A stretch of 64,000 nt of DNA from Bradyrhizobium sp. AZCC 1610. Lineage in GTDB: Bacteria; Pseudomonadota; Alphaproteobacteria; Rhizobiales; Xanthobacteraceae. The first letter of the stretch is position 1, and every line of letters begins with the position of its first letter. Location of the stretch: contig NZ_JAZHRR010000001.1 of the NCBI RefSeq assembly GCF_036924515.1, positions 2,699,001 through 2,763,000 of the forward strand, written 5' to 3'. A model generated the notes under the pieces. It had not been told where the DNA came from and searched no databases. It saw only the letters and a list, made by a program, of their open reading frames with translations. This document shows, piece after piece, positions 1 to 64,000 of this stretch. The translations under genes and the position numbers were made by a program.

Positions 1-454
1 CGGGCAATTGGCTAACTTGTTTCACCCAGGCGACGAACTGAGCTTCGTCGAGGTCGTCCTCGTAAATGTCGAGGTAACGCACTTCCTTATGCTTGGACTC
101 GCCGGGCGGAATAGGACGCAGCGATGTGCCACGAAAGAAAGTCACTTTGACGTATTTCGTGAAGCAGTGAAAGCCGAGGAACCAGCCTTGGCCTTCAACG
201 CCATAGAACGGCGTGTTCCATTTGACTGCCTTGTGCACACCGGGGACGGTGCGCACGATCAGAGCATCGAGGTGGCGCCCGACGTCGCGTTTCCAGCCCG
301 GCATGGCCGCGATGTAGGCCTGCACGGGGGCGTCGCCGTATCCCTTCGCGATCTGGGGATTGCCGCCCGAGAGCAGGGCGGGCTTTGCGGCAGTCTGCTT
401 GGCGGCGGCCTTCTTTGCGGCCTTGGCCGGCCTTCTCGACGTCGTTTGCGCCAT
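1..454 (-). CDS. DUF1801-type protein, 3' end cut by window
   Basis: The visible 151 residues begin with an Ala/Lys-rich tail of about 25 residues, like the basic tails of DNA-binding proteins. A compact domain follows with VHKAVKWNTPFYGVEGQGWF and a YVKVTFFRG strand, which I recognise as the DUF1801 (YdhG-like) fold. The start ATG lies at 452-454 on the reverse strand. The C-terminus runs off the window start. Family members have no settled biochemical role, although related proteins are found near ArsR/SRPBCC pairs, as here. Confidence 0.8.
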   Translation of the reverse strand, partial: MAQTTSRRPAKAAKKAAAKQTAAKPALLSGGNPQIAKGYGDAPVQAYIAAMPGWKRDVGRHLDALIVRTVPGVHKAVKWNTPFYGVEGQGWFLGFHCFTKYVKVTFFRGTSLRPIPPGESKHKEVRYLDIYEDDLDEAQFVAWVKQVSQLP

Positions 455-479
455 TGTGTTCGCTCCTGTCGCCGATACG

Positions 480-674
480 TCAGCCGCTGCGCCATTTGGC
501 GGCGTAGGGCAGGACGAACATGTAGAGGCCAGTGAACATTAGTAAAAAGAGCGGCGGCAATGGGGAGTATACCACCCACGGGGAAGGCTCCCCCAATCCC
601 ATGGCAATGAAATTGGCAACGACGGTCACCGTGAAAGCAATCGACAGCCAGCGGTGAATTTGCCGAATCCACAT
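480..674 (-). CDS. Small two-helix membrane protein
   Basis: This 64-residue protein begins MWIRQIHRWLSIAFTVTVVA and has two hydrophobic segments, at about residues 10-30 and 38-57, with a basic C-terminus. The start is chosen because AAGGAGG stands 7-8 bases ahead of the ATG, whereas the reading frame upstream is open but lacks a ribosome site. It lies between the SRPBCC gene and the DUF1801 gene on the same strand, so it may share their transcript. The function is not known. Confidence 0.7.
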   Translation of the reverse strand: MWIRQIHRWLSIAFTVTVVANFIAMGLGEPSPWVVYSPLPPLFLLMFTGLYMFVLPYAAKWRSG

Positions 675-729
675 GTTCCAGTTCCTCCTTTGCAGACTTT
701 GTAGACGAGCCGGAGCGTAACGCGGCGGT

Positions 730-1161
730 TCACTCCGTCCGCGCCACGAGCTCTTCCAGCTTCGCGAAGAATTGCTGCCATCCGGCGTGGGCGCCGCCAA
801 AGGCCTGCTTCTGATCCGGCCGGAAGCCCGACTGCTCCATGCGCAGGAGGGTGCCCGTGCGCGTTGGCGTGAGCGTAAACGTCACCACGCTCTGCAGGTT
901 GAAGGCCGCATCCTCGTGCTTGAAATTCCAAGTGTAGGACAGTTCCTTGTTCGGCTCGATGGCGAGCACCTCGCAGTCCATCACGCCGCCCCATTCGCCG
1001 CGAAGATTGAAACGGTGACCCACGGCAGGCTTGAAGTCGTTCTTCATCAGCCATTCCTCCATCAGGTGTGGTTGCGTGAGCGCGCGCCAGAGCTTTTCCG
1101 GCGGATGCGGCATCTCGCGTTCGACGACGACGGTGCGCGTTTCAGTCGCTGTATTGGTCAT
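730..1161 (-). CDS. SRPBCC / AHSA1-family protein
   Basis: The 143-residue protein has the START-like cavity fold of the Aha1 C-terminal family: the opening VEREMPHPPEKLWRALTQP, then WLMKNDFKPAVGHRF and a GWQQFFAKLEELV closing helix. Such proteins bind hydrophobic ligands; the ligand here is unknown. The gene overlaps the upstream ArsR gene by 4 bases (ATGA), so the two are translationally coupled. ArsR-SRPBCC pairs are a common two-gene module in soil bacteria. Confidence 0.88.
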   Translation of the reverse strand: MTNTATETRTVVVEREMPHPPEKLWRALTQPHLMEEWLMKNDFKPAVGHRFNLRGEWGGVMDCEVLAIEPNKELSYTWNFKHEDAAFNLQSVVTFTLTPTRTGTLLRMEQSGFRPDQKQAFGGAHAGWQQFFAKLEELVARTE

Positions 1162-1481
1162 TGGTCCATCCGTTTGAGCAGGTCTTCGAGGTGGTCGAAT
1201 CGGTTTTGCCAGAAGCCGTGCATCTGGCTCGTCCAGTCGATCAGCGGGGCGAGGGCGCTGAGCTGGGCGCTATAGTGCGTCTGTCGGCCTTCGTGGCGGT
1301 CGCGTACCAGCCCAGCCTGCTTGAGAACGCCGAGATGTTTTGAGACGGCCGGTTGCGAGATCCCGGCCCGCGCCGTCAGGGCCCCCACCGTCTGCTCTCC
1401 TTCGCGGCACAGCCGCTCGAAGATCGTCCGGCGGGTAGGATCGGCGAGGGTTCTGAACAGCACGTCGTGAGCGTTCGGCAT
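1158..1481 (-). CDS. ArsR-family winged-helix repressor
   Basis: The 107-residue protein has the compact ArsR fold: LADPTRRTIFERL, then the recognition helix region ISQPAVSKHLGVLKQAGLV and the wing around RDRHEGRQTHYSAQ. No cysteine pair of the metal-sensing kind (CVC) is visible; the only cysteine is in LCREGEQ, so a non-metal signal is likely. It is the first gene of a two-gene unit with the SRPBCC protein. The palindrome centred near 1498 sits just upstream of its start and is a natural autoregulatory operator. Confidence 0.9.
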   Translation of the reverse strand: MPNAHDVLFRTLADPTRRTIFERLCREGEQTVGALTARAGISQPAVSKHLGVLKQAGLVRDRHEGRQTHYSAQLSALAPLIDWTSQMHGFWQNRFDHLEDLLKRMDQ

Positions 1482-1490
1482 CTGAGATCG

Positions 1491-1506
1491 ATAACCTCTG
1501 GGTTAT
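1491..1506. promoter_or_regulatory. Perfect palindrome ATAACC-n4-GGTTAT before arsR-type gene
   Basis: ATAACCTCTGGGTTAT has 6-base perfect arms and a 4-base centre, and lies 10-25 bases upstream of the repressor start codon. Position and symmetry fit an ArsR operator; binding is inferred. Confidence 0.55.
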
Positions 1507-1577
1507 TGATCGACGCATAACCACTGAGATATGGGTTCGTCAAGCGATAAGGCGGGCCAACGACAGAACTCCATAAA

Positions 1578-1627
1578 GGGAACCAGCGGTTCCCCCAGCT
1601 TACTATATCCCGCTGGTTATGCATCGA
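1578..1627. promoter_or_regulatory. Cluster of overlapping inverted repeats between arsR-type gene and methyltransferase
   Basis: Three nested symmetries lie here. GGGAACC (1578-1584) faces GGTTCCC (1588-1594). AACCAGCGG (1581-1589) faces CCGCTGGTT (1610-1618). TGGTTATGCATCGA (1614-1627) is a 13-of-14 inverted copy of 1510-1523. The half-site ATAACC/GGTTAT recurs in each group, as would be expected of several copies of one operator in a 265-base divergent intergenic region. Confidence 0.45.
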
Positions 1628-1746
1628 CGTCTGGTCCCGCGACCGCCCGCGAAGCAGAACTGTAGACGCGAACGCCGACGAGATGATCGTTGGCTCGTTG
1701 TCGAAGACGGGCGGCATGACCATGTACAAACTGGGAGGTGAGGCTC

Positions 1747-2382
1747 ATGGAAGATGCTGGCCGTCAGGCCCATTGGGAGAACGTCTACACGACGAAGGGC
1801 GAGAACGAGGTCAGCTGGTTTCAGCAAAGCCCGGCGCCTTCGCTCGAATTGATCGTGCAGGCGGGCACCACCCACGCGTCAGCGATTATCGACATCGGCG
1901 GCGGCGCTTCGCGGCTGGTCGACAATCTCGTTGAGCAAGGGTTTGAGGATGTTACCGTGCTCGATCTGTCGGGCGCGGCGCTGGCTGCCGCCAAAAGCCG
2001 CCTTGAGAGCCGCCTTGGCGCCGGCGCCGAACGGGTTAGCTGGATTGTCGCGGACGCCACCACCTGGGAGCCGGCCAGGCCCTATGACATCTGGCACGAC
2101 CGGGCGGCGTTCCATTTTCTCACCGACGCAAGCGATCGCGCGGCCTATATCGCCCGCCTCGAGCGGGGCCTGAAAATCGGCGGGCACGCCATCATCGCCA
2201 CCTTCGCGCCCGATGGCCCCGAAAAGTGCAGCGGCCTGCCGGTCGCGCGTTACGACAGTGCGAGTCTCGGACGGACGCTCGGCGCCACGTTCAAGCTCGT
2301 CCACACCCAACGGCACGAGCACGCAACGCCTTGGGACTCCCGGCAGAACTTCCAGTTCAGCGTATTCAGGCGCGACGGCTGA
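1747..2382 (+). CDS. Class I SAM-dependent methyltransferase
   Basis: The 211-residue protein has motif I IIDIGGGASRLVDNL at about residues 47-61, the acidic motif II end TVLDLSGAALAAAK, and a post-I segment WIVADATTWEPARPYDIWHDRAAFHFL. It resembles the small TehB/UbiE-like methyltransferases; the substrate is unknown. The ATG at 1747 is preferred over a GTG at 1738 because GGGAGG lies 8-9 bases before it. It is divergent from the ArsR gene and may share that control region. Confidence 0.88.
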   Translation: MEDAGRQAHWENVYTTKGENEVSWFQQSPAPSLELIVQAGTTHASAIIDIGGGASRLVDNLVEQGFEDVTVLDLSGAALAAAKSRLESRLGAGAERVSWIVADATTWEPARPYDIWHDRAAFHFLTDASDRAAYIARLERGLKIGGHAIIATFAPDGPEKCSGLPVARYDSASLGRTLGATFKLVHTQRHEHATPWDSRQNFQFSVFRRDG

Positions 2383-2403
2383 TTCGGATCGGCGATCGCC
2401 GCG

Positions 2404-2808
2404 TTAGTGCGCCATGCCGCGTGCCACTTCGTAACAGGCCTCCATGCAGCGGCGGCAGCTTTCCGCGCAGATGCGGCAATGTTCATGCATGGCGGCGTGC
2501 GTCTGGCACTCCTCCGCGCAAAGCCGGCAGGCGGCGGCGCATACGCTGAGCATGCGGCGCATCACTTCGTCATCGGAACCTGTCCGGCGGGTCATGATGC
2601 GGCCGGTGATGTTGCAGATGTCGGCGCAATCCAGATCCAGGCGGATGCATTGGGTCAGCTCCTGCACCATGCGCTCCGACAGGCAGGCGTCGGCACAGGA
2701 GGTGCAGGTCTGTGCGCAGGAGTAGCATTCCTCGATGCAGCGGATCAGGGCGTCGTTGATCTGGCCCTGGACGGCCGGGTGGGTACCGATCATTTCGCGG
2801 GCGTGCAT
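2404..2808 (-). CDS. Cys-rich four-helix-bundle copper storage protein (Csp3-like)
   Basis: The 134-residue protein contains 18 cysteines, mostly as CxxxC pairs along helices (CIEECYSCAQTCTSC, CADIC, CAAACRLCAEEC, CRICAESCRRCMEAC), the pattern of Csp/YhjQ bundle proteins that hold many Cu(I) ions inside a four-helix core. There is no signal peptide, so it should be cytosolic like Csp3. AAGGAGC precedes the ATG; the open frame upstream lacks a ribosome site. The neighbouring RND copper/silver-type pump supports a copper role. Confidence 0.88.
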   Translation of the reverse strand: MHAREMIGTHPAVQGQINDALIRCIEECYSCAQTCTSCADACLSERMVQELTQCIRLDLDCADICNITGRIMTRRTGSDDEVMRRMLSVCAAACRLCAEECQTHAAMHEHCRICAESCRRCMEACYEVARGMAH

Positions 2809-2969
2809 GGTGAGCTCCTTGCTTGAAGGTTGGCCGCAAACGGGGCGTCCGCTATTCCAAGCCGCGGCCAGCGAAAATGTTCTGGCCTCCGGCAAGAATG
2901 AATGCCGGCGGGGCCTGGATGGGCCGGTCGATCCAACGCAATGCGGCGCAGCCCGATCGGATTATGTTA

Positions 2970-2988
2970 ACGAAACCCGCGGTTTCGT
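2970..2988. promoter_or_regulatory. Palindrome ACGAAACC-n3-GGTTTCGT
   Basis: Perfect 8-base arms flank CGC, about 50 bases before the first gene of the metal-efflux cluster and between it and the divergent copper-storage gene. It could be an operator for a metal-responsive regulator not in this window, or a leader hairpin. Confidence 0.4.
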
Positions 2989-3037
2989 GATGGAACTTGG
3001 CTTCCCATCATGGGCCGGATTGTGCAAAGTTGCCCCC

Positions 3038-3412
3038 GTGAAACGCTCGATCCACCTTTGCCGGCTGCTGGCGGTCCTTTTGATCGCAGGCCTCGTATTT
3101 GCCCCGCTCGCGGCGCGGGCGAACGTGGATTCAATGGCATCGATGACCATGGCCACCATGGCCGGCGACGCAGCGGCCATGTCCGACGACATGCCGTGCT
3201 GCCCGGACAAATCGGCGCCTGTCGATTGCGGCCAGTGCCCGTTGATGGCGCTCTGCGTGTCGACGACGTTGCAGGCGCCGCTGCCGGCCGGCGTTGCCGA
3301 ATTCCAGCCGGTCATTCTGCGAATGCTGCGTCCCGGCAGCGATCCCGAGGTGGAAAGCCTCGGCTATTCACCCCCTCCTAGACCGCCCCGATCTCTGGAC
3401 CTTTTGGCGTAA
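3038..3412 (+). CDS. Exported Met/Cys-rich protein (DUF2946-like)
   Basis: From the GTG at 3038 this is a 124-residue protein: a signal peptide (KRSIHLCRLLAVLLIAGLVF, cut after ARA), then a methionine-rich stretch with seven Met in about 28 residues, then CCPDKSAPVDCGQCPLMALC. The CC, CGQC and Met clusters are typical of periplasmic copper/silver handling proteins and the layout resembles DUF2946. An in-frame ATG at 2990 is possible but would push the signal peptide inward. It appears to lead the efflux operon. Confidence 0.7.
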   Translation: MKRSIHLCRLLAVLLIAGLVFAPLAARANVDSMASMTMATMAGDAAAMSDDMPCCPDKSAPVDCGQCPLMALCVSTTLQAPLPAGVAEFQPVILRMLRPGSDPEVESLGYSPPPRPPRSLDLLA

Positions 3413-3420
3413 CGCCAAAA
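3402..3420. terminator. Hairpin TTTTGGCG-TAA-CGCCAAAA at the stop codon
   Basis: Perfect 8-base arms enclose the TAA stop of the Met/Cys-rich protein. No U-run follows on the + strand, so it is as likely to be an mRNA-stabilising or attenuating hairpin inside the operon as a terminator. Confidence 0.4.
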
Positions 3421-3487
3421 TCGCGCGGCGCTTCGTGGCGTCCGCTTGATGCTGCCATGGCAGCTAACCAGAGATCGAGTTATCAAC

Positions 3488-3895
3488 ATGAAGTTCAATC
3501 AGTTTTTGCGCAGCCTGCGGGTCGCGCTGATCGGCGCTGCCTTGACGTGCGGCCCGACCGTCGCGTTCGCGGATATCAAGAATTACGAGTTCAAACTCGT
3601 CGAACCGACCGTGAAGACCGGTCCCGACAAACCCATCGCCGTGAAGCTCGTCGACAAGACCACAGGCAAGCCCGTTCCGAACGCGGTGATTTTCGCGACG
3701 CGGCTGGATATGGCCCCGGATGGAATGCAGGAGATGGCCACCAAGCTTACCCCGGTGCCAGGAACAGAACCAGGCACCTATGGCTTCAAGGCCAATTTCA
3801 GCATGGCCGGTCGGTGGCAATTGTCACTCGCCGCCAAGGTGCAGGGTGAACCCGGCACGGTCGAAAGCAAGCTCGTCATTCAGGCCGACCAATGA
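3488..3895 (+). CDS. FixH/YtkA-like exported protein
   Basis: The 135-residue protein has a signal peptide ending FADIKNYEF and one Ig-like beta domain: VKTGPDKPIAVKLVDKTTGK, a MAPDGMQEM segment and GTYGFKANFSMAGRWQLSL. That is the YtkA/FixH type of fold, which is often found with heavy-metal RND systems and thought to bind or hand over metal in the periplasm. It overlaps the adaptor gene by 4 bases (ATGA). The role in copper transfer is inferred from context. Confidence 0.75.
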   Translation: MKFNQFLRSLRVALIGAALTCGPTVAFADIKNYEFKLVEPTVKTGPDKPIAVKLVDKTTGKPVPNAVIFATRLDMAPDGMQEMATKLTPVPGTEPGTYGFKANFSMAGRWQLSLAAKVQGEPGTVESKLVIQADQ

Positions 3896-5292
3896 AACGG
3901 TCAGTCCTGATCGCCCTCGCGGCTGCCGCCATCGGGGCTGCGGCGGTGGCCGGCGTCGTCTCGCGTTCATTCATCTTGTCGAGCGGAGATTCCAAGCACG
4001 CTCATGTCGTCGCGCAGGCCGAACCGTCTGCTGCCGCGATCTATTATCAGGATCCGGATGGCAAGCCTTTCTATTCGCTGACGCCGAAGAAGACGCCTGA
4101 TGGCCGCGACTACCGCGCCGTCCCTGCGGGCGCAGACGTAAGTTTCGACGATCCGGCGGAAGTGACGGCTGCACCGACTGCCGATCGCAAGATCAAATAC
4201 TACCGCAATCCGATGGGCCTGCCGGACGTTTCGCCGACACCCAAGAAGGATTCGATGGGGATGGATTACATCCCCGTCCACGAGGGCGAGGACAGCGACG
4301 ACGGATCGGTCAAAGTTTCGCCCGGAAAGATTCAGCGCACCGGCGTCAAATCGGAGCCGGCCGCCCTCCGTCCGATCCGGACGGTCGTGCGCGCGCCAGG
4401 TACGATCCAGCTCGACGAGCGCCGTGTCTCGGTCATCGCGATGCGCTCGGAAACCTACCTGCAATCGGTCGCCGACGTCACGACTGGTACCTTCGTCAAG
4501 AAGGGACAGCCCCTGATGCAGGTCTACAGTCCGGCAGTTTCCAGTGCGGCCGCCGAGTATGTGACGACATTGACGTCCAGGACTACGGCCGGCGAGCCCT
4601 CCTACGGACGCGGCTCGCGGCAACGGTTGATGAATCTCGACGTGCCCGACGCGGTGATCACCGCGATCGAACGGACGCGGATCGTTCCTGTGACCGTCGA
4701 GTGGTCGGCTCCGCGTGACGGCATCGTGCTGGAACGCAACGCGGTCCAGGGCATGCGAGCTCAACCAGGCGACGTACTCTTCCGCGTCGCCGATACGTCC
4801 GTGGTCTGGGCGATGATCGACGTAGCCGAGCGCGACCTCGGCGCGCTTGCGGTCGGACAGCCCGTCACCGTTCGGGCGCGCAGCTTCCCCACGCGGGACT
4901 TCTCCGGACAAATCTCGGTCATCTACCCCCAGGTCAACCGCGAGACACGGACAGCCCGCGTTCGGGTCGAACTCGACAATCCAGATCTCGCGTTGCTGCC
5001 GGACATGTACGTAGATGCCGACATCGATATTGGCGGCTCGGAGCCCGTTGTGTCGGTTCCCGACAGCTCGGTGCTTGATACGGGCGCTCGGCAGGTCGTC
5101 CTTGTCGACAAGGGCGAGGGCCGGTTCGAACCTCGCGACGTCAAGATCGGCCGTCGGGGAGGCGGGCTAATCGAAATCCGCAGCGGGGTGAAAGACGGCG
5201 AGCCCGTTGTCGTTGCGGCCAATTTTCTGATCGATGCGGAGAGTAACCTCAAGGCCGCTCTCAAGGGCTTTGCCGAGGGAGCGCAGCAATGA
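3892..5292 (+). CDS. RND efflux periplasmic adaptor (CusB-type)
   Basis: The 466-residue membrane fusion protein links the inner-membrane pump to an outer-membrane channel. After an N-terminal anchor come two heavy-metal-binding-domain copies: YYQDPDGKPFYSLTPKKTPDG (about 45-68), which is degenerate, and YYRNPMGLPDVSPTPKKDS (about 102-122) with DSMGMDYIPVHEG, which is intact. The barrel-sandwich and beta-barrel regions follow, with PRDGIVLERNAVQGMRAQPG. It overlaps cusA-type gene 5289 by 4 bases. The Met-containing domain favours Cu(I)/Ag(I). No outer-membrane factor gene is present in the window. Confidence 0.92.
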   Translation: MKRSVLIALAAAAIGAAAVAGVVSRSFILSSGDSKHAHVVAQAEPSAAAIYYQDPDGKPFYSLTPKKTPDGRDYRAVPAGADVSFDDPAEVTAAPTADRKIKYYRNPMGLPDVSPTPKKDSMGMDYIPVHEGEDSDDGSVKVSPGKIQRTGVKSEPAALRPIRTVVRAPGTIQLDERRVSVIAMRSETYLQSVADVTTGTFVKKGQPLMQVYSPAVSSAAAEYVTTLTSRTTAGEPSYGRGSRQRLMNLDVPDAVITAIERTRIVPVTVEWSAPRDGIVLERNAVQGMRAQPGDVLFRVADTSVVWAMIDVAERDLGALAVGQPVTVRARSFPTRDFSGQISVIYPQVNRETRTARVRVELDNPDLALLPDMYVDADIDIGGSEPVVSVPDSSVLDTGARQVVLVDKGEGRFEPRDVKIGRRGGGLIEIRSGVKDGEPVVVAANFLIDAESNLKAALKGFAEGAQQ

Positions 5293-8200
5293 TTGCCCGC
5301 TTGATCGCCTGGTCGGCGCGTAACCTGCTGCTGGTGCTGTTCGGCACCGGCTTCGCGGCCGCAGCGGGTATCTACGCGCTCGTCCATCTGCCGCTGGACG
5401 CCATCCCCGACCTCTCTGACACGCAGGTCATCGTGTACACGGAGTACCCCGGCCAGGCGCCCCAGGTCATCGAGGACCAGGTCACCTATCCCCTGACGAC
5501 GGCGATGCTGACGGTACCGAAGTCGAAAGTGGTTCGCGGCTTCTCGTTCTTCGGCGTCTCGTTTGTCTACGTCATCTTCGAGGATGGTACCGACATCTAT
5601 TGGGCGCGCTCGCGGGTGCTCGAATTCCTGAACGGCGCGACCTCACGCATTCCCGCCGGCGTGACGCCGACTATCGGCCCGGATGCGACCGGTGTCGGCT
5701 GGGTTTACCAATATGCTATCGTGTCGAAGGAGCTGAACCTTTCCGACACCCGCACGATTCAGGACTGGAATCTGAAGTTCGCGCTCGCCAAGGCCGAAGG
5801 CGTCGCGGAAGTGGCGAGCGTCGGCGGCTTCGTCAAGCAGTACAACGTGATCCTCGATCCGCAGCGCATGCGCGACCGCGGCATCACCATGCAGAAGATG
5901 CGCGAGGCGATCCGTGCCAGCAACGCTGACGTTGGCGGCCGCACCGTCGAGCTGTCCGAATTCGAATACGTCATCCGTGGCAAGGGCTACCTGAAGAGCA
6001 TCAACGACCTCGGCAACGTCGTGCTGAAGGTTAGCAATGGCACGCCCGTCCTGGTGCGCGACGTGGCGAGAGTCGAGCTCGGCCCTGACGAGCGGCGCGG
6101 CATCACCGAACTCAACGGGGAAGGCGAGGTCGCGAGCGGCATCGTGCTGCAGCGCTTTGGCGTCAATGCGCTGGACGTGATTCAAAACGTCAAGAAGCGC
6201 TTTGCGGAAATCGCTTCCAGCCTGCCGAAATCGGTCGAGATCGTGCCGGTCTATGACCGCTCCAACCTGATCAATGCCGCCATCGACACGCTCAAGAACA
6301 CGTTGCTGGAGGAATGCATCATCGTGGCGCTGGTGTGCATTGTGTTCCTGCTGCACGTCCGCAGCGCGCTGGTCGCCATCCTGATGCTGCCGGTCGGCGT
6401 GCTGATGGCCTTCGGTGCGATGAAACTGCTGGGGATTGGCTCCAACATCATGAGCCTCGGCGGCATTGCGATCGCGATCGGCGCCATGGTCGATGCCGCG
6501 ATCGTCATGATCGAGAATGCCCACAAGCACTTGGAACGGGCGGAGCCCGGGAAGTCCCGAGTGACGATCCTGATCGAGGCGGCCGCGCAGGTCGGGCCGG
6601 CGTTGTTCTTCAGCCTCTTGATCATCACCGTATCGTTCATGCCGATCTTCACGCTGGAGCAGCAAGAAGGGCGGCTGTTCAGCCCGCTGGCCTTCACGAA
6701 GACCTTCGCCATGGCTGCCGCCGCGCTGCTCTCGGTGACGCTTGTGCCAGCGCTGATGGTGATCTTCGTCCGCGGCAGAATCGTTCCCGAGCACAAAAAT
6801 CCGATCAACCGCTTCCTGATCTGGATCTATCGGCCCGTCATCAAGGGCGTCATGCGCGCCAAGATGCTGGTCATCCTGCTCGCGCTCGCAATTCTGGCCG
6901 TGAGCGTCTGGCCCGCGCGCCAGCTCGGCACCGAATTCATGCCGAATCTGAACGAGGGCACGCTACTCTACATGCCGACGACATTGCCGGGCATCTCGAT
7001 CACCAAATCCGCTGAGCTGATGCAGACCCAGGATAGGATCATCCGGTCGTTTCCGGAAGTCGAATCCGTCTACGGCAAGGCAGGCCGCGCCGCGACCGCA
7101 ACCGACCCGGCGCCATCGGAAATGTACGAGACCATCGTCAATCTCAAGCCGAAGCAGGAGTGGCGGGCCGGCGTGACGATCGACAGCCTGATCGCGGAGA
7201 TGGACAAGGCATTGCAGTTTCCGGGCGTCTCCAACGCTTGGACCATGCCGATCAAGGCCCGGATCGACATGCTGTCGACCGGCATCCGCACCCCGATCGG
7301 GGTCAAGGTGATCGGCACCGATCTGGTCGAGATCGACAAGCTCGCCAAGCAGATCGAGCAGGTCCTGAAGGCTGTCCCTGGCACCTCGTCCGCCTACGCC
7401 GAGCGTGGCATCGGCGGCTATTATCTGGAGATCACGCCGGACCGCGAAGCGATGGCGCGCTACGGCATCATGGTCCAGGACGTCCAGGACACCATTGCAA
7501 CGGCGCTTGGCGGGCAGACGGTCACGACGACAGTCGAGGGCCGCCAGCGCTTCTCAGTCAACATGCGCTACCCCCGGGATTTGCGCGACAATCCAAAGGC
7601 GATTGCAAGCGACGTGCTGGTGCCAATGCCGGCCGGCGGCGCCGTCCCGCTCGGCGAAGTCGCAAAGATCGCCCCCGCGCGCGGGCCGTCCTCGATCCGC
7701 ACCGAGAACGGCCAGTTGGCGACCTACATCTATGTCGACATCCGCGACCGCGACCTCGGCGGCTACGTGGCCGACGCCCAACGGGCTGTGCAGTCCAGCA
7801 TCCAGTTTCCACCCGGCTACTATGTGATGTGGAGCGGCCAGTACGAATATCTCGAACGCGCCACGGCAAGGCTGAAAATCGTCGTTCCCGCGACGCTGCT
7901 CATTATTTTCCTGCTCTTGTACCTCAATTTCCGGTCCGTCACCGAGACGATGATCGTGATGCTGTCGCTGCCGTTCGCGCTGGTCGGCGGGTTCTGGCTG
8001 ATGTGGTGGCTCGGCTTCAATCTTTCGGTGGCGGTCGCAGTCGGCTTCATTGCGCTCGCCGGCGTAGCCGCCGAGACCGGTGTCGTGATGCTGATCTACC
8101 TGAACCAGGCGCTCGCCGAAATCAGGGCCCGCCGCGACGCCGAAAACCAGCCGCTGACGAAGCGTGATCTCTACGATGCCATCATGGAAGGCGCGGTGGA

Positions 8201-8471
8201 GCGGGTGCGGCCGAAGATGATGACGGTGGTGGCCATCATGGCCGGGCTGCTCCCGATCATGTGGAGCAGCGGCACCGGCTCGGAGATCATGCAGCGCATC
8301 GCGGTGCCGATGATTGGCGGCATGGTCTCCTCGACGCTGCTGACGCTGATCGTGATCCCCGCGATCTTCGGTCTGGTGAAGGGATTTGGGCTGAAGGATA
8401 CGGACGATTCTGCCGGGGCCCCGCCGTCGATCGCTGTCGCACCTCGAAAAGTTCCCGAGCTTGCCCAATGA
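5289..8471 (+). CDS. Heavy-metal RND efflux pump (CusA-type)
   Basis: The 1060-residue inner-membrane proton-driven antiporter has the HME family signatures: an N-terminal helix, LDAIPDLSDTQVIVYTEYPG, the transmembrane acidic motif GAMVDAAIVMIENAHKHLE near residue 400, GTEFMPNLNEGTLLYMPTTLPG in the second porter half, and WTMPIKARIDMLSTGIRTPI, which carries methionines of the copper/silver relay type. The length is normal for the family. It works with the adaptor upstream; the outer-membrane channel must come from elsewhere. Confidence 0.93.
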   Translation: MIARLIAWSARNLLLVLFGTGFAAAAGIYALVHLPLDAIPDLSDTQVIVYTEYPGQAPQVIEDQVTYPLTTAMLTVPKSKVVRGFSFFGVSFVYVIFEDGTDIYWARSRVLEFLNGATSRIPAGVTPTIGPDATGVGWVYQYAIVSKELNLSDTRTIQDWNLKFALAKAEGVAEVASVGGFVKQYNVILDPQRMRDRGITMQKMREAIRASNADVGGRTVELSEFEYVIRGKGYLKSINDLGNVVLKVSNGTPVLVRDVARVELGPDERRGITELNGEGEVASGIVLQRFGVNALDVIQNVKKRFAEIASSLPKSVEIVPVYDRSNLINAAIDTLKNTLLEECIIVALVCIVFLLHVRSALVAILMLPVGVLMAFGAMKLLGIGSNIMSLGGIAIAIGAMVDAAIVMIENAHKHLERAEPGKSRVTILIEAAAQVGPALFFSLLIITVSFMPIFTLEQQEGRLFSPLAFTKTFAMAAAALLSVTLVPALMVIFVRGRIVPEHKNPINRFLIWIYRPVIKGVMRAKMLVILLALAILAVSVWPARQLGTEFMPNLNEGTLLYMPTTLPGISITKSAELMQTQDRIIRSFPEVESVYGKAGRAATATDPAPSEMYETIVNLKPKQEWRAGVTIDSLIAEMDKALQFPGVSNAWTMPIKARIDMLSTGIRTPIGVKVIGTDLVEIDKLAKQIEQVLKAVPGTSSAYAERGIGGYYLEITPDREAMARYGIMVQDVQDTIATALGGQTVTTTVEGRQRFSVNMRYPRDLRDNPKAIASDVLVPMPAGGAVPLGEVAKIAPARGPSSIRTENGQLATYIYVDIRDRDLGGYVADAQRAVQSSIQFPPGYYVMWSGQYEYLERATARLKIVVPATLLIIFLLLYLNFRSVTETMIVMLSLPFALVGGFWLMWWLGFNLSVAVAVGFIALAGVAAETGVVMLIYLNQALAEIRARRDAENQPLTKRDLYDAIMEGAVERVRPKMMTVVAIMAGLLPIMWSSGTGSEIMQRIAVPMIGGMVSSTLLTLIVIPAIFGLVKGFGLKDTDDSAGAPPSIAVAPRKVPELAQ

Positions 8472-8557
8472 ACAAAGTGGACAAGGAACTTCCTGGCCTC
8501 GGATTTTTTCGGCTCGATGCAGAGACTGTAACCAAATCCGCCGGATCGTCGAACTAA
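8468..8557 (+). CDS. Possible 29-residue ORF coupled to cusA-type gene
   Basis: An ATG overlaps the pump stop codon (ATGA) and opens a frame reading MNKVDKELPGLGFFRLDAET and ending at 8557. The overlap suggests coupling, but the 3' half holds the SigF-type promoter motif, so the frame may be no more than leader sequence. Confidence 0.3.
   Translation: MNKVDKELPGLGFFRLDAETVTKSAGSSN
8528..8553 (+). promoter_or_regulatory. SigF-type ECF promoter GTAACC-N16-CGAA before the sigma gene
   Basis: GTAACC at 8528-8533 and CGAA at 8550-8553 are separated by exactly 16 bases. This matches the consensus I recall for the Caulobacter SigF/NrsF system, which autoregulates its own operon. Transcription would start near 8560, just ahead of the sigma ATG at 8571. 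The same motif occurs at 10264. Confidence 0.75.
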
Positions 8558-8570
8558 CGAGATAGCAGGC

Positions 8571-9128
8571 ATGACGACCCTCGAAATCGAACTCAAGGCC
8601 CTCATGCTTGCGAGCCTGGACGGTAACGCGGCATCGCACCGCTTGCTGCTCGATCGGTTGAGCCGTCGCCTGCGTGCTTACTACAAGACCAAACTCATCG
8701 CAGTCGGCAGAGGAATAGCGGAGGCGGAAGATTTGGTGCAGGAAGCCATATTGGCGATCCACCTCAAGCGGCATACCTATGATTCGCGGGAGCCACTCAC
8801 GCCTTGGGTGCACGCCATCGCACGCTACAAACTGATCGATTTTTTGCGCCGCAATCGCGCGTCGCTCGCCGAGATGCCGATCGACGCGGCCGATGAGGTC
8901 ATGGCACATGATGACAATGCCGACGCCGAAAGTACGCATGATATCCGGCGGCTTATGCAGCGGCTGCCGGAAGGCATGCAATGCGCGATCGAGGCCGTAA
9001 AACTTGATGGGCTGAGCGTCGCCGAAGCCGCGAATCGATGCGGTCTCTCCGAGTCGGGCGTAAAGGTAAATATTCATCGCGGGCTCAAAGCGCTCGCTGC
9101 GCTGATCGCCCGGGAAACGCGAACATGA
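8571..9128 (+). CDS. sigF: ECF RNA polymerase sigma factor (SigF-like)
   Basis: The 185-residue sigma factor has region 2 (AEAEDLVQEAILAIHLKRHT, then TPWVHAIARYKLIDFLRR) and region 4 (LPEGMQCAIEAVKLDGLSVA, then GLSESGVKVNIHRGLKAL). It overlaps the next gene, a six-helix NrsF-type anti-sigma factor, by 4 bases. That pair is known from Caulobacter, where it answers chromate and cadmium. Position right behind a metal efflux pump and the GTAACC/CGAA promoter both support the assignment. Confidence 0.9.
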   Translation: MTTLEIELKALMLASLDGNAASHRLLLDRLSRRLRAYYKTKLIAVGRGIAEAEDLVQEAILAIHLKRHTYDSREPLTPWVHAIARYKLIDFLRRNRASLAEMPIDAADEVMAHDDNADAESTHDIRRLMQRLPEGMQCAIEAVKLDGLSVAEAANRCGLSESGVKVNIHRGLKALAALIARETRT

Positions 9129-9766
9129 AGACGGATGATCTGGTTGCGCTGCTGAGCACGAACCTTGAGCCGGCCGACCGGAATTCGGTCGTTCGCATGC
9201 TTTGCGTCGCCATTGCCGCAGGGTCGATCGTGGCGATCGGCATCGCATTTGTCGGCTTGGGCTTCCGCGCCGACCTGACGACGACCCGCGCGCTGATATT
9301 TCTTGCCGTAAAGCTCGCTTTCGCAATCGGTGTCGTCGGTCTCTCTCTGGCTTACTTGACGAGGCTGGCACACCCCGGCGGGGAACGAAAAATCTCGCCC
9401 CTCTTAATCGCTGTGCCGTTTCTCGTCGTTCTGGTTCTTGCCGCAATCAGCCTTGGATCCACGCCCCGCGCGCATTGGGAAAGGATGATCGTGGGCGATG
9501 AATGGCTGGAATGCCTTCTCTCCATTCCGGTCATTGCGATCGTTCCCTTCGCCGTTTCAATTTGGGCCGTGCGAAAGGGTGCTCCCACCAATCTTTCGCG
9601 AGCCGGCGCGTTCGCAGGCCTCATCGCGGGAGGCGTCAGCGCAATGGCTTATGCGCTCCATTGTACGGACGATTCGCTGCCGTTTATCGCCGTCTGGTAT
9701 GGCGGAACGATTGTACTGTGCACCCTGGCAGGTGCGGCATTGGGACCGCGGCTGTTGCGCTGGTGA
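9125..9766 (+). CDS. nrsF: NrsF-family (DUF1109) membrane anti-sigma factor
   Basis: The 213-residue protein has six hydrophobic segments and holds the ECF sigma factor inactive at the inner membrane. It carries Cys130 (DEWLECLLSIP) and Cys180 (YALHCTDDSLPF). In Caulobacter NrsF the two cysteines needed for metal response are numbered 131 and 181, so the sensing residues are probably kept. C27 and C199 are extra. The start overlaps the sigma stop codon (ATGA). Confidence 0.9.
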   Translation: MKTDDLVALLSTNLEPADRNSVVRMLCVAIAAGSIVAIGIAFVGLGFRADLTTTRALIFLAVKLAFAIGVVGLSLAYLTRLAHPGGERKISPLLIAVPFLVVLVLAAISLGSTPRAHWERMIVGDEWLECLLSIPVIAIVPFAVSIWAVRKGAPTNLSRAGAFAGLIAGGVSAMAYALHCTDDSLPFIAVWYGGTIVLCTLAGAALGPRLLRW

Positions 9767-9922
9767 GCAGCGAAATTGAAGCGCTTCACGAGGGCGTGAC
9801 CGGCGTCGCTGCGACGCCAAGGTGTGGCCGCCCAGCAGCCAGAGATTGAGATGCGCTCATGTTTGGTTTCCCCGCTCTGAGCGGTATCGCGCGGAGCGCT
9901 TGAGCAACGCCATCCCGATCAA

Positions 9923-10045
9923 TCAGGAGCGTAGGTACTTGATCGATGCCGCAATCCCGAGCACAGCGAAGGCGAAAATCGCGAGGTGATAAACCCCCAT
10001 CGCCACCATCATGCCGGAGCCCATCGCTGTCATATCCATGGTCAT
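9923..10045 (-). CDS. 40-residue Met-rich single-pass membrane miniprotein
   Basis: The reading frame begins MTMDMTAMGSGMMVAMGVYH, followed by a hydrophobic helix and the end ASIKYLRS. Seven methionines lie in the first 16 residues. GGAGG stands 6 bases before the ATG. The end matches the IKYLR of the other miniprotein at 11023, and both start with a Met-rich cap before one membrane helix, so they look like divergent paralogues. A role in binding Cu(I)/Ag(I) at the membrane is inferred from Met content and neighbours. Confidence 0.65.
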   Translation of the reverse strand: MTMDMTAMGSGMMVAMGVYHLAIFAFAVLGIAASIKYLRS

Positions 10046-10076
10046 GAATTGCCTCCAACATTCGCAGTTCGAGGAG

Positions 10077-10259
10077 ATGACGGTCGGCAAAGATAGCATG
10101 GATGAAGCGGTCGCGCCGACCATTTCCATTGAGTGGATCGGCGGTGGCCGGACGCGCTTGAAAGGCGAGTTAACGGTGGATGGCCTTGCAGGTTCGCAGG
10201 CGCAATATCGAACCCGTGATCTTGCGGAAATCCAACGCCTTGTTTTCACGTCGGCGTGA
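10077..10259 (+). CDS. Hypothetical 60-residue protein
   Basis: The frame reads MTVGKDSMDEAVAPTISIEW, has a GGGRTRLKGELTVDG hairpin-like segment and ends RDLAEIQRLVFTSA. No signal peptide or membrane segment is visible, and the ribosome site (GAGGAG) directly abuts the ATG, which is too close. A later ATG at 10098 is possible. It faces away from the Met-rich miniprotein gene and ends just before the second SigF-type promoter. Family not recognised. Confidence 0.4.
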   Translation: MTVGKDSMDEAVAPTISIEWIGGGRTRLKGELTVDGLAGSQAQYRTRDLAEIQRLVFTSA

Positions 10260-10263
10260 GCCT

Positions 10264-10289
10264 GTAACCGGATGACAATCGGCTCCGAA
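10264..10289 (+). promoter_or_regulatory. Second SigF-type promoter GTAACC-N16-CGAA
   Basis: GTAACC at 10264-10269 and CGAA at 10286-10289 have the same 16-base spacing as the motif at 8528, and both copies share the extended form TGTAACC...CGAACT. It stands about 55 bases before the exported-protein gene at 10344, so that gene and the small-protein/cytochrome genes after it are likely SigF targets. Confidence 0.72.
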
Positions 10290-10343
10290 CTCATGGTTAG
10301 AAGCGCACATCAAAGGCGCTTTCAAACATCATGGAGCCGGAAC

Positions 10344-10604
10344 ATGTCAACCAAACACCTTCTCACGATGTCCCTCTTGTTGCCGCTCGTGGCGGTCTCC
10401 GCGACTGCACAGGCAGGCTCGACCATTACCGATAAGAGTTACTGGCCGAGCGAGGCCATGCAGAGCACGCCGTTCAGGGCTGGCGCGCGAACCGACGCGT
10501 ATTCTGCGTTTGCCTACGATCGAGCAACGTCGCGTTTTGAGCCCGCAACCACCAACAGGGGCGGATCGGCATTCCGTTATCAGGGCGGTCCGAAGGGCCG
10601 TTGA
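10344..10604 (+). CDS. Small exported protein, likely SigF target
   Basis: The 86-residue protein has a clean signal peptide (STKHLLTMSLLLPLVAVSAT, cut after AQA) and a mature part of about 62 residues rich in Ser, Ala, Thr, Arg and Tyr with no cysteine. The start is chosen for the signal peptide and the GGAG 9-10 bases ahead; the frame is open further upstream. It is the first gene behind the second GTAACC/CGAA motif. No family is recognised. Confidence 0.75.
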   Translation: MSTKHLLTMSLLLPLVAVSATAQAGSTITDKSYWPSEAMQSTPFRAGARTDAYSAFAYDRATSRFEPATTNRGGSAFRYQGGPKGR

Positions 10605-10741
10605 TGTTGCGCGGGCGCAGTATCGCAGAGCGAGGGTCGCGGCCGACGCCCTTTGACGCGACCTGAAGCACAAGAGGTTGCGGATAATCATCTACCTCCC
10701 GCAACCGTCCTCGTTTCACCGCGGAAGGAGAGAGCATTCCA

Positions 10742-10978
10742 ATGACGTTATTTCAGCACGACGACACCCCAATGGGCGGGACCTCACTGGGCACCACTTT
10801 GGGCAATTATTTCGCTCGCTATCGGATGGCGCTGTACGTTGTCTTTGCAACGGCAGTTTCCTTGAGTGTCGCCTGGAACTGGAATTGGCTGACAGGCGCC
10901 GAGATATTTCGCATCATGGCGTCTCTGCCGTGCACGTTCATGATGCTCATGTGCATGAAGCGCGCGGCTTGCAGGTAA
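10742..10978 (+). CDS. Small membrane protein with Met/Cys-rich C-terminus
   Basis: The 78-residue protein has one or two hydrophobic segments (MALYVVFATAVSLSVAW and the FRIMASLPCTFMMLMCMKRA end). The C-terminal CTFMMLMCMKRAAC packs five Met and three Cys into 20 residues, which would place soft-metal ligands at a membrane face. AAGGAGAG precedes the ATG. It lies between the exported protein and the miniprotein on the same strand. Function unknown. Confidence 0.65.
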   Translation: MTLFQHDDTPMGGTSLGTTLGNYFARYRMALYVVFATAVSLSVAWNWNWLTGAEIFRIMASLPCTFMMLMCMKRAACR

Positions 10979-11022
10979 CCCTTCAACAGGCGGTTGTTTC
11001 GCGAGATGTCTGAGGTGAGCCA

Positions 11023-11157
11023 ATGATGGACAATATGATGCCCGGAATGATGTGGGGCATGGGGTTCATCTGGTTGTTGGTCGTGATCGTCTTGATCTTG
11101 GCGGCCGCGGCACTGATCAAGTACCTTCGCACCGGGAGCAGGGACGGTCGGCAATGA
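11023..11157 (+). CDS. 44-residue Met-rich single-pass membrane miniprotein
   Basis: The frame starts MMDNMMPGMMWGMGFIWLLV, continues as one membrane helix and ends in IKYLRTGSRDGRQ. Seven methionines precede the helix. GAGGTGA lies 5 bases before the ATG and the stop overlaps the cytochrome ATG (ATGA), so the miniprotein and cytochrome are translationally coupled. The IKYLR end and Met-rich cap match the 40-residue protein encoded at 9923-10045 on the other strand. Confidence 0.75.
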   Translation: MMDNMMPGMMWGMGFIWLLVVIVLILAAAALIKYLRTGSRDGRQ

Positions 11158-11870
11158 ACAAGCTCATTGTCATTGGGCTTTCAACGATTGCACTGGCATC
11201 TCCGTCGGCAGCCCAGCACAGCGACGTCGCGCGGGGTCAACGGGATTTCCGCATGTGCGCGCCATGCCATTCGCTTGAGGCGGACCAAAACATGACGGGG
11301 CCGAGCCTTGCCGGCCTCTGGGATCGCAAGGCCGGCTCGTTGCCGAGCTTCGAACGCTACTCCGATGCTCTCAAATCGTCCGGCATTATCTGGGACGATC
11401 GCTCGTTGGACGCCTGGTTGACCGATCCCGACCGCATGGTGCCGGACAATGAAATGCCGTTTAACGGCATCAAGGCCCCGCAGCGCCGTGCAGACCTGCT
11501 CGCGTTTCTGAAGGAAGCAACAAAACCGGGAGCCGCGCCGGAGCGGTACGCTCAAGGGCAAATGGGAGGCATGGGCGGGATGATGGGTGGAATGATGGGC
11601 GGCGGCCGCATGCCCAATTTGAAAAGCCTGGAGTCGAACATGCAGGTGAAGACGATCACCTACTGTCGCGACACCTATCGGGTGACTACGGCCGACGGCA
11701 AGACCCGCGCATTTTGGGAACGCAATCTGCGCCTGAAAACCGATTCCGGCAAAGATGGCCCGCAAATTGGCGCGCCGGCCCTCGTGCCCGCGGGAATGAT
11801 GGGGGACCGGGCAGATGTGATTTTTGCCGCCCCGGAAGAGATCAGCAAGTTGATCGAGGCGCGGTGCTGA
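11154..11870 (+). CDS. Periplasmic c-type cytochrome with Met/Gly-rich linker
   Basis: The 238-residue protein has a signal peptide (NKLIVIGLSTIALASPSAAQ), a cytochrome c domain with heme motif CAPCH and axial Met in DNEMPF (about residues 35-125), a low-complexity linker MGGMGGMMGGMMGGGRMP, and a C-terminal domain of about 80 residues with one Cys pair candidate (TYCRDTYR and the final EARC). The linker is a probable soft-metal site. The coupling to the miniprotein suggests both act at the membrane-periplasm face. Confidence 0.85.
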   Translation: MNKLIVIGLSTIALASPSAAQHSDVARGQRDFRMCAPCHSLEADQNMTGPSLAGLWDRKAGSLPSFERYSDALKSSGIIWDDRSLDAWLTDPDRMVPDNEMPFNGIKAPQRRADLLAFLKEATKPGAAPERYAQGQMGGMGGMMGGMMGGGRMPNLKSLESNMQVKTITYCRDTYRVTTADGKTRAFWERNLRLKTDSGKDGPQIGAPALVPAGMMGDRADVIFAAPEEISKLIEARC

Positions 11871-12098
11871 GAGAGAACTGGCATTGAAGGCGTTCGACGG
11901 TGGCAGGACCGGCTGAAACCGGCGTGCAAATCCATCAGCGGCGGCTCCCATCCCCCAACTTGTGATGTCCTTCACCATCGCCGCAGAAAAGATCAGATAA
12001 GATTGGTTTACCCGAAGCATTTTGCGTGGGGCGCACGTATCCGTGGATCCGTTTTAGTCTCTGGATCCCATTTGCACACTCCCTCCCAGGAGGAGCAC

Positions 12099-13421
12099 AT
12101 GCCAGATCTTGCAAGAAGTCATGCCGCGGTTATTGGCGCCGGCATGGCCGGTCTTACGGCCGCTCAGGCGATCTCCAGGCATTTCAGGAAAGTCACGATC
12201 ATCGAGCGGGACGTGCTTCCCGCCGAGGCAGAGCCCCGAAGCGGCACGCCGCAGGCCCAGCATGCCCATATACTGCTCGCGGGCGGGCTGCAGGCGCTGC
12301 AGACCCTGTTTCCGGGATTTGAGAACGATCTGGCGGAAGCGGGCGCCGTGAAGATCCGCACCGGGAAGGATATGAGGTTCGAGCGCCCCGGCTTCGATCC
12401 TTTCCCGATTCGCGATCTCGGCTTCGACATTTTCTGCATGTCGCGTCCGCTGCTCGAAGCCGTTACGCGACGACGCGTTCAGCAGAGTCCGAACATCGAC
12501 ATTTGCGTGCGTTCCCGCGTGACCGGGCTTGTCCCCTCGCGTGATGCAACGCGGATCGAGGCGGTCCGGTATGATGGCGAAGATGGTCCTGTGACCCTGG
12601 AAGCCGACCTGGTGGTTGAAGCCTCCGGCCGCTGCGGCCTGACGCTGCGGCTGCTCGAAGAGCTTTCTCTGCAGAAGCCCGAAGAAACCGAGATCGGCAT
12701 TGATCAGGCCTACGCGAGCACCATCGTCGAGCGACCAATCGATCACAATGCCGACTGGCTGGGCAATATCGTCCTGCCGTCCGCACCGGCCAGCAGCCGC
12801 GGGGCGTTCCTGTTTCCGATCGAGAAGCAGCGATGGCTGCTCTCCGTCGGAGGCAATCATGGTGATGCGCCTCCGGGCGACCGCGCGGGATTCATGGATT
12901 TCGTCATGAGCCTGCGCACCCCGACCATCTATGACGCGGTCAGGGACGCGCGACCGCTGACTGATATCGTCCGCTACCAGCTGCCTTGCAGCACACGGCG
13001 GCATTTCGAGCGCCTGGAGTCTTTCCCGGCAGGGCTGCTCGCGATAGGCGATGCCCTCTGCCGCTTCAATCCAGTGTTCGGCCAGGGCATGAGCGTGGCC
13101 GCGCAGGAGGCCGTGATCCTGGACCGGTTGTTGGCGGAAGATGTCCCCATGGAGCGCCTGGCGCGTGACTTCTTCGCTGCTATCCAAGACACCATCGCGA
13201 CGCCGTGGGGCGTTGCCGTGAGCGATTTCGCCTATCCCGCCACGCGCGGCGTTCCGCCCGCCGACCTCGCGCAGCGCCTGCAATATGGTGTGGCCCTGAC
13301 CAAGCTCGCCGCGCAGGATCCCGAGGTGCACCGGCTGACGGTGGAAGTCTCGCAACTGCTCAAGCCGCAGGCCGCGCTGCGCGAGCCAGCGCTCGCGGCG
13401 CGCGTGATGGCGCTGATATGA
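12099..13421 (+). CDS. FAD-dependent oxidoreductase (halogenase/GG-reductase-like)
   Basis: The 440-residue flavoprotein has the N-terminal dinucleotide motif VIGAGMAGLTAAQAI, an ERDV strand end, and the second FAD motif GDALCRFNPVFGQGMSVAAQ at about residues 318-337. The overall plan is that of p-hydroxybenzoate hydroxylase-fold monooxygenases and reductases. No membrane segment is visible. AGGAGG lies 6 bases before the ATG. The substrate cannot be told; it is followed at a distance by a methyltransferase gene on the same strand. Confidence 0.85.
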   Translation: MPDLARSHAAVIGAGMAGLTAAQAISRHFRKVTIIERDVLPAEAEPRSGTPQAQHAHILLAGGLQALQTLFPGFENDLAEAGAVKIRTGKDMRFERPGFDPFPIRDLGFDIFCMSRPLLEAVTRRRVQQSPNIDICVRSRVTGLVPSRDATRIEAVRYDGEDGPVTLEADLVVEASGRCGLTLRLLEELSLQKPEETEIGIDQAYASTIVERPIDHNADWLGNIVLPSAPASSRGAFLFPIEKQRWLLSVGGNHGDAPPGDRAGFMDFVMSLRTPTIYDAVRDARPLTDIVRYQLPCSTRRHFERLESFPAGLLAIGDALCRFNPVFGQGMSVAAQEAVILDRLLAEDVPMERLARDFFAAIQDTIATPWGVAVSDFAYPATRGVPPADLAQRLQYGVALTKLAAQDPEVHRLTVEVSQLLKPQAALREPALAARVMALI

Positions 13422-13698
13422 CAGGCAATGCGGGAGGCCGCAGTGGGCGTTGGTAAGGCTCGCATTGCTGGAGTTGCAGATCGTTCTGCGCAAAGTAAGG
13501 TGGCGTAACGATCATCGCTGCCACTTCGGTCCGGGCTGGAGGGCGCCGTGGAGAATGGAAGCCGCCAGCGGCAGTACGTACAGTTGACGTGTCGGATTGA
13601 GCCTTTCCCGGGCTTCATATCGTGATGGACAGAGGAGGCGTCCGAAGTCGTCACATCAAACAATCCGGCTCCGAGGAAACGAGACCGAGGAAACCAGA

Positions 13699-14310
13699 AT
13701 GGGTTTCTACAACGACCATATCCTGCCGCGGGTTTGTGATCTCGCGATGCGCAACAAGCAGCTGCGGCCGTATCGCGAGCGGGTGATCGGTGCGGCCGAG
13801 GGGCGGGTGATCGAGATCGGGATCGGCTCGGGCCGGAACTTGCCGTTCTATCGATCACCGGTGAAGGAGGTGTTGGCGCTGGAGCCGTCTGCGAAGCTGA
13901 TTGCGATGGCTCGACATGCGCTACGTCCGGGTATGCCGGTCAACTTCATCGAAGCTTCTGCAGAAGCCATTCCACTCGATGATCGCAGCGTTGATACCGT
14001 TGTCACCACCTGGACCTTGTGCAGCATTCCAGATGCCGCCATGGCGCTCACCGAAATGCGTCGCGTGCTTCGGCCGGGCGGCAAGCTTCTGTTCGTGGAA
14101 CACGGCATGGCGCCGGACAAGAATGTCCGGCGATGGCAGGACTGGCTGACGCCTGCCTGGAAACGCATCGGCGGAGGCTGTCACCTCAATCGACCTATCC
14201 AGACCATGATCGAGAGCGCCGGCTTCAGGATTGATCGGGTGGAAACGGGCTACATGCCCGGACCCAAGCCGATGACCTTCATGTACGAGGGCAGCGCGCG
14301 ACCAGGGTAG
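13699..14310 (+). CDS. SAM-dependent methyltransferase (UbiE-like)
   Basis: The 203-residue protein has motif I VIEIGIGSGRNLPFY, the acidic end LALEPSAKLIAMA, motif SVDTVVTTWTLCSIPDAAMA and ALTEMRRVLRPGGKLLFVEH. It is of the small Methyltransf_11 type that acts on phospholipids, quinones or arsenic-like small molecules. The substrate is unknown. The start ATG at 13699 is preceded by GAGGAAACC. It converges on the chemoreceptor gene. Confidence 0.88.
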   Translation: MGFYNDHILPRVCDLAMRNKQLRPYRERVIGAAEGRVIEIGIGSGRNLPFYRSPVKEVLALEPSAKLIAMARHALRPGMPVNFIEASAEAIPLDDRSVDTVVTTWTLCSIPDAAMALTEMRRVLRPGGKLLFVEHGMAPDKNVRRWQDWLTPAWKRIGGGCHLNRPIQTMIESAGFRIDRVETGYMPGPKPMTFMYEGSARPG

Positions 14311-14312
14311 TC

Positions 14313-14340
14313 GGCCGGCGCAGTTTCCGTTCCGGCCTTT
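14313..14340 (+). terminator. Hairpin GGCCGG...CCGGCC-TTT between convergent genes
   Basis: Six-base arms at 14313-14318 and 14332-14337 are followed by TTT, directly after the methyltransferase stop. The 13-base loop makes it a weak but well-placed terminator. Confidence 0.4.
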
Positions 14341-14343
14341 GTG

Positions 14344-16452
14344 CTACGCCGCGCGCACCTGACCGAGAAATGCGTCGACCTGCTCGCGTAGTTGCTGCGA
14401 TTGCCGCGACAGATTGCCGGCGGCGGCCTCGACCTGGTTTGCTGCGATACCGGTGGCTGCGGCGCCCTCGGTCACGCCGCCGACATTGGCGGATACTTCC
14501 TGGGTGCCGGACGCGGCCTGTTGCACATTGCGCGCGATCTCCTGGGTCGCGGCGCCCTGCTGCTCGATGGCGGACGCAATCGTCGTTGCGATCTCGCTGA
14601 TTTCGCCGATCGTCTTGCCGATCGCCTCGATCGAGACGACGGATTTCTGCGTCGCCCCCTGGATAGCGGCGATCTGGGAGGCGATTTCCTCGGTGGCCTT
14701 TGACGTTTGCTCGGCCAGGCTCTTCACCTCGGCCGCGACGACGGCAAAGCCCCTGCCGCTGTCGCCGGCACGCGCCGCTTCGATGGTAGCATTGAGCGCC
14801 AGCAGATTGGTCTGCGAAGCGATGTTGTTGATCAGCTTGACGATGTCGCCGATCCGCTGGGCCATGGCCGCAAGTCCCTGAATCTCGGCGTTGGTGCCTT
14901 GCGCTTCCTGTACGGCTTTTGCCGCAATCGCCGCCGACTGGGTGACTTGCCGGCTGATCTCGCTGACGGAAGCGGACAGTTCTTCCGTGGCTGTTGCCAC
15001 CGTCTGCACGTTGCTCGACGTTTCCTGTGCGCCCGACGCCACGGCTGACGCCTTGTTGGTGTTCTCGGTCGCGACGGCTGCCATTCTTTCGGCGGTGGCG
15101 CGCATCTCGACGATCGAGGCGGCAACCGCATCGAGCACGCTTGTGGCATTCCGGTCGAAGCCTTGCGTCAGCGTTTCCATCGCCTGCTGGCGATGCTCCT
15201 TCTTCTCTTGTTCGGCCCGTTGCTCGGTTGCCAGTGCGCTCGCCCTGATGGCGTTGTCGCGGAACACCGCGACCGATCGCGCCATCTCGCCGACCTCGTC
15301 GGCGCGCGCAAGCGCCGGAACGTCGATCGACATGTCGCCACCGGCGAGGCGCCGCATGGCAGCCGTCATCGCGGTCAAGGGACGGATGATGCGGCGCGAC
15401 AGGATCCAGATCGAACCGACGCCGACAGCGATACCAAACAGCGTGACGAGGGCGACGAGAATGAGCTGCGTCCATGCCGCTGCAGCCTTGGCCCCCGCGT
15501 GGCCGTTGGTGATTTCGACCGCGGCATCCTTGATCCGGACGATGGATCCGAGCGCCGGATTCGACGCGTCGTACCATTGCTGGACCGTCATCGGATAGGC
15601 GGTGCCCGCCGCACCGGTTTTGTAGACCGTATCGGTTTGAGTCTTGAAATGGCCGAGGAAGTTTTGCTCCGCGGCGGCCACCGCAGATACCAGCGGCGAC
15701 GCCGCGCCGGCAGTCAGATCGCGTATCGTCTGCCAGTTCGACTGCACATGCCCCCGCCAGTTGGCGATGTCGCGCTGCTGCTCGGTCGATAGCGCGCGGC
15801 TCGCCGAGATGTTGCCGGCGTGGACGGCGCGTTCGCGGCCGGCATATTCGCGCATCAGGAACGCGCCTTGCTTGACCATCGTAAGCTCGCCGACGATGGC
15901 GTCTTCCTTGCTGATCTCGCGCGAGGCCGCGGTCCAGAGCGATTGAATTCTGGTCAAGAACTCGGAGACGGTCGGATACCAGGATTTCAGCAGGTCGGCA
16001 TCGCGCTGCTCCTTCGGAGACTGAAGGGCGGAATCCGCGCTGCGGCGAAGCTGCTTTACACGTTCATAGGCCTGCTCGATATCGGCAATCAGCTTCTTGC
16101 CCTCCGGCGTCGCGGTGGCGGCAATTTGCCTGAGCGCCGGAGCCAACACAGCATCGCCCTGCGAACGGCGCTTCTGAATCAACTCGCGCGTCTCGGCGTT
16201 TGTCGGAGCAGGGGCCTGCAGCGCGGTATTGGTCTGGCCGCGCTCAAGCTGAATGCTCTCCAGTCCCTTGAGCAGTTGATCGGCGTTTGCATTCACCTCG
16301 GCGACGCGGACGGCGGCCGCGTAGCTGCGCCAGGCATCTGTTCCGGCAATGCCGCAGGAGATCAGGACCAGTGCCGAGAGCACGCCAACGATGACGGCGA
16401 GGGTGGTCTTGACGGTGAGGGTGCCCGAAAGGGCCTCGCGCTTGGCATGCAT
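14344..16452 (-). CDS. Methyl-accepting chemotaxis protein
   Basis: The 702-residue receptor has an N-terminal membrane helix ([20 protein letters not shown]), a periplasmic helical sensor of about 300 residues, a second helix ([20 protein letters not shown]), a HAMP domain with [20 protein letters not shown], and a signalling hairpin with [20 protein letters not shown] at the CheA/CheW tip. The C-terminus ([10 protein letters not shown]) lacks a WxxF CheR tether. It stands alone without che genes, as most rhizobial receptors do. The ligand is unknown. Confidence 0.93.
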
Positions 16453-16663
16453 GGGGATACCTTCCGGTGGCGGCCCCTGACGACGGCCTCTTTGTTTCTA
16501 CCAGCCCGCCGTTACCAAGCCGCTAATTGGAGCGCCAAGTTGTAGTGCCAAGGCTCTGTTTTAAAATCCTTTTCGGCATTTTCTGATATTCACGGGGACG
16601 CGCTGCGCCCTTTAGGTTGCAGGCGCCGGCGGGATGATGGTGTGCGGCATGGGGACGAGATTC

Positions 16664-18166
16664 TCACTTCCGCACGATCGAGCCGGCGCGGCCGACCAGC
16701 CGCGCCAGTTGCTTGAACCGGCTGCCGACGCGATCGGCGACGAGATCGACCATGCGGTGTTCGAACACCAGCATCAGCTTGCGGCTGCCGCTGCGGAAAT
16801 GCGTTGCGGGCAACACGCCGGTGCGCGCCGCCGAAATCAGATGCGCGACGCGGAACGCCGCGCCGAGAATGCGGGCGCGTTCATCCATCGCCGGCGGCAC
16901 CAGCTCACGGATGCGCGCTGGCGGTTCGTTTTCCTCGCTCAAGCCGGCGTAGCGGTAGAACACCGACAGCGCGACAAAGGCGCGGCCCTGATGGCTGATC
17001 GAGCCGAAATTGCCGTTGGTGATCAGGCTCAGCGTTTCCTCGCCGCGGTGGTCGGGATGCACGCGCCAACCGACATCGGACAGCAGGCAGGCGGCGTGGC
17101 GCAGGCGGCGGTCCTCCGCGGTCTCGCGCAGCTTCACGACTCGCACCAGCCGATCGGTCCATGCGACCAGTTCCTCGGCGTGGCGCGCGGAGCGCGACAG
17201 CAGCCCGTTCAGGGTTTGGGCTGCGCAGATGAAGCCGTCCTTGGCGCGCTCCTGCGGCGGCAGCATCTCGTAGAGCAGGCCCTCGCGCACGCCGAAGGTC
17301 GAAAACACGATCGTCTTCGGCTTGCCGACGCGGATGATGTATTCGAGCACCAGCGCCGCATAGGTGAGGAGCGGACGCCGCGCGTCGGCGACCACTTCGA
17401 TATCGGCGAGCATGTTGGCCGCCACGAGCCGGCGCAGGCGCCGCGCGAAATCCAGCGCGTCGGCGGCGGGCAGCGAGTAGCCGTGCATCACCCGCAGCGG
17501 ATAGCCGCTCTGGAGGATGTGGATGCGCGCCAGCGCGCGCCAGGTGCCGCCGACCGCGTAGAAGGTGCGGCCACTGCTGGCCTTGAGCTGGGCCACGTTG
17601 GACAGATCGTTGCTGACGATGCGTTCGGCGCGCTTCAGCGATTTGTGCGACAGGTCCTGCAGCGCCAGGCTTCCGAGCGGCAGCGTGACGCCGCTGCTGA
17701 CGCGGCTGCCATGCACGTCGATCAGTTCGAGCGAGCCGCCGCCGAGATCGCCGACGACGCCGTCGGGATTGTGGATGCCGGAGACGACGCCGAGCGCGGA
17801 AAGCTTCGCCTCGCGCGGCCCCGACAGGATTTGAATGTGCGCGCCGCAAATGCGCTCGGCCTTGGCGATGAAGTCGGGGCCGTTCTTGGCGTCGCGGCAG
17901 GCGGCGGTGGCGATGGCGAAGACGCGCCCGACCTGCTGGATGCGACACAGCGCCCGGAACCGCCGGAGCGCCGTCAGCGCCTTGGCAACCGCGTCCTCGG
18001 CCAAGAGTCCGGTGCTCTGCACCTCGCGGCCGAGCCCGCACAGCGCCTTCTCGTTGAAGATGGTGACGAGGCTGCGCGCCATCGTCTCATAGACGACGAG
18101 ACGAACCGAGTTCGAACCGATGTCGATGACGGCGACGCTGGAAGCGCGCTTGCGCGGCCGCTTCAC
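16664..18166 (-). CDS. ppx: Exopolyphosphatase (Ppx/GppA family)
   Basis: The 500-residue enzyme releases phosphate from polyphosphate ends, and possibly acts on pppGpp. It has the ASKHA motifs VAVIDIGSNSVRLVVYE at the N-terminus, FAIATAACRDAKNG, and GVVGDLGGGSLELIDV near residue 145. A C-terminal HD-like helical domain follows with HAACLLSDVGWRVHPDHRGE. It is encoded 12 bases after ppk on the same strand, so polyphosphate synthesis and breakdown are expressed together. Confidence 0.93.
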   Translation of the reverse strand: MKRPRKRASSVAVIDIGSNSVRLVVYETMARSLVTIFNEKALCGLGREVQSTGLLAEDAVAKALTALRRFRALCRIQQVGRVFAIATAACRDAKNGPDFIAKAERICGAHIQILSGPREAKLSALGVVSGIHNPDGVVGDLGGGSLELIDVHGSRVSSGVTLPLGSLALQDLSHKSLKRAERIVSNDLSNVAQLKASSGRTFYAVGGTWRALARIHILQSGYPLRVMHGYSLPAADALDFARRLRRLVAANMLADIEVVADARRPLLTYAALVLEYIIRVGKPKTIVFSTFGVREGLLYEMLPPQERAKDGFICAAQTLNGLLSRSARHAEELVAWTDRLVRVVKLRETAEDRRLRHAACLLSDVGWRVHPDHRGEETLSLITNGNFGSISHQGRAFVALSVFYRYAGLSEENEPPARIRELVPPAMDERARILGAAFRVAHLISAARTGVLPATHFRSGSRKLMLVFEHRMVDLVADRVGSRFKQLARLVGRAGSIVRK

Positions 18167-18178
18167 AGCCGCGGCCCC

Positions 18179-20392
18179 TTATGGCGATTGCAGGCGCTCG
18201 TTACGGCGCGTGAGGCGACGCGGCGAAGATTCCTTGAGAGACTTTCCACGGCCAGACAGACTCGGATTCGTCATGAAATAGTTGTGCAGATTGAACGGCT
18301 CTTCGCCTTTCGCGGCCTTCATACGCGTTGACGTCCCGTCCGGCAACAACTGCCAGCTCTGCTCGGTATCCTTCAGGTTCGCGACCATGATCTGTTCGAG
18401 AACCTGCTGATGCACCGTGGGATTTTGCAACGGACAAAGCACCTCGACGCGGCGGTCGAGGTTCCGCGGCATCATGTCGGCGGACGAGATATACACAGCC
18501 GCTTTTGCGCCGGGCAGGCCCTGTCCCATACCAAAGCAGTAGATTCGGCCGTGCTCCAGGAAGCGGCCGATAATCGATTTGACCCGGATGTTCTCGGAAA
18601 ATCCGGGAATGCCCGGCCGCAGACAGCAGATGCCGCGCACCACCAGTTCGATCGAGACGCCGGCCTGCGAGGCCTCGTACAGCGCGTCGATGACATCGGG
18701 GTCGACCAGCGAGTTCATCTTCATCCAGATCACTCCCGGCTTGCCGTGCCGGGCGTGATTGGCCTCGCCTCTGATGTGTTCGATAATGCGCTTGCGCAGC
18801 GTCAGCGGCGACACCGCCATCCGCTCGATGTCGCTCGGCTCGGCATAGCCGGTGATGTAGTTGAACACCCGCGCCGCATCGCGGCCAATGATCGGGTCCG
18901 AGGTAAAGTATGAGAGGTCGGTATAGATGCGCGCGGTGACCGGATGATAGTTGCCGGTGCCGGTATGCACATAGGTCGTCAAATTACCGCCCTCGCGCCG
19001 CACCACCATCGACAGCTTGGCGTGCGTCTTCAGTTCGAGAAAACCGTACACGACTTGCACGCCGGCGCGTTCGAGGTCGCGCGCCCAGCGGATATTGGCT
19101 TCCTCGTCGAACCGCGCCTTCAACTCGATCAGGGCGGTCACCGATTTGCCGGCTTCCGCAGCCTCGGCGAGCGCGCGCACGATCGGCGAATTGTTCGACG
19201 TGCGGTAGAGCGTCTGCTTGATGGCGACGACGTCGGGGTCGCGGGCGGCCTGCTGCAGGAACTGCACGACGACGTCGAATGATTCGTAAGGATGGTGGAC
19301 GATCAGGTCCTTCTGCCGGATCGCGGCAAAGATGTCGCCGCCATGGTCGCGCACCCGCTCGGGATGGCGCGGCACGTAGGGCACGAATTCGAGGTCGGGC
19401 CGGTCGAGCCGGGTGAGTTGCGAGAGTTCGTTCATCGCCAGCACGCCGTCGACCAGAAACACCTCGTCGTCGTCGGCGGAAAGCGCCTGCTGCACGAAGC
19501 CGCGCAGCGCTTCCGGCATCTTGGCTTCCATCTCGAGGCGGATCACCGATCCCCGCCGCCGCCGCTTCAGCGCGCTCTCAAACAGGCGGACCAGATCTTC
19601 GGCCTCTTCCTCGATTTCCAGTTCGGAATCCCGGATGATGCGGAAAGCGCCCTGGCCCTTGACGGTGTAGCCGGGGAACAGGCGGCCGATGAACAGCCCG
19701 GTGGCCTGTTCCAGCGGGATCAGGTGCACCGCGCCGTCCCCAGTCTGGGGCATCCGGATGAAGCGGTCGATCTTGCCGGGCATGCGGATCAGCGCATTCA
19801 TCGCCTTGCCGTCCGACACCCGCGACAATTGCAGCGCGATGGTGAAGCCGAGGCTCGGGATGAACGGGAAGGGGTGCGCCGGATCAATGGCAAGCGGCGT
19901 CAGCAGCGGGAAGATGTTGCGGAGGAAGTGATCCTCGAGCCAGCTTCGCTCCGCCTTGGTGAACTCGTGGCCGTCGACGAGCACGATGCCGGTCTCCGAC
20001 AGGGTGGTGCGCAGATCCCGCCAGATGGCTTGCTGGTCGGAGGCGAGTTCCGAAACGTTCTTGTTGATGACGACGAGTTGCTCCAACGGCGTCAGGCCGT
20101 CTGGGCTGCGTTCGGCGATGCCTTCGCGGACCTGCGCCTTGATACCGGCGACGCGGACCATGAAGAACTCATCAAGGTTATTGGCGGAAATTGACAGAAA
20201 CCGAACCCGTTCCAGCACGGGATGGCCTGGATTGACCGACTCTTCGAGCACCCGACGGTTGAAATGCAGCCAGGACAGCTCGCGGTTGATGAATCGCTCG
20301 GGGCTCGTGGCAATCGCGGGGGGAGCCTCGACGATCTGTTCTTTTTCTTTAATTTCAATAACTTGTGCCGATTCCATAAAGCTTTGATCCAT
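18179..20392 (-). CDS. ppk: Polyphosphate kinase 1
   Basis: The 737-residue kinase reversibly moves the ATP gamma-phosphate onto polyphosphate. The N-terminal domain opens at [19 protein letters not shown]. The catalytic phospholipase-D-like half has the autophosphorylated histidine region [20 protein letters not shown] and the second histidine in [13 protein letters not shown]. The ending [13 protein letters not shown] is a basic tail. It heads a two-gene unit with ppx and has a Pho-box-like site 60 bases upstream. Confidence 0.95.
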
Positions 20393-20451
20393 CTCGGGCG
20401 AGGGCGCAGGGCGTTCTTAAATCAGTGCAGCGCAGAGCATGTGATACGCCG

Positions 20452-20469
20452 ATGACGTTTCAATGACAT
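20452..20469 (-). promoter_or_regulatory. Pho-box-like direct repeat before ppk
   Basis: Read on the reverse strand this is ATGTCAT-TGAA-ACGTCAT: two 7-base direct repeats with an 11-base period, matching the PhoB consensus CTGTCAT-n4-CTGTCAT at 11 of 14 positions. It ends 59 bases before the ppk start and lies in the 134-base gap after hda, so phosphate starvation control of ppk-ppx is likely. Confidence 0.55.
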
Positions 20470-20526
20470 TGACGTTCTGCCCACAGCCGCCGTCAAGGCG
20501 GCAGGAAGCAGCACGCAGCTGTCCGA

Positions 20527-21204
20527 TCAGGCGTTCCGGAGCAGTTCGGCGGCGAGCGCCCGGGTTACCGGCCGGCCCAGCCGTAGCGCCTCGGTGTCGA
20601 GCAGATCGACAGCCTGGCGAGCGGCGGCATAGGACCGCTCGATCCGGGTGGTGAGGTAGCTCACCACCGTCTCGTCGATGCTCAACTGGCGGTCCGCGCA
20701 AAATTTGATGATCAGGCCGCGAAATAGCAAGTCGTCGGGCGGTAATAGCGACACCACAGGCACCGCGCGCAGCCGCGACCTGAGATCGCGCAGCTCAACC
20801 TCGAACGCCGCCGGAGGAACGCGCCCCGTGACCAGGACGAATGCCTCGTCCTCGCGCGCCAGGTTCAGGAGGTGAAACATCGCGCGTTCGTCGAAATCGG
20901 CCGGTCTCAGGTCTTCGACCACCAGTGCTCCGGTGGCGAGCGCGCCGGGGACGGCAGCAGGGTTAAGCGCGTGCGCCGATGTCGAGCGCGCGCCGGCCTG
21001 TTCGGCCCAGATCGCGGCGAGATGGCTCTTGCCGGAGCCCTCCGGTCCCACCAGCAGCATGACGCGGTTCGGCCAGTCCGGCCAGCTTTCGATCAGCGAG
21101 AGCGCGGCTTCATTGGCCGGCCCTTCCAGGAAATTGTCGCGGGTCAGGCTCTCCGCATGCGGCAGCGCAAAGGCAAGCTGACGAGGTTGAACGCGGACTG
21201 CCAC
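20527..21204 (-). CDS. hda: DnaA-related regulatory protein Hda/HdaA
   Basis: The 225-residue AAA+ protein resembles the middle of DnaA: an N-terminal clamp-binding-type stretch (RQLAFALPHAESLTRDNF), Walker A GPEGSGKSH, a Walker B-like ALVVEDLR, and a lid domain ending RAVDLL-type helices. Hda binds the sliding clamp and promotes ATP hydrolysis by DnaA to prevent re-initiation. It precedes ppk on the same strand, the order seen in Bradyrhizobium relatives. Confidence 0.88.
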   Translation of the reverse strand: MAVRVQPRQLAFALPHAESLTRDNFLEGPANEAALSLIESWPDWPNRVMLLVGPEGSGKSHLAAIWAEQAGARSTSAHALNPAAVPGALATGALVVEDLRPADFDERAMFHLLNLAREDEAFVLVTGRVPPAAFEVELRDLRSRLRAVPVVSLLPPDDLLFRGLIIKFCADRQLSIDETVVSYLTTRIERSYAAARQAVDLLDTEALRLGRPVTRALAAELLRNA

Positions 21205-21237
21205 TCAAATCTCCAGGCTGGGATGTACAGCCTTCAT

Positions 21238-21304
21238 AGCGTTTCCAAGCGAAGTGGGCACCGGTTCGCGTGAAGAAAACGCGTCATAACAAAGAACAAG
21301 CTAG
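21238..21304 (-). repeat. Interspersed repeat, family C, copy 1
   Basis: Read on the reverse strand it runs from CTAGCTTGTTCTTTGTTATG through ACGCGTTTTCTTCACGCGAA to AACGCTATGA, the form I recall as a common intergenic repeat in Bradyrhizobium. A diverged copy lies at 36241. The first bases (CTA) supply the stop codon of the adjoining phosphatidyltransferase gene. Confidence 0.6.
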
Positions 21305-21843
21305 CGCGCGTCGATCGTGCTCATGTGCCGCACCCACTCGACGAGATAGAGCGAGACGGAAACCAAAGTAAAGACCGTAACAAAACCCATCAGGATCACG
21401 TCATAGGGCGCCGGCTTGAAATTAAAACCGAGCGAAGCCAGCACCAGCGCCGCGAACGCCACCTGGGCCACCGTGTTGAGCTTCGACACCATCAGCGGTT
21501 TCATCGCGACCGGCTTGTCGAGCAGCCATGACACGATCACGGCCGTGACGATCATGATGTCGCGCGACACCACGAGGATGACGAGCCAGCGCGGCACCGC
21601 GCCCCAGATGCCGAGCGCCACGAAGATCGAAACCAGCAGCGCCTTGTCCGCGAGCGGGTCGAGCAGGGCGCCCAGCTCGCTCGCCATGTTGAAGCGCTTG
21701 GCGAGAAAGCCGTCGACGGCGTCGCTGACCCCGGCGATGACGAAGATCGCGAAGGCGATTTCCATCTGGCTGGAGACAATCGCCCAGACGATGACCGGGA
21801 CCAGAATGATGCGCCCCAGCGTGATGATATTCGGAATGCTCAA
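21301..21843 (-). CDS. CDP-alcohol phosphatidyltransferase (PgsA-like)
   Basis: The 180-residue integral membrane enzyme has the CDP-alcohol signature DAVDGFLAKRFNMASELGAL, ending LLDPLADK, at about residues 41-67, with an alanine-lysine where many members have alanine-arginine. It should make phosphatidylglycerophosphate or a related phospholipid from CDP-diacylglycerol. It is short, with about five membrane helices, as is usual for PgsA. It is divergent from purM. The stop codon is inside the family C repeat. Confidence 0.88.
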   Translation of the reverse strand: MSIPNIITLGRIILVPVIVWAIVSSQMEIAFAIFVIAGVSDAVDGFLAKRFNMASELGALLDPLADKALLVSIFVALGIWGAVPRWLVILVVSRDIMIVTAVIVSWLLDKPVAMKPLMVSKLNTVAQVAFAALVLASLGFNFKPAPYDVILMGFVTVFTLVSVSLYLVEWVRHMSTIDAR

Positions 21844-21991
21844 CTCGGTCGCTTCCCGGCTCCCGGCCTGGTTCCGGCCCTTGGCGGGTTCGGCCGGACC
21901 TTATCTACATAGTATATGTGAGAAGCGTTCGCGAGCCATTGCAGGATCGCGGAATTCCTCGTAACCAGCGGTCATCATACGGAAATTGGGC

Positions 21992-23065
21992 ATGATCGAC
22001 CGCAAAAACGGGCTGACTTACTCGGATTCGGGCGTTGATATCGATGCGGGCAACCGCCTGGTTGATCTCATCAAGCCGATGGTCCGCGCCACCGCCCGGG
22101 CCGGCGCCGACGCCGAAATCGGCGGTTTTGGCGGCCTGTTCGACCTCAAGGCGGCGGGTTTCAAGGATCCCGTGCTGGTGGCGGCGACCGACGGCGTCGG
22201 CACCAAGGTCAAAATCGCGATCGAGACCGGCCTGCATGGCGGCATCGGCATCGATCTGGTGGCGATGTCGGTCAACGATCTGGTGGTCCAGGGCGCGGAA
22301 CCGTTGTTCTTCCTCGACTATTTTGCCTGCGGCAAGCTCGATCCGGAAGCGGCTGCGGCCATCGTGGCCGGCGTCGCCGAGGGGTGCCGGGAGTCCGGCT
22401 GCGCCTTGATCGGCGGGGAGACCGCGGAAATGCCGGGGCTCTACAAGGACGGCGATTACGATCTGGCGGGCTTTGCGGTCGGGGCTGCCGAGCGCGGCAC
22501 GCTGCTGCCGAGCGCCGACATCGCCGTAGGCGACGCGGTGATCGGATTGGCCTCGTCGGGCGTCCACTCCAACGGCTTTTCGCTGGTCCGAAAGATCGTG
22601 GAAAACTCACGCCTCGGCTTCGATGCGCCGGCGCCGTTCTCGCCGGTCATGACGCTGGGCGGCGCGCTGCTGGTGCCGACGCGGCTCTATGTGAAGTCCT
22701 GCCTGCGCGCGATTCGCGAGACCGGCGCGATCAAGGGCCTCGCCCACATTACCGGCGGTGGCTTCACCGACAACATTCCACGCGTGCTGCCAAAGCATCT
22801 CGGCGTCGGCATCGATCTGGCGCGGCTGCCGGTGCTGCCGGTGTTCAAGTGGCTGGCGGAGTTGGGCGGCATCGCCGAACTCGAATTGTTGCGCACCTTC
22901 AACTGCGGCATCGGCATGATCGCCATCGTCAAGCCGGATGCAGTCGAGAAGGTGACGGAAGTGCTGACCGAAGGCGGCGAGACCGTCGCCGTGCTCGGCG
23001 AAGTGGTCCCGGCCAAAGGCGAACTTCGCGTGATCTACAACGGTCACCTCGATCTCGCGCCATGA
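21992..23065 (+). CDS. purM: Phosphoribosylformylglycinamidine cyclo-ligase
   Basis: The 357-residue AIR synthetase makes 5-aminoimidazole ribotide in purine synthesis. Visible motifs are [18 protein letters not shown], the nucleotide-binding [33 protein letters not shown] and [16 protein letters not shown]. It overlaps purN by 4 bases (ATGA), which keeps the two purine steps in one unit. The ATG at 21992 is used; a TTG two codons earlier is an alternative. Confidence 0.96.
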
Positions 23066-23715
23066 AGCGCCGTGTCGCCATCCTGATCTCGGGCCGTGGA
23101 TCGAACATGGCCGCGCTAATCGATGCGACGAAGGCTGCGGATTTTCCGGCCGAGATCGTCGCCGTCATTTCCAACCGCGCCGATGCGGCCGGGCTCGAGA
23201 AGGCAGCCGCGAGTGGCATCCCGACCGCGGTCATCGAAAGCAAGCCGTTCGGCAAGGACCGCGCCGGCTTCGAAGCCATCCTGCAGCGGGAGCTGGAGGA
23301 AAAGCAGGTCGAGCTGATTTGCCTCGGCGGATTCATGCGACTGTTCACCGCCGAATTCGTGCAGCGCTGGTACGGCAGGATGCTCAACGTCCATCCCTCG
23401 CTGCTGCCGTCCTTTCCGGGCCTCGATCCGCATGGCCAGGCGTTGCTGGCCGGGGTGAAGATCTCGGGCGCGACCGTGCACTTCGTGATTCCCGAAACCG
23501 ACGCCGGCCCGATCGTGATACAGGGCGCGGTCACGGTGGCCGATGACGACACGGCTGAGACGCTGTCGCAGCGCATCCTCGGCATCGAGCATCGCATCTA
23601 TCCTGAGGCGCTGCGGTTGCTTGCGAGCGGCAGGCTTCGGCTCGAAGGCGACATTTGCAAGCTTGCCGACGGGGCCGACCGTGACGGCACCCTGATTTCG
23701 CCGCGGACGATCTGA
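23062..23715 (+). CDS. purN: Phosphoribosylglycinamide formyltransferase
   Basis: The 217-residue enzyme transfers a formyl group from 10-formyl-tetrahydrofolate to GAR. It has the N-terminal [15 protein letters not shown] phosphate loop and the catalytic stretch [20 protein letters not shown] with the Asn and His of the family, followed by [13 protein letters not shown] carrying the catalytic Asp. It is translated from a start that overlaps the purM stop codon. Confidence 0.96.
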
Positions 23716-23779
23716 TATTATCTGCCGGTGTGCACGAACGAGCGCGATAACCGCGCCCTGCAAAATCCATCGAGGTTCC

Positions 23780-24512
23780 ATGATCACGCTCTATGGCTCC
23801 GGGCCCAATTTCGGCCTTCCCGACGCAAGCCCGTTCGTGACCAAGGCCGAAACCTTGTTGCGGATGTCGAAACTCCCGTTCGAAAAGGCGCTGATGAGCT
23901 TTTCGAAGGCGCCGAAGGGGAAGATCCCCTACATCGAGGACGACGGCCAGTTGCTCGGCGACTCCACGCTGATCCGCTGGCACCTCGAAAAAGAAATACG
24001 GCATCGATTTCGACCAGGGCCTCACCGCCGAGCAGCTCGCCATCGCCTGGGCGTTCGAGAAGATGGCGGAGGACAATCTCTACTGGGCCAGCGTCTACTT
24101 CCGCTGGATGATCGATGACAATTTCCGCAAGGGGCCGGTCAATTTCTTCAAGGGCGTGCCTGCGCCGGTCCGGCCCGTTGTCGTCTCGATGATCCGCCGC
24201 CGCTTGCGCAAGACGTTGCAGGGCCAGGGAATCGGTCGTCACTCCGCCGACGAAATCACCGCGATCGGAATCCGCTCGATCGATGCGATGGCGGCCTATC
24301 TCGGCGACAAGCCGTTCTTCATGGGTAGTGCGCCCGCCGGCATCGATGCCACGATGTTCGCCTTCGCGGTCAGCGCGATTTGTCCGCTGTTTGAGTCGGA
24401 TCTGCAGCGGGCGGCCGCAAGCCATGACAATTTGCGGCGGTATGTCGGGCGAATGACTGCGCGATTCTATCCGGAACTCAGCGAGATTGCGGGGTGCCAG
24501 GCGGCGGCCTGA
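23780..24512 (+). pseudogene. Glutathione S-transferase, frame broken once
   Basis: The first frame gives a thioredoxin-fold N-domain (ITLYGSGPNFGLPDASPFVT, then GKIPYIEDDGQLLGDSTLI) up to WHLEK. The helical C-domain (MAEDNLYWASVYFRWMIDDN to LSEIAGCQAAA) is in the +1 frame. Removing one A from the run of five at 23988-23992 restores a continuous LEKKYGIDFDQG reading. The full length would be about 243 residues, normal for the family. This is a homopolymer error, a recent inactivation or, less likely, slippage. Confidence 0.8.
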
Positions 24513-24532
24513 ATTCCGAGGCAGGGGAAGAT

Positions 24533-24551
24533 CCCCCGGCTAGGCCGGGGG
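24533..24551. terminator. GC-rich hairpin CCCCCGGC-TAG-GCCGGGGG
   Basis: An 8-base perfect stem with a 3-base loop lies between the convergent GST and cold shock genes. It lacks a U-run, but its place fits a shared terminator or end-stabilising hairpin. Confidence 0.55.
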
Positions 24552-24565
24552 TCATCAAGTTGGAC

Positions 24566-24593
24566 GAAGTCTAGGAGATGAAGTCTAGGAGAT
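24566..24593. repeat. 14-bp tandem duplication across cspA stop codon
   Basis: GAAGTCTAGGAGAT occurs twice without a gap at 24566-24579 and 24580-24593. The inner copy covers the last two codons and stop of the cold shock gene, so the protein end is unchanged. Confidence 0.7.
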
Positions 24594-24794
24594 CCTGAGG
24601 TTTTCCGCTGATGTCTTGCCGCGGTTTTCGACAAGGTCGTACTCAATGTGCTGGTTCTCGTTGAGAGTGGTGAGCCCCGCTCGCTCGACGGCCGAGATGT
24701 GAACGAACACGTCCTTCTCGCCGACCGCCGGCTTGATGAACCCATACCCCTTGGTGGGGTTGAACCACTTGACGCTGCCCTTGTGCATCGCCAT
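24585..24794 (-). CDS. cspA: Cold shock domain protein
   Basis: The 69-residue single-domain OB-fold protein has both RNA-binding motifs, KGYGFIKP and DVFVHISAVE, and starts MAMHKGSVKWFNPTKGYGFI. It binds single-stranded RNA and keeps it unfolded at low temperature. The long intergenic region upstream (24795 onward) could hold a cold-responsive leader, but no fold was worked out. Confidence 0.93.
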   Translation of the reverse strand: MAMHKGSVKWFNPTKGYGFIKPAVGEKDVFVHISAVERAGLTTLNENQHIEYDLVENRGKTSAENLRIS

Positions 24795-25161
24795 CGCCTG
24801 TCTCCAAGTTTAGACTAGATACAAAAAAGACGCGGCCACGTTTCCACGTGCCACGCCACAAACGGGCTCCCCGGTAGCTGCTAGATTTCCTGCTCGCGAA
24901 ACGCACAGTCGAACGGCCTGAATCCGATTGCACCTCGGATTGCAACACGAAATTTGGGCGTTCGCAAGGTTCTGGCGCAGGCCGGCAAATCGATTGGCGC
25001 TTCCGCGAGCTGTGGCAACCAGACAACAATGGCGCGTATTCGGCGGTGCGTCGGGGGGCCAACCGATTGACCCTTCGCACGAACTGGGGGCAAATCGCTC
25101 TGGTTGATGGGTTTTGCGCATTTTTCGGCCCCCGCGCTTTTGCCTTTGGGAATGGATTTGC
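24795..25161. other. 367-base intergenic region
   Basis: This divergent gap between the cold shock gene and the beta-barrel gene must hold both promoters and the cspA leader. A run AAAAAAG near 24822 is the only AT-rich spot. No repeat, RNA gene or confident promoter motif was seen. Confidence 0.5.
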
Positions 25162-26301
25162 ATGCGCTGCTCATCGCAGCTTTCGCGGGCACGAAAAATC
25201 GGGATCGGCCACGCGTGCGCGCGGCTGGTCGCGATCGTGTTCGTGCTCATCGGCATCATGTCCGCCGCGCAGGCGCAATCGCCGACGCCGACACCCACCC
25301 CGACACCCACGCCTTCACCGACGCCCAGTCCAACCCCGACGGTGATTAATTCGTCGGTGTCGTCCGGCGCGGCGCTGACCAATCTCGGCAGCAATTTCCT
25401 GGAGCGGCTGGGCAATCAGTCGAGCAACGGTTTCAACCGCCTGCAGCGGACCAATCCCGGCGGCGGCGGGGCCTCCGAGAGCACGGAAGCGCCGCGCTAC
25501 CGGACCTGGTTCGAAGGCTACGGGAACTATACGAAGACCGGCGCGATCGGTGATTTCGTCGGCGATAGCCGAAAGACCTGGGGCGGTGTGGCCGGGATCG
25601 GTGCGCGGGTGGCGCCGGGCATCAATATCGGCTTCTCGGTCGACCAGAGCCGCTCGGCGATCGATATTCCGCTGGCGCTGCAATCGGCGACGATCGACCT
25701 GACCCAGATCGGTTTCACCGCTTCCGTCGATAGCGGGCCGTGGACCTGGGCCAACGCGGTGGTGCACGGTTTCGGCAACATCAATTCGCGCCGCGACACG
25801 GGGCTTGGAATTGCGACCGCCGGATACAATGCGCGGCTCGACGGCGTGTTGAGCGAGATCGGCTATTACTGGTCGAAGAACCAGGGCCGCATCGTGCCAA
25901 AGGCCGCGTTCGAATATGTCCGCGCCCAGACCGGTTCGCTGCAGGAGATCGGCGGCCTCGATCCCGTGACGGCGACGGGCGCCACCGTGCAGCGCGGGCG
26001 TCTATTGATCGGCGCGGAGATCGGCCATTACTGGATATTCGACGGCAAGATTTTCGACCTGTCGGGCTACGGCAAGTTCGTCGACAATGTCGTGCAGAAT
26101 TTCTCCGACATCACCGTCAGCCAGGGCGTGCAGAGTCTTACGTTCCAGGGTATCGGCGAGAGCCGGTACGGCGCCGATGCCGGCGCCTCGGCATCGCTGA
26201 GCTTCACCAATACGGCGCGGCTCTACGTCAATTACGACGCCAAATTGCGCGCCGCGATGCAGTCGCATCAGGGAACGGTGGGGTTGGAGCTGAAGTGGTA
26301 G
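25162..26301 (+). CDS. Outer-membrane beta-barrel protein with Pro-Thr linker
   Basis: From the ATG at 25162 this is a 379-residue protein: a signal peptide ending MSAAQAQS, a Pro-Thr/Ser repeat linker of about 20 residues, a Gly/Asn/Ser-rich passenger-like stretch, and an autotransporter-type barrel of about 270 residues with alternating aromatic strands, ending TVGLELKW with a final aromatic residue as expected of barrel proteins. The passenger is too short for an enzyme. It resembles the small autotransporter-domain proteins of Bradyrhizobium. Confidence 0.82.
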   Translation: MRCSSQLSRARKIGIGHACARLVAIVFVLIGIMSAAQAQSPTPTPTPTPTPSPTPSPTPTVINSSVSSGAALTNLGSNFLERLGNQSSNGFNRLQRTNPGGGGASESTEAPRYRTWFEGYGNYTKTGAIGDFVGDSRKTWGGVAGIGARVAPGINIGFSVDQSRSAIDIPLALQSATIDLTQIGFTASVDSGPWTWANAVVHGFGNINSRRDTGLGIATAGYNARLDGVLSEIGYYWSKNQGRIVPKAAFEYVRAQTGSLQEIGGLDPVTATGATVQRGRLLIGAEIGHYWIFDGKIFDLSGYGKFVDNVVQNFSDITVSQGVQSLTFQGIGESRYGADAGASASLSFTNTARLYVNYDAKLRAAMQSHQGTVGLELKW

Positions 26302-26313
26302 CTACATCCCCGT

Positions 26314-26425
26314 GTCCCGGACGCGGCGCAGCACGTAGTGATGCGACGCAGAGCCGGGACCCATGGGAGCGATGTACGGACCCCGGATCAGCAGCGCAGC
26401 GCTTCGCGCCGCGCAGCATCCGGGG
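26314..26425. repeat. Two adjacent palindromic repeat units (family D)
   Basis: Unit one has GTCCCGG (26314-26320) facing CCGGGAC (26354-26360). Unit two has CCCCGGAT (26381-26388) facing ATCCGGGG (26418-26425), with a CGCAGCG/CGCCGCG inner stem. I recall both forms as abundant intergenic palindromes in Bradyrhizobium. They sit between convergent genes and may end transcription from both sides. Confidence 0.6.
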
Positions 26426-26444
26426 AACGGGCTGGGAGTCCGAT

Positions 26445-27593
26445 CTACGCCCGGTCGACCCTGACGACGCGGCCTTTTTCGATCGCAAGCGCTAGCCGGC
26501 CATGCTTGAGCGCCAGCGCTGCTTCGCCGAACAATTCGCGCCGCCAGCCGTGCAGGGCGGCGACGTCGGCCTGGTCGTCGGCGGCGATCTGGTCGAGATC
26601 GTCGACGGTGGCGATCACTTTGCTCGCGACGGCGTGGCGTTCCGACGTCATCCGCAGCAGCACTTTCAGGAGTTCGACGGTCGCAGCCCCGTTCGAATTG
26701 CCGCGCGGCTTTTCGATTTTCGGCAGCGTCTGGGGATCGCGGGCAAGGCCGCGCTGCACGGCCGCGATAATATCGGTGCCCCATTTGGAGCGGTCAAAGC
26801 CCTTCGGCAGCGAGCGCAGGCCGGCGAGGCGCTCCAGTGAGGTCGGTGCATGGGTGGCGATGTCGCCGACCGCATCGTCCTTCAGCACGCGTGAGCGCGG
26901 CACGTCGCGGCTTTGCGCTTCCTGTTCGCGCCAGGCCGCGACTTCCATCAGCACCGCGAGCTCCTTCGGCTTGCGCACCCGCGTCTTCAGCCGCTCCCAG
27001 GCGCGCTCGGGGTGGAAATCGTAGGTTCTTGGCGAGGTCAGGACTTCCATCTCCTCGCTGACCCAGTCGCTGCGGGCGCGCTTCTTCAGGTCGGCGTCGA
27101 GGGCTGCAAAGACGTCGCGCAGATGGGTGACGTCGGAAACCGCGTAGTGCATCTGCTCCGGCGTCAGCGGCCGGCGCGACCAGTCGGTGAAGCGGTGGGT
27201 CTTGTCGGGCCGGTGGCCGGTGACGCGCTCGACGAGCTGATCATAGGCGATGCTGTCGCCATAACCCAGCACCATCGCCGCCACCTGGGTGTCGAAGATC
27301 GGGTGCGGAATCGTGCCGGACTGGTGCCAGACGATTTCGATGTCCTGGCGGGCGGCGTGGAACACCTTTAGCACCGCCTCGTTGCCCATCAGGTCGAAGA
27401 ACGGTTTGAGGTCGATACCGGGCGCCAGCGTGTCGATCACGACAGCTTCTTCCGCGCTCGCCATCTGCACGACGCAGAGCAGGGGGTAATACGTCGTCTC
27501 CCGCAGGAATTCGGTGTCGACGGTGATGACCTTGTGTTGGGCGAGCCGGGAGCAGGCGGCAGCGAGGTCGGAAGTGGTGGTAATCAGATCCAT
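26445..27593 (-). CDS. rnd: Ribonuclease D
   Basis: The 382-residue 3'-5' exoribonuclease trims tRNA precursors. The DEDD exonuclease residues are visible in [10 protein letters not shown], the HAARQDIEI block with [14 protein letters not shown], and [14 protein letters not shown]. An HRDC domain follows, with [20 protein letters not shown]. The ATG at 27593 gives the usual [11 protein letters not shown] start; the longer frame has no ribosome site. Confidence 0.94.
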
Positions 27594-27844
27594 GAACAAT
27601 CCATGACGCGTCGGACAGGCGTTCTGCCGAAAACGCTGATATGTCAAGGGTGTCGCGGAAGATTTGAGCCCTGCATTTGAGCCTGAGCACGGCTTTTTTG
27701 CGTCGTTTTGGCGGGCGGATTGCCATAGACGGCAAGCGCGTGGGGGCGTTTTTCGGTCAGGCGCCCGGACAGCCGGTTTCCGGAGGCGCCGGCGGCCAAT
27801 CGCCAGGCACCGCGGGCCTTCGGGTTATGGAGGCGCGATCCGGA

Positions 27845-27955
27845 CTACTCGTACCGGACGCGCCGCGACCGTCGGCGGCCCGACGGGATCGCGAGCACGG
27901 CGAGACAGAGCCCGATCATCACCATTCCCATAAGTTCAAAAGCAAAGGCGTCCAC
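27845..27955 (-). CDS. Possible 36-residue membrane miniprotein
   Basis: A GTG with GGGGGAG six bases ahead opens a frame reading MDAFAFELMGMVMIGLCLAV, one hydrophobic helix, and a basic tail (RRRSRRVRYE). This is a normal plan for a single-pass small protein with the tail in the cytoplasm. There is no homologue I can name; the evidence is only frame, ribosome site and topology. Confidence 0.45.
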   Translation of the reverse strand: MDAFAFELMGMVMIGLCLAVLAIPSGRRRSRRVRYE

Positions 27956-28098
27956 GGCAATTCTCCCCCGATAAACCGCTAGAATTGTGGGGAGCGCGTT
28001 GACCGTTTCTTAATTTGTGGCCGGGCGTGTGCGCGGATGGTGGATGGGCGGTTAACGCCGGCGAACCTGCCTCACAGTGGGTAGGATGGGTAGAGCGC

Positions 28099-28215
28099 CG
28101 TCATTGCGAGGAGCGAAGCGATGAAGCAATCCATTCTTTCTTTCCGTCGCGGGATGGATTGCTTCCGCCTTCGCTCTTGAGCTACGGCGGACAAGTCGCT
28201 TCGCTCGCAATGACG
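28099..28215. repeat. Palindromic interspersed repeat, family A, copy 1
   Basis: The element begins CGTCATTGCGAGGAGCGAAG and ends GCTTCGCTCGCAATGACG in inverted orientation, with inner arms GAAGCAATCCATT and GATGGATTGCTTCC. It is the widespread rhizobial REP-like family; the second copy is at 51438. It lies between rnd-side DNA and the 3' end of selO. Confidence 0.8.
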
Positions 28216-28232
28216 CGGAAGGATCAGCGCCC

Positions 28233-29705
28233 TTACGTCCCGCAGAACGTCCGCAGCACGCGCTGGTCGGGCAGCGGCGGCTCGGCGTAGGCCGCGAATT
28301 CCGGCTGGTCCTCGAACGGCTTCGACAGCACCGTCAGCAATTCCTCGAACGGCGCGTAGTCGTTGTTTACGGCCGCCGCGATCACGGCCTCGACGCGGTG
28401 GTTGCGCGGGATGAAGGCCGGATTGACCGCGCGCATCGCCGCTTGCCGCTCTGCGGCGGATTGCGGCTCGTCTGCGAGGCGCTGGCGCCAGCGCGCGGCC
28501 CATTCATCGAAGGCGGCGGGATCGGTGAACTGCGCTCGGACGCTGTCGTCGTCGGCATCGAGAGCGGCATCACTCAGGCGGCGGAAGGTGAGGGTGAAGT
28601 CGGCCTGGTTTTTGGCCATGGCATCGAGCAGGTCCTGCACCAGCGCCTCGTCGCTGTCGCGTGAGGTGAACAGGCCGATCTTCTTGCGCAATCCGGCCTG
28701 ATAGGCGGCGGTGAATTTCTCGGCGAACTCGCCCAAAATCATTTGCGCCTGTTCGATTGCCTTGTCCTGTTCGTCGGCAAACAGCGGCAGCAGGCATTCG
28801 GCGAGCCGCGTCAGATTCCACAGCGCGATGCGCGGCTGGTTGGCGTAGGCGTAGCGGCCCAATTCATCGATCGAGGAGAACACCTGCGCGGGGTTGTATT
28901 CGTCCATGAAGGCGCAGGGGCCGTAATCGATGGTCTCGCCCGATATGGACGTGTTGTCGGTGTTCATGACGCCATGGATGAAGCCGACCAGAAGCCAGAG
29001 CGCGACGAGATCAGCCTGGCGGGCGACGACGCCTTCGAGCAGGGCGTGATAGGGGCGCTCTGCGCCGGCGATCTCAGGGTAGTGCCTGGCGATGACGTGG
29101 TCGGCGAGCGCGCGCACGCCATCGGTGTCGCCGCGCGCGGCGAAGAACTGGAAGGTGCCGACGCGGATGTGGCTGGCGGCGACGCGGGTCAGCACGGCGC
29201 CGGGCAGCATGGTTTCGCGCATCACGTTCTCGCCCGAGGTCACGGCGGCGAGCGAGCGGGTGGTGGGGATGCCCAAGGCAAACATCGCCTCGCTGACGAT
29301 GTATTCGCGCAGCACCGGCCCGAGCGCGGCGCGGCCGTCGCCCCGGCGTGAAAATGGCGTGGGGCCAGATCCCTTGAGCTGGATGTCGCGGCGGACACCG
29401 GCCTTGTCGATGACTTCGCCGAGCAGGATCGCCCGGCCGTCGCCGAGCTGGGGCACGAATTGGCCGAACTGGTGGCCGGCATAGGCCATGGCGATCGGGT
29501 CGGCGCCGTCGGGCAGGCGTTTTCCGGCGAGGATTTCGGCCCCTTCCGGGGTCGCCAGCACATCGGGATCAAGCCCGAGATGGACGGCCAGGGCCCGGTT
29601 CAGCTTGATCAGCCGGGGGGCGGCGACGGGCGTAGGCGCCACGCGCGCGAAAAAGTTCGCCGGCAGCGCCGAATAGGTGTTCTGGAACGGGAAATGGACG
29701 GTCAT
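28233..29705 (-). CDS. selO: Protein adenylyltransferase SelO (YdiU)
   Basis: The 490-residue pseudokinase transfers AMP from ATP to Ser/Thr/Tyr of target proteins in redox stress. Family signatures seen are YAGHQFGQFVPQLGDGRAIL, DIQLKGSGPTPFSRRGDGRA, and HGVMNTDNTSISGETIDYGP with the metal-binding Asn/Asp. The C-terminus is LRTFCGT, with cysteine where the animal protein carries selenocysteine. Full length for the bacterial family. Divergent from aspS. Confidence 0.94.
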   Translation of the reverse strand: MTVHFPFQNTYSALPANFFARVAPTPVAAPRLIKLNRALAVHLGLDPDVLATPEGAEILAGKRLPDGADPIAMAYAGHQFGQFVPQLGDGRAILLGEVIDKAGVRRDIQLKGSGPTPFSRRGDGRAALGPVLREYIVSEAMFALGIPTTRSLAAVTSGENVMRETMLPGAVLTRVAASHIRVGTFQFFAARGDTDGVRALADHVIARHYPEIAGAERPYHALLEGVVARQADLVALWLLVGFIHGVMNTDNTSISGETIDYGPCAFMDEYNPAQVFSSIDELGRYAYANQPRIALWNLTRLAECLLPLFADEQDKAIEQAQMILGEFAEKFTAAYQAGLRKKIGLFTSRDSDEALVQDLLDAMAKNQADFTLTFRRLSDAALDADDDSVRAQFTDPAAFDEWAARWRQRLADEPQSAAERQAAMRAVNPAFIPRNHRVEAVIAAAVNNDYAPFEELLTVLSKPFEDQPEFAAYAEPPLPDQRVLRTFCGT

Positions 29706-29895
29706 GACCCAAAGATAGGCGCGCGGCGGGAATAGGCAAACAGATCAAACCCGCGACGCCGAAATGGCGGTTCTTGAGCCCAAAACAGCCTCCGCCTTGG
29801 TTGCCGCACCCGGCCGCGTCGGGTAAACCCTCCGCAACTTCGGACCCGGCTTTTGCCTCCGATTCTGACCTCCGACATCTGATTTTGGGAATTCC

Positions 29896-31671
29896 ATGCA
29901 TCGCTACCGGTCACATACATGCGGCGCGCTCCGCGACAGCGACATCGGCCAGACCGCCCGTCTTTCCGGCTGGTGCCATCGTATCCGCGACCATGGCGGC
30001 GTGCTGTTCATCGATCTGCGCGACCATTACGGCATCACCCAGTGCGTGGCCGACCCGGACTCGCCCGCGTTCAAGGAAGTCGAAAAGTTCCGCTCGGAAT
30101 GGGTGGTGCGGATCGACGGCAAGGTGCGGCGGCGCCCCGAGGGCACCGACAATCCGGAACTGCCGACCGGCATGGTCGAAGTCTATGTCAGCGAGATCGA
30201 GGTGCTGGGGCCTGCGGCCGAGCTGCCGCTGCCGGTGTTCGGCGAGCAGGAATATCCTGAAGACATCAGGCTCAAGTACCGGTTCCTCGACCTCCGTCGC
30301 GAGAAGCTGCACCAGAACATCATGACTCGCGGCGCGATCGTGGATTCCATGCGCAAGCGGATGAAGGAGCAGGGCTTCTTCGAGTTCCAGACCCCGATCC
30401 TGACGGCCTCCTCGCCGGAAGGCGCGCGGGATTTTCTGGTGCCGTCGCGCATTCATCCCGGCAAATTTTACGCGCTGCCGCAGGCGCCGCAGCAGTACAA
30501 GCAGCTGCTGATGATGTCGGGCTTCGACCGCTACTTCCAGATCGCGCCATGCTTCCGCGACGAGGATCCGCGCGCCGACCGCCTGCCGGGCGAGTTTTAT
30601 CAGCTCGACGTCGAGATGAGTTTTGTCACGCAGGACGACGTGTTCGCGGCGATGGAGCCTGTTGTCACCGGCGTCTTCGAGGAGTTTGCCAAGGGCAAGC
30701 CGGTCACCAAATCATGGCCGCGGATTCCCTTTGCGGAAGCCTTACGCAAATACGGCACTGACAAGCCGGATTTGCGCAACCCGATCGTGATGCAGGACGT
30801 CTCCGAGCACTTCCGCGGCTCCGGCTTCAAGGTGTTCGCGCGGATGCTGGAAGACCCCAAGAACCAGGTCTGGGCGATCCCCGGCACGGCCGGCGGCTCT
30901 CGCGCGTTCTGCGACCGCATGAACTCGTGGGCGCAGGGCGAAGGCCAGCCCGGGCTCGGCTACATCATGTGGCGCGAGGGCGGCGAGGGCGCGGGTCCCT
31001 TGGCCAACAACATCGGCGCGGAGCGCACGGCTGCGATCCGTGCGCAGCTCGGCATGACGGAGGGCGATGCGGCGTTCTTCGTCGCCGGCGACCCGGAAAA
31101 ATTCTGGAAGTTTTCAGGCCTCGCCCGCACCAAGGTGGCTGAGGAATTGAACCTGATCGACAAGGACCGGTTCGAACTCGCCTGGATCGTCGACTTCCCG
31201 ATGTACGAGTACAACGAGGAAGACAAGAAGGTCGACTTCTCGCACAACCCGTTCTCGATGCCGCAGGGTGGCCTCAACGCGTTGCAGACGCAGGACCCGC
31301 TGACCATCAAGGCGTTCCAGTACGACATCACCTGCAACGGCTACGAGATCGCGTCCGGCGGCATCCGCAACCACCGTCCCGAGGCGATGGTGAAGGCGTT
31401 CGAGATCGCGGGCTATGGCGAAAAGGACGTCGTCGAGCGTTTTGGCGGCATGTATCGCGCGTTCCAGTACGGCGCCCCGCCGCATGGCGGCATGGCGGCC
31501 GGCGTCGACCGCATCGTGATGCTGCTGTGCGGCACCACCAATTTGCGCGAAATCTCGCTGTTCCCGATGAACCAGCAGGCCGTGGACCTGCTGATGGGCG
31601 CGCCATCGGAAGTCGGACCGAAGCAACTCCGCGAGCTTCACATCCGGCTCAATCTGCCGGACAAGGGGTAG
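29896..31671 (+). CDS. aspS: Aspartyl-tRNA synthetase (aspartate-tRNA(Asn/Asp) type)
   Basis: The 591-residue class II synthetase has an OB anticodon-binding domain ([20 protein letters not shown]), motif 2 ([20 protein letters not shown]), a GAD insert and motif 3 ([14 protein letters not shown]). His33 in RDHGG is the residue linked with non-discriminating enzymes that also charge tRNA(Asn) for later amidation by GatCAB; discriminating enzymes have Leu there. The dual role is inferred from that residue. Confidence 0.95.
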
Positions 31672-31677
31672 GGCACG

Positions 31678-31698
31678 CGACGGCTCAGAGCGCCGTCG
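31678..31698. terminator. Hairpin CGACGGC-n7-GCCGTCG between convergent genes
   Basis: Seven-base perfect arms flank the stop codon of the anchored protein on the reverse strand, right after the aspS stop. A compact bidirectional terminator is likely, although no U-run is present. Confidence 0.45.
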
Positions 31699-33664
31699 TG
31701 GTCTCCAGCCGAAACTGCGCCAAGGCAATGAACGGATCGGTCTGAAGCAGTTGGAATAGCTGCATTGCCGGCACCTTGCCGAGCGGCGTGAGCTTGATCG
31801 TGAGTGTTGTCCCCGGCGTCTCGATGAAGCGCGCCAGCGCGTCCACGAACGCCTCTGCATCGGGATTGCTGGTTGCCGTTTTGGCGCCGCTGGCCCTGAT
31901 GTCCTGGACGATGGCCTGCCGCGCCGCGTCGCGGCTGATGTTCTGCATACGGGCATAGTGGGCGACTGCGAGATCAACGCCACCCAAATCGCGCACGGTG
32001 AGTTCGACGGTGCCGGCCTCGATTTGCGTCGCCATGGCGGCTGCCTGAAGCGGATTGATCGAGAACACCTCGCGCGGCACGTTGGCGAGCGAAACTCTTG
32101 CGGACGCTTTCAGCATACCGCCAAGCTCGAACGTCACAGGCTCCAGCACGAATGAGCGTGATGCTTCGGTCCATGCCGTGCCGAGATCGAGATCGATCGC
32201 CATTTTGTCGAGGCCCGCGGCAATCAGCATTCGCTGGTTGGGATGCGTCGCGTCGAGTGGGCCGGACATCTTCGCGGTCAGCCGCGCCTTGCTCGGGATC
32301 GGTCCGACGAACTGTCCCCAGTCGAGGTTGACGAGATCGACGTTGATCGGTCTGCCGGTGTTCTTGTAGGGCGCAGTGAAGCCTTTGAGCTCGGCGCCCT
32401 CGAGCAGGGCGATCATGCCGAGCACTTGGTCAGGCGGTGGCGGTTGCGCCGGATTTGAGAGCAGCGCCGTCATACGCAACAAACCGGCGACATCCACGCT
32501 TTTGAGGGCAAAGCGGGTGAGCTTGACGGGACCCTGCGGTGTACGGCCGTCAAAACCCTCGAGCGCAAATTCGCCGGTCTTTCCGTTCTCCAGGCTGAAG
32601 CGCATCGAGGCGAGCTTGAAGCCGCCCTCCGGCATATCCATCGAAAAGCCGCGCATCTCGGCATTTCCGATGCGCACGCCCTCGTAGATTTTGGCCGCCC
32701 TCTCCATCATTTCGCGCGCCTGCGCCGGCGTAGGCTGCGCCGCGCCCGACGGTATCGTTGCGAGAAGCGCAGCCAATTGCAGCCGCGAGGGTCGCGCCCC
32801 GATATCCTCGGCCGTCAGCCCCTCGATACGCACCTTTGGGCCTTGCCCTGAGGTGATCGTATAGGGGCCGGCGGTAATCTGGCGGTAGACGCGGTAGTAT
32901 TGGTCGTCGTTGGCGCGCTGCGGATCGAGGATTGTCGCGGCCGCGACAATGTCGACGTCCTGCGCAGCGAGATTTGCCAGCTCACCGGTGACCTTCTCTG
33001 GCTTGCCCTTCGGCTGCGTAGTCCCTGTGAATGTCATTCGGTCGATCGTGACAGCGGTGACCTTGCCGGCCTTGATGTCGCGCAGCGCAAGGTTGGAATA
33101 GGCGAATTCTCCGTTCCCCAGCGTTGGGCTTCCGGAGTTCATGGTGCCGGCAACACTGGGCGCCGTGATCGAGGATGCGGTGACCCCACCAAGTTGTTCG
33201 ATAAGCAACCGATATAGGTCGATTATCGACGATGATGCCGGTGGCCGCGGCGGGCTTGTCGGTCCGGAAAAATCCTTAGCTGTGATCCGCGGCACCTTGT
33301 AGGTGACTTGCCAATCCGCTGCAGGCATCCTGGTATTGAGTTCGAGGTCGCTCGCCTCGATAGCGGCGGCCGAGAAGCGCGTCGCATCCGGTTGACCAAC
33401 ACCGGAGGCTGTGATGCTGGCGATCTTGACGCTTACGGGCGGCTGCGTGGCCGATTCCGTCGCAATATCGTCTATCCTGAGTGTCCGGCTGCGCAGGTCG
33501 AACGACACCTTGCCGTGACTTGCCTTGCCGCCTGTGGCGCGAATCTGCGCGAACGCGGCCTCGATCTCGCTCGTGATCCGGTGCTGCGTATAAAACTCGA
33601 AGCCGAAGAAGCCACCCACCGCGATCACGACCACGGCGGCCAGGCCCATCAGTATCTTGACCAT
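31685..33664 (-). CDS. Large membrane-anchored periplasmic protein, unknown function
   Basis: The 659-residue protein has an N-terminal anchor (VKILMGLAAVVVIAVGGFFG) and a long, beta-rich body with repeated segments of the form TASGVGQP, TFTGTTQP and AEDIGARP, recalling AsmA/DUF945-like proteins that sit in the periplasm. There is no cysteine-rich or enzyme motif. The ATG at 33664 has GGAGC 8 bases ahead; another ATG at 33709 would add 15 residues but lacks a ribosome site. The body contains no other membrane segment. Confidence 0.75.
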   Translation of the reverse strand: MVKILMGLAAVVVIAVGGFFGFEFYTQHRITSEIEAAFAQIRATGGKASHGKVSFDLRSRTLRIDDIATESATQPPVSVKIASITASGVGQPDATRFSAAAIEASDLELNTRMPAADWQVTYKVPRITAKDFSGPTSPPRPPASSSIIDLYRLLIEQLGGVTASSITAPSVAGTMNSGSPTLGNGEFAYSNLALRDIKAGKVTAVTIDRMTFTGTTQPKGKPEKVTGELANLAAQDVDIVAAATILDPQRANDDQYYRVYRQITAGPYTITSGQGPKVRIEGLTAEDIGARPSRLQLAALLATIPSGAAQPTPAQAREMMERAAKIYEGVRIGNAEMRGFSMDMPEGGFKLASMRFSLENGKTGEFALEGFDGRTPQGPVKLTRFALKSVDVAGLLRMTALLSNPAQPPPPDQVLGMIALLEGAELKGFTAPYKNTGRPINVDLVNLDWGQFVGPIPSKARLTAKMSGPLDATHPNQRMLIAAGLDKMAIDLDLGTAWTEASRSFVLEPVTFELGGMLKASARVSLANVPREVFSINPLQAAAMATQIEAGTVELTVRDLGGVDLAVAHYARMQNISRDAARQAIVQDIRASGAKTATSNPDAEAFVDALARFIETPGTTLTIKLTPLGKVPAMQLFQLLQTDPFIALAQFRLETTTAL

Positions 33665-33921
33665 CAGTTGTGCTCCGGACGCCGGCATCGCGGGAGGCAA
33701 AATTGCCATATGTCGGTCAAGGGAAGGGGATAGAGAGGAAAATATGCTATCGGCTTTAGCGCTTTCCGTCGATGCCCCTGTTGATGGGGACGCTTTCGGA
33801 TGTTGCATCCAAGTGGTCGCCCGTGCTTCACATCTGGCTAAATCTGCCGCAAAACTAACGGTTCGAATGAAGACCGGCCGCCGGAAGTAATTCGGGGTCG
33901 AGAAAGCCCGTGGGGGAGTGC

Positions 33922-36231
33922 ATGTCGTCCTATTCCGAAGATCTCCGCTCCGCGGCGCTTGCGTATCACCGGCTGCCGCGGCCGGGTAAACTTGAGATCC
34001 AGGCGACAAAACCGCTCGCCAACCAGCGCGACCTCGCGCTGGCCTATTCGCCAGGCGTCGCTGCAGCCTGCACCGAAATCGCCAACAATCCCGCCGAAGC
34101 GGCGTCGCTGACCTCCCGGGCCAACCTGGTCGCCGTGGTCTCCAACGGTACCGCGGTGTTGGGGCTTGGCAATATCGGCCCCCTGGCCTCGAAGCCCGTC
34201 ATGGAAGGCAAGGCGGTCCTGTTCAAGAAATTCGCCGGGATCGACGTCTTCGACATCGAAATCGCTGCCGACACCATCGAGCGCGTGGTCGAGACGGTGG
34301 CGGCGCTGGAGCCGACCTTCGGCGGCATCAATCTCGAGGACATCAAGGGACCGGAATGCTTCGAGATCGAGGCGCAGCTCAAGGAGCGCATGAAGATCCC
34401 GGTGTTCCACGACGACCAGCATGGCACCGCCATCATTGTGGGAGCTGCGATCGTCAATGCGCTGTTGTTGAACGGCAAGAAGTTGCCGGATGTGAAGATC
34501 GTCTGCTCGGGCGCCGGTGCTGCGGCGATCGCGTGCCTCAATCTCCTGGTCTCGCTGGGCGCGCAGCGCAAGAACATCTGGGTCTGCGACATCGACGGCG
34601 TGGTGCACGAGGGCCGCAACACGCTGATGGACCGCTGGAAGGCGGTCTATGCGCAGAAGACCAGCGCGCGTGTGCTGGCAGACGTAATCGGCGACGCCGA
34701 TATTTTCCTGGGGGTGTCCGCGCCCAATGTACTGACGCCTGATATGGTCAAGTCGATGGCGGACCAGCCTCTGGTGATGGCGCTGGCCAATCCTAATCCG
34801 GAAATCATGCCCGACGAGGCGCGCAAGGCGCGCCCCGACGCGATGATCTGCACCGGGCGTTCCGACTTCCCGAACCAGGTCAACAATGTCCTGTGCTTTC
34901 CGTTCATCTTCCGCGGCGCGCTCGATGTCGGCGCCACCAGCATCAACGAGGAAATGAAACATGCCGCGGTCGACGCGATCGCGCAGCTCGCGCGCGATCC
35001 GCCGTCGGATGCGGTGGCGCAGGGCTTTGACAGCGGCGAGACGCAAGGGTTCGGCCCGGGCTCGCTGATCCCGAGCCCGTTCGATCCACGGCTGATCCTG
35101 CGTATCGCGCCGGCGGTGGCGAGGGCTGCGATGGACTCCGGCGTGGCCACGCGCCCGATCAAGAATTTCGAGGAATATACCGCGCTGCTGGAACGCTTCG
35201 CCTTCCGCTCCGGCCTTGTCATGAAGCCGGTCTTCGCCAAGGCCAAGACCCAGCCGGTTCGCGTGATCTACGCCGAGGGCGAGGACGAACGCGTGCTGCG
35301 CGCGACGCAGGTCGTGCTGGAAGAGAAACTGGCGCGGCCGATCCTGGTCGGACGTCCCTCCGTCGTCGAGGCAAGGCTCAAGCGGTTCGGCCTCTCGATC
35401 AAGGCCGGGCAGGATTTCGACCTCATCAATCCCGAGGACGATCCGCGCTATCGTTCCTATGTGCAGACCTATATCGACATGGCGGGAAGGCGCGGCGTCA
35501 CGCCTGAGGCCGCGCGTACCGTGGTCCGCACCAACAACACCGTGATCGCGGCACTTGCGGTGGTGCGCGGCGAGGCCGATGCCATGATCTGCGGCGTCGA
35601 GGGCCGCTACATGAGCCATCTGCGCCATGTCCGGGAGATCATCGGCTTCCTGCCTGGCGTCAGCGATTTCGCGGCGCTGTCGATGATGATCACCACCAAG
35701 GGTTCCTATTTCATCGCCGATACCCAGGTGCGGCCCAATCCGAGCGCCGAAGAACTCGCGGAGATGGCTTCGCTCGCGGCGATCCACGTGCAGCGGTTCA
35801 ACATGAAGCCGCGCGTCGCCTTCGTGTCACATTCCGACTTCGGCAGTTACGACACCGACTCCTCGCGCAAGATGCGCCGCGCCACCGCGCTGCTGAAGGA
35901 AAAGCATCCGGAGATCGAGGCCGATGGCGAGATGCAGGGCGATACCGCGCTCTCGGCCGCGGCGCGCAAGCTCGTGCTGCCGCATTCCAACCTGGAAGGC
36001 GACGCCAATATCCTGATCATGCCGAACCTCGACACCGCCAACGTCGCCTACCAGATGATCAAGACGCTGGCGGATGCGCTGCCGGTCGGGCCGATCCTGA
36101 TCGGGCCGGCGCGTCCGGCGCATATCCTGACTCCGGGGGTGACGGCACGCGGCGTGCTCAACATGACGGCGGTTGCCGCTGTCGAAGCCCAGGAGCGCGC
36201 CGGCCGCCAGCAGCCGACGTTGTTTGGGTAG
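33922..36231 (+). CDS. maeB: NADP-dependent malic enzyme with phosphotransacetylase-like domain
   Basis: The 769-residue protein decarboxylates malate to pyruvate. The N-terminal half has [14 protein letters not shown], the metal/acid region [20 protein letters not shown] and the Rossmann motif [15 protein letters not shown]. From about residue 430 a phosphate-acetyltransferase-like domain follows ([20 protein letters not shown] to [11 protein letters not shown]), which is non-catalytic and regulatory in the rhizobial enzymes. GGGGGAG precedes the ATG. Full family length. Confidence 0.95.
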
Positions 36232-36240
36232 ATCCGGTTC

Positions 36241-36322
36241 AGATTGAATCAAAACTGGGATCTAGCCTTTTGTTCTGGCGCGTTTTTCTGCGCGGAATGT
36301 ATCCGCGCTCGAAATCGCTATG
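36241..36322 (+). repeat. Interspersed repeat, family C, diverged copy 2
   Basis: The stretch AGATTGAATCAAAACTGGGA, then TCTAGCCTTTTGTTCTGGCG, CGTTTTTCTGCGCG and GAAATCGCTATGG follows the order of the copy at 21238, with several base changes and small gaps. It starts 10 bases past the maeB stop codon. Confidence 0.55.
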
Positions 36323-36373
36323 GCCAAAAAAGGGCCTTGGTTCTGCTTCTATCAGAAGGTCTGGTTGGGGTCT

Positions 36374-36447
36374 GCGCAGGCTCCTGCGCGGATGGTTTCG
36401 ATTTGAGCGTTTGAAAAGCGGATGCGAAACGCCCATAATCGTTTCGC
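36374..36447. promoter_or_regulatory. Two palindromes upstream of doxX-type gene
   Basis: GCGCAGG-CT-CCTGCGC (36374-36389) is a tight hairpin. GCGAAACG (36424-36431) faces CGTTTCGC (36440-36447) with an 8-base spacer, 43 bases before the DoxX start. The second has operator-like geometry. Confidence 0.4.
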
Positions 36448-36489
36448 GCCGCCTGCTATCTTTGCATGCCATTCAGTGAGGCCGATCCC

Positions 36490-36942
36490 ATGCCAGCGTT
36501 AGTTACCTTCGGGCGAGTCCTGTTCGCCGTCCTCTTCATGTACACGGGAGCGACCAAGCTCTTCGCGATTCAGCAGACGGCGGACTTCATTGCATCCAAG
36601 GTGACCATTCCGGCGCTGCTCTTGCCCTATACCTCGCAGCTCGAAACCATGACGGGCATGCCGATGCCGCAACTGCTGGCGTTCGGCGCCGGCGGCTTCG
36701 AGGTCCTCGCCGGCCTGATGATCGCAGTTAATTTCGGCGCGCGCTTCTTCGCGATCATGCTGATCTTCTTCGTGCTGGCGACAACCTTTTATTTCCACGA
36801 CTTCTGGAACCAGCCGGCGCCCGAAAACGCCAAGACGCTGATCGACGCCCTGAAGAACCTGTCGCTCATCGGCGCGCTGTTCATGATCGCAGGATACGGC
36901 CGCGGGCCGCGGCCGAATGAACCGGCCTACGGGGACGTCTGA
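36490..36942 (+). CDS. DoxX-family membrane protein
   Basis: The 150-residue protein has four membrane helices and the DoxX opening PALVTFGRVLFAVLFMYTGA with TKLFAIQQTADFIASK. The family includes subunits of quinol-oxidising and thiol-stress complexes, but the partner here is unknown. The ATG at 36490 has GAGG 9 bases ahead; an ATG at 36466 would add eight polar residues before the first helix. Confidence 0.85.
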   Translation: MPALVTFGRVLFAVLFMYTGATKLFAIQQTADFIASKVTIPALLLPYTSQLETMTGMPMPQLLAFGAGGFEVLAGLMIAVNFGARFFAIMLIFFVLATTFYFHDFWNQPAPENAKTLIDALKNLSLIGALFMIAGYGRGPRPNEPAYGDV

Positions 36943-36969
36943 GCCCGGTATCCGCGACTTCAGACAAAA

Positions 36970-38388
36970 TCAGAAATTCCTGATGATGGCGGGTGGCTCT
37001 TTCAACGCCACCGTCGCGCTCGGCGGCGGCGCGACGTACTCGATCTGCGCGGTGCGCGCCGCCATCCTGCGCGCCTGCAGCCATTGCGGGAACCACATCG
37101 CGATGGCCGGGAAGATCAGCACCAGCGCCACGCAAGCGACCTGCAGCACCATGAAGTCGGCCATGCCGCGGTAGATCAGCCTCAGGTTCCATTCCTTGAC
37201 GACCTGCTTGAGATAATAGGCCGACATGGCGACCGGCGGCGACAGGAAGGCGGTCTGCAGCACGACCGCGACGATGCAGCCGAACCAGATCATGTCGTAG
37301 CCGAGACCCTTGGCGACCGGCGCGAGCATCGGCAGGAAGATGAAGACGATGGCCGGCCATTCGAACGGCCAGCCGAGCAGGAAGATCAGGGTCAGGAGCA
37401 GGGACATCGTGCCCCAGGGCGGCAGCGGCGAAGCGAGCAGGGCATTGGTCATCCAGGTTGCCGTGCCAAGCCATGAGAATACCGAACCGAACACATTGGA
37501 GGCTACCGCGAGCAGCAGCACCATGCTGGTCGTTGCGAGTGTGGCGTAGCAGGCATCCAGCAGGCCTCGCCATGAAAACCGGCCGTAGGCAATGACAAGG
37601 AAGATAGCTCCCAATGCGCCGAACGCGGCCGCCTCCGCGGCCGTCGTGATCCCGGCGAGGATGGCGCCGAGCGTCACGATCGTCAGCACCGTAACCGGCA
37701 CGAGGCCGACCACGCATTCCCACAGCACGATCCGCATCGAAGCGGGCCGCTCCTCCACCGGCACCGGCGGGCCGAGCTTGGGATTGAAGTAGCAACGGAT
37801 CAGGGTGTACGCGATGAACATCGCGGACAGCAGAAAGCCCGGGCCGAACGCCGCAGCATAGAGGTCGATAATCGAGATATCGAGCACCGGCGCCATCACC
37901 ACCAGCATCACCGACGGCGGGATCAGGATGCCGAGCGTGCCGCCGGCGGCAATGGCGCCGGCGGACATGCGCACGTCGTAGCCCGCGCGGATCATCATCG
38001 GCCCGGCCATGATGCCGAGAAGAGCGACCGTCGCGCCGACGGTTCCGGCGGCGATGCCGAACAGCGTCGCCGTGAGGATGACGACCACGTAGAGCGCGCC
38101 ATTGATCGGTGCAAACAGATCGCGGAACGCCTTGAACAGCCGCTCCATCAGTCCGGCCTGGTCGCAGATGAATCCCATCAGAATGAACATCGGCACCGCG
38201 ACGAGTTCGTCCTGCTTCATCAGGCCGATGGTCTGAAGGTAGGCAAGGTTGAAAACCCGCTCTCCCATGCCGACGTAGCCGAACGACAGCGCCAGGAACA
38301 GCAGCGTGAAGCTGATTGGCAGGCCGATGAAGATCGCCCCCAGCATCACGAGGAGCATGGCAAGTCCGAGGAGTTCGAGTCCCGTCAT
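36970..38388 (-). CDS. dctM: TRAP transporter large permease (DctM)
   Basis: The 472-residue protein has about 12 membrane helices and the DctM signatures PMFILMGFICDQAGLMERLF, GATVALLGIMAGPMMIRAGY and GILIPPSVMLVVMAPVLDIS. It forms the sodium-driven channel of the three-part transporter. The start at 38388 overlaps the DctQ stop codon (ATGA). The frame continues upstream without a better start. Confidence 0.93.
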   Translation of the reverse strand: MTGLELLGLAMLLVMLGAIFIGLPISFTLLFLALSFGYVGMGERVFNLAYLQTIGLMKQDELVAVPMFILMGFICDQAGLMERLFKAFRDLFAPINGALYVVVILTATLFGIAAGTVGATVALLGIMAGPMMIRAGYDVRMSAGAIAAGGTLGILIPPSVMLVVMAPVLDISIIDLYAAAFGPGFLLSAMFIAYTLIRCYFNPKLGPPVPVEERPASMRIVLWECVVGLVPVTVLTIVTLGAILAGITTAAEAAAFGALGAIFLVIAYGRFSWRGLLDACYATLATTSMVLLLAVASNVFGSVFSWLGTATWMTNALLASPLPPWGTMSLLLTLIFLLGWPFEWPAIVFIFLPMLAPVAKGLGYDMIWFGCIVAVVLQTAFLSPPVAMSAYYLKQVVKEWNLRLIYRGMADFMVLQVACVALVLIFPAIAMWFPQWLQARRMAARTAQIEYVAPPPSATVALKEPPAIIRNF

Positions 38389-38978
38389 ATCTCGATCTTT
38401 TCCTTGTGCTCGAACTCGCGCCCGAACTGGACCTGGTACCAGCACTTCAGGACCTCGGACACGCCCTGGATCATGAGAAGAAGGGCCGCCAGCGGGATTG
38501 TTGCCCGGAAGGGCCACATGATCGCGCGCCAAACGCTTTCCTGCGACCGTTCGCCGGTGTCATAGGAGTGCAAGGCGTCGTCATAGCTGATCAGCATGAA
38601 CGTGATCATGGCCGGATAGAAAAACAACAGATAGGAAATCAGGTCGACGATGCCCTTCTTCCGCTCCGAGTAATTCTCCCAATAGATGTCGGTGCGAACA
38701 TGCGCGCCCTTCAACAGCGCGTATCCCGATCCGAGCATGAAGGCCGCGCCGTTGACCATGAAGCTGGATTCGTAGACCCAAACGGTTGGCGCGCCGAACC
38801 CGTAACGCATGACGACCTCGTAGGAGATCGTCACCACCAGAAACAACATCGACATGGCGATGAGTTTGCCGGTCACATCAGTGAAGCGGTCGATCGCCCG
38901 TATGATCGAGTAAAAAGCGCGCGGGAACTCGCCGCCCGGATTGCTGGCGACCGAAGCACTGCTGGTGTCCGCGGACAT
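38385..38978 (-). CDS. dctQ: TRAP transporter small permease (DctQ)
   Basis: The 197-residue protein has four membrane helices and the DctQ middle motif WVYESSFMVNGAAFMLGSGY. It sits between DctP and DctM in the complex. The opening 20 residues are polar and the end (FEHKEKIEI) is charged. It is coupled to dctM and separated from dctP by 67 bases that contain a strong hairpin. Confidence 0.9.
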   Translation of the reverse strand: MSADTSSASVASNPGGEFPRAFYSIIRAIDRFTDVTGKLIAMSMLFLVVTISYEVVMRYGFGAPTVWVYESSFMVNGAAFMLGSGYALLKGAHVRTDIYWENYSERKKGIVDLISYLLFFYPAMITFMLISYDDALHSYDTGERSQESVWRAIMWPFRATIPLAALLLMIQGVSEVLKCWYQVQFGREFEHKEKIEI

Positions 38979-38999
38979 AACCGCTCCTCTTCAGACAGT

Positions 39000-39027
39000 G
39001 CTGGCGTCCGGCGGTTCGGACGCCAGC
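39000..39027. promoter_or_regulatory. Intercistronic hairpin GCTGGCGTCCG-n6-CGGACGCCAGC
   Basis: An 11-base perfect stem with a 6-base loop stands between dctP and dctQ. In solute-binding-protein operons such hairpins protect the upstream message from 3' decay, giving more binding protein than permease. Confidence 0.7.
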
Positions 39028-39045
39028 AGCTCCGTTACAGAGAGA

Positions 39046-40167
39046 TCACTTCTTGGTCAGGTAGATCTTGTTCTTCCAGTAGTACTCGCCCGCAAAGTTG
39101 TACGGCGGGAACCAGGAAAGCTTGAACGGCACGATCTGTTCGGCATAAGCCTTCTGACTATCGATGACCTTCCGGTAGAACGGGTTCTTCGCCGCATGCT
39201 CGGCCTGAATCTTCTCCCACTCGTCGAGGAAGTTCTTCAGGATCTCGTCGGGCGTACGATGCATCTGGACGCCCATCTTGATCAGTTCCTGGCAAGCGTG
39301 CGCCGTCTCGCGGTTGAAGGCGAAGTTGCGCTGCGTCGTGGCGTAAACGCTCGCCACCTTGATGATCTCCTGCAAGTCCGGCGTGAGCTTCTTCCAGACG
39401 TCACCATTGATCATCAACTGGCCGCCGGTGACCGGCTCGTGCATGCCCGGCGTGTAGTAGTGCTTGGCAACCTGGTGCAGACCGAGTTTTTTGTCTTCCT
39501 CGCAGTTGATCCATTCGGCGCCCTCGATCACGCCGCGTTCCATCGCCGGCACGATCTCGCCACCGGGAATGGTGACGACCGACACGCCGAGCCTGCCGTA
39601 GGTCTCCGCGCCGATGCCATAGATCCGGTACTTCAAGCCCTTGAGGTCGGCGAGGCTGTTGATCTCCTTCTTGAACCAGCCCATTCCCTGCGGGTAGTCG
39701 GTCGGGATCGGGAAGCCGACGACGTTCAGCTTGAGGACGTCGCGGTAGAACTCGTCGAGCAGCTTCATGCCGCCGCCGTCATAGTACCAGGCCCAGTAGT
39801 CCGAGCCGTCCATGCCGTATAGCGGACCGTGCGACATCGGTATCGTCGCGGTGTTGCGGCCGAGAATGTAGCCGAACGGGCCCATGCCGACGTCGAGCAC
39901 GTTCTTGGAGGTGGCGTCGAACACCTCGAACGGGGGCACGATCGCGCCCGCCGGAAGCGTCTCGATCTTGAGACGTCCGGCCGTCATCTTTTCGACGGTC
40001 TCCGCCCACAACTTGAAGATGAGATGGAAGTTCGAGGATGCGGGGTGGGTCGACTGACCCTTTAGAACTAACGGCTTTTCCGTAGTCTGAGCGTGAACCG
40101 GTGCAACGAAGGCGGTGACAAGTCCAAGGGTCACCGCTGCAATCATAGTTGAAGCGCGCCTCAACAT
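39046..40167 (-). CDS. dctP: TRAP transporter solute-binding protein (DctP)
   Basis: The 373-residue periplasmic protein has a signal peptide (ending PVHAQT) and the DctP fold, with the strands KGQSTHPASSNFHLIFKLWA and the carboxylate-clamp stretch KGLKYRIYGIGAETYGRLG carrying the conserved arginine. It delivers an organic anion to DctQM. Similarity in layout is to the 2-oxo-acid/aromatic-acid branch, but the ligand is not fixed by what is visible. Confidence 0.92.
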   Translation of the reverse strand: MLRRASTMIAAVTLGLVTAFVAPVHAQTTEKPLVLKGQSTHPASSNFHLIFKLWAETVEKMTAGRLKIETLPAGAIVPPFEVFDATSKNVLDVGMGPFGYILGRNTATIPMSHGPLYGMDGSDYWAWYYDGGGMKLLDEFYRDVLKLNVVGFPIPTDYPQGMGWFKKEINSLADLKGLKYRIYGIGAETYGRLGVSVVTIPGGEIVPAMERGVIEGAEWINCEEDKKLGLHQVAKHYYTPGMHEPVTGGQLMINGDVWKKLTPDLQEIIKVASVYATTQRNFAFNRETAHACQELIKMGVQMHRTPDEILKNFLDEWEKIQAEHAAKNPFYRKVIDSQKAYAEQIVPFKLSWFPPYNFAGEYYWKNKIYLTKK

Positions 40168-40297
40168 GTTGTGGTCCTCCCGATGGTAATGGTTTGTTTA
40201 TTTTTTCTTTTCAGGTTGGAACTGCGGCCGCGTACTGTCAAGCGATCTCTGGCCGAGCTGGCTTACGGTGAGGCTGATTGTACGAAAGGATGACGCC

Positions 40298-40855
40298 CTA
40301 GGCGCCGCGCCGCCACGGCGTGACGGTGACTTGGTGGGCGGCGTCGAGCATCTGCGGCTCGCCGGCGCGCAGCCCATGCGCGGTCAGGATGTCCTGCGGA
40401 GAACGTGCCGGCACGCCGGGGAAGCAAGGTTCGCCGCCGGGCAGGCGGACAAGCGGCGCCACCGAGAGCCAGAACGCGTCGTAGCGGTCCATGAACATGC
40501 CGAACACGCCGGGGCCGCCGATGATCGCAACGGTGCCGTCACGTACTCCTGCATGCGCGCAGGCAGCTTCGAAGGTCGCGCCCGCAGGATTCCACAACGT
40601 GGCTTTCGGATTGGCCGGATCGGGCGCGATCGCGTCTACCTTCCGCGTCAGGATGATCCGCCGGCGTTGCGGCGAGTTCGGCTGGTCCTCGTAGGAATTG
40701 CGGCCGTGCAGGATCAGGTCGGCGCGGTCGAGGGCGGCGGTGAAGAACGCCTTGTCGCCCTCGAACTTCAATTCGTCCGGCATGACATTGCGCGCGTCGG
40801 CCAGCATGCCGTCCGCGGAGACGATGACATAGCCTTCGATACGCAGCGCCGGCAC
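40298..40855 (-). CDS. Dihydrofolate reductase-fold protein (RibD C-terminal type)
   Basis: The 185-residue protein has the reductase pattern RIEGYVIVSADGMLADARN, a DRADLILHGRNSYE strand-loop and VAIIGGPGVFGMFMDRYD, the NADPH-binding glycine pair. RibD-like family members reduce riboflavin intermediates or other small substrates; the missing deaminase half argues against riboflavin synthesis here. It follows the deacetylase gene on the same strand. Confidence 0.82.
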   Translation of the reverse strand: MPALRIEGYVIVSADGMLADARNVMPDELKFEGDKAFFTAALDRADLILHGRNSYEDQPNSPQRRRIILTRKVDAIAPDPANPKATLWNPAGATFEAACAHAGVRDGTVAIIGGPGVFGMFMDRYDAFWLSVAPLVRLPGGEPCFPGVPARSPQDILTAHGLRAGEPQMLDAAHQVTVTPWRRGA

Positions 40856-40874
40856 GGGTCCGTGTCGCGCCGCG

Positions 40875-41816
40875 TTATTCCGAAATCGTCTGCACGACGC
40901 TGGAAACCGGGCGCGAGCTCACGGTCGGCAACTTCAGATCCTTGACGATGTCTTCGTCATACTGGACGATGGTCTGCACCGGCGTCTTGGCGCGCATCGC
41001 AACCACCTTGTAACCGCCGGCCTTCAGCTTCTTCAGAATTTCGGGCAGGGCTTCCGCGGTATGCTTCTGGAAGTCGTGCATCAGAATGATGCCCTTGCCG
41101 TTCTTCTCGACCTTGCGCATCACGTTGTCGATGATGGTTTGCGCCTTGCTCGCCTTGAAGTCGAAGGAATCGAGGTCGCAGGAGAATATCCCGATGTTGC
41201 GTTCGCCGAGATAGGTCACCATCTCCGGCGGGTGTTGCAGCGCGGGGAAGCGGAAGAACGGCGCTGGCGCCTTGCCGCCGAGCGCCCATTTCACGGCGCT
41301 GAAGCCTTTTTCGATTTCATCCTTGCGCTGCTGCTCGTTCAGCTTCTTGTTGACGAGCGCCGCATGCGACCAGGTATGCGATCCGATGGAATGACCCGCC
41401 GCGAACACCTGCTTGAGAATTTCGGGATAATAGGTGGCGTGCTTGCCGATCGGGAAGAAGATGCCGGTAGTGCATTCTTCCGCGAGCGTCTTCAGCACCG
41501 AAGGCGTATTCACCGGCCACGGGCCGTCGTCGAAGGTCAGCACCACTTCCTTGTCGCGCAGGAAGTCGAGATCCTTGAAATGCTCGAAGCCGAAACCGGG
41601 GCCGCCCGTGGTGTCGATTTCGACCGTGCGGCCGATGCCGAGCGCGTTGGGATTGTTGCAGGGCGGACGGGTGGGGGCGGGCGCTGCTGCAGGGATCGGT
41701 GCTGGAGCCGCCTGCGGAGCGGCCACGCCTTTGGCGGCTGGTGTCTGTGACCACGCCGCGCTCGATGCCAGCAGCGAAATCGCGCCAGCAAAAATCATCC
41801 CTGCCCGAATGCGCAT
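40875..41816 (-). CDS. Polysaccharide deacetylase (NodB-type)
   Basis: The 313-residue exported enzyme has a signal peptide (ending SSAAWSQT), a Pro/Ala linker and a carbohydrate esterase 4 domain. The catalytic and metal motifs are EVVLTFDDGPWPVNTPSVLK and AGHSIGSHTWSHAALVNK; the late motif is GIILMHDFQKH. It likely removes acetyl groups from N-acetyl sugars of the wall or an exopolysaccharide. The ATG at 41816 has AAGGAAAG ahead; the longer frame lacks this. Confidence 0.9.
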   Translation of the reverse strand: MRIRAGMIFAGAISLLASSAAWSQTPAAKGVAAPQAAPAPIPAAAPAPTRPPCNNPNALGIGRTVEIDTTGGPGFGFEHFKDLDFLRDKEVVLTFDDGPWPVNTPSVLKTLAEECTTGIFFPIGKHATYYPEILKQVFAAGHSIGSHTWSHAALVNKKLNEQQRKDEIEKGFSAVKWALGGKAPAPFFRFPALQHPPEMVTYLGERNIGIFSCDLDSFDFKASKAQTIIDNVMRKVEKNGKGIILMHDFQKHTAEALPEILKKLKAGGYKVVAMRAKTPVQTIVQYDEDIVKDLKLPTVSSRPVSSVVQTISE

Positions 41817-41970
41817 CTTGCTTTCCTTATTCGAATCCCGCTCCCGGGTCGCGGCTTTGCCGTGATCCGGTCCGCCACCATCCGTTGACGGACAGTACCT
41901 TAGATGGAGGGGGCGCGCCAACGCAACGGCTGTCACGACCCCTGGCCGATTTGTCCTCGATCGGGTTAAT

Positions 41971-42543
41971 TCAGGAGTCGGCGAGTGCCCGTGCGATGGC
42001 GGTCTTTACCCGTGAATCCACGGGGTCGACGGATTGCGGGAATACGTCGGCGATATGGCCGTCGCGGCCGATCAGGTATTTGTGGAAGTTCCAACGTGGA
42101 ACATCCTTCGGCCGCGCTTCCGCGGCCCATTTGTAGAACGGATGCGCGTTCGGTCCCTTGACGACAGCCTTCGCGGCGATCGGAAAGGTGACGTGATGGT
42201 TCTGCGCGGTCGCGGTGATTTCGGTCACGCCGCCCGGCTCCTGGCCGCCGAAATCGTTGGAGGGAACGCCGATGATCATCAGGCCTCGGCCGTGAAACTC
42301 GGTCCACAATTCCTGCAACCCGCCATATTGCGGGGTGAAGCCGCAGAGCGAAGCGGTGTTGACGATCAGGAGCGGCCGGCCGGCAAATTCGGCCAGCCTG
42401 ATATCGCCGCTGGCCAATCCCGGAAATGAAAACGCATAAGCCGTGATCCGGCTCATGCCGGCCTGCGCCAGGGATTGCCTGTTCGAGGTGACGGCTGCGA
42501 TCGCTGCCAGCGCCGCTGACATCACGCTCCTGCGGTCGATCAT
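41971..42543 (-). CDS. Exported glutathione peroxidase-type protein
   Basis: The 190-residue protein has the peroxidase motif LLIVNTASLCGFTPQYGGLQ with catalytic cysteine, the second motif IIGVPSNDFGGQEPG and the late WNFHKYLIGRDG. The N-terminus MIDRRSVMSAALAAIAAVTS is a Tat-like twin-arginine signal. It would remove peroxides in the periplasm, probably with a thiol partner. The gene starts at the ATG that carries the signal. Confidence 0.9.
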   Translation of the reverse strand: MIDRRSVMSAALAAIAAVTSNRQSLAQAGMSRITAYAFSFPGLASGDIRLAEFAGRPLLIVNTASLCGFTPQYGGLQELWTEFHGRGLMIIGVPSNDFGGQEPGGVTEITATAQNHHVTFPIAAKAVVKGPNAHPFYKWAAEARPKDVPRWNFHKYLIGRDGHIADVFPQSVDPVDSRVKTAIARALADS

Positions 42544-42629
42544 GAAAAGCCTCGATGAAAAGATTCGGGATGCGGTTCAACCGCGCAAAGCATAGCGCAA
42601 CGCGCGGGCCGCTGCCCCTCAACAAGCCG

Positions 42630-44366
42630 TTATGGCTGGACCATGCGCAGCGGGACGATGAAATCAGTGCCTTCGCCGGTTTCGCCACCCTGGTTGATGC
42701 CATGGTCGGACACGATGATCGAGCCTCCGGTCGTCAACGACTCCGCGATGCGCGCCATCGCATCCTCAGGGATGGCGATGCGGTCCAGCGCCTCGGCGGG
42801 ACTGTTCGCCACCGGCAGCGGCTTCGCCTCGGCGCCGGCCATCTTGCCGCGCCGCGCGGCACGGTCGGCATTATCGATCCGGGCCGCATTGCGGGCCGTG
42901 ACCGGCAGCGAGACCACTGACCAGCGCAACAGGTTGGGATCGTTCTTGTCGGCCTCGGCGGTGAAGACGTGCGTACCCAGCGGCCGGTCGCTCGGCGCGA
43001 TGGTTATCGGAACGTCGAACTGCGGCTTGAAGTTCTCGCGGACGTACAGCTTGGAATCCTTGCGGCTCACGAACACCGCGATCTGGCCGGGACGCTTCGG
43101 CGGTTCGGCCCTGGCGGCCTTTTCCGCGCCGGGCAGACGCGCCGCATCCTTCTTCACGTCGGGTGCAACGGCTGGTCCAGCCGGCGCATCGGCGACTGCC
43201 TTGACGGGCTCAGCGGGCTTTTCGGTGCTCCTGGATTCGTTAGTCTTGGCTTCCTCGGCCTTCGGCGCTTCCGCCTTGGCAGGCGCCGCATTGGCAATCG
43301 CAGCGGTGGGAGCCTCGGCGTTCACCTCTTCCGACTTCGTTTCCGAACTGACTTCGATTTCCGCCTCGCCGGGCTTGTCCTCGGTCTTCGCGCTTTCGCT
43401 TGCGGCGATATCGGTCTTTGTGGGTTCGCTGCTGTCAGCCGAGTTAGCAGACGGCGTCGCATCGAACATGGTCACGACGCCATTGATCGCTGGCCGCGCG
43501 CGGCTGGCATCCACCGTGTGGGTCTGTTCGCGCAACGGCGCCGCGTGCCCGACAGTCGATCGGAGATCCAGGCTCGCCTCCGAATTCGCAAGACTGGAAT
43601 TCGCAGGCTTGCTCGCGCTGCCAGCGTCCGCGCCCTTGTCGCTCTTCACCGCGGGCGCGTCGGTCGCCGGGTCGTTGGCGATGAGGGGCTGCGGCACGAC
43701 CTTCTGCGTCACCAGCAATGGGTGCGTGAAACTGGCAGGCGTGATCTGGCCCGGCGTAATGATGACGCGCGCGCCCATCCTGGTCCAGTTCCACATCTTC
43801 ATGGCGAACGCCGTCGGCATGCGGATGCAGCCGTGCGACGCCGGATAGCCGGGCAATACGCCGGCATGCATCGCGACGCCCGACCAGGTGATGCGCTGCA
43901 TGTAAGGCATCGGTGCGTTGCTGTAGATGTTGGAGCGGTGCATCTTGTGCTTCTGGATGATGCTGAACACGCCCATCGGGGTCGAATGACCCTTCATGCC
44001 TGTCGACACCGGGCTTTCAGCGAACAATCCTTTGGCGTCGTAGATTCGAACCTTCTGCTGCTCGATCGAGACCGCGATGATCAGCGGCCCCTGCGGCTTG
44101 GCGTTGGTTTCCTTGATGGCCGCCTCGGTCTTGGCTGATGGCCGACGTGCCTTCGGCTTGCGCGGCTGCACCATCGGCGCGGGCCGGTAGTAACCAGGGT
44201 CGGAATCCTGCCAGTAGAACAGGGCGGCGGCATCCACCTGGGGAGCGGCGGCGACGGAGCCGGCCGCAGTCAACATGGCAATCTGCCAAAATCGCTGCTT
44301 CGAAATAGCTGTGCCCGCAATACTCGCACTGAAAAATCGATGCCCGCTCACGCGCATAGTCCTCAA
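42630..44366 (-). CDS. L,D-transpeptidase with two YkuD-like domains
   Basis: The 578-residue wall enzyme has an N-terminal signal, a catalytic YkuD domain with MHAGVLPGYPASHGCIRMPT (the His/Cys active site, about residues 165-190), a long Glu/Ala/Lys-rich linker of about 200 residues, and a C-terminal half with GQIAVFVSRKDSKLYVREN and DRPLGTHVFTAEAD, which looks like a second YkuD domain but ends in SDHGINQGGETGEGTDF without the catalytic HGC. It would form 3-3 peptidoglycan links or anchor outer-membrane proteins. Confidence 0.88.
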   Translation of the reverse strand: MRTMRVSGHRFFSASIAGTAISKQRFWQIAMLTAAGSVAAAPQVDAAALFYWQDSDPGYYRPAPMVQPRKPKARRPSAKTEAAIKETNAKPQGPLIIAVSIEQQKVRIYDAKGLFAESPVSTGMKGHSTPMGVFSIIQKHKMHRSNIYSNAPMPYMQRITWSGVAMHAGVLPGYPASHGCIRMPTAFAMKMWNWTRMGARVIITPGQITPASFTHPLLVTQKVVPQPLIANDPATDAPAVKSDKGADAGSASKPANSSLANSEASLDLRSTVGHAAPLREQTHTVDASRARPAINGVVTMFDATPSANSADSSEPTKTDIAASESAKTEDKPGEAEIEVSSETKSEEVNAEAPTAAIANAAPAKAEAPKAEEAKTNESRSTEKPAEPVKAVADAPAGPAVAPDVKKDAARLPGAEKAARAEPPKRPGQIAVFVSRKDSKLYVRENFKPQFDVPITIAPSDRPLGTHVFTAEADKNDPNLLRWSVVSLPVTARNAARIDNADRAARRGKMAGAEAKPLPVANSPAEALDRIAIPEDAMARIAESLTTGGSIIVSDHGINQGGETGEGTDFIVPLRMVQP

Positions 44367-44620
44367 ACCCGGTTACTCGAATCTACTGTCCTGCGTATTC
44401 ATTTGTTGTCGCAGAGGCGAAAAGCGTTCACCAGCGTAAGCCTTATAATTTCAGCGCTTTTCGCTCCGATCGTAGCAAAAAAGCCTCACATTCCGTTAAA
44501 CGGCGCCTGGTCAATCTGACGCCATCCATAAGGCGGTACTGCGGCGTCCAAATCCCCAGCGGCCTTCCTGTCCGGCTTTCCGGCACTACATAGGCGGCGA
44601 GCCCTTCAGCGGAGATTTCA

Positions 44621-45169
44621 ATGACATCCAAGGCTATCGTTAAGTGTGACAGGAAGTGGAGAAGTGTGGCCTTGGTGGTGTTGGCGCTGACATTGTGGCA
44701 CGCGGCCCCGGCGTCGGCCGCCGATGAGCCCGACCTGATCTTTCGCCGCTCGACCGTGTTCAAGTGGATGAGCCCGAACGACAAGCTCGCGACCTACGCC
44801 GTCGACGACCCGGAAATCGATGGAGTGGCCTGTCACTTCACGGTGCCGGAAAAGGGCGGCTTCAAGGGCTGGCTCGGTCTCGCCGAAGAGGTCTCGGACA
44901 TCTCCCTGGCCTGCCGCCAGATCGCGCCGATCCGCTTCAAGCACAAGATGGACCAGGGCGACGACATGTTCCGCCAGCGCCGCTCGCTGTTCTTCAAGAA
45001 GATGCAGATCGTTCGCGGCTGTGACGCCAAGCGCAACGTGCTGGTCTACATGGTCTATTCGGACAAGCTGATCGAGGGTTCACCCAAAAACTCGACCTCC
45101 TCTGTACCGATCATGCCTTGGGGGGCAGCCGATGCCGCGGTTCAGAAATGCGGTGAATTCATTCAGTAA
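44621..45169 (+). CDS. creA: CreA-family exported protein
   Basis: The 182-residue protein has a signal peptide (RKWRSVALVVLALTLWHAAP, cut near ASAADE) and the CreA region FKWMSPNDKLATYAVDDPEI, GVACHFTVPEKGGFKGWLGL, CRQIAPIRFKH. CreA is conserved in proteobacteria with no proven function. GGAG precedes the ATG. Two cysteines (ACHF, LACR) may bond in the periplasm. Confidence 0.9.
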   Translation: MTSKAIVKCDRKWRSVALVVLALTLWHAAPASAADEPDLIFRRSTVFKWMSPNDKLATYAVDDPEIDGVACHFTVPEKGGFKGWLGLAEEVSDISLACRQIAPIRFKHKMDQGDDMFRQRRSLFFKKMQIVRGCDAKRNVLVYMVYSDKLIEGSPKNSTSSVPIMPWGAADAAVQKCGEFIQ

Positions 45170-45219
45170 GTCCGATGCCAGCCGGGATCCGGATCGGATC
45201 CGGGATGAGGGCTTCGGGC

Positions 45220-45525
45220 TTACCGTTTGACCGGATTGGAATATTGGCGGGCCTCCAGGCCGGTTCCGACCTTGCGGTCACGGCAACCGACCAGCTGCAC
45301 GAATTTTTGCGGCGCCGACACGTTGCCGCGAAATTCGCTGCCTTGCTGCGACATCGCACCACAAAGGCTTGCGGGAGTTTTCCCTTGGCGCCCTGTCTTC
45401 AGGGAAGGATCGATCCGCAGTTCGGAGCCGTTACTCACCGACGAATTTTCAACCGCCGGCTGGCCGGGTTTGCGGGTCGGGGTTGCACTGCCAACATCGT
45501 TGTTGCCACTACCCACGACTGCCAT
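45220..45525 (-). CDS. Hypothetical protein, family not recognised
   Basis: The 101-residue frame starts MAVVGSGNNDVGSATPTRKP and ends GLEARQYSNPVKR. It has two cysteines and a Pro/Ser/Gly-rich first half. About two thirds of third codon positions are G or C, which is weak support for coding. The ribosome site (AAAGG) abuts the ATG. The 27-base tandem repeat lies just upstream. It could be a small secreted-like or a chance frame. Confidence 0.4.
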   Translation of the reverse strand: MAVVGSGNNDVGSATPTRKPGQPAVENSSVSNGSELRIDPSLKTGRQGKTPASLCGAMSQQGSEFRGNVSAPQKFVQLVGCRDRKVGTGLEARQYSNPVKR

Positions 45526-45530
45526 CCTTT

Positions 45531-45584
45531 GTTGAGGAGGGGTCACAACGCACAAGCGTTGAGGAGGGGTCACAACGCACAAGC
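45531..45584. repeat. 27-bp tandem repeat, two units
   Basis: The unit beginning GTTGAGGAGGGGTCACAACG occurs at 45531-45557 and again at 45558-45584 with no differences. It lies in a 400-base gap between the hypothetical gene at 45220 and the small exported protein at 45929. Confidence 0.85.
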
Positions 45585-45775
45585 GCGCGCAAGGTTGCAC
45601 GGCATTCGAGTGAGTCGGCCAGACCGAAGCTTCGGTTCATCCGATCAGCCAGTGAACGAGGCTGTCCTCATCGACCGGACGGGCGCCAAAGCGGTCCTGA
45701 TTAGCTGCCTGCGGTGTTCAGCCGGATCATCCGAAGTGAATGCGTCCCGGCTGAATTCATTGAACTTTTCCCGCT

Positions 45776-45807
45776 ATTGTTTCGTCCGGCAGCGCCGACG
45801 AAACAAT
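45776..45807. promoter_or_regulatory. Long hairpin ATTGTTTCGTC...GACGAAACAAT
   Basis: Eleven-base perfect arms at 45776-45786 and 45797-45807 extend inward by GGC/GCC with one bulged C, leaving an AGC loop. No U-run follows. A partial direct copy of the right arm (GATGAAACCATTTTCC) follows at about 45817. It may be a regulatory site or structured RNA leader. Confidence 0.45.
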
Positions 45808-45928
45808 TCTCCTGCGCGATGAAACCATTTTCCGTTTTTGGCGCAGATGGCCGGAAACAGCCGACGGCTATCAGGTAGCCAACGAGACGGCGGGGCGCCG
45901 CCGGACAGGGATCACCGGAGACAGTCAG

Positions 45929-46090
45929 ATGCGGACCATCAGCTTCATCCTCGCCTTCGCCTTCATCCTGGCGGGTCCCTCGATGGCTGGTTCGTCGGAC
46001 CAGGCTCTGCCGGGTGTCGGCACCTTTGCCTACAATGGCTCGCCGGTTGCGACGTCGGCGTCCCAGCCGATGGTCGTGGCCGCCAACTAA
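45929..46090 (+). CDS. 53-residue exported peptide
   Basis: The frame reads MRTISFILAFAFILAGPSMA then a mature part of about 33 residues, GSSDQALPGVGTFAYNGSPV, ending QPMVVAAN. It has a clean signal peptide and GGAG before the ATG. There is no cysteine. It lies just ahead of another exported-protein gene in the same direction, 41 bases apart. Confidence 0.65.
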   Translation: MRTISFILAFAFILAGPSMAGSSDQALPGVGTFAYNGSPVATSASQPMVVAAN

Positions 46091-46131
46091 GTGAGGCGGA
46101 TCCTTTGCAAGATCGCCGACAAAGGCCCTGT

Positions 46132-46536
46132 ATGTTCCTACGTATCTGTTCTGCCGTATTCCTGACGTTCTTCCTTCTCAGCGGAGCGGCGCAGGCCCAG
46201 CTTCAACTCCAGTTTCAGCCGCCGCAGACCTCGTTCCGTTCCCTGTTCAAAGTGCCCGATCCGCGCGGCGAGTTCGTGCGGCTCTGCGCGCCCCATATGG
46301 TCGGACGCTGGGCGCACCCCGAAAGCGTTTGCAGCTGTCTGCACGACCACGCCGCCGCGACCGTGGAAGATGCCGACCTGCGCGAGGCGCTGCTGCGCGG
46401 CATCAGCGAGACCGGGGTGCCGACGATCGAGACCGCCTGGGTGCCGCCGTCGAAGCAGTCCGAAATCGGCCCGACCTTCACCAAAATCGCCAAGCCTACC
46501 CTGCAATGCATGTTCGAGCCGGCGACGAACCAGTAA
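46132..46536 (+). CDS. Exported protein of unknown function
   Basis: The 134-residue protein has a signal peptide (FLRICSAVFLTFFLLSGAAQ, cut after AQA) and a mature domain with four cysteines, among them RLCAPHMVGRWAHPESVCSC and the final LQCMFE. The frame is open upstream, but the signal peptide fixes the ATG at 46132. The cysteine pattern suggests two disulfides or a small metal site. The family was not recognised. Confidence 0.75.
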   Translation: MFLRICSAVFLTFFLLSGAAQAQLQLQFQPPQTSFRSLFKVPDPRGEFVRLCAPHMVGRWAHPESVCSCLHDHAAATVEDADLREALLRGISETGVPTIETAWVPPSKQSEIGPTFTKIAKPTLQCMFEPATNQ

Positions 46537-46808
46537 GCGGCCGGCTACCCGATCCGGCTCGCGCCAACTGGCTTGATGACGAGCGCGGCCGCGTCGGATC
46601 CTTCAGTCACCTCGGCTGCATCCTACAGCACGACACGCTGAAGACGGCGGCTTCGCCGCATGGTGATCACCGCCGCCACGAGGAACGCCGGCATCGGCAA
46701 GGAGACCTTCGAGCGCAAACGCGGCGCGCTGTGGCGGGGAGTCATCGCCAAATACGGAAGTTGGTAGTATAGGCTTGCTATCGAGATCGGTTGCACAAGG
46801 GAGCTATC

Positions 46809-47258
46809 ATGCGATCTCTTCTTATCGGCCTTATCGGCTTATTGTCACTGGCCACATCTTCGGCGTCCGCCGCCGACGCTGCGAACCAGGAAGCCAACAA
46901 GAAGGCCGTGCTCGAATTCTACGATGCGGCGCTCAACCGGAAGGATTTTGACGCCGCCGCGAAGTTCTTCGGACCGCACTACATTCAGCACAATCCGACG
47001 GCGCCGGACGGTATCGAAGGCTTCAAGGCGTTCCTCGGATTCCTGCGCGAGAAATTTCCGGACTCCCGCAGCGAGATCAAGCGTGCCTTTGCGGACGGCG
47101 ACCACGTGATCGTGCACGTTCACAGCGTCCGCGAGAAGGGTACGCGCGGCCGCGCCATCGTCGACATTTTCAGGCTCGAGAACGGCAAGATCGTCGAGCA
47201 CTGGGACGTCGTGCAGGAGATTCCGGAGAAGGCCGCCAACACCAACGGCATGTTCTAG
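46809..47258 (+). CDS. Exported SnoaL/NTF2-like protein
   Basis: The 149-residue protein has a signal peptide (RSLLIGLIGLLSLATSSASA) and a cone-shaped SnoaL fold: NKKAVLEFYDAALNRKDFDA, YIQHNPTAPDGIEGFKAFLG, and VDIFRLENGKIVEHWDVVQE. Family members are cyclases or binding proteins; a periplasmic one has no fixed role. AAGGGAG precedes the ATG. Confidence 0.85.
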   Translation: MRSLLIGLIGLLSLATSSASAADAANQEANKKAVLEFYDAALNRKDFDAAAKFFGPHYIQHNPTAPDGIEGFKAFLGFLREKFPDSRSEIKRAFADGDHVIVHVHSVREKGTRGRAIVDIFRLENGKIVEHWDVVQEIPEKAANTNGMF

Positions 47259-47277
47259 CGCGCTGTCGCGCCGCCCA

Positions 47278-47535
47278 CTATCGCTTCTTCGTTCCGAGCC
47301 TCGGAATGCATTTGCGGGTGCGCAGCACGCCCGAGGTGGTCATCTGCGAGCCCTGGACCTCCTTGATCTGTCCGGCAGGGCACGACCCATCGTCGACCAG
47401 CACGCGCTGGCCGAGCCGCAGGTCGATAATGTCCTGCTCGCGCGAGGCCACCTGGGCTAGGGCGGGACTCGTAAGGAGCCACAGCGCGACGCCGGCGGGC
47501 AGGGCAAGCGATCGGGCAGCCTTTGTCGTCATCAT
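47278..47535 (-). CDS. Small exported protein of Bradyrhizobium type
   Basis: The 85-residue protein has a signal peptide (TTKAARSLALPAGVALWLLT, cut near ALAQ) and the mature part DLRLGQRVLVDDGSCPAGQI, ending CIPRLGTKKR with two cysteines. The ATG at 47535 is used. A GTG at 47550 would add five residues and overlap the stop of the preceding gene by 4 bases (GTGA), so the longer start is possible. Function unknown. Confidence 0.75.
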   Translation of the reverse strand: MMTTKAARSLALPAGVALWLLTSPALAQVASREQDIIDLRLGQRVLVDDGSCPAGQIKEVQGSQMTTSGVLRTRKCIPRLGTKKR

Positions 47536-47546
47536 TCCGGCCTCGC

Positions 47547-47702
47547 TCACTTGGTCTTGATCTTCAGCCCATCGGGCCCGACATTGATCTGCAGGCCCTC
47601 GGGTTCTTGCTTGGCTTTATAGAGATTGTAGCCGAGCGCGCCGACCGCGACGATCAACACGCCGATGATGAGATAGAGGAGGACATTGCGATTGCCGGGC
47701 AT
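47547..47702 (-). CDS. 51-residue single-pass membrane protein
   Basis: The frame reads MPGNRNVLLYLIIGVLIVAV then GALGYNLYKAKQEPEGLQIN and ends KIKTK. One N-terminal helix and a polar periplasmic or cytoplasmic tail are visible. The stop overlaps a GTG of the downstream exported protein, which suggests the two are one translational unit. The ribosome site is weak (GGAACCACCGG). Confidence 0.65.
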   Translation of the reverse strand: MPGNRNVLLYLIIGVLIVAVGALGYNLYKAKQEPEGLQINVGPDGLKIKTK

Positions 47703-47783
47703 CCGGTGGTTCCGTCATGATGATGCACGGCGAGCTTAGTGACGCGGCGGCGATTCTCATAGAGCACGGGCAGTGCTGCGCCG

Positions 47784-49289
47784 CTACGGCCCTGTCGCGG
47801 ACTTCAGCCTTCGTACGCCGGTTCCGCTGTTCGCTTTGCGGTTTGCCCGCAGGGCAGCCAGCGATGCCTCCGCCAGTCTTTCGGCCGATGCAATCAGTTG
47901 CGGGATCGGATGGCCGGCAAAGCCGAGGACGAAGCCCGGTAGCGGGCGCGCGCGAAAACAGGTTTCTGCCAAGAGCCAGCCCGCGACGCCGGCATCGGCC
48001 TTTGCCTTCGCTGCGACGCGCGGATCAGTCGATGGATCGAACCGCGCGACCAGATGCAGCCCCTGCGAGGGTACCGGTACCGATAGCTGTCCGTCCGATG
48101 CTGCCGACAACGTCGAAGCCAGGAAGTCGCGCGCTTCGCGATAGATCCCGCGCACATTGCGCAGGTTTGCCGCGAACGCGCCCGAATTCAGCATGTCTGC
48201 GACCGCGCCCTCCAATAGCGTGCCGGGAAAGCGGTCGAGCGCGGCGCGGGCCGTCGCCACCGGCCCGACCAGCCGTTCGGGCAGCGCGCAGTAGCCGATG
48301 CGCAATCCGGGAAACAGTGTCTTTGCAAACGTGCCCATGTAGATGACGCGCGAGAGGTGATCGATGCCGGCGAGCGACAGCAATGGCGCACCGTCGTATC
48401 GAAATTCGCTGTCGTAATCGTCCTCGATCACGAAGGCGCCGGCATCCCTTGCCCATTCGAGCAATTCCAGCCGCCGCGGCATCGACATCTGCACGCCGAG
48501 CGGAAACTGGTGCGATGGCGTCACATACGCCGCGCCCGCCGACGGTGCGAGGGCCCGGCCCCTGGCCACGATCATGCCTGAGGCGTCGACCGGCACGGAG
48601 ACGGGGCGCAGGCCATAATGCCCGATCGCTCTTCGCGCGGCGGGATAGCCGGGATCCTCGCACCAGATTTGATCGCCGGGCTTGAGAATCGCGCCCAGCA
48701 CGATCCTCAAGCTATGCTGCGTTCCCGACGTCAGCATGATCTGGTCCGGATCGCAGCGCAGCCCGCGCGCCGACAACAGGTGATCGGCAATCGCGGCGCG
48801 GAGTTCGCGGCTGCCCCGCGGGTCGCCGTACTGAAGGTGCTCGGTGCCGAAGGCGCGCAGGCGGCGGCCGGCAAACGACCTGAAGCGCTGCAGTGCCCTT
48901 TCATCGATATGGGTGCAGCCGAGCGCCAGCGGGCCTTGCTGCGGCGCCTCGATCGCGATCTTGGTCTTGCGCGCGTCGCTGGCGCGGGTCGGAATGCGCG
49001 CGGCGACGAACGTACCGGAGCCGACGGTCGCCACAGCAAAGCCGTCCGCGATCAGCCGCTCATAGGCCGAGGTGACGGCGTTGCGGCGAAAGCCGGTCTG
49101 TTTTGCAAGCGTACGCTGCGGCGGCAGCGGCTCTCCCGGTTTTGCGATCCCGCCCGTTATGGCGTGGCAGAGCGCCTGATAGAGCCGGTGCTGCGAGGAG
49201 GCGCCCGGCGTCACGTGCGGACCGGAAAGGTCGAGCGCCAGCTCGGCCTTGCGTCGCGACGGCGGAGAATTGGTCGGAATTTTTCGCAT
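47784..49289 (-). CDS. MocR-type GntR/aminotransferase regulator
   Basis: The 501-residue protein joins a winged-helix domain (RLYQALCHAITGGIAKPGEP, then FRRNAVTSAYERLIADG) to a fold-type I aminotransferase domain with EDDYDSEFRYDG and the PLP lysine in YMGTFAKTLFPGLRIGY. MocR proteins sense PLP or amino compounds and usually control a divergent gene, here the flavin-binding protein 73 bases away. The ATG at 49289 gives the usual N-terminus. Confidence 0.92.
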   Translation of the reverse strand: MRKIPTNSPPSRRKAELALDLSGPHVTPGASSQHRLYQALCHAITGGIAKPGEPLPPQRTLAKQTGFRRNAVTSAYERLIADGFAVATVGSGTFVAARIPTRASDARKTKIAIEAPQQGPLALGCTHIDERALQRFRSFAGRRLRAFGTEHLQYGDPRGSRELRAAIADHLLSARGLRCDPDQIMLTSGTQHSLRIVLGAILKPGDQIWCEDPGYPAARRAIGHYGLRPVSVPVDASGMIVARGRALAPSAGAAYVTPSHQFPLGVQMSMPRRLELLEWARDAGAFVIEDDYDSEFRYDGAPLLSLAGIDHLSRVIYMGTFAKTLFPGLRIGYCALPERLVGPVATARAALDRFPGTLLEGAVADMLNSGAFAANLRNVRGIYREARDFLASTLSAASDGQLSVPVPSQGLHLVARFDPSTDPRVAAKAKADAGVAGWLLAETCFRARPLPGFVLGFAGHPIPQLIASAERLAEASLAALRANRKANSGTGVRRLKSATGP

Positions 49290-49362
49290 GGAATTGGCAC
49301 TATCGCAGACCAAATTCGCCGGTACAACTTCTTCTACTGAGCCAATCCCGAGAGGAACTGAC

Positions 49363-50091
49363 GTGATAACCGAAGGCGAAACCACCACTTCCTACCCGTT
49401 GTCACCACGCAACCGGGTCAAGCGCATGCATGAGCGCGGCTCTTACGACCGAGCGACGATTCACAGCCTGCTCGATGCTTCGATGCTCTGCCACGTTTCC
49501 TACGTGGTCGACGGCCAACCCTACTGCACGCCGACCTTCTTCTGGCGGGAGGGAAGCCGGCTGTACTGGCATGGCAGCAGCGCCAGCCGTATGCTGAGGA
49601 ACCAGTCCGGCGGCCAGCGGGTCTGCCTCACGGTCGCGCACCTCGATAGCCTCGTGCTGGCGCGTTGCGGCTTCAATCATTCGGCGGATTACCGCGCCGT
49701 GATGGCCTTCGGCACGGCCTACCTCGTAGGCGATGAGGCGGAGAAGGAGCGCGCGCTGGTTGCCATGGTCGACCGCTTCTTTCCGGATCGGACCGCGAGT
49801 CTGCGGCAAAGCACGGTACAGGAGATCAAGGCGACGTCGGTGATTGCGATGGAAATCGAGCAGGCGTCCGCCAAGATCAGGTCGAAGGGCGTCGCCGACG
49901 ACGACGAGGACTACGAATTGCCCATCTATGCCGAGCGCATTCCGGTGCGCACCGTGCTGGGCGCGCCCGAACCCTGTCCGCGGCTTCTCGATGGTGTCGA
50001 GCGTCCGGCGTCGCTGCGTGGCTATTCGGAAGGCCGCCTGCTCGAAGATGCATTGCGGGATGCACATTTTGCGCATTACACGGGCGGCTGA
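49363..50091 (+). CDS. Pyridoxamine 5'-phosphate oxidase-like flavin-binding protein
   Basis: The 242-residue protein has the split-barrel flavin fold: KRMHERGSYDRATIHSLLDA, CHVSYVVDGQPYCTPTFFWR, and LYWHGSSASRMLRNQSGGQR. It is of the NimA-like, PNPOx-related group. The GTG at 49363 follows GAGAGGAA. As the neighbour of a PLP-dependent MocR regulator it may act in vitamin B6 or nitro/flavin chemistry; that is inference. Confidence 0.85.
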   Translation: MITEGETTTSYPLSPRNRVKRMHERGSYDRATIHSLLDASMLCHVSYVVDGQPYCTPTFFWREGSRLYWHGSSASRMLRNQSGGQRVCLTVAHLDSLVLARCGFNHSADYRAVMAFGTAYLVGDEAEKERALVAMVDRFFPDRTASLRQSTVQEIKATSVIAMEIEQASAKIRSKGVADDDEDYELPIYAERIPVRTVLGAPEPCPRLLDGVERPASLRGYSEGRLLEDALRDAHFAHYTGG

Positions 50092-50147
50092 GATCGGGGT
50101 AGGGTGTGCGCTCCCGATCTCTTTGAATTCTCGACTGGAGCCGCCGC

Positions 50148-51425
50148 ATGACTGCCGATACGCAACAAAAAATCCTCGACGCCGTCGACGCCGGCTTTGA
50201 TGCGCAACTGGCCACGACGCGGGATTTCGTTGCGATTCCTTCGACCCGCGGCGCCGAAGGGCCGTGCCAGGACATGATCGGCGACCTCCTGCGCCAGCGC
50301 GGCTATGAGGTCGACGACTGGCATATCGACGTCGGGGATTTGAAGGATCTGCGTGGCTTCGGCCCGATCGAGCACGACTTCTCCAAAGCGCGCACCGTGG
50401 TCGGCACTTACCGGCCGTCGAACAACGCCGGCAAATCGCTGATCCTGCAGGGCCACTGTGACGTCGTGCCGGCCGGCCCCCTCGATATGTGGGAGACGCC
50501 GCCGTTCTCGCCCGTGGTGAAAGACGGAAAAATGTATGGCCGCGGCGCCTGCGACATGAAGTCCGGCACCATCGGCGCGCTCTATGCGCTGGATGCGATC
50601 AAGGCCGCAGGGCTGCGTCCCACAGCGCGCATCCACTTCCAGTCCGTGATCGAGGAAGAGAGCACCGGCGTCGGCGCGCTGTCGACCTTGCAGCGCGGCT
50701 ACCGCGCGGACGCCTGCTTCATCCCGGAGCCGACCGGCGAGACGATGGTGCGCTCGCAGGTCGGCGTGATCTGGTTTCGCCTGAAGGTGCGCGGCTTCCC
50801 GGTGCATGTGTTCGAGGCCGGCGCCGGCGCCAACGCGATCATGGCGGCGTATCATCTGATTCATGCGCTGCAAAAGCTCGAGGCCGACTGGAACGAGCGC
50901 GCCAAGGCCGATCGTCACTTCCAGGCGGTCGCCCATCCGCTGAACTTCAATCCCGGCATCATCAAGGGCGGCGACTGGGCTTCCAGCGTGCCGGCCTGGT
51001 GTGACGTCGATTGCCGCATCGCCATCCTGCCGGGCTGGTCGATCGCCGAATGCCAGAAGGAGATTTTGGCCTGCGTGTCGGCGGCCGCACGCGACCATCG
51101 CTTTCTCTCCAACAACCCGCCGCAGGTCGAGTGGTCGGGCTTCCTGTCGGAGGGCTACGAGCTGACGAATTCCGCCGAGCCGGAAGCCGCATTTGCAAAA
51201 GCGTTTGGCGCAATCTATGGCGGCACGGTGCCCGACCGCGCGTTCACCGCGCTGACCGATACGCGGTTCTACGGCCTGAACTACAACATCCCGAGCCTCT
51301 GCTTCGGCGCGACAGGCGCGGCGATGCACGGCTTCAACGAATATGTCGAACTGGAGTCGCTGCGGAAGTCGACCAAAGCGACCGCGCTGTTCATCGCGGA
51401 ATGGTGCGGGGTGGAGAGGGTGTAG
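50148..51425 (+). CDS. M20-family deacylase (ArgE/DapE type)
   Basis: The 425-residue di-zinc hydrolase removes an acyl group from an amino-acid-like substrate. Metal-binding and catalytic residues are in LILQGHCDVVPAGP, RGACDMKSG and IEEESTGVG. The dimerisation domain carries GFPVHVFEAGAGANA, and the late metal histidine is in GAAMHGFNEYVELESL. The substrate is unknown. It precedes a repeat element and converges on the metal-binding-type protein. Confidence 0.9.
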   Translation: MTADTQQKILDAVDAGFDAQLATTRDFVAIPSTRGAEGPCQDMIGDLLRQRGYEVDDWHIDVGDLKDLRGFGPIEHDFSKARTVVGTYRPSNNAGKSLILQGHCDVVPAGPLDMWETPPFSPVVKDGKMYGRGACDMKSGTIGALYALDAIKAAGLRPTARIHFQSVIEEESTGVGALSTLQRGYRADACFIPEPTGETMVRSQVGVIWFRLKVRGFPVHVFEAGAGANAIMAAYHLIHALQKLEADWNERAKADRHFQAVAHPLNFNPGIIKGGDWASSVPAWCDVDCRIAILPGWSIAECQKEILACVSAAARDHRFLSNNPPQVEWSGFLSEGYELTNSAEPEAAFAKAFGAIYGGTVPDRAFTALTDTRFYGLNYNIPSLCFGATGAAMHGFNEYVELESLRKSTKATALFIAEWCGVERV

Positions 51426-51437
51426 ACGCTCTCTCCA

Positions 51438-51520
51438 CGTTGCGAGGAGCAACGCGACGAAGCAATCCATGCTTCAGCGTGCGTGGACAGATGGATTGCT
51501 TCGCTTCGCTCGCAATGACG
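51438..51520. repeat. Palindromic interspersed repeat, family A, copy 2
   Basis: It starts CGTTGCGAGGAGCAACGCGA and ends GCTTCGCTCGCAATGACG, with the same GAAGCAATCCAT/GATGGATTGCTTC inner arms as the copy at 28099. The middle is shorter. It lies between two convergent stop codons. Confidence 0.8.
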
Positions 51521-51529
51521 GCGGAGAGT

Positions 51530-52318
51530 TCACGGCTGCTCCGGCCACAACGCCTTCACGATCGCATCCAGCCCATCCGTTAGCGCCGCCGGTCCCGGCT
51601 GCAGGATGATCGTCGATTTGATCTCGACGATGCGGTTGTTGCGCACCGCCGGGATATCGCTCCAGCCGGGACGCTGTCGGATGCGATCGGGCACCACCTT
51701 CTTGCCGCACCATGACGCGAGGATCACGTCCGGGGCGGCCTCGCGGACCACGTCGGGCGCAATGATCCGGTCCTTGGCCGCCTGCTGAAACCGCAGCTTC
51801 GGCAGCGCGTCGTCGCCGCCGGCGATCTCGATCAGTTCGGATACCCAGCCGATGCCGGAGATCAGCGGATCGTCCCATTCCTCGAAATACACCTTCGGCT
51901 TGGGTGAGAGGCGGGGCGTTGCCGCGATATGCGCGAGGCGAGCTTCGAATCCGGTCGCGAGCTGATCAGCCCGCTCCGCCGCACCGACAATGGCGCCGAG
52001 CGTGCGGATCATCGCGAAAATGCCCGCAATGTCGCGCTGGTTGAAGACGTGAATGGCGACGCCCGCGCGCACGAGATCGGCGACGATGCCAGCCTGCAGG
52101 TCGGAGAAGGCCAGCACGAGATCGGGCTCGAGCGCCAAAATCTTCGGAATGTCCGCGGAGATGAAGGCGGAAACCCGCGGCTTCTCGCGGCGCACTTGTG
52201 GCGGCCGCACCGCATAGCCGGAGACGCCGACGATGCGGTCCTGCTCGCCGAGCAGATACAGCGTCTCGACGGTCTCTTCGGTCAGGCAGACGATCCGGCG
52301 AGGTGGGAACTGGCGCAT
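51530..52318 (-). CDS. BtuF-type helical-backbone metal/cobalamin-binding protein
   Basis: The 262-residue protein begins MRQFPPRRIVCLTEETVETL and has the class III binding-protein plan: GVSGYAVRPPQVRREKPRVS, the long backbone helix ELADQLATGFEARLAHIAAT-type region, and WDDPLISGIGWVSELIEIAG. It has no signal peptide, which is odd for a transport protein, and no permease or ATPase neighbours. The frame upstream is open only because it reads into the adjoining repeat (MDCRVKPGNDV), so the start at 52318 is used. Confidence 0.8.
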   Translation of the reverse strand: MRQFPPRRIVCLTEETVETLYLLGEQDRIVGVSGYAVRPPQVRREKPRVSAFISADIPKILALEPDLVLAFSDLQAGIVADLVRAGVAIHVFNQRDIAGIFAMIRTLGAIVGAAERADQLATGFEARLAHIAATPRLSPKPKVYFEEWDDPLISGIGWVSELIEIAGGDDALPKLRFQQAAKDRIIAPDVVREAAPDVILASWCGKKVVPDRIRQRPGWSDIPAVRNNRIVEIKSTIILQPGPAALTDGLDAIVKALWPEQP

Positions 52319-52371
52319 GCCGACGATATGCCGAATTAACAGGGCATTGTCACGGCAGCCATTACCTGGAA

Positions 52372-52462
52372 CGTCATTGCCGGGCTTGACCCGGCAATCC
52401 ATCCTCACAAAAACATCTCTTTTGGAAGATGGATGGATACGCGGGTCAAGCCCGCGTATGAC
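52372..52462. repeat. Palindromic interspersed repeat, family B
   Basis: CGTCATTGCCGGGCTTGACC and GGCAATCCATC are answered by GATGGATACGCGGGTCAAGC and CCGCGTATGAC. It is a different family from the 28099 element and is translated as MDCRVKPGNDV-type peptides in annotated genomes. It ends 26 bases before the thioesterase start. Confidence 0.8.
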
Positions 52463-52487
52463 AGATTACAGAAAAGCCGGAGGACGA

Positions 52488-52886
52488 ATGACGCCGCTTG
52501 AGAAAATCCAGTCGATGAAGATGCCGTTTGCCGAATTGAAGGGGGTGACCTTCACGGAAGCCGGTATGGATCGGGTGGTGGCCAAGATGCTGGTGCGGCC
52601 GGACCTCTGCACGCTGCGGAACACGATTCACGGCGGCGCGATCATGGCATTCGCGGATTCGGTCGGCGCTGCGGCAACCGTCATCAACCTGCCCGCCGAC
52701 GCCAAGGGCACCACGACGATCGAGAGCAAGACCAATTTCATCGGCGGCGCCAAGGAAGGGTCGACCGTGATCGCCACCGCCACGCCGGTGCATCGGGGAC
52801 GCCGCACTCAGGTCTGGCAGACCCGGCTGGAAACCGAGGACGGCAAGCTGGTGGCGATCGTGACCCAGACGCAGATGGTGCTGTAG
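52488..52886 (+). CDS. PaaI-type thioesterase
   Basis: The 132-residue hotdog-fold protein has the PaaI motif NTIHGGAIMAFADSVGAAAT with the catalytic Asp and the strand TTIESKTNFIGGAKEGSTVI. It would hydrolyse acyl- or aryl-CoA thioesters. GGAGGA stands 5 bases before the ATG. It converges on the aldoxime dehydratase, with 2 bases between the stops. Confidence 0.88.
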   Translation: MTPLEKIQSMKMPFAELKGVTFTEAGMDRVVAKMLVRPDLCTLRNTIHGGAIMAFADSVGAAATVINLPADAKGTTTIESKTNFIGGAKEGSTVIATATPVHRGRRTQVWQTRLETEDGKLVAIVTQTQMVL

Positions 52887-52888
52887 CT

Positions 52889-53938
52889 TTACGCCGCGTC
52901 CACCGTCTGCACCGCGTTCAGCATCCCGGTTTTCGGATGACAATCCACGTATTCGAAAAGCTGTTCGTCGGCGCCGGCGACGGTGACCTCGTGGTAGAGC
53001 CGCAGTTTTGCGGCCGGCCCCAGGGTCGACAGATATTTCATGGCGGCGCCGAAAATCTTGACGTGGGCCGGGTGCGATTCCGCCCAGCGCTCCAGCGCCG
53101 ACAGGCTTTTCCACCAGCTCATGCCGTAGGATTTCTCCGTCGTCGCGCCGTCGGGGCCAATGACCGTCATGTAACGGTTGGCGTAGCAGCCAATCGAACG
53201 TCCTTGGTCGCGCAGGAAATCCATGCCTTCGCGCAGCACCGGCTCGACATCGCCAAGGTACATCTTGCGCTCGGCGGCTTCGGTATCGCCCCAATCCTGA
53301 CCCGACCGGATCAGGCAGAGGTTGTCATGCGGGATGATCCGGATGCACGCGCCGTCGCGGATCGCGCGTGCGGAGCCTGAAGGCGCCATCTCGCTGATCT
53401 GGGACAACGGGATGCGATCGCGCATGCCGCCCCAATAGGCGTGCTCCAAGATCTCACCGCTCATGCCGTCGGCCAGAACGGCGACGCCTTCGGGCCTTCC
53501 GAGGGAAGAGAACAACGTCTCATAGCCTTCCACGGACGGGTAAAGCGCTTCGATGAAGGTCCCGAACCCGCTGTTGATCCGCTGGTCGCCGGTCCAGCGC
53601 TCTCGCGCGGCCGGAAACCAGCGGTCGAATTTTTGCCGGTCGTCCCAATAGGCCACCGTGACAATGTTGGTGAAACCGGCTTCGTCGACATAGCTCGCGC
53701 GGTCCCAATACGCCGGACCATCGGCCGTTGCGAAATCCGAAGCGAGCCGCGCCAACGCCTGTTCCGCGGCGGCGTTGAGCGTGCCGCGGGATTGGACGCC
53801 GAAATAGGCCATTACCACCCGCGTCACGCTTGGCCTGTGTCGCGCCACGAAGGACGGGTAGGGCGGCGCATAATCGTCGCCGACCCGGCGGTGACGCGTT
53901 CGTACGGTTTGCAGATGCTCCGGGATCGCGGATTCCAT
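52889..53938 (-). CDS. Heme-containing aldoxime dehydratase
   Basis: The 349-residue enzyme removes water from aldoximes to give nitriles. It carries the family stretches VTRVVMAYFGVQSRG, HAYWGGMRDRIPLSQISEM (with Arg173 in the active site) and the heme region SWWKSLSALERWAESHPAHV, followed by RLYHEVTVAG with conserved histidines 289, 292 and 316. It follows the nitrilase gene on the same strand with 30 bases between, so the nitrile made here can be used directly. Confidence 0.92.
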   Translation of the reverse strand: MESAIPEHLQTVRTRHRRVGDDYAPPYPSFVARHRPSVTRVVMAYFGVQSRGTLNAAAEQALARLASDFATADGPAYWDRASYVDEAGFTNIVTVAYWDDRQKFDRWFPAARERWTGDQRINSGFGTFIEALYPSVEGYETLFSSLGRPEGVAVLADGMSGEILEHAYWGGMRDRIPLSQISEMAPSGSARAIRDGACIRIIPHDNLCLIRSGQDWGDTEAAERKMYLGDVEPVLREGMDFLRDQGRSIGCYANRYMTVIGPDGATTEKSYGMSWWKSLSALERWAESHPAHVKIFGAAMKYLSTLGPAAKLRLYHEVTVAGADEQLFEYVDCHPKTGMLNAVQTVDAA

Positions 53939-53968
53939 CGGCCTGCTCCTTATCCGAATTGAAGCGCC

Positions 53969-54982
53969 TCAGGCCTGCAGCCTGATTTCGCTCATGACCT
54001 CGGCATCGACGGGAAGCGAGAAATGCTCGACGCGGTTGGCGCGTGTGGTGTTGAGCAATAGCCGCGTCACGTCCGGCCTCGAATAATGCCCGGCCGGATC
54101 GGCGGCGTTCTTCGCCACGCCGATCATGCCGAGATCGATGTCGGCGTACAAAATGCCTTCCTGGTCGGGCGGCAGCTTCTCGGCAAGCGAACTGCCGTCC
54201 GGCCCGTAGATCACGGCGTGGCCGCCGCCGACATGCAGGAAGGCATGTTTTTCGGGGGAATCGCAGAGCTCCTCGATCATTGCCTGCGAGACGACAGCGC
54301 AGGGACCGAGGAAGAAGCACGAGCCTTCGACCGCATAGACCTTGCTGGCGGCGTTGTTGACCTCATGGCCGAGCGCATGCGCGAACGGGTCGTACAGCGA
54401 AAAACTCGGCCAGGCGCCGACATGCACCTGTTCGTTCTGGGCGTACATCGCGTATTTCGACAGCGGCTGCAGGTGCTCCCAGCAGCACAGCGCGCCGAGC
54501 CGTCCGACGTCGGCGCGGTCGTGGACCGCGAGGTCGCTGCCGTCGCCTTCGCCGAACACAGTGCGTTCGGCATGGGTCGGACGCAGTTTCCGGCGCCTGG
54601 CGATGGTTTCGCCGTCGGGTCCGATCAGCCATTGCGCAATATAGAGGCTGCCACCGTCGCGTTCGGACAGCCCGAGCACGGCGGTCAGCTTGGCGCGCTT
54701 GACGGCTTGGCGGATCTTTTCCGCCTGCGGGCTGTCGAAGGCGAGCGAGTTGTCGAAGTAGCGCTGCACAAAGCCGCGGCCGATCGCCCAGGCGGGCGCG
54801 CCAAGCCAGATCTGCCACGGATATCCGGGAATGAAGGTTTCAGGAAACGCGATCAGCTTGGCGCCTTGCGCGGAAGCTTCCTCGATCAGCGCGATGGTCT
54901 TGTCCACGGTTGCATCGAGGTCGAGAAAGACCGGCGCCGCCTGAACCACCGCCACCTTGTACTTCTGATGAACCAGACCCAT
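53969..54982 (-). CDS. Nitrilase (carbon-nitrogen hydrolase)
   Basis: The 337-residue enzyme converts nitriles to carboxylic acids and ammonia. The catalytic triad is Glu48 (IAFPETFIPGYPW), Lys132 (RRRKLRPTHAERTVFGEGDG) and Cys167 (GALCCWEHLQPL). These surroundings are those of true nitrilases rather than amidases. AAAGGA lies about 9 bases ahead of the ATG at 54982. It is encoded between an AraC regulator and an aldoxime dehydratase, all reading the same way. Confidence 0.93.
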   Translation of the reverse strand: MGLVHQKYKVAVVQAAPVFLDLDATVDKTIALIEEASAQGAKLIAFPETFIPGYPWQIWLGAPAWAIGRGFVQRYFDNSLAFDSPQAEKIRQAVKRAKLTAVLGLSERDGGSLYIAQWLIGPDGETIARRRKLRPTHAERTVFGEGDGSDLAVHDRADVGRLGALCCWEHLQPLSKYAMYAQNEQVHVGAWPSFSLYDPFAHALGHEVNNAASKVYAVEGSCFFLGPCAVVSQAMIEELCDSPEKHAFLHVGGGHAVIYGPDGSSLAEKLPPDQEGILYADIDLGMIGVAKNAADPAGHYSRPDVTRLLLNTTRANRVEHFSLPVDAEVMSEIRLQA

Positions 54983-55055
54983 CGCATCAATCCTTTCGCG
55001 TTGGCGAACCGACAATCGCTGGGTCGCAAGCCTACAGCCATGGCAACGCGCGCCG

Positions 55056-55084
55056 CTTGTCTGCAGCGGAACGAAAACTTGTCT
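55056..55084. promoter_or_regulatory. Direct repeat CTTGTCT with 22-base period before nitrilase
   Basis: CTTGTCT occurs at 55056-55062 and 55078-55084, two helical turns apart, in the 155-base gap between the AraC regulator and the nitrilase. Direct repeats with this spacing are typical AraC-family sites. Binding is inferred. Confidence 0.4.
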
Positions 55085-55137
55085 TAACGCGCAGATGGAT
55101 GCCCGTGGCGTGGCAGGAAGGGGCCGAGCGAAAGGCG

Positions 55138-56091
55138 TTATTGGCGCGGCCGCTCGCGCCATTCGCGTGGCGAGGCGCCGAACCGCTGCTTGAAGATGCG
55201 GCTGAAATGGGCGAGGTCGTTAAAGCCCCACGCGAAGGCGATCTCGCCGATGTGCCGGGCCTGGTGCGCAGGATCGGCAAGATCGCGCTTGCAGCGCTCC
55301 AGCCGTTGCGTCTGGACGTAGCCGCGGAACGAGGTCTGTTCGGCGGCCATCAGATCGCTGGCGTAACGCGGCGAGATTCCTGTCGCCGCCGCAGCGCGCG
55401 GCAGCGATAATTCCGGATCGGCGAGATGCGCCAGGATATGATTCTTGAGGCGATAGAGCAGCGCCGAGCGATGGACCGACTGGTCCGGCAGGCGCGCGTG
55501 CAGCCGGTCGGCCAGCGTCATCGCGAGCAGGTCGAGCGCCTGGTCGAGCAGGCGGCTAGCGGCCGCGGGAGCGACCAGCTCGATCGTCCGGCTCACATTG
55601 CGCGCGAAATCATAGGTCAGCCGTTCGAGCGGACGATCGCCTGCGAACGTGGTCGCGGTCAAAGCATCGAACGAGCCGACGCGCTGTTGCAGCAGCTTGC
55701 GCGGCATCTGGAAGATCGTCTGCGAAAAGCTGTCGGCGAAGCGCAGCTCGTAGGGGCGGGTGGTGTCGTAAATGACGAATTGTCCGGCGGAGACGATGGC
55801 CTCGCGGCCGTCCTGGAAGACGCCATTCACGCCGTTGTTGCCGAGCGCCATCAGCACGTAATCTTCGCTGGCGCGGGCTATTCGCGACGGCGTGCGGAAT
55901 ACCCGCTGGGCGGTGGAATCGACCTGCGTGAGCGCGACCTGCCCGATTCTGGATTGCGACACCGCGCCCCAGAACGCGCCGCGCATGTCAGATTTGCAGT
56001 CTAACCCGACGAAGGTGTCGCAGACGATGTCCTGCCACACCGCAAGCCGGCGCTCCGGAAGGCACGAACTCGTGTCGAGCACGACAGCCAC
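55138..56091 (-). CDS. AraC-family regulator (probable OxdR-type)
   Basis: The 317-residue protein has an AraC-binding-like N-domain (about 1-190) and a C-terminal double helix-turn-helix: LPRAAAATGISPRYASDLMA and IGEIAFAWGFNDLAHFSRIF with KQRFGASPREWRE. It directly precedes the nitrilase and aldoxime dehydratase genes on the same strand. Aldoxime-nitrile clusters in Pseudomonas and Rhodococcus also carry an AraC-type activator. Confidence 0.9.
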   Translation of the reverse strand: MAVVLDTSSCLPERRLAVWQDIVCDTFVGLDCKSDMRGAFWGAVSQSRIGQVALTQVDSTAQRVFRTPSRIARASEDYVLMALGNNGVNGVFQDGREAIVSAGQFVIYDTTRPYELRFADSFSQTIFQMPRKLLQQRVGSFDALTATTFAGDRPLERLTYDFARNVSRTIELVAPAAASRLLDQALDLLAMTLADRLHARLPDQSVHRSALLYRLKNHILAHLADPELSLPRAAAATGISPRYASDLMAAEQTSFRGYVQTQRLERCKRDLADPAHQARHIGEIAFAWGFNDLAHFSRIFKQRFGASPREWRERPRQ

Positions 56092-56349
56092 GACGGACCT
56101 CCACGAACCATCCGGATGTGTTGCCTAAGCCTGGCCCATTCAAAAATAAGCAAGCCCGATGCCCAGTCTGCGCCGGGTGGCGGGCGTTAACAATTGGTTG
56201 ATAAAGATTGATCTAAGCCGCTGGAGTTATTGCCATTATTTAAGGCAGTATACGGACAATCGGGCTTGAATTTCATACTGCGATGCACAATATAGATGGT
56301 CTAGGGATTCGACGCCTCCTCGAGGGCCTCTCTCAGAGGAGTTTAGGAT

Positions 56350-56970
56350 ATGTACCTCACTGTGATTGCGGCCGCGCTCGCCAATAGTAGCGTGCGCACG
56401 CTCAGCCAGCAGGAAGAATTGCCGCTGTTGCGCGATCACCTGCTGCGGCTCGACCGCAATAGCCGCCGCGACCGCTTCCATGGTTTCATGGACGACAGCT
56501 TCATCGAGCGCTACGCCGAGAAATGCGCCAATGACGGCACGACCATTATTGCCTTCTTTGAAAACGGCGAGGTTCGGGGCGCGGCGGAACTGCATCCGCC
56601 GGACCACTCACCGGATTCGCTCCCCGAGATCGCCTTCAGCGTCGAAGCATCGGTGCGGCGGCGGGGCGTCGGCAGCATCCTGTTCCGCAAGCTGATCACG
56701 GAGGCGCGCGCCAAGGGCTACAGGAGCCTGCGGATCACTACCGGCGCGCAGAACGAGGCGATGCGGAAGCTCGCCAGCAAGTTCGGCGCGCAGCTTGTGT
56801 TCCGCCATGGCGAATCCACCGGCACCATCGATCTGACGAAACAGGATCACACAGAACTCGCGACCACCTGGGCGGATAGCGCGGTGAATGCCGCCCGCAC
56901 GGCCGCGAACTTCAACCGTGCTTATTGGCGGATGCTGCTTCGGATGTATGGCTGGGGCCGCGCCGCCTGA
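56350..56970 (+). CDS. GNAT-family acetyltransferase
   Basis: The 206-residue protein has the acetyl-CoA motif EASVRRRGVGSILFRKLITEARAKGYRSLR broken into V-R-R-R-G-V-G-S, with ITTGAQNEAMRKLASKFGAQ after it. The C-terminal 50 residues (NAARTAANFNRAYWRMLLRM) form a basic helical tail not needed for the GNAT fold. GAGGAG lies ahead of the ATG. The substrate is unknown. It is divergent from the AraC gene. Confidence 0.85.
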   Translation: MYLTVIAAALANSSVRTLSQQEELPLLRDHLLRLDRNSRRDRFHGFMDDSFIERYAEKCANDGTTIIAFFENGEVRGAAELHPPDHSPDSLPEIAFSVEASVRRRGVGSILFRKLITEARAKGYRSLRITTGAQNEAMRKLASKFGAQLVFRHGESTGTIDLTKQDHTELATTWADSAVNAARTAANFNRAYWRMLLRMYGWGRAA

Positions 56971-57036
56971 GTAGCGCGTTCGATCAGGGCAATTCGCTGC
57001 CTGTTGATCCAGCGAATTGCCCAAAAATTTGATTGC

Positions 57037-57339
57037 TCAGGTGCCGGTACGCTTGTCGTTGCCGAAGCGCCTGATGACACGGCGCTCGACCACGATCGAG
57101 CGCTGCGCGCCATGTTCGCCGGCGATGACGCGGGTAGCCGATCGAGCCAGCGCGCGGCCGGTCTTCTTCACTTCCGCCAGCACTTCCTCGTAGGGCAACC
57201 CCATCAGCGCGGCGGCGATTTCCGCCTGCTGCTGCTGATCGTCGGTGATCCCGACCGCGGCGAAGATTGCCTCCTCCAGCGTCGGCGGATCCCGCCGGAC
57301 GCGTCGTGTGCCGTATTTCGTGTTCCAGTCTTCGCTCAT
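57037..57339 (-). CDS. Conserved hypothetical protein
   Basis: The 100-residue protein begins MSEDWNTKYGTRRVRRDPPT and has the predicted-helical stretch LEEAIFAAVGITDDQQQQAE followed by ALMGLPYEEVLAEVKKTGRA, then a basic end (RRVIRRFGNDKRTGT). No signal or membrane segment is seen. Codon use and length suggest a genuine cytosolic protein. Family not recognised. Confidence 0.65.
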   Translation of the reverse strand: MSEDWNTKYGTRRVRRDPPTLEEAIFAAVGITDDQQQQAEIAAALMGLPYEEVLAEVKKTGRALARSATRVIAGEHGAQRSIVVERRVIRRFGNDKRTGT

Positions 57340-57426
57340 AGGGGCCTCGCAACTGACTGCCGAGATACCTAGGTGCCCTTATGTTGCATTGCAATACGCA
57401 TTTCGCATGGCAATACAGCCATGCAC

Positions 57427-57726
57427 CTACAATTTCTCCAGCCGGGTAGCGTCATACAGTTCGATGGTGGTGGCGCTTTCCGCAAGGGCCCGCAGCGATC
57501 GAACGAAATCGCGCGAGGCGGGGACGGCAAAATGCGCCAGCAAGGCGGCGCGATCGGCCCATTGCTCGAAAAACACCAGCCGCATCGGGTTTTCACAATC
57601 GACATGCACGGCATGCGAGATGCAGCCGGGCTCGGTGCGCGAACGCCGGACATGCTCGAGACTCAGTTTCCGCACCTCGTCAAAGCTGTCCGCACGGGCC
57701 GTCACGCTGCCGGTCACCACGATCAT
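57427..57726 (-). CDS. Antibiotic biosynthesis monooxygenase-type (YgiN-like) protein
   Basis: The 99-residue ferredoxin-like barrel has the ABM pattern: VTARADSFDEVRKLSLEHVR, the EPGCISHAVHVDCENPMRLV segment and FEQWADRAALLAHF. Such dimers act as quinol monooxygenases or heme/aromatic oxygenases; the role here is not fixed. It is encoded just downstream of the DUF2161 gene. Confidence 0.82.
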   Translation of the reverse strand: MIVVTGSVTARADSFDEVRKLSLEHVRRSRTEPGCISHAVHVDCENPMRLVFFEQWADRAALLAHFAVPASRDFVRSLRALAESATTIELYDATRLEKL

Positions 57727-57756
57727 GACATCCTCCCGTCGTTACTATCACCGTCG

Positions 57757-58434
57757 TTATGATGCCGTGGCGCTCAGATCCAGCGGCTGTTGCGGCCAGC
57801 GTTTCAACGCGGCATGTCCGGCGTCCGTCAGCACGTAGATGCCGCGCTCGGCGCGGTCGAACCAGCCATAGACGTTGTGCAGCAGAATCTTTCCGGCGTC
57901 GGGAATATCCACGCGCAAATCCCTGACGCGGCGCGGCCCGCCTGATAGTGCCGAGGCGCAGGCCAGCGCCTGCTGGCGGTAGGCCGTCATGATCGGCGCG
58001 CGCGTCGAGCCGCCCAGGACAGGATCGCCCTTGCGCTTCTGATGTTCGGCGACCAGCCGCGACCGCTTTTTTGGATTGCGGCGAGGGGCTGCCGTTGCAG
58101 GCTGGACGATCACCTCGACATCGCCCGTGTTGGTGACCGCCAGCATGCCAAAACCCAGGCGGCGGCAGAGATTGCGATAGCGCGCGTCGCTCTCGCGGCC
58201 CTTGCCGCGGGCAGATAATTTGGCCGCGAGCCAGACCTCGTCGGCGGCGCCTGCGCGATCGACCGCCTGCAGGATCAGTTCCAGATTGAAGGCAAGCTTC
58301 AGTTCGCCGATCACCACGATCGGCGGATCATCGCCGCTCAGCGCCACCAGATCGCAGCCCCCGACCTCGCCCTTGACGGTGAAGCCGAGCTTTTCGAGGA
58401 AGCGTTTGACGGGAAGATATAGCGCGGTTTCCAA
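57757..58434 (-). CDS. DUF2161 protein with PD-(D/E)xK-like nuclease motif
   Basis: The 225-residue protein begins METALYLPVKRFLEKLGFTV and has GGCDLVALSGDDPPIVVIGELK, a D...ExK nuclease core at about residues 28-47. A basic middle and a C-terminal winged-helix-like end (YGWFDRAERGIYVLTDAGHA) follow. DUF2161 is annotated as a PD-(D/E)xK phosphodiesterase. No methylase or other defence gene is adjacent, so its role is open. Confidence 0.82.
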   Translation of the reverse strand: METALYLPVKRFLEKLGFTVKGEVGGCDLVALSGDDPPIVVIGELKLAFNLELILQAVDRAGAADEVWLAAKLSARGKGRESDARYRNLCRRLGFGMLAVTNTGDVEVIVQPATAAPRRNPKKRSRLVAEHQKRKGDPVLGGSTRAPIMTAYRQQALACASALSGGPRRVRDLRVDIPDAGKILLHNVYGWFDRAERGIYVLTDAGHAALKRWPQQPLDLSATAS

Positions 58435-58622
58435 AATTTGCTCCGGCGCGTGCGACCGCGACTCAACCTGCCGACTCTAGCCGAATTCCGGCAAAGCGTT
58501 TGATCGGATAGCGCCTCAGCGGCTATTGTCGGAGCGGGGACAAGGCCACCGGCAATCGAGGGAACCTGCGATCGATCGTTCGCGGGGCACTGGTCTTTGC
58601 CAATTTCCGGAGTGAGCAGGGC

Positions 58623-59337
58623 GTGCTGCAGGGTCTGTACAAATTCCGTTTCACGACGGAGCGCGGGGAAGGTTCCGGCGTGATGTTCGCGACCGCGGGC
58701 GGCAGGCTCTATGGCGGCGATTCCGGCTCTTCATTCGTCGGCCATTTTGCCGAGGCCGAAGGCGTCATCTCCGTCGAATGCATGATGTCGCGCCATTACC
58801 ACGATCCCGGATATGTCCCGATGTTCGGCGTCGACAATATTGCGATGAATTTCACCGGCGTGCGCCGCGGAGAGGAAGTTCATTTCGAGGGTGGCAGCGC
58901 GGCCTTGCCGGGAGTCCGGTTCACAACCGTTCTGACCCCAATCAACGATGCCGACGCTCCGCCGCCCGGTGCGGTCGGCCCTGACGGGATCGGCAACGGG
59001 CTCTATTCCATCCACATCCGCATGCTCGACGGTATCGATGCCGGCAACACCGGTGTCATGCTGCTGCAAGACGGCCGCATCAGGGGCGGCGACGCGTTCT
59101 TCGACTATATCGGCGGCCTACTCGGCGGCGAACGGCAGATGGAAGGGCGAACTCGTCAACCGCGAGCATACGCCCTCCAGGAGTGACCGACCGCTGTTTG
59201 GCGGCCATGAAGTCGGCATCGGTTTTTCCGGCACGTATGACGGCGAGGGCGCGGAGGGAGAAGCCACCGCACTCGCCGGCAAGCGCAGCACCCGCTTCAA
59301 GGCGGTGCTACGAAAGCTGGTGGATGTAGAGGGTTAG
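58623..59337 (+). pseudogene. GrlR-like regulatory protein, frame broken once
   Basis: The first frame starts at GTG 58623 and gives MLQGLYKFRFTTERGEGSGV, a GGDSGSSFVGHF half, and a second half with GGDAFFDYIG. After this the sequence continues sensibly only in the +1 frame, as AYSAANGRWKGELVNREHTP and GGHEVGIGFSGTYDG to VDVEG. Dropping one G near 59113-59117 restores DYIGAYSAANGRWKG. The two-repeat plan is that of GrlR-like proteins. Confidence 0.75.
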
Positions 59338-59587
59338 CCGATCAAGTGATCGTACTCGGCATGAGAGCCGATCCAGAACCAAACATAGACGTCGTCGACT
59401 TCAACAGCCAAGGCGCGATATCGTAGTCCGACGCGAGCCGACCAGTACCGACCGACCCTTTTGAATTGGAGGGAGGGATGGCGTGGGTCGCGCTTGAGCA
59501 GTGCAAAGTTGGCGTCAGCCAACTTCCGAATCGAGGACGGCAACGTCGGTAGGCGGCCCAAAACGCTGGCGACGCCGAGTGTCTCAC
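59334..59587 (-). pseudogene. RelE/ParE-type toxin, frame broken once
   Basis: The GTG at 59587 overlaps the antitoxin stop (GTGA) and gives MRHSASPAFWAAYRR, the usual toxin N-terminus. The rest, LPSSIRKLADANFALLKRDP, RHPSLQFKRVG and WFWIGSHAEYDHLIG, is in another frame. One missing base near 59541-59548 separates the two. If the break is real the toxin is dead or starts internally; if not, this is a complete toxin of about 83 residues. Confidence 0.72.
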
Positions 59588-59784
59588 AAGTCCCGGGATT
59601 TCCCGGCCCGATGCGCCGCTATAGCTTCCTCTGCCAATGCATCGAGCTTGCCGGCACGCGCATCGCGTTCGATGGCTGCGTCGAACTGATCGGCATCAAA
59701 CGCTTCAAACCAGGCGCGAAATCGCGCCAATTCCCGGGGCGGCAATTGCTCGACGGCCTTTTCAATGTCTTCGGCTGTTGTCAT
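59584..59784 (-). CDS. Antitoxin of type II TA pair
   Basis: The 66-residue acidic helical protein reads MTTAEDIEKAVEQLPPRELA and ends AHRAGKSRDL. The stop overlaps the toxin start by 4 bases. The small size, acidic helices and order antitoxin-toxin are usual for the RelE/ParE group. DNA-binding features are not clear, so regulation of the pair is unknown. Confidence 0.75.
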   Translation of the reverse strand: MTTAEDIEKAVEQLPPRELARFRAWFEAFDADQFDAAIERDARAGKLDALAEEAIAAHRAGKSRDL

Positions 59785-59845
59785 TTCAGCAATATAGCAT
59801 CCCGGAAGCGCCGCGAAAAGTGTGCGAGTGGCAGCTCGGACGCGA

Positions 59846-60526
59846 CTAAACCCTCCCGTTCACCGGCAGCAGCGCGCCGGTGACGGCGCTCGCGGCGTCG
59901 CTGGCGAGGAACAGGATCACGTCGGCTAGCTCCTTCGGCGTCACCCATTTGGTGAAATCGGCTTTCGGCATGCTGGCGCGATTGGCCGCGGTGTCGATGA
60001 TCGACGGCAGCACGGCGTTGACCGTGATCCTGCCCTTCAGCTCGGCGGCAAGCGCCTCGGTAAGGCGATGCACGCCGGCCTTGGAGGCGGCGTAGGCGCC
60101 CATGCCACTGTCCGCCTGCAGCGCGCCCATCGCGCCGATATTGATGATGCGTCCGGCGCCCGAGGCGGCGAGATGCGGAATCGCCGCGCGTGACGCGTTG
60201 AGCGCGGTCATGACGTTGAGCGCGTACATCCGTTGCCAGGTTTTGGGATTGCCGTCGGCCACCGTCTCGAAGGCGAAGCCGCCGGCGATATTGATCAGCG
60301 CATCGAGTTGGCCGAAATGCGATGCAGCCGCATCGATCGCCTTGCCGGCCTGAGCCGCGTCGGTGAGGTCGACGCCGCCGAGTTCGAACAGATCCACTGT
60401 TGCCGGGACTTGCGTTGGCGCATGATCGACGCTCGCAATCCTGGCGCGCCGCGCCAGCGCTTCGTCCACGACAACCCGGCCGAGCGCACCCAGCGCGCCC
60501 GTCACGACAATGACTTTTCCGTCCAT
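59846..60526 (-). CDS. Short-chain dehydrogenase/reductase
   Basis: The 226-residue oxidoreductase has the NAD(P)-binding motif VTGALGALGRVVVDEA, the NIAG-type NNAG variant INIAGGFAF, and the active-site YAASKAGVHRL. These are classical SDR features. The ATG at 60526 has GGAGG 5 bases ahead. The substrate is unknown. Confidence 0.92.
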   Translation of the reverse strand: MDGKVIVVTGALGALGRVVVDEALARRARIASVDHAPTQVPATVDLFELGGVDLTDAAQAGKAIDAAASHFGQLDALINIAGGFAFETVADGNPKTWQRMYALNVMTALNASRAAIPHLAASGAGRIINIGAMGALQADSGMGAYAASKAGVHRLTEALAAELKGRITVNAVLPSIIDTAANRASMPKADFTKWVTPKELADVILFLASDAASAVTGALLPVNGRV

Positions 60527-60776
60527 GAGGGCCTCCGCATGCCGGGGAAGGGAGCGCACCCTATCAGGAGTTTGTCACTGGCAATGCGGCGAATTTCTGC
60601 ATGGAACGATCTGTCCCACGCGCCCAAATTGCCGCGGGCCGCGCCCGTTCGGAGAACGCGAGCTACGCAGGACTACGGAATGGGGCGGAATCGATAAAAT
60701 TTGCCGGAGTTCTGTAAGCCGTTTTCAGAATCCGTTCGGTACAACCGGATACCAACAAAAGGCAGGGGGATTTGTC

Positions 60777-60977
60777 ATGGGTTTGCCGGATCATGGTTTA
60801 CCGCTTGTTCAGCTTAAGGAGCAGCGGCGCGACCTGGTCGTAGCGCTGCAGAATCGCAGCGGTCCGGTCTCGAGCTGGGAATTGATGCAGATCGCCGCGA
60901 TCCAGCAGGCGATCTCGGCGTTCGAGGACGTCATCGCCGATCTCGATGCCGAAATGGAAATGGAAGCGGCGGCCTGA
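60777..60977 (+). CDS. Small conserved hypothetical protein
   Basis: The 66-residue protein reads MGLPDHGLPLVQLKEQRRDL, then a helical stretch LMQIAAIQQAISAFEDVIAD, and an acidic end (EMEMEAAA). AGGGGGA precedes the ATG. It is a soluble, probably helical hairpin protein of unknown role. Confidence 0.65.
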   Translation: MGLPDHGLPLVQLKEQRRDLVVALQNRSGPVSSWELMQIAAIQQAISAFEDVIADLDAEMEMEAAA

Positions 60978-61052
60978 GCCCGTAGCGAGCCGCACGGCCG
61001 CCCAATCGTCCGCCGCTTTACGGAGCAGGCGGCCGTAGGTTAGGATCGACCC

Positions 61053-61739
61053 GTGCGCAGCGCTTTGACATTTCCGGTCGTGCTTCTCGCATTGTACGCG
61101 TCGCAAACGGCCGCGGTGCGGGGCGAGGCCTGCATCGCCGATCAACGTGGCGGCCTTGTCTGCGGTGCAGGCAAGGATGCGTTGCGCGTGTTCGCCAACA
61201 CCACCTCGCCGTCCAGGAATTATGCGTTCGCCTGGCGGACCTCGCAGGGCCTGCCGTCAGGCGACGAGATTCCCAACAACGTCGAAAACGTCCTGATCCG
61301 TGTCACCGATGGCGCGGTGCTTGCCACACTCGGCGGCACCCATTGGGAGACAGGCGAGACGCGGGCGGACCGCTACGAACTGATTGCGGCCTGGTCACCG
61401 GACAGCCAGGCCGTCATCGAGGTCGCGAACAGCCGCTGGAACAGCGATTCCTTTGCCTATTACCGGATTGATGGAGCTACGGCGACCAAGCTCGATCTGC
61501 GTGCGCTGGTCGAGTCTGTCATGACGGCCAGGCTGCCGCCGCGAAATCGCCAGGGTAATTCCTTCCGAGTGCATGAGGATCTTCCGGTGACCCTCGATGC
61601 GCGCGGTCGCGTGCGCTTTACAGCGATGCTCTATGTGCCCAAGGGCGAAACCAGCAACGACTACAAGGTGCAGGTCAACGTCAGGGCGAGAGGCGGCAAG
61701 CTGTCCGCGCAGGTCGTGTCGATGCAGCGGGTGAGGTGA
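61053..61739 (+). CDS. Exported hypothetical protein
   Basis: The 228-residue protein starts at GTG with a signal peptide (RSALTFPVVLLALYASQTAA). The mature part is beta-rich and has ACIADQRGGLVCGAGKDALR with a likely disulfide, WSPDSQAVIEVANSRWNSDS, and FTAMLYVPKGETSNDYKVQV. It resembles secreted sensor or inhibitor-type beta proteins, but no family is recognised. Confidence 0.75.
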   Translation: MRSALTFPVVLLALYASQTAAVRGEACIADQRGGLVCGAGKDALRVFANTTSPSRNYAFAWRTSQGLPSGDEIPNNVENVLIRVTDGAVLATLGGTHWETGETRADRYELIAAWSPDSQAVIEVANSRWNSDSFAYYRIDGATATKLDLRALVESVMTARLPPRNRQGNSFRVHEDLPVTLDARGRVRFTAMLYVPKGETSNDYKVQVNVRARGGKLSAQVVSMQRVR

Positions 61740-61765
61740 AGGCGGATTAGGTCAGCCTTGCTGCT

Positions 61766-62521
61766 TCAGCCTTGCAGGTAGCGCGCTTCGAGATGGGCGC
61801 GTTCGGCTTTGCCGAGACCGAGGCCATCGCGCAGATAGCTTTCGAGATCGCCATAGTCGGCATCGATGGCCTCGAACGCTGCGGCGAGGAACGATTCCTG
61901 TACTGAACCCAGCACCTGTTTGACCTCGTCGGGCAGGTCGCTGCTGGAATTGGGATCCCTGCGGTAGAAGCGGTTGGTCAGGAGATAGTCTTCCGCGATG
62001 ATGTCGTCGGAAACGCCGAGCGCATGCAGGATCAGCGCGCACGCAAAACCGGTGCGGTCCTTGCCGGCGGTGCAATGGATCACCAGCGGCGCACGATCTT
62101 CCAGGAGATGCGCAAACAGCGTGCGGAAATGCTGCGTGTTGCTCTGCACATAGCCGCGGTAGGAATCGCGCATTACCTCGACGGCGTGGTCCGTCGACAG
62201 CGACGTGCCGCCGGCCACGATGGCGCGCAATGCCGCGACCACCGTGGGTTCGACCGGCAACGAATGGACGGTAATTTCAGGCATGCCGCACAGGGCGGCG
62301 GCGCGCTCCTCGGTACCGCGAAAGTCGAACGCGCTGCGGACGCCGAGTTCCCGCAGCACGGAGACATCGTCGTCAGTGAGATGGCCGAGATGGTTGGAGC
62401 GGAAGATCTGCCGCCAGCGCACGGTCCGGCCGTCGCTCGTGGGATAGCCGCCGAGATCGCGGAAATTGCTGGCGCCGGAGAGCTTGAGATGGCGGGCGGG
62501 GGAGGCAGGGGAATCTGACAT
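61766..62521 (-). CDS. Tyrosine-protein phosphatase (Ptp_2/lipid phosphatase type)
   Basis: The 251-residue phosphatase has the P-loop PLVIHCTAGKDRTGFACAL with catalytic Cys and Arg at about residues 150-165, and the N-terminal SGASNFRDLGGYPTSDGRTV seen in bacterial Tyr/lipid phosphatases. It may act on phosphotyrosine or phosphoinositides. It is cytosolic. Confidence 0.92.
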   Translation of the reverse strand: MSDSPASPARHLKLSGASNFRDLGGYPTSDGRTVRWRQIFRSNHLGHLTDDDVSVLRELGVRSAFDFRGTEERAAALCGMPEITVHSLPVEPTVVAALRAIVAGGTSLSTDHAVEVMRDSYRGYVQSNTQHFRTLFAHLLEDRAPLVIHCTAGKDRTGFACALILHALGVSDDIIAEDYLLTNRFYRRDPNSSSDLPDEVKQVLGSVQESFLAAAFEAIDADYGDLESYLRDGLGLGKAERAHLEARYLQG

Positions 62522-62689
62522 CGGCGGTTCGAACGATCTCGTACTGCGGACAAACGAGGGAAGGGCATGTCGCCCGCCCCGTCTCGTCTACACTGAACTT
62601 GTCGGGAGGCGAAACGTCAATTGCCGGACGACTACGATTTTTGGCGCTGCCGAGAGCGGAAGAGGCCGCCAACTGAGGCGGCCTCTGGG

Positions 62690-62809
62690 CTACTTCTGTG
62701 GTGGCACCTTGACCGGGATATGCGGCGTGGTGCTAACCACCTTGACGCTTCCATCCGAAGCAAAACTCCTGAGCGTTTCCAGCACCAGGAAGAATTTCTC
62801 CGCAAGCAT
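62690..62809 (-). CDS. 39-residue conserved small protein
   Basis: The frame reads MLAEKFFLVLETLRSFASDG and ends HIPVKVPPQK. GGAGGAGG stands before the ATG, a strong site for so short a gene. I recall similar MLAEKFFLVLETL small proteins in Bradyrhizobium. It is probably one short helix. Function unknown. Confidence 0.65.
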   Translation of the reverse strand: MLAEKFFLVLETLRSFASDGSVKVVSTTPHIPVKVPPQK

Positions 62810-62916
62810 GGCGGGACCTCCTCCGGCTAGTTGATTTGAAATACAGATTATCACCGCTGCAAGGCGGGGACCATACAATTTAGGAAGGCTGAGGCCGCCA
62901 CCGGCGCGGCCCGCAA

Positions 62917-63108
62917 CTAGTCCCGTACAGCCCTGATCAACGGCTGGATGGTGAGGCGGTAGGCGACCAGCGCGCCGCCGTCGAATTTCTCCAGAACCGC
63001 ATCACACGCTGGGCAGCGATATTCGCCCGTCTTGCCCGACCGCGACGTCAGTTCGAGACGGCGGAAACCAGCCCCGCACTTGGTACACGTCACATCGTCC
63101 TTTTTCAT
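62917..63108 (-). CDS. Small zinc-ribbon protein
   Basis: The 63-residue protein has two cysteine pairs, TCTKCGAGF and RCPACDAVL, forming a zinc ribbon, and ends LIRAVRD. Rubredoxin/MJ0042-type small ribbons bind zinc and join with other proteins or nucleic acid. The ATG at 63108 follows an open stretch lacking a ribosome site further upstream. Confidence 0.8.
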   Translation of the reverse strand: MKKDDVTCTKCGAGFRRLELTSRSGKTGEYRCPACDAVLEKFDGGALVAYRLTIQPLIRAVRD

Positions 63109-63390
63109 ACGCCCACCCGCAAAAAATCCCAGCCAGCACCCCAGTATACGTTCAGGCGGTACTTGGGGCACACACTCCCAAAGTCAACTCACGACGCCGG
63201 GGCTTAAATATGGAGGGTGCCCTGGTTTTCTCGCTTTGGCTTGCGGCGCCGCGAGACGCGCACCCCTGTTGTCGCACAACCCCGTCGGGTGATCTTCGCT
63301 TTTATTCGCGGACTCATCCTTGGGATAACTTGCCCTTGGATAACTTGGACATGCCATGTCATTGTCATAAAATCTTCATACGCAATCCCA

Positions 63391-64000
63391 ATGGAGATAT
63401 CGTTGAACGCGCGGCAGCCAGTCGTGAGCGATTCCGGTGCGGCCATTGCCGTGCGGCCGGGTGCGGAAATCGAACTTAAGCTGCTTGCGCCGCAAGGGTC
63501 CCTCGAAAAACTGCGCGAACTGCCCGTTATCCTGCAGCACGCGCGCAACCGGGGCGCGTTTCACCGGCTGGAAACGGTGTATTACGACACGCCAGAGCGA
63601 CTGCTCTTCCAAAATGGCATGTCGCTGCGCGTGCGGCGCAGCGGCAAACACTTCATCCAGACTCTGAAGCTTTTACCCAACAGCGGGCAACCTCTGATGC
63701 GACGGCAGTGGGAAGCACCGGTTGACGGCGTCACCCCTGATCTGGCGCGGCTTCCCGCCGATGAGGTTGGCGATCCAGTGACGACGCTGACCAACGACGC
63801 GCTGGTGCCGGTTTTCGCGACGAAGGTTCGCCGGCACGTACGGCAGCTCGACCTGCCCGATGCTTCCGTTGAAATCGTATTCGACGAGGGGACGATCGAG
63901 GCCGGTGCGCGCCAGGAAGTCCTGTCCGAAATCGAACTCGAATTGAAGAGCGGCAACGCAGACGTCCTGTTCGATCTCGGAACGCAGTTGGTTGATGCCG
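63391..64000 (+). CDS. CYTH-domain (triphosphate tunnel) protein, 3' end cut by window
   Basis: About 203 residues are visible. The CYTH core begins GAEIELKLLAPQGSLEKLRE with the ExExK signature, and continues LETVYYDTPERLLFQNGMSL, RVRRSGKHFIQTLKLL and VLSEIELELKSGNADVLFDL, with acidic and basic residues lining the tunnel. It should cleave inorganic triphosphate or a similar substrate; many relatives carry a C-terminal CHAD domain, which would lie outside the window. The ATG at 63391 or the TTG at 63403, with GGAG ahead, is the start. Confidence 0.85.
   Translation, partial: MEISLNARQPVVSDSGAAIAVRPGAEIELKLLAPQGSLEKLRELPVILQHARNRGAFHRLETVYYDTPERLLFQNGMSLRVRRSGKHFIQTLKLLPNSGQPLMRRQWEAPVDGVTPDLARLPADEVGDPVTTLTNDALVPVFATKVRRHVRQLDLPDASVEIVFDEGTIEAGARQEVLSEIELELKSGNADVLFDLGTQLVDA

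Follow-up and report, generated by a model that had tools for sequence, protein, structure and literature searches.

Two SigF-type promoters probably join an ECF16 sigma/NrsF operon to a putative copper-related operon in Bradyrhizobium

The 64-kb stretch of Bradyrhizobium sp. AZCC 1610 DNA analysed here (the window) carries two sites, P1 and P2, that are very probably the promoters of an ECF16 sigma/NrsF system, judging from their sequence and conservation. P1 (8527..8553, + strand) stands before the operon of a sigma factor and its anti-sigma factor, and P2 (10263..10289, + strand) before an operon that begins with exp86, a gene for an exported protein; both match TGTAACC-N16-CGAA exactly. 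Taken as a whole, the data lead us to favour, with reasonable confidence, a copper-responsive SigF/NrsF branch that would be separate from the EcfF-OsrA system and would carry a cargo unlike the bufferins of Caulobacter. The evidence for P1 and P2 as promoters is comparative and does not come from counting the short motif in the genome.

The core motif GTAACC-N16-CGAA has exactly two matches in the window (8528-8553 and 10264-10289), both on the + strand, where 0.06 are expected, and none of 100 shuffles produced two sites in one window. An earlier sequence-only reading had placed the motif at these positions before the sigma gene and the exported-protein gene, which is confirmed, as they are the sole exact pair of the window. 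Because the 16-base spacers differ in sequence, its description of two identical promoters applies to the boxes and the spacing only, with the longer form TGTAACC-N16-CGAACT common to P1 and P2. The motif also agrees, as that reading had stated for Caulobacter SigF, with the SigF/ECF16 element given in published excerpts (PMC3511200, PMC8315932). In the scan of the 7.75-Mb genome that it had suggested, GTAACC-N16-CGAA occurs 11 times and its reversed control also 11 times, and therefore the boxes alone are unspecific and define no regulon, whereas the extended form TGTAACC-N16-CGAAYT occurs at P1 and P2 only. The short motif alone was rejected as a regulon finder; of the remaining nine genomic sites, five or more (L004, L007-L010) fall within long frames that look coding. 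A scan of 8400-12150 for sigma-70 promoters and terminators yielded one of each, not above shuffles (1.4 and 4.0).

The sigF-like gene (8571..9128, + strand) encodes a predicted ECF sigma factor of 185 amino acids with Pfam matches to Sigma70_r2 and r4_2 and 310 bits to NCBIfam NF009191. Directly downstream, with a 4-base gene overlap, lies the nrsF-like anti-sigma gene (9125..9766, + strand, 213 amino acids; Pfam NrsF, E 2.4e-63). The encoded protein has cysteines at 27, 130, 180 and 199, among which Cys130 and Cys180, 50 residues apart, are kept in every one of the 19 rows of an alignment that excludes L047. The cysteines 130 and 180 that had been noted close to those of Caulobacter are thus present; the counterparts are 131/181 in Caulobacter (PMC3511200) and 129/179 in OsrA (PMC3420878), according to excerpts of these papers. 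The system accordingly has the features of an ECF16 (SigF) system: sigma regions 2 and 4, an NrsF/DUF1109 gene downstream, the two cysteines, and (T/C)GTAACC-N16-CGAA before its own operon. Against the NrsF equivalog NCBIfam NF042994, the window protein scores 97 bits where the cut-off is 300, so that it is a member of the Pfam family only. Cys199 (9719-9724) is nearly invariant in the branch and missing from the OsrA-type row. Just 17 bases (8554-8570) lie between the -10 box of P1 and the start codon assigned to sigF, so that translation may in fact begin further downstream; an excerpt on ecfF makes the same proposal for that gene (PMC3420878).

The anti-sigma search covered 100 relatives and found matches in 67, from which 18 same-genus loci with at least 54% identity were taken with their flanks as sister loci. 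P1 is kept in 17 of them (14 exact, two with one mismatch, one with two mismatches), 43-54 bases before the aligned SigF start; none was found in the remaining locus, L046, where the SigF start is unaligned. P2 is kept in all 18 (16 exact, two with one mismatch). The first gene behind it is exp86 in 16 sisters, with the aligned start 50-66 bases downstream, and in the other two P2 is followed by a different small exported protein (L058) or an MC78-like gene (L059; MC78 is described below). A genome scan with an exp86 alignment gave 62 loci, including those of Bradyrhizobium, Afipia and Tardiphaga, at which the best match to TGTAACC-N16-CGAA was sought up to 260 bases upstream. P2 is present with at most one mismatch at 53 of these loci (50 exact, three with one mismatch), while the reversed-motif control never fell below two mismatches and hence reached this level at 0 of 62. 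The other nine loci have three or more mismatches and no P2, which counts against our explanation. P2 is also present in L116 and L120, where sigF and exp86 are encoded on opposite strands. Judged from these alignments, P2 and its gene have been retained together much more often than chance would allow, and the proposal that SigF-type promoters link the sigma operon to the cluster behind P2 is supported by its retention in sisters and exp86 loci alike.

The same pattern holds on a wider scale. Across 80 loci totalling 1.41 Mb (the 62 exp86 loci and the 18 sister loci, 8 of which repeat loci among the 62), there are 143 motif sites and no control sites; 67 sites stand before exp86, 59 before SigF, and 17 elsewhere. 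A sigma/anti-sigma pair (at least 50% identity) accompanies exp86 at 52 of the 62 loci, with an exact P1 in 44 of the 52, and among the 10 exp86 loci without the pair the motif precedes exp86 in one (L086). Among 195 genomes of the genus, 59 contain the extended motif, with 116 sites in all against 15 control sites, and 28 same-strand pairs of sites are 1150-1350 bases apart, the usual distance between P1 and P2. It would be hard to credit that P1 and P2 are a chance coincidence. The equal genome-wide counts of the short motif and its control would fit such a view, which is already contradicted by the excess of extended sites over controls in the genus and by position-specific conservation in the sister and exp86 loci.

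The genome holds a second NrsF-family pair, which is EcfF-type and whose anti-sigma factor is about 30% identical to that of the window. It is therefore conceivable that P2 is a real ECF16 promoter read mainly by this paralogous sigma factor, and cross-talk of ECF16 paralogs has been suggested in B. japonicum, in an excerpt of the source (PMC3420878). We regard this as improbable on two grounds. First, the EcfF type has a promoter of its own: GTAACR-N15-CGAATTG occurs in 19 of 22 control loci (20 with a weaker NrsF match plus L060 and L061), and the 22 contain no TGTAACC-N16-CGAA, no exp86 and no CusA of 75% identity; an RND pump at 31-32% is found in five. Second, the extended motif tracks the NrsF branch of the window: among the 57 genomes common to both searches, it is present in 13 of 14 with this branch versus 5 of 43 without it (Fisher p 4e-8). 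In the NrsF tree of 57 rows, the window falls into a clade of 19 (support 98/97) together with sequences of several plasmids, and the OsrA-type clade is separate (100/100, 5 rows), although bootstrap values had not converged and the tree contains some long branches. A Cupriavidus sequence beside DUF2282 and an MNIO enzyme belongs to the wider clade (98/94). With a supported clade of its own and a different promoter, the window system does not belong to EcfF-OsrA.

All four genes described by the sequence-only reading are present behind P2 on the + strand. The first, exp86 (10344..10604), encodes a putative exported protein of 86 amino acids whose signal peptide was judged by eye; it has no Pfam match, and its database relatives number 1914 at E<=0.01. 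MC78 (10742..10978) encodes a small Met/Cys-rich membrane protein of 78 amino acids (8 Met, 3 Cys; no Pfam match), and its relatives are found behind exp86 at several loci. Met44 (11023..11157) encodes a Met-rich, single-span miniprotein of 44 amino acids (7 Met), and relatives of it adjoin the cytochrome gene at several loci. The last gene (11154..11870), which overlaps Met44 by 4 bases, encodes a class I cytochrome c (Pfam Cytochrom_C) that also has a linker rich in Met and Gly and, at its C-terminus, a conserved domain. Among the 60 matches listed, solved cytochromes match positions 23-126 only, and the C-terminal domain (11514-11870) has no Pfam match; its cysteines 171 and 238 are invariant in 9 of 9 relatives. 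The term Met-rich small-protein cluster is apt for MC78 and Met44 and does not fit the exported protein, which has 3 Met and no Cys. The four genes are presumably co-transcribed, and their order varies between relatives. None of them has a Pfam match to DUF2282 or MNIO (DUF692), so the operon is not a SigF regulon of the bufferin type.

In the window, 500 bases separate P2 from the end of the NrsF match, compared with 27-41 bases in 16 sister loci. Approximately 460 extra bases between nrsF and P2 (9767-10230) are absent from these 16 sisters, and P2 stays with exp86. On the - strand at 9923-10045, there is a small Met-rich reading frame that is Met44-like and nearer to the Met-rich miniprotein of L052.

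The leader behind P2 (10290..10346, + strand) can form a conserved hairpin, composed of inner arms at 10300-10306 and 10316-10322 (GAAGCGC/GCGCTTC) and outer arms at 10290-10298 and 10327-10336, between the CGAA box and the exp86 start codon (10344-10346). The outer helix ends at the Shine-Dalgarno sequence GGAG (10333-10336). Pairs were counted on 51 distinct leaders, i.e. 53 without L072, a duplicate, and L080, which was extracted at less than full length and matches the model. In these, 85.6% of the cells pair versus 37-51% in slid controls, and 11 of 16 pairs show two-sided changes versus 5.0 after shuffling and 4-9 after sliding; these values were reached by none of 500 shuffles, which ignore relatedness. 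Compensatory changes appear to have preserved the hairpin in Bradyrhizobium, Afipia and Tardiphaga. The two-sided changes cluster in two outer pairs, those at bases 6 and 7 after CGAA (15 and 11 sequences), and bases 1-5 hardly covary at all; for EcfF, an excerpt of the source puts the transcription start 6 bases after its -10 box (PMC3420878). Besides this clustering, the two-sided changes of the slid controls and the relatedness that the shuffles ignore, two results speak against the hairpin: RNAalifold, given these 51 leaders, retains no more than 4 of the inner pairs, at about 0 kcal/mol, and the mean fold z-score of the 53 leaders versus plain shuffles is only -1.6.

At E<=0.01 the leader model matches one place in the AZCC 1610 genome, the P2 leader, and has matches in 33 of 80 genomes of the genus. 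In 38 sources, each of the 23 matches above 40 bits stands before exp86, and the other motif-bearing genes in those sources have no match at E<=0.1. A weaker match, L234 (28.5 bits), is an exp86-like leader, and L058 has an exp86-like gene behind the motif with a leader that the model does not match. Eight weak loci (L232, L233, L235-L240) were discarded, as they resemble a palindromic repeat of the CTCATCCTGAGGAGCGC type that is dispersed in the genus. It may be that the exp86 hairpin was itself derived from this repeat. Rfam gave no match at E<=1 within 8400-12000, and hence no known RNA family for the P2 leader. We suggest only tentatively, and with more doubt than conviction, that the hairpin might be a new RNA element providing a second, post-transcriptional control of stability or translation and, jointly with this, that exp86 might found a family of periplasmic copper-stress proteins.

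The surroundings of the sigma operon point to copper. Upstream lie a CusA-like Cu/Ag RND pump (5289..8471, + strand), a CusB-like adaptor (3892..5292, + strand; Pfam HlyD_D23), a YtkA/FixH-like protein (3446..3895, + strand; Pfam YtkA) and a Cys-rich DUF326 protein (2404..2895, - strand; Pfam DUF326), which presumably resembles copper-storage proteins. The pump is closest to CusA, with 1225 bits to E. coli CusA versus 564 to the zinc pump ZneA, and an alignment read by hand retains three copper-site methionines, which we take to be 573, 623 and 672 of CusA. CusA (at least 75% identity) is near 43 of the 52 loci that have exp86 and the sigma pair, some of these stretches ending at contig ends. 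Against our explanation, no motif with two or fewer mismatches precedes the CusBA operon or the DUF326 gene of the window. The 17 motif sites elsewhere, whose genes were named for part only, include sites before CusB (L059), YtkA-CusBA (L120), a Cys-rich protein followed by YtkA and CusBA (L103), CusF (L102, L110), DUF411 (L103), Met-rich exported proteins (L115, and L059 and L120, there with MC78-like genes), and nrsF itself (L115). CusF, DUF411 and YtkA at these sites are confirmed by Pfam, which matches none of the Cys-rich, Met-rich and MC78-like proteins.

The branch also occurs on plasmids typed as conjugative. The sigma/NrsF pair lies near annotated copper genes on plasmids of Bradyrhizobium BTAi1, Afipia carboxidovorans, Nitrobacter hamburgensis and Microvirga, and no clear copper gene was seen in the Methylobacterium plasmid stretch with the pair, which speaks against copper in the strict sense. 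Plasmid pMR68 of Pseudomonas sp. K-62 (L144, 7735) has the ECF16 motif before merT, beside a sigma/NrsF pair of the window's branch; the signal may therefore be mercury, or thiophilic metals as a class. In Caulobacter, sigF is copper-induced and its mutant copper-sensitive, according to excerpts of PMC8224329. The copper link of the regulon is well supported but unproven, and copper, as the putative signal, is better supported by the gene context than chromate or cadmium.

The same promoters and regulon could instead serve an oxidant signal, either H2O2 or hypochlorite, with the Met-rich proteins acting as oxidant sinks. Excerpts on the related systems lend this some weight, as EcfF answers to H2O2 (PMC3420878) and BcrS to hypochlorite, the first target of the latter being a Met-rich peptide (PMC8315932). 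We nevertheless consider it unlikely, because, in relatives, those motif-bearing genes that can be named are copper genes, the window shows no gene for methionine sulfoxide reductase behind P2, and the window branch stands apart from OsrA in the NrsF tree.

We therefore return to the copper-responsive branch, for which the following mechanism is suggested. In the unstressed cell, the membrane anti-sigma factor NrsF would hold the sigma factor. An excess of copper, or some other thiol-binding metal, would act on Cys130 and Cys180, and the freed sigma factor, which is predicted to bind and read both P1 and P2, would then transcribe two operons, its own through P1 and one for defence through P2. 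The products of the latter, i.e. exp86, the Met/Cys-rich membrane protein, the Met-rich miniprotein and the cytochrome c, would work next to the CusBA pump in the cell envelope, where they would bind copper or detoxify it.

The ECF16 systems described so far have bufferin, methionine-repair or oxidative-stress cargo, and the present branch would add the exported exp86, which falls into no known family, Met-rich miniproteins and a cytochrome. In this genome the regulon appears compact, with two strong sites; in single relatives the CusBA pump or CusF seem to join it under the same promoter. It may also be a case of one genome separating two ECF16 systems by one promoter base and a one-base difference in the spacer. 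In the excerpts consulted, the targets named for Caulobacter SigF, Bradyrhizobium EcfF, Brucella BcrS and Sinorhizobium RpoE7 do not include the cargo behind P2, a comparison by names, not sequences, in which several targets are called hypothetical; the claim of a regulon absent from the known set holds to that extent. Excerpts of the open-licence literature on ECF16 sigma factors with copper or a Cus pump contain the copper induction of Caulobacter SigF and no description of this regulon.

Compared with Caulobacter SigF-NrsF, the window system has the same GTAACC-N16-CGAA promoter, an NrsF-family anti-sigma factor and two cysteines 50 residues apart (PMC3511200), and copper, known there as an inducer (PMC8224329), is the putative signal here. 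It differs in its NrsF, which lies below the equivalog cut-off, and in its cargo: the Caulobacter targets named in these excerpts are DUF2282/DUF692 (bufferin) clusters and a Met-sulfoxide reductase, as opposed to exp86, Met-rich small proteins and a cytochrome. Brucella BcrS-AbcS shares the promoter form and has a Met-rich peptide gene as its first target, but responds to hypochlorite and carries a Met-sulfoxide reductase system, and the excerpt of the source mentions no Cus genes (PMC8315932). Bradyrhizobium EcfF-OsrA belongs to the same ECF16 group, genus and anti-sigma family, with cysteines 129 and 179, whereas its clade is another, its anti-sigma factor is only about 30% identical, and EcfF responds to H2O2 (PMC3420878). 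The EcfF-type promoter has A or G instead of the last C, and its spacer is one base shorter. A bufferin locus of Cupriavidus metallidurans (L208) also has a sigma-NrsF pair and the exact motif before both divergent operons. It is presumably of the gig type named in literature passages; its cargo is DUF2282 and an MNIO enzyme, and its NrsF is about 35% identical to that of the window.
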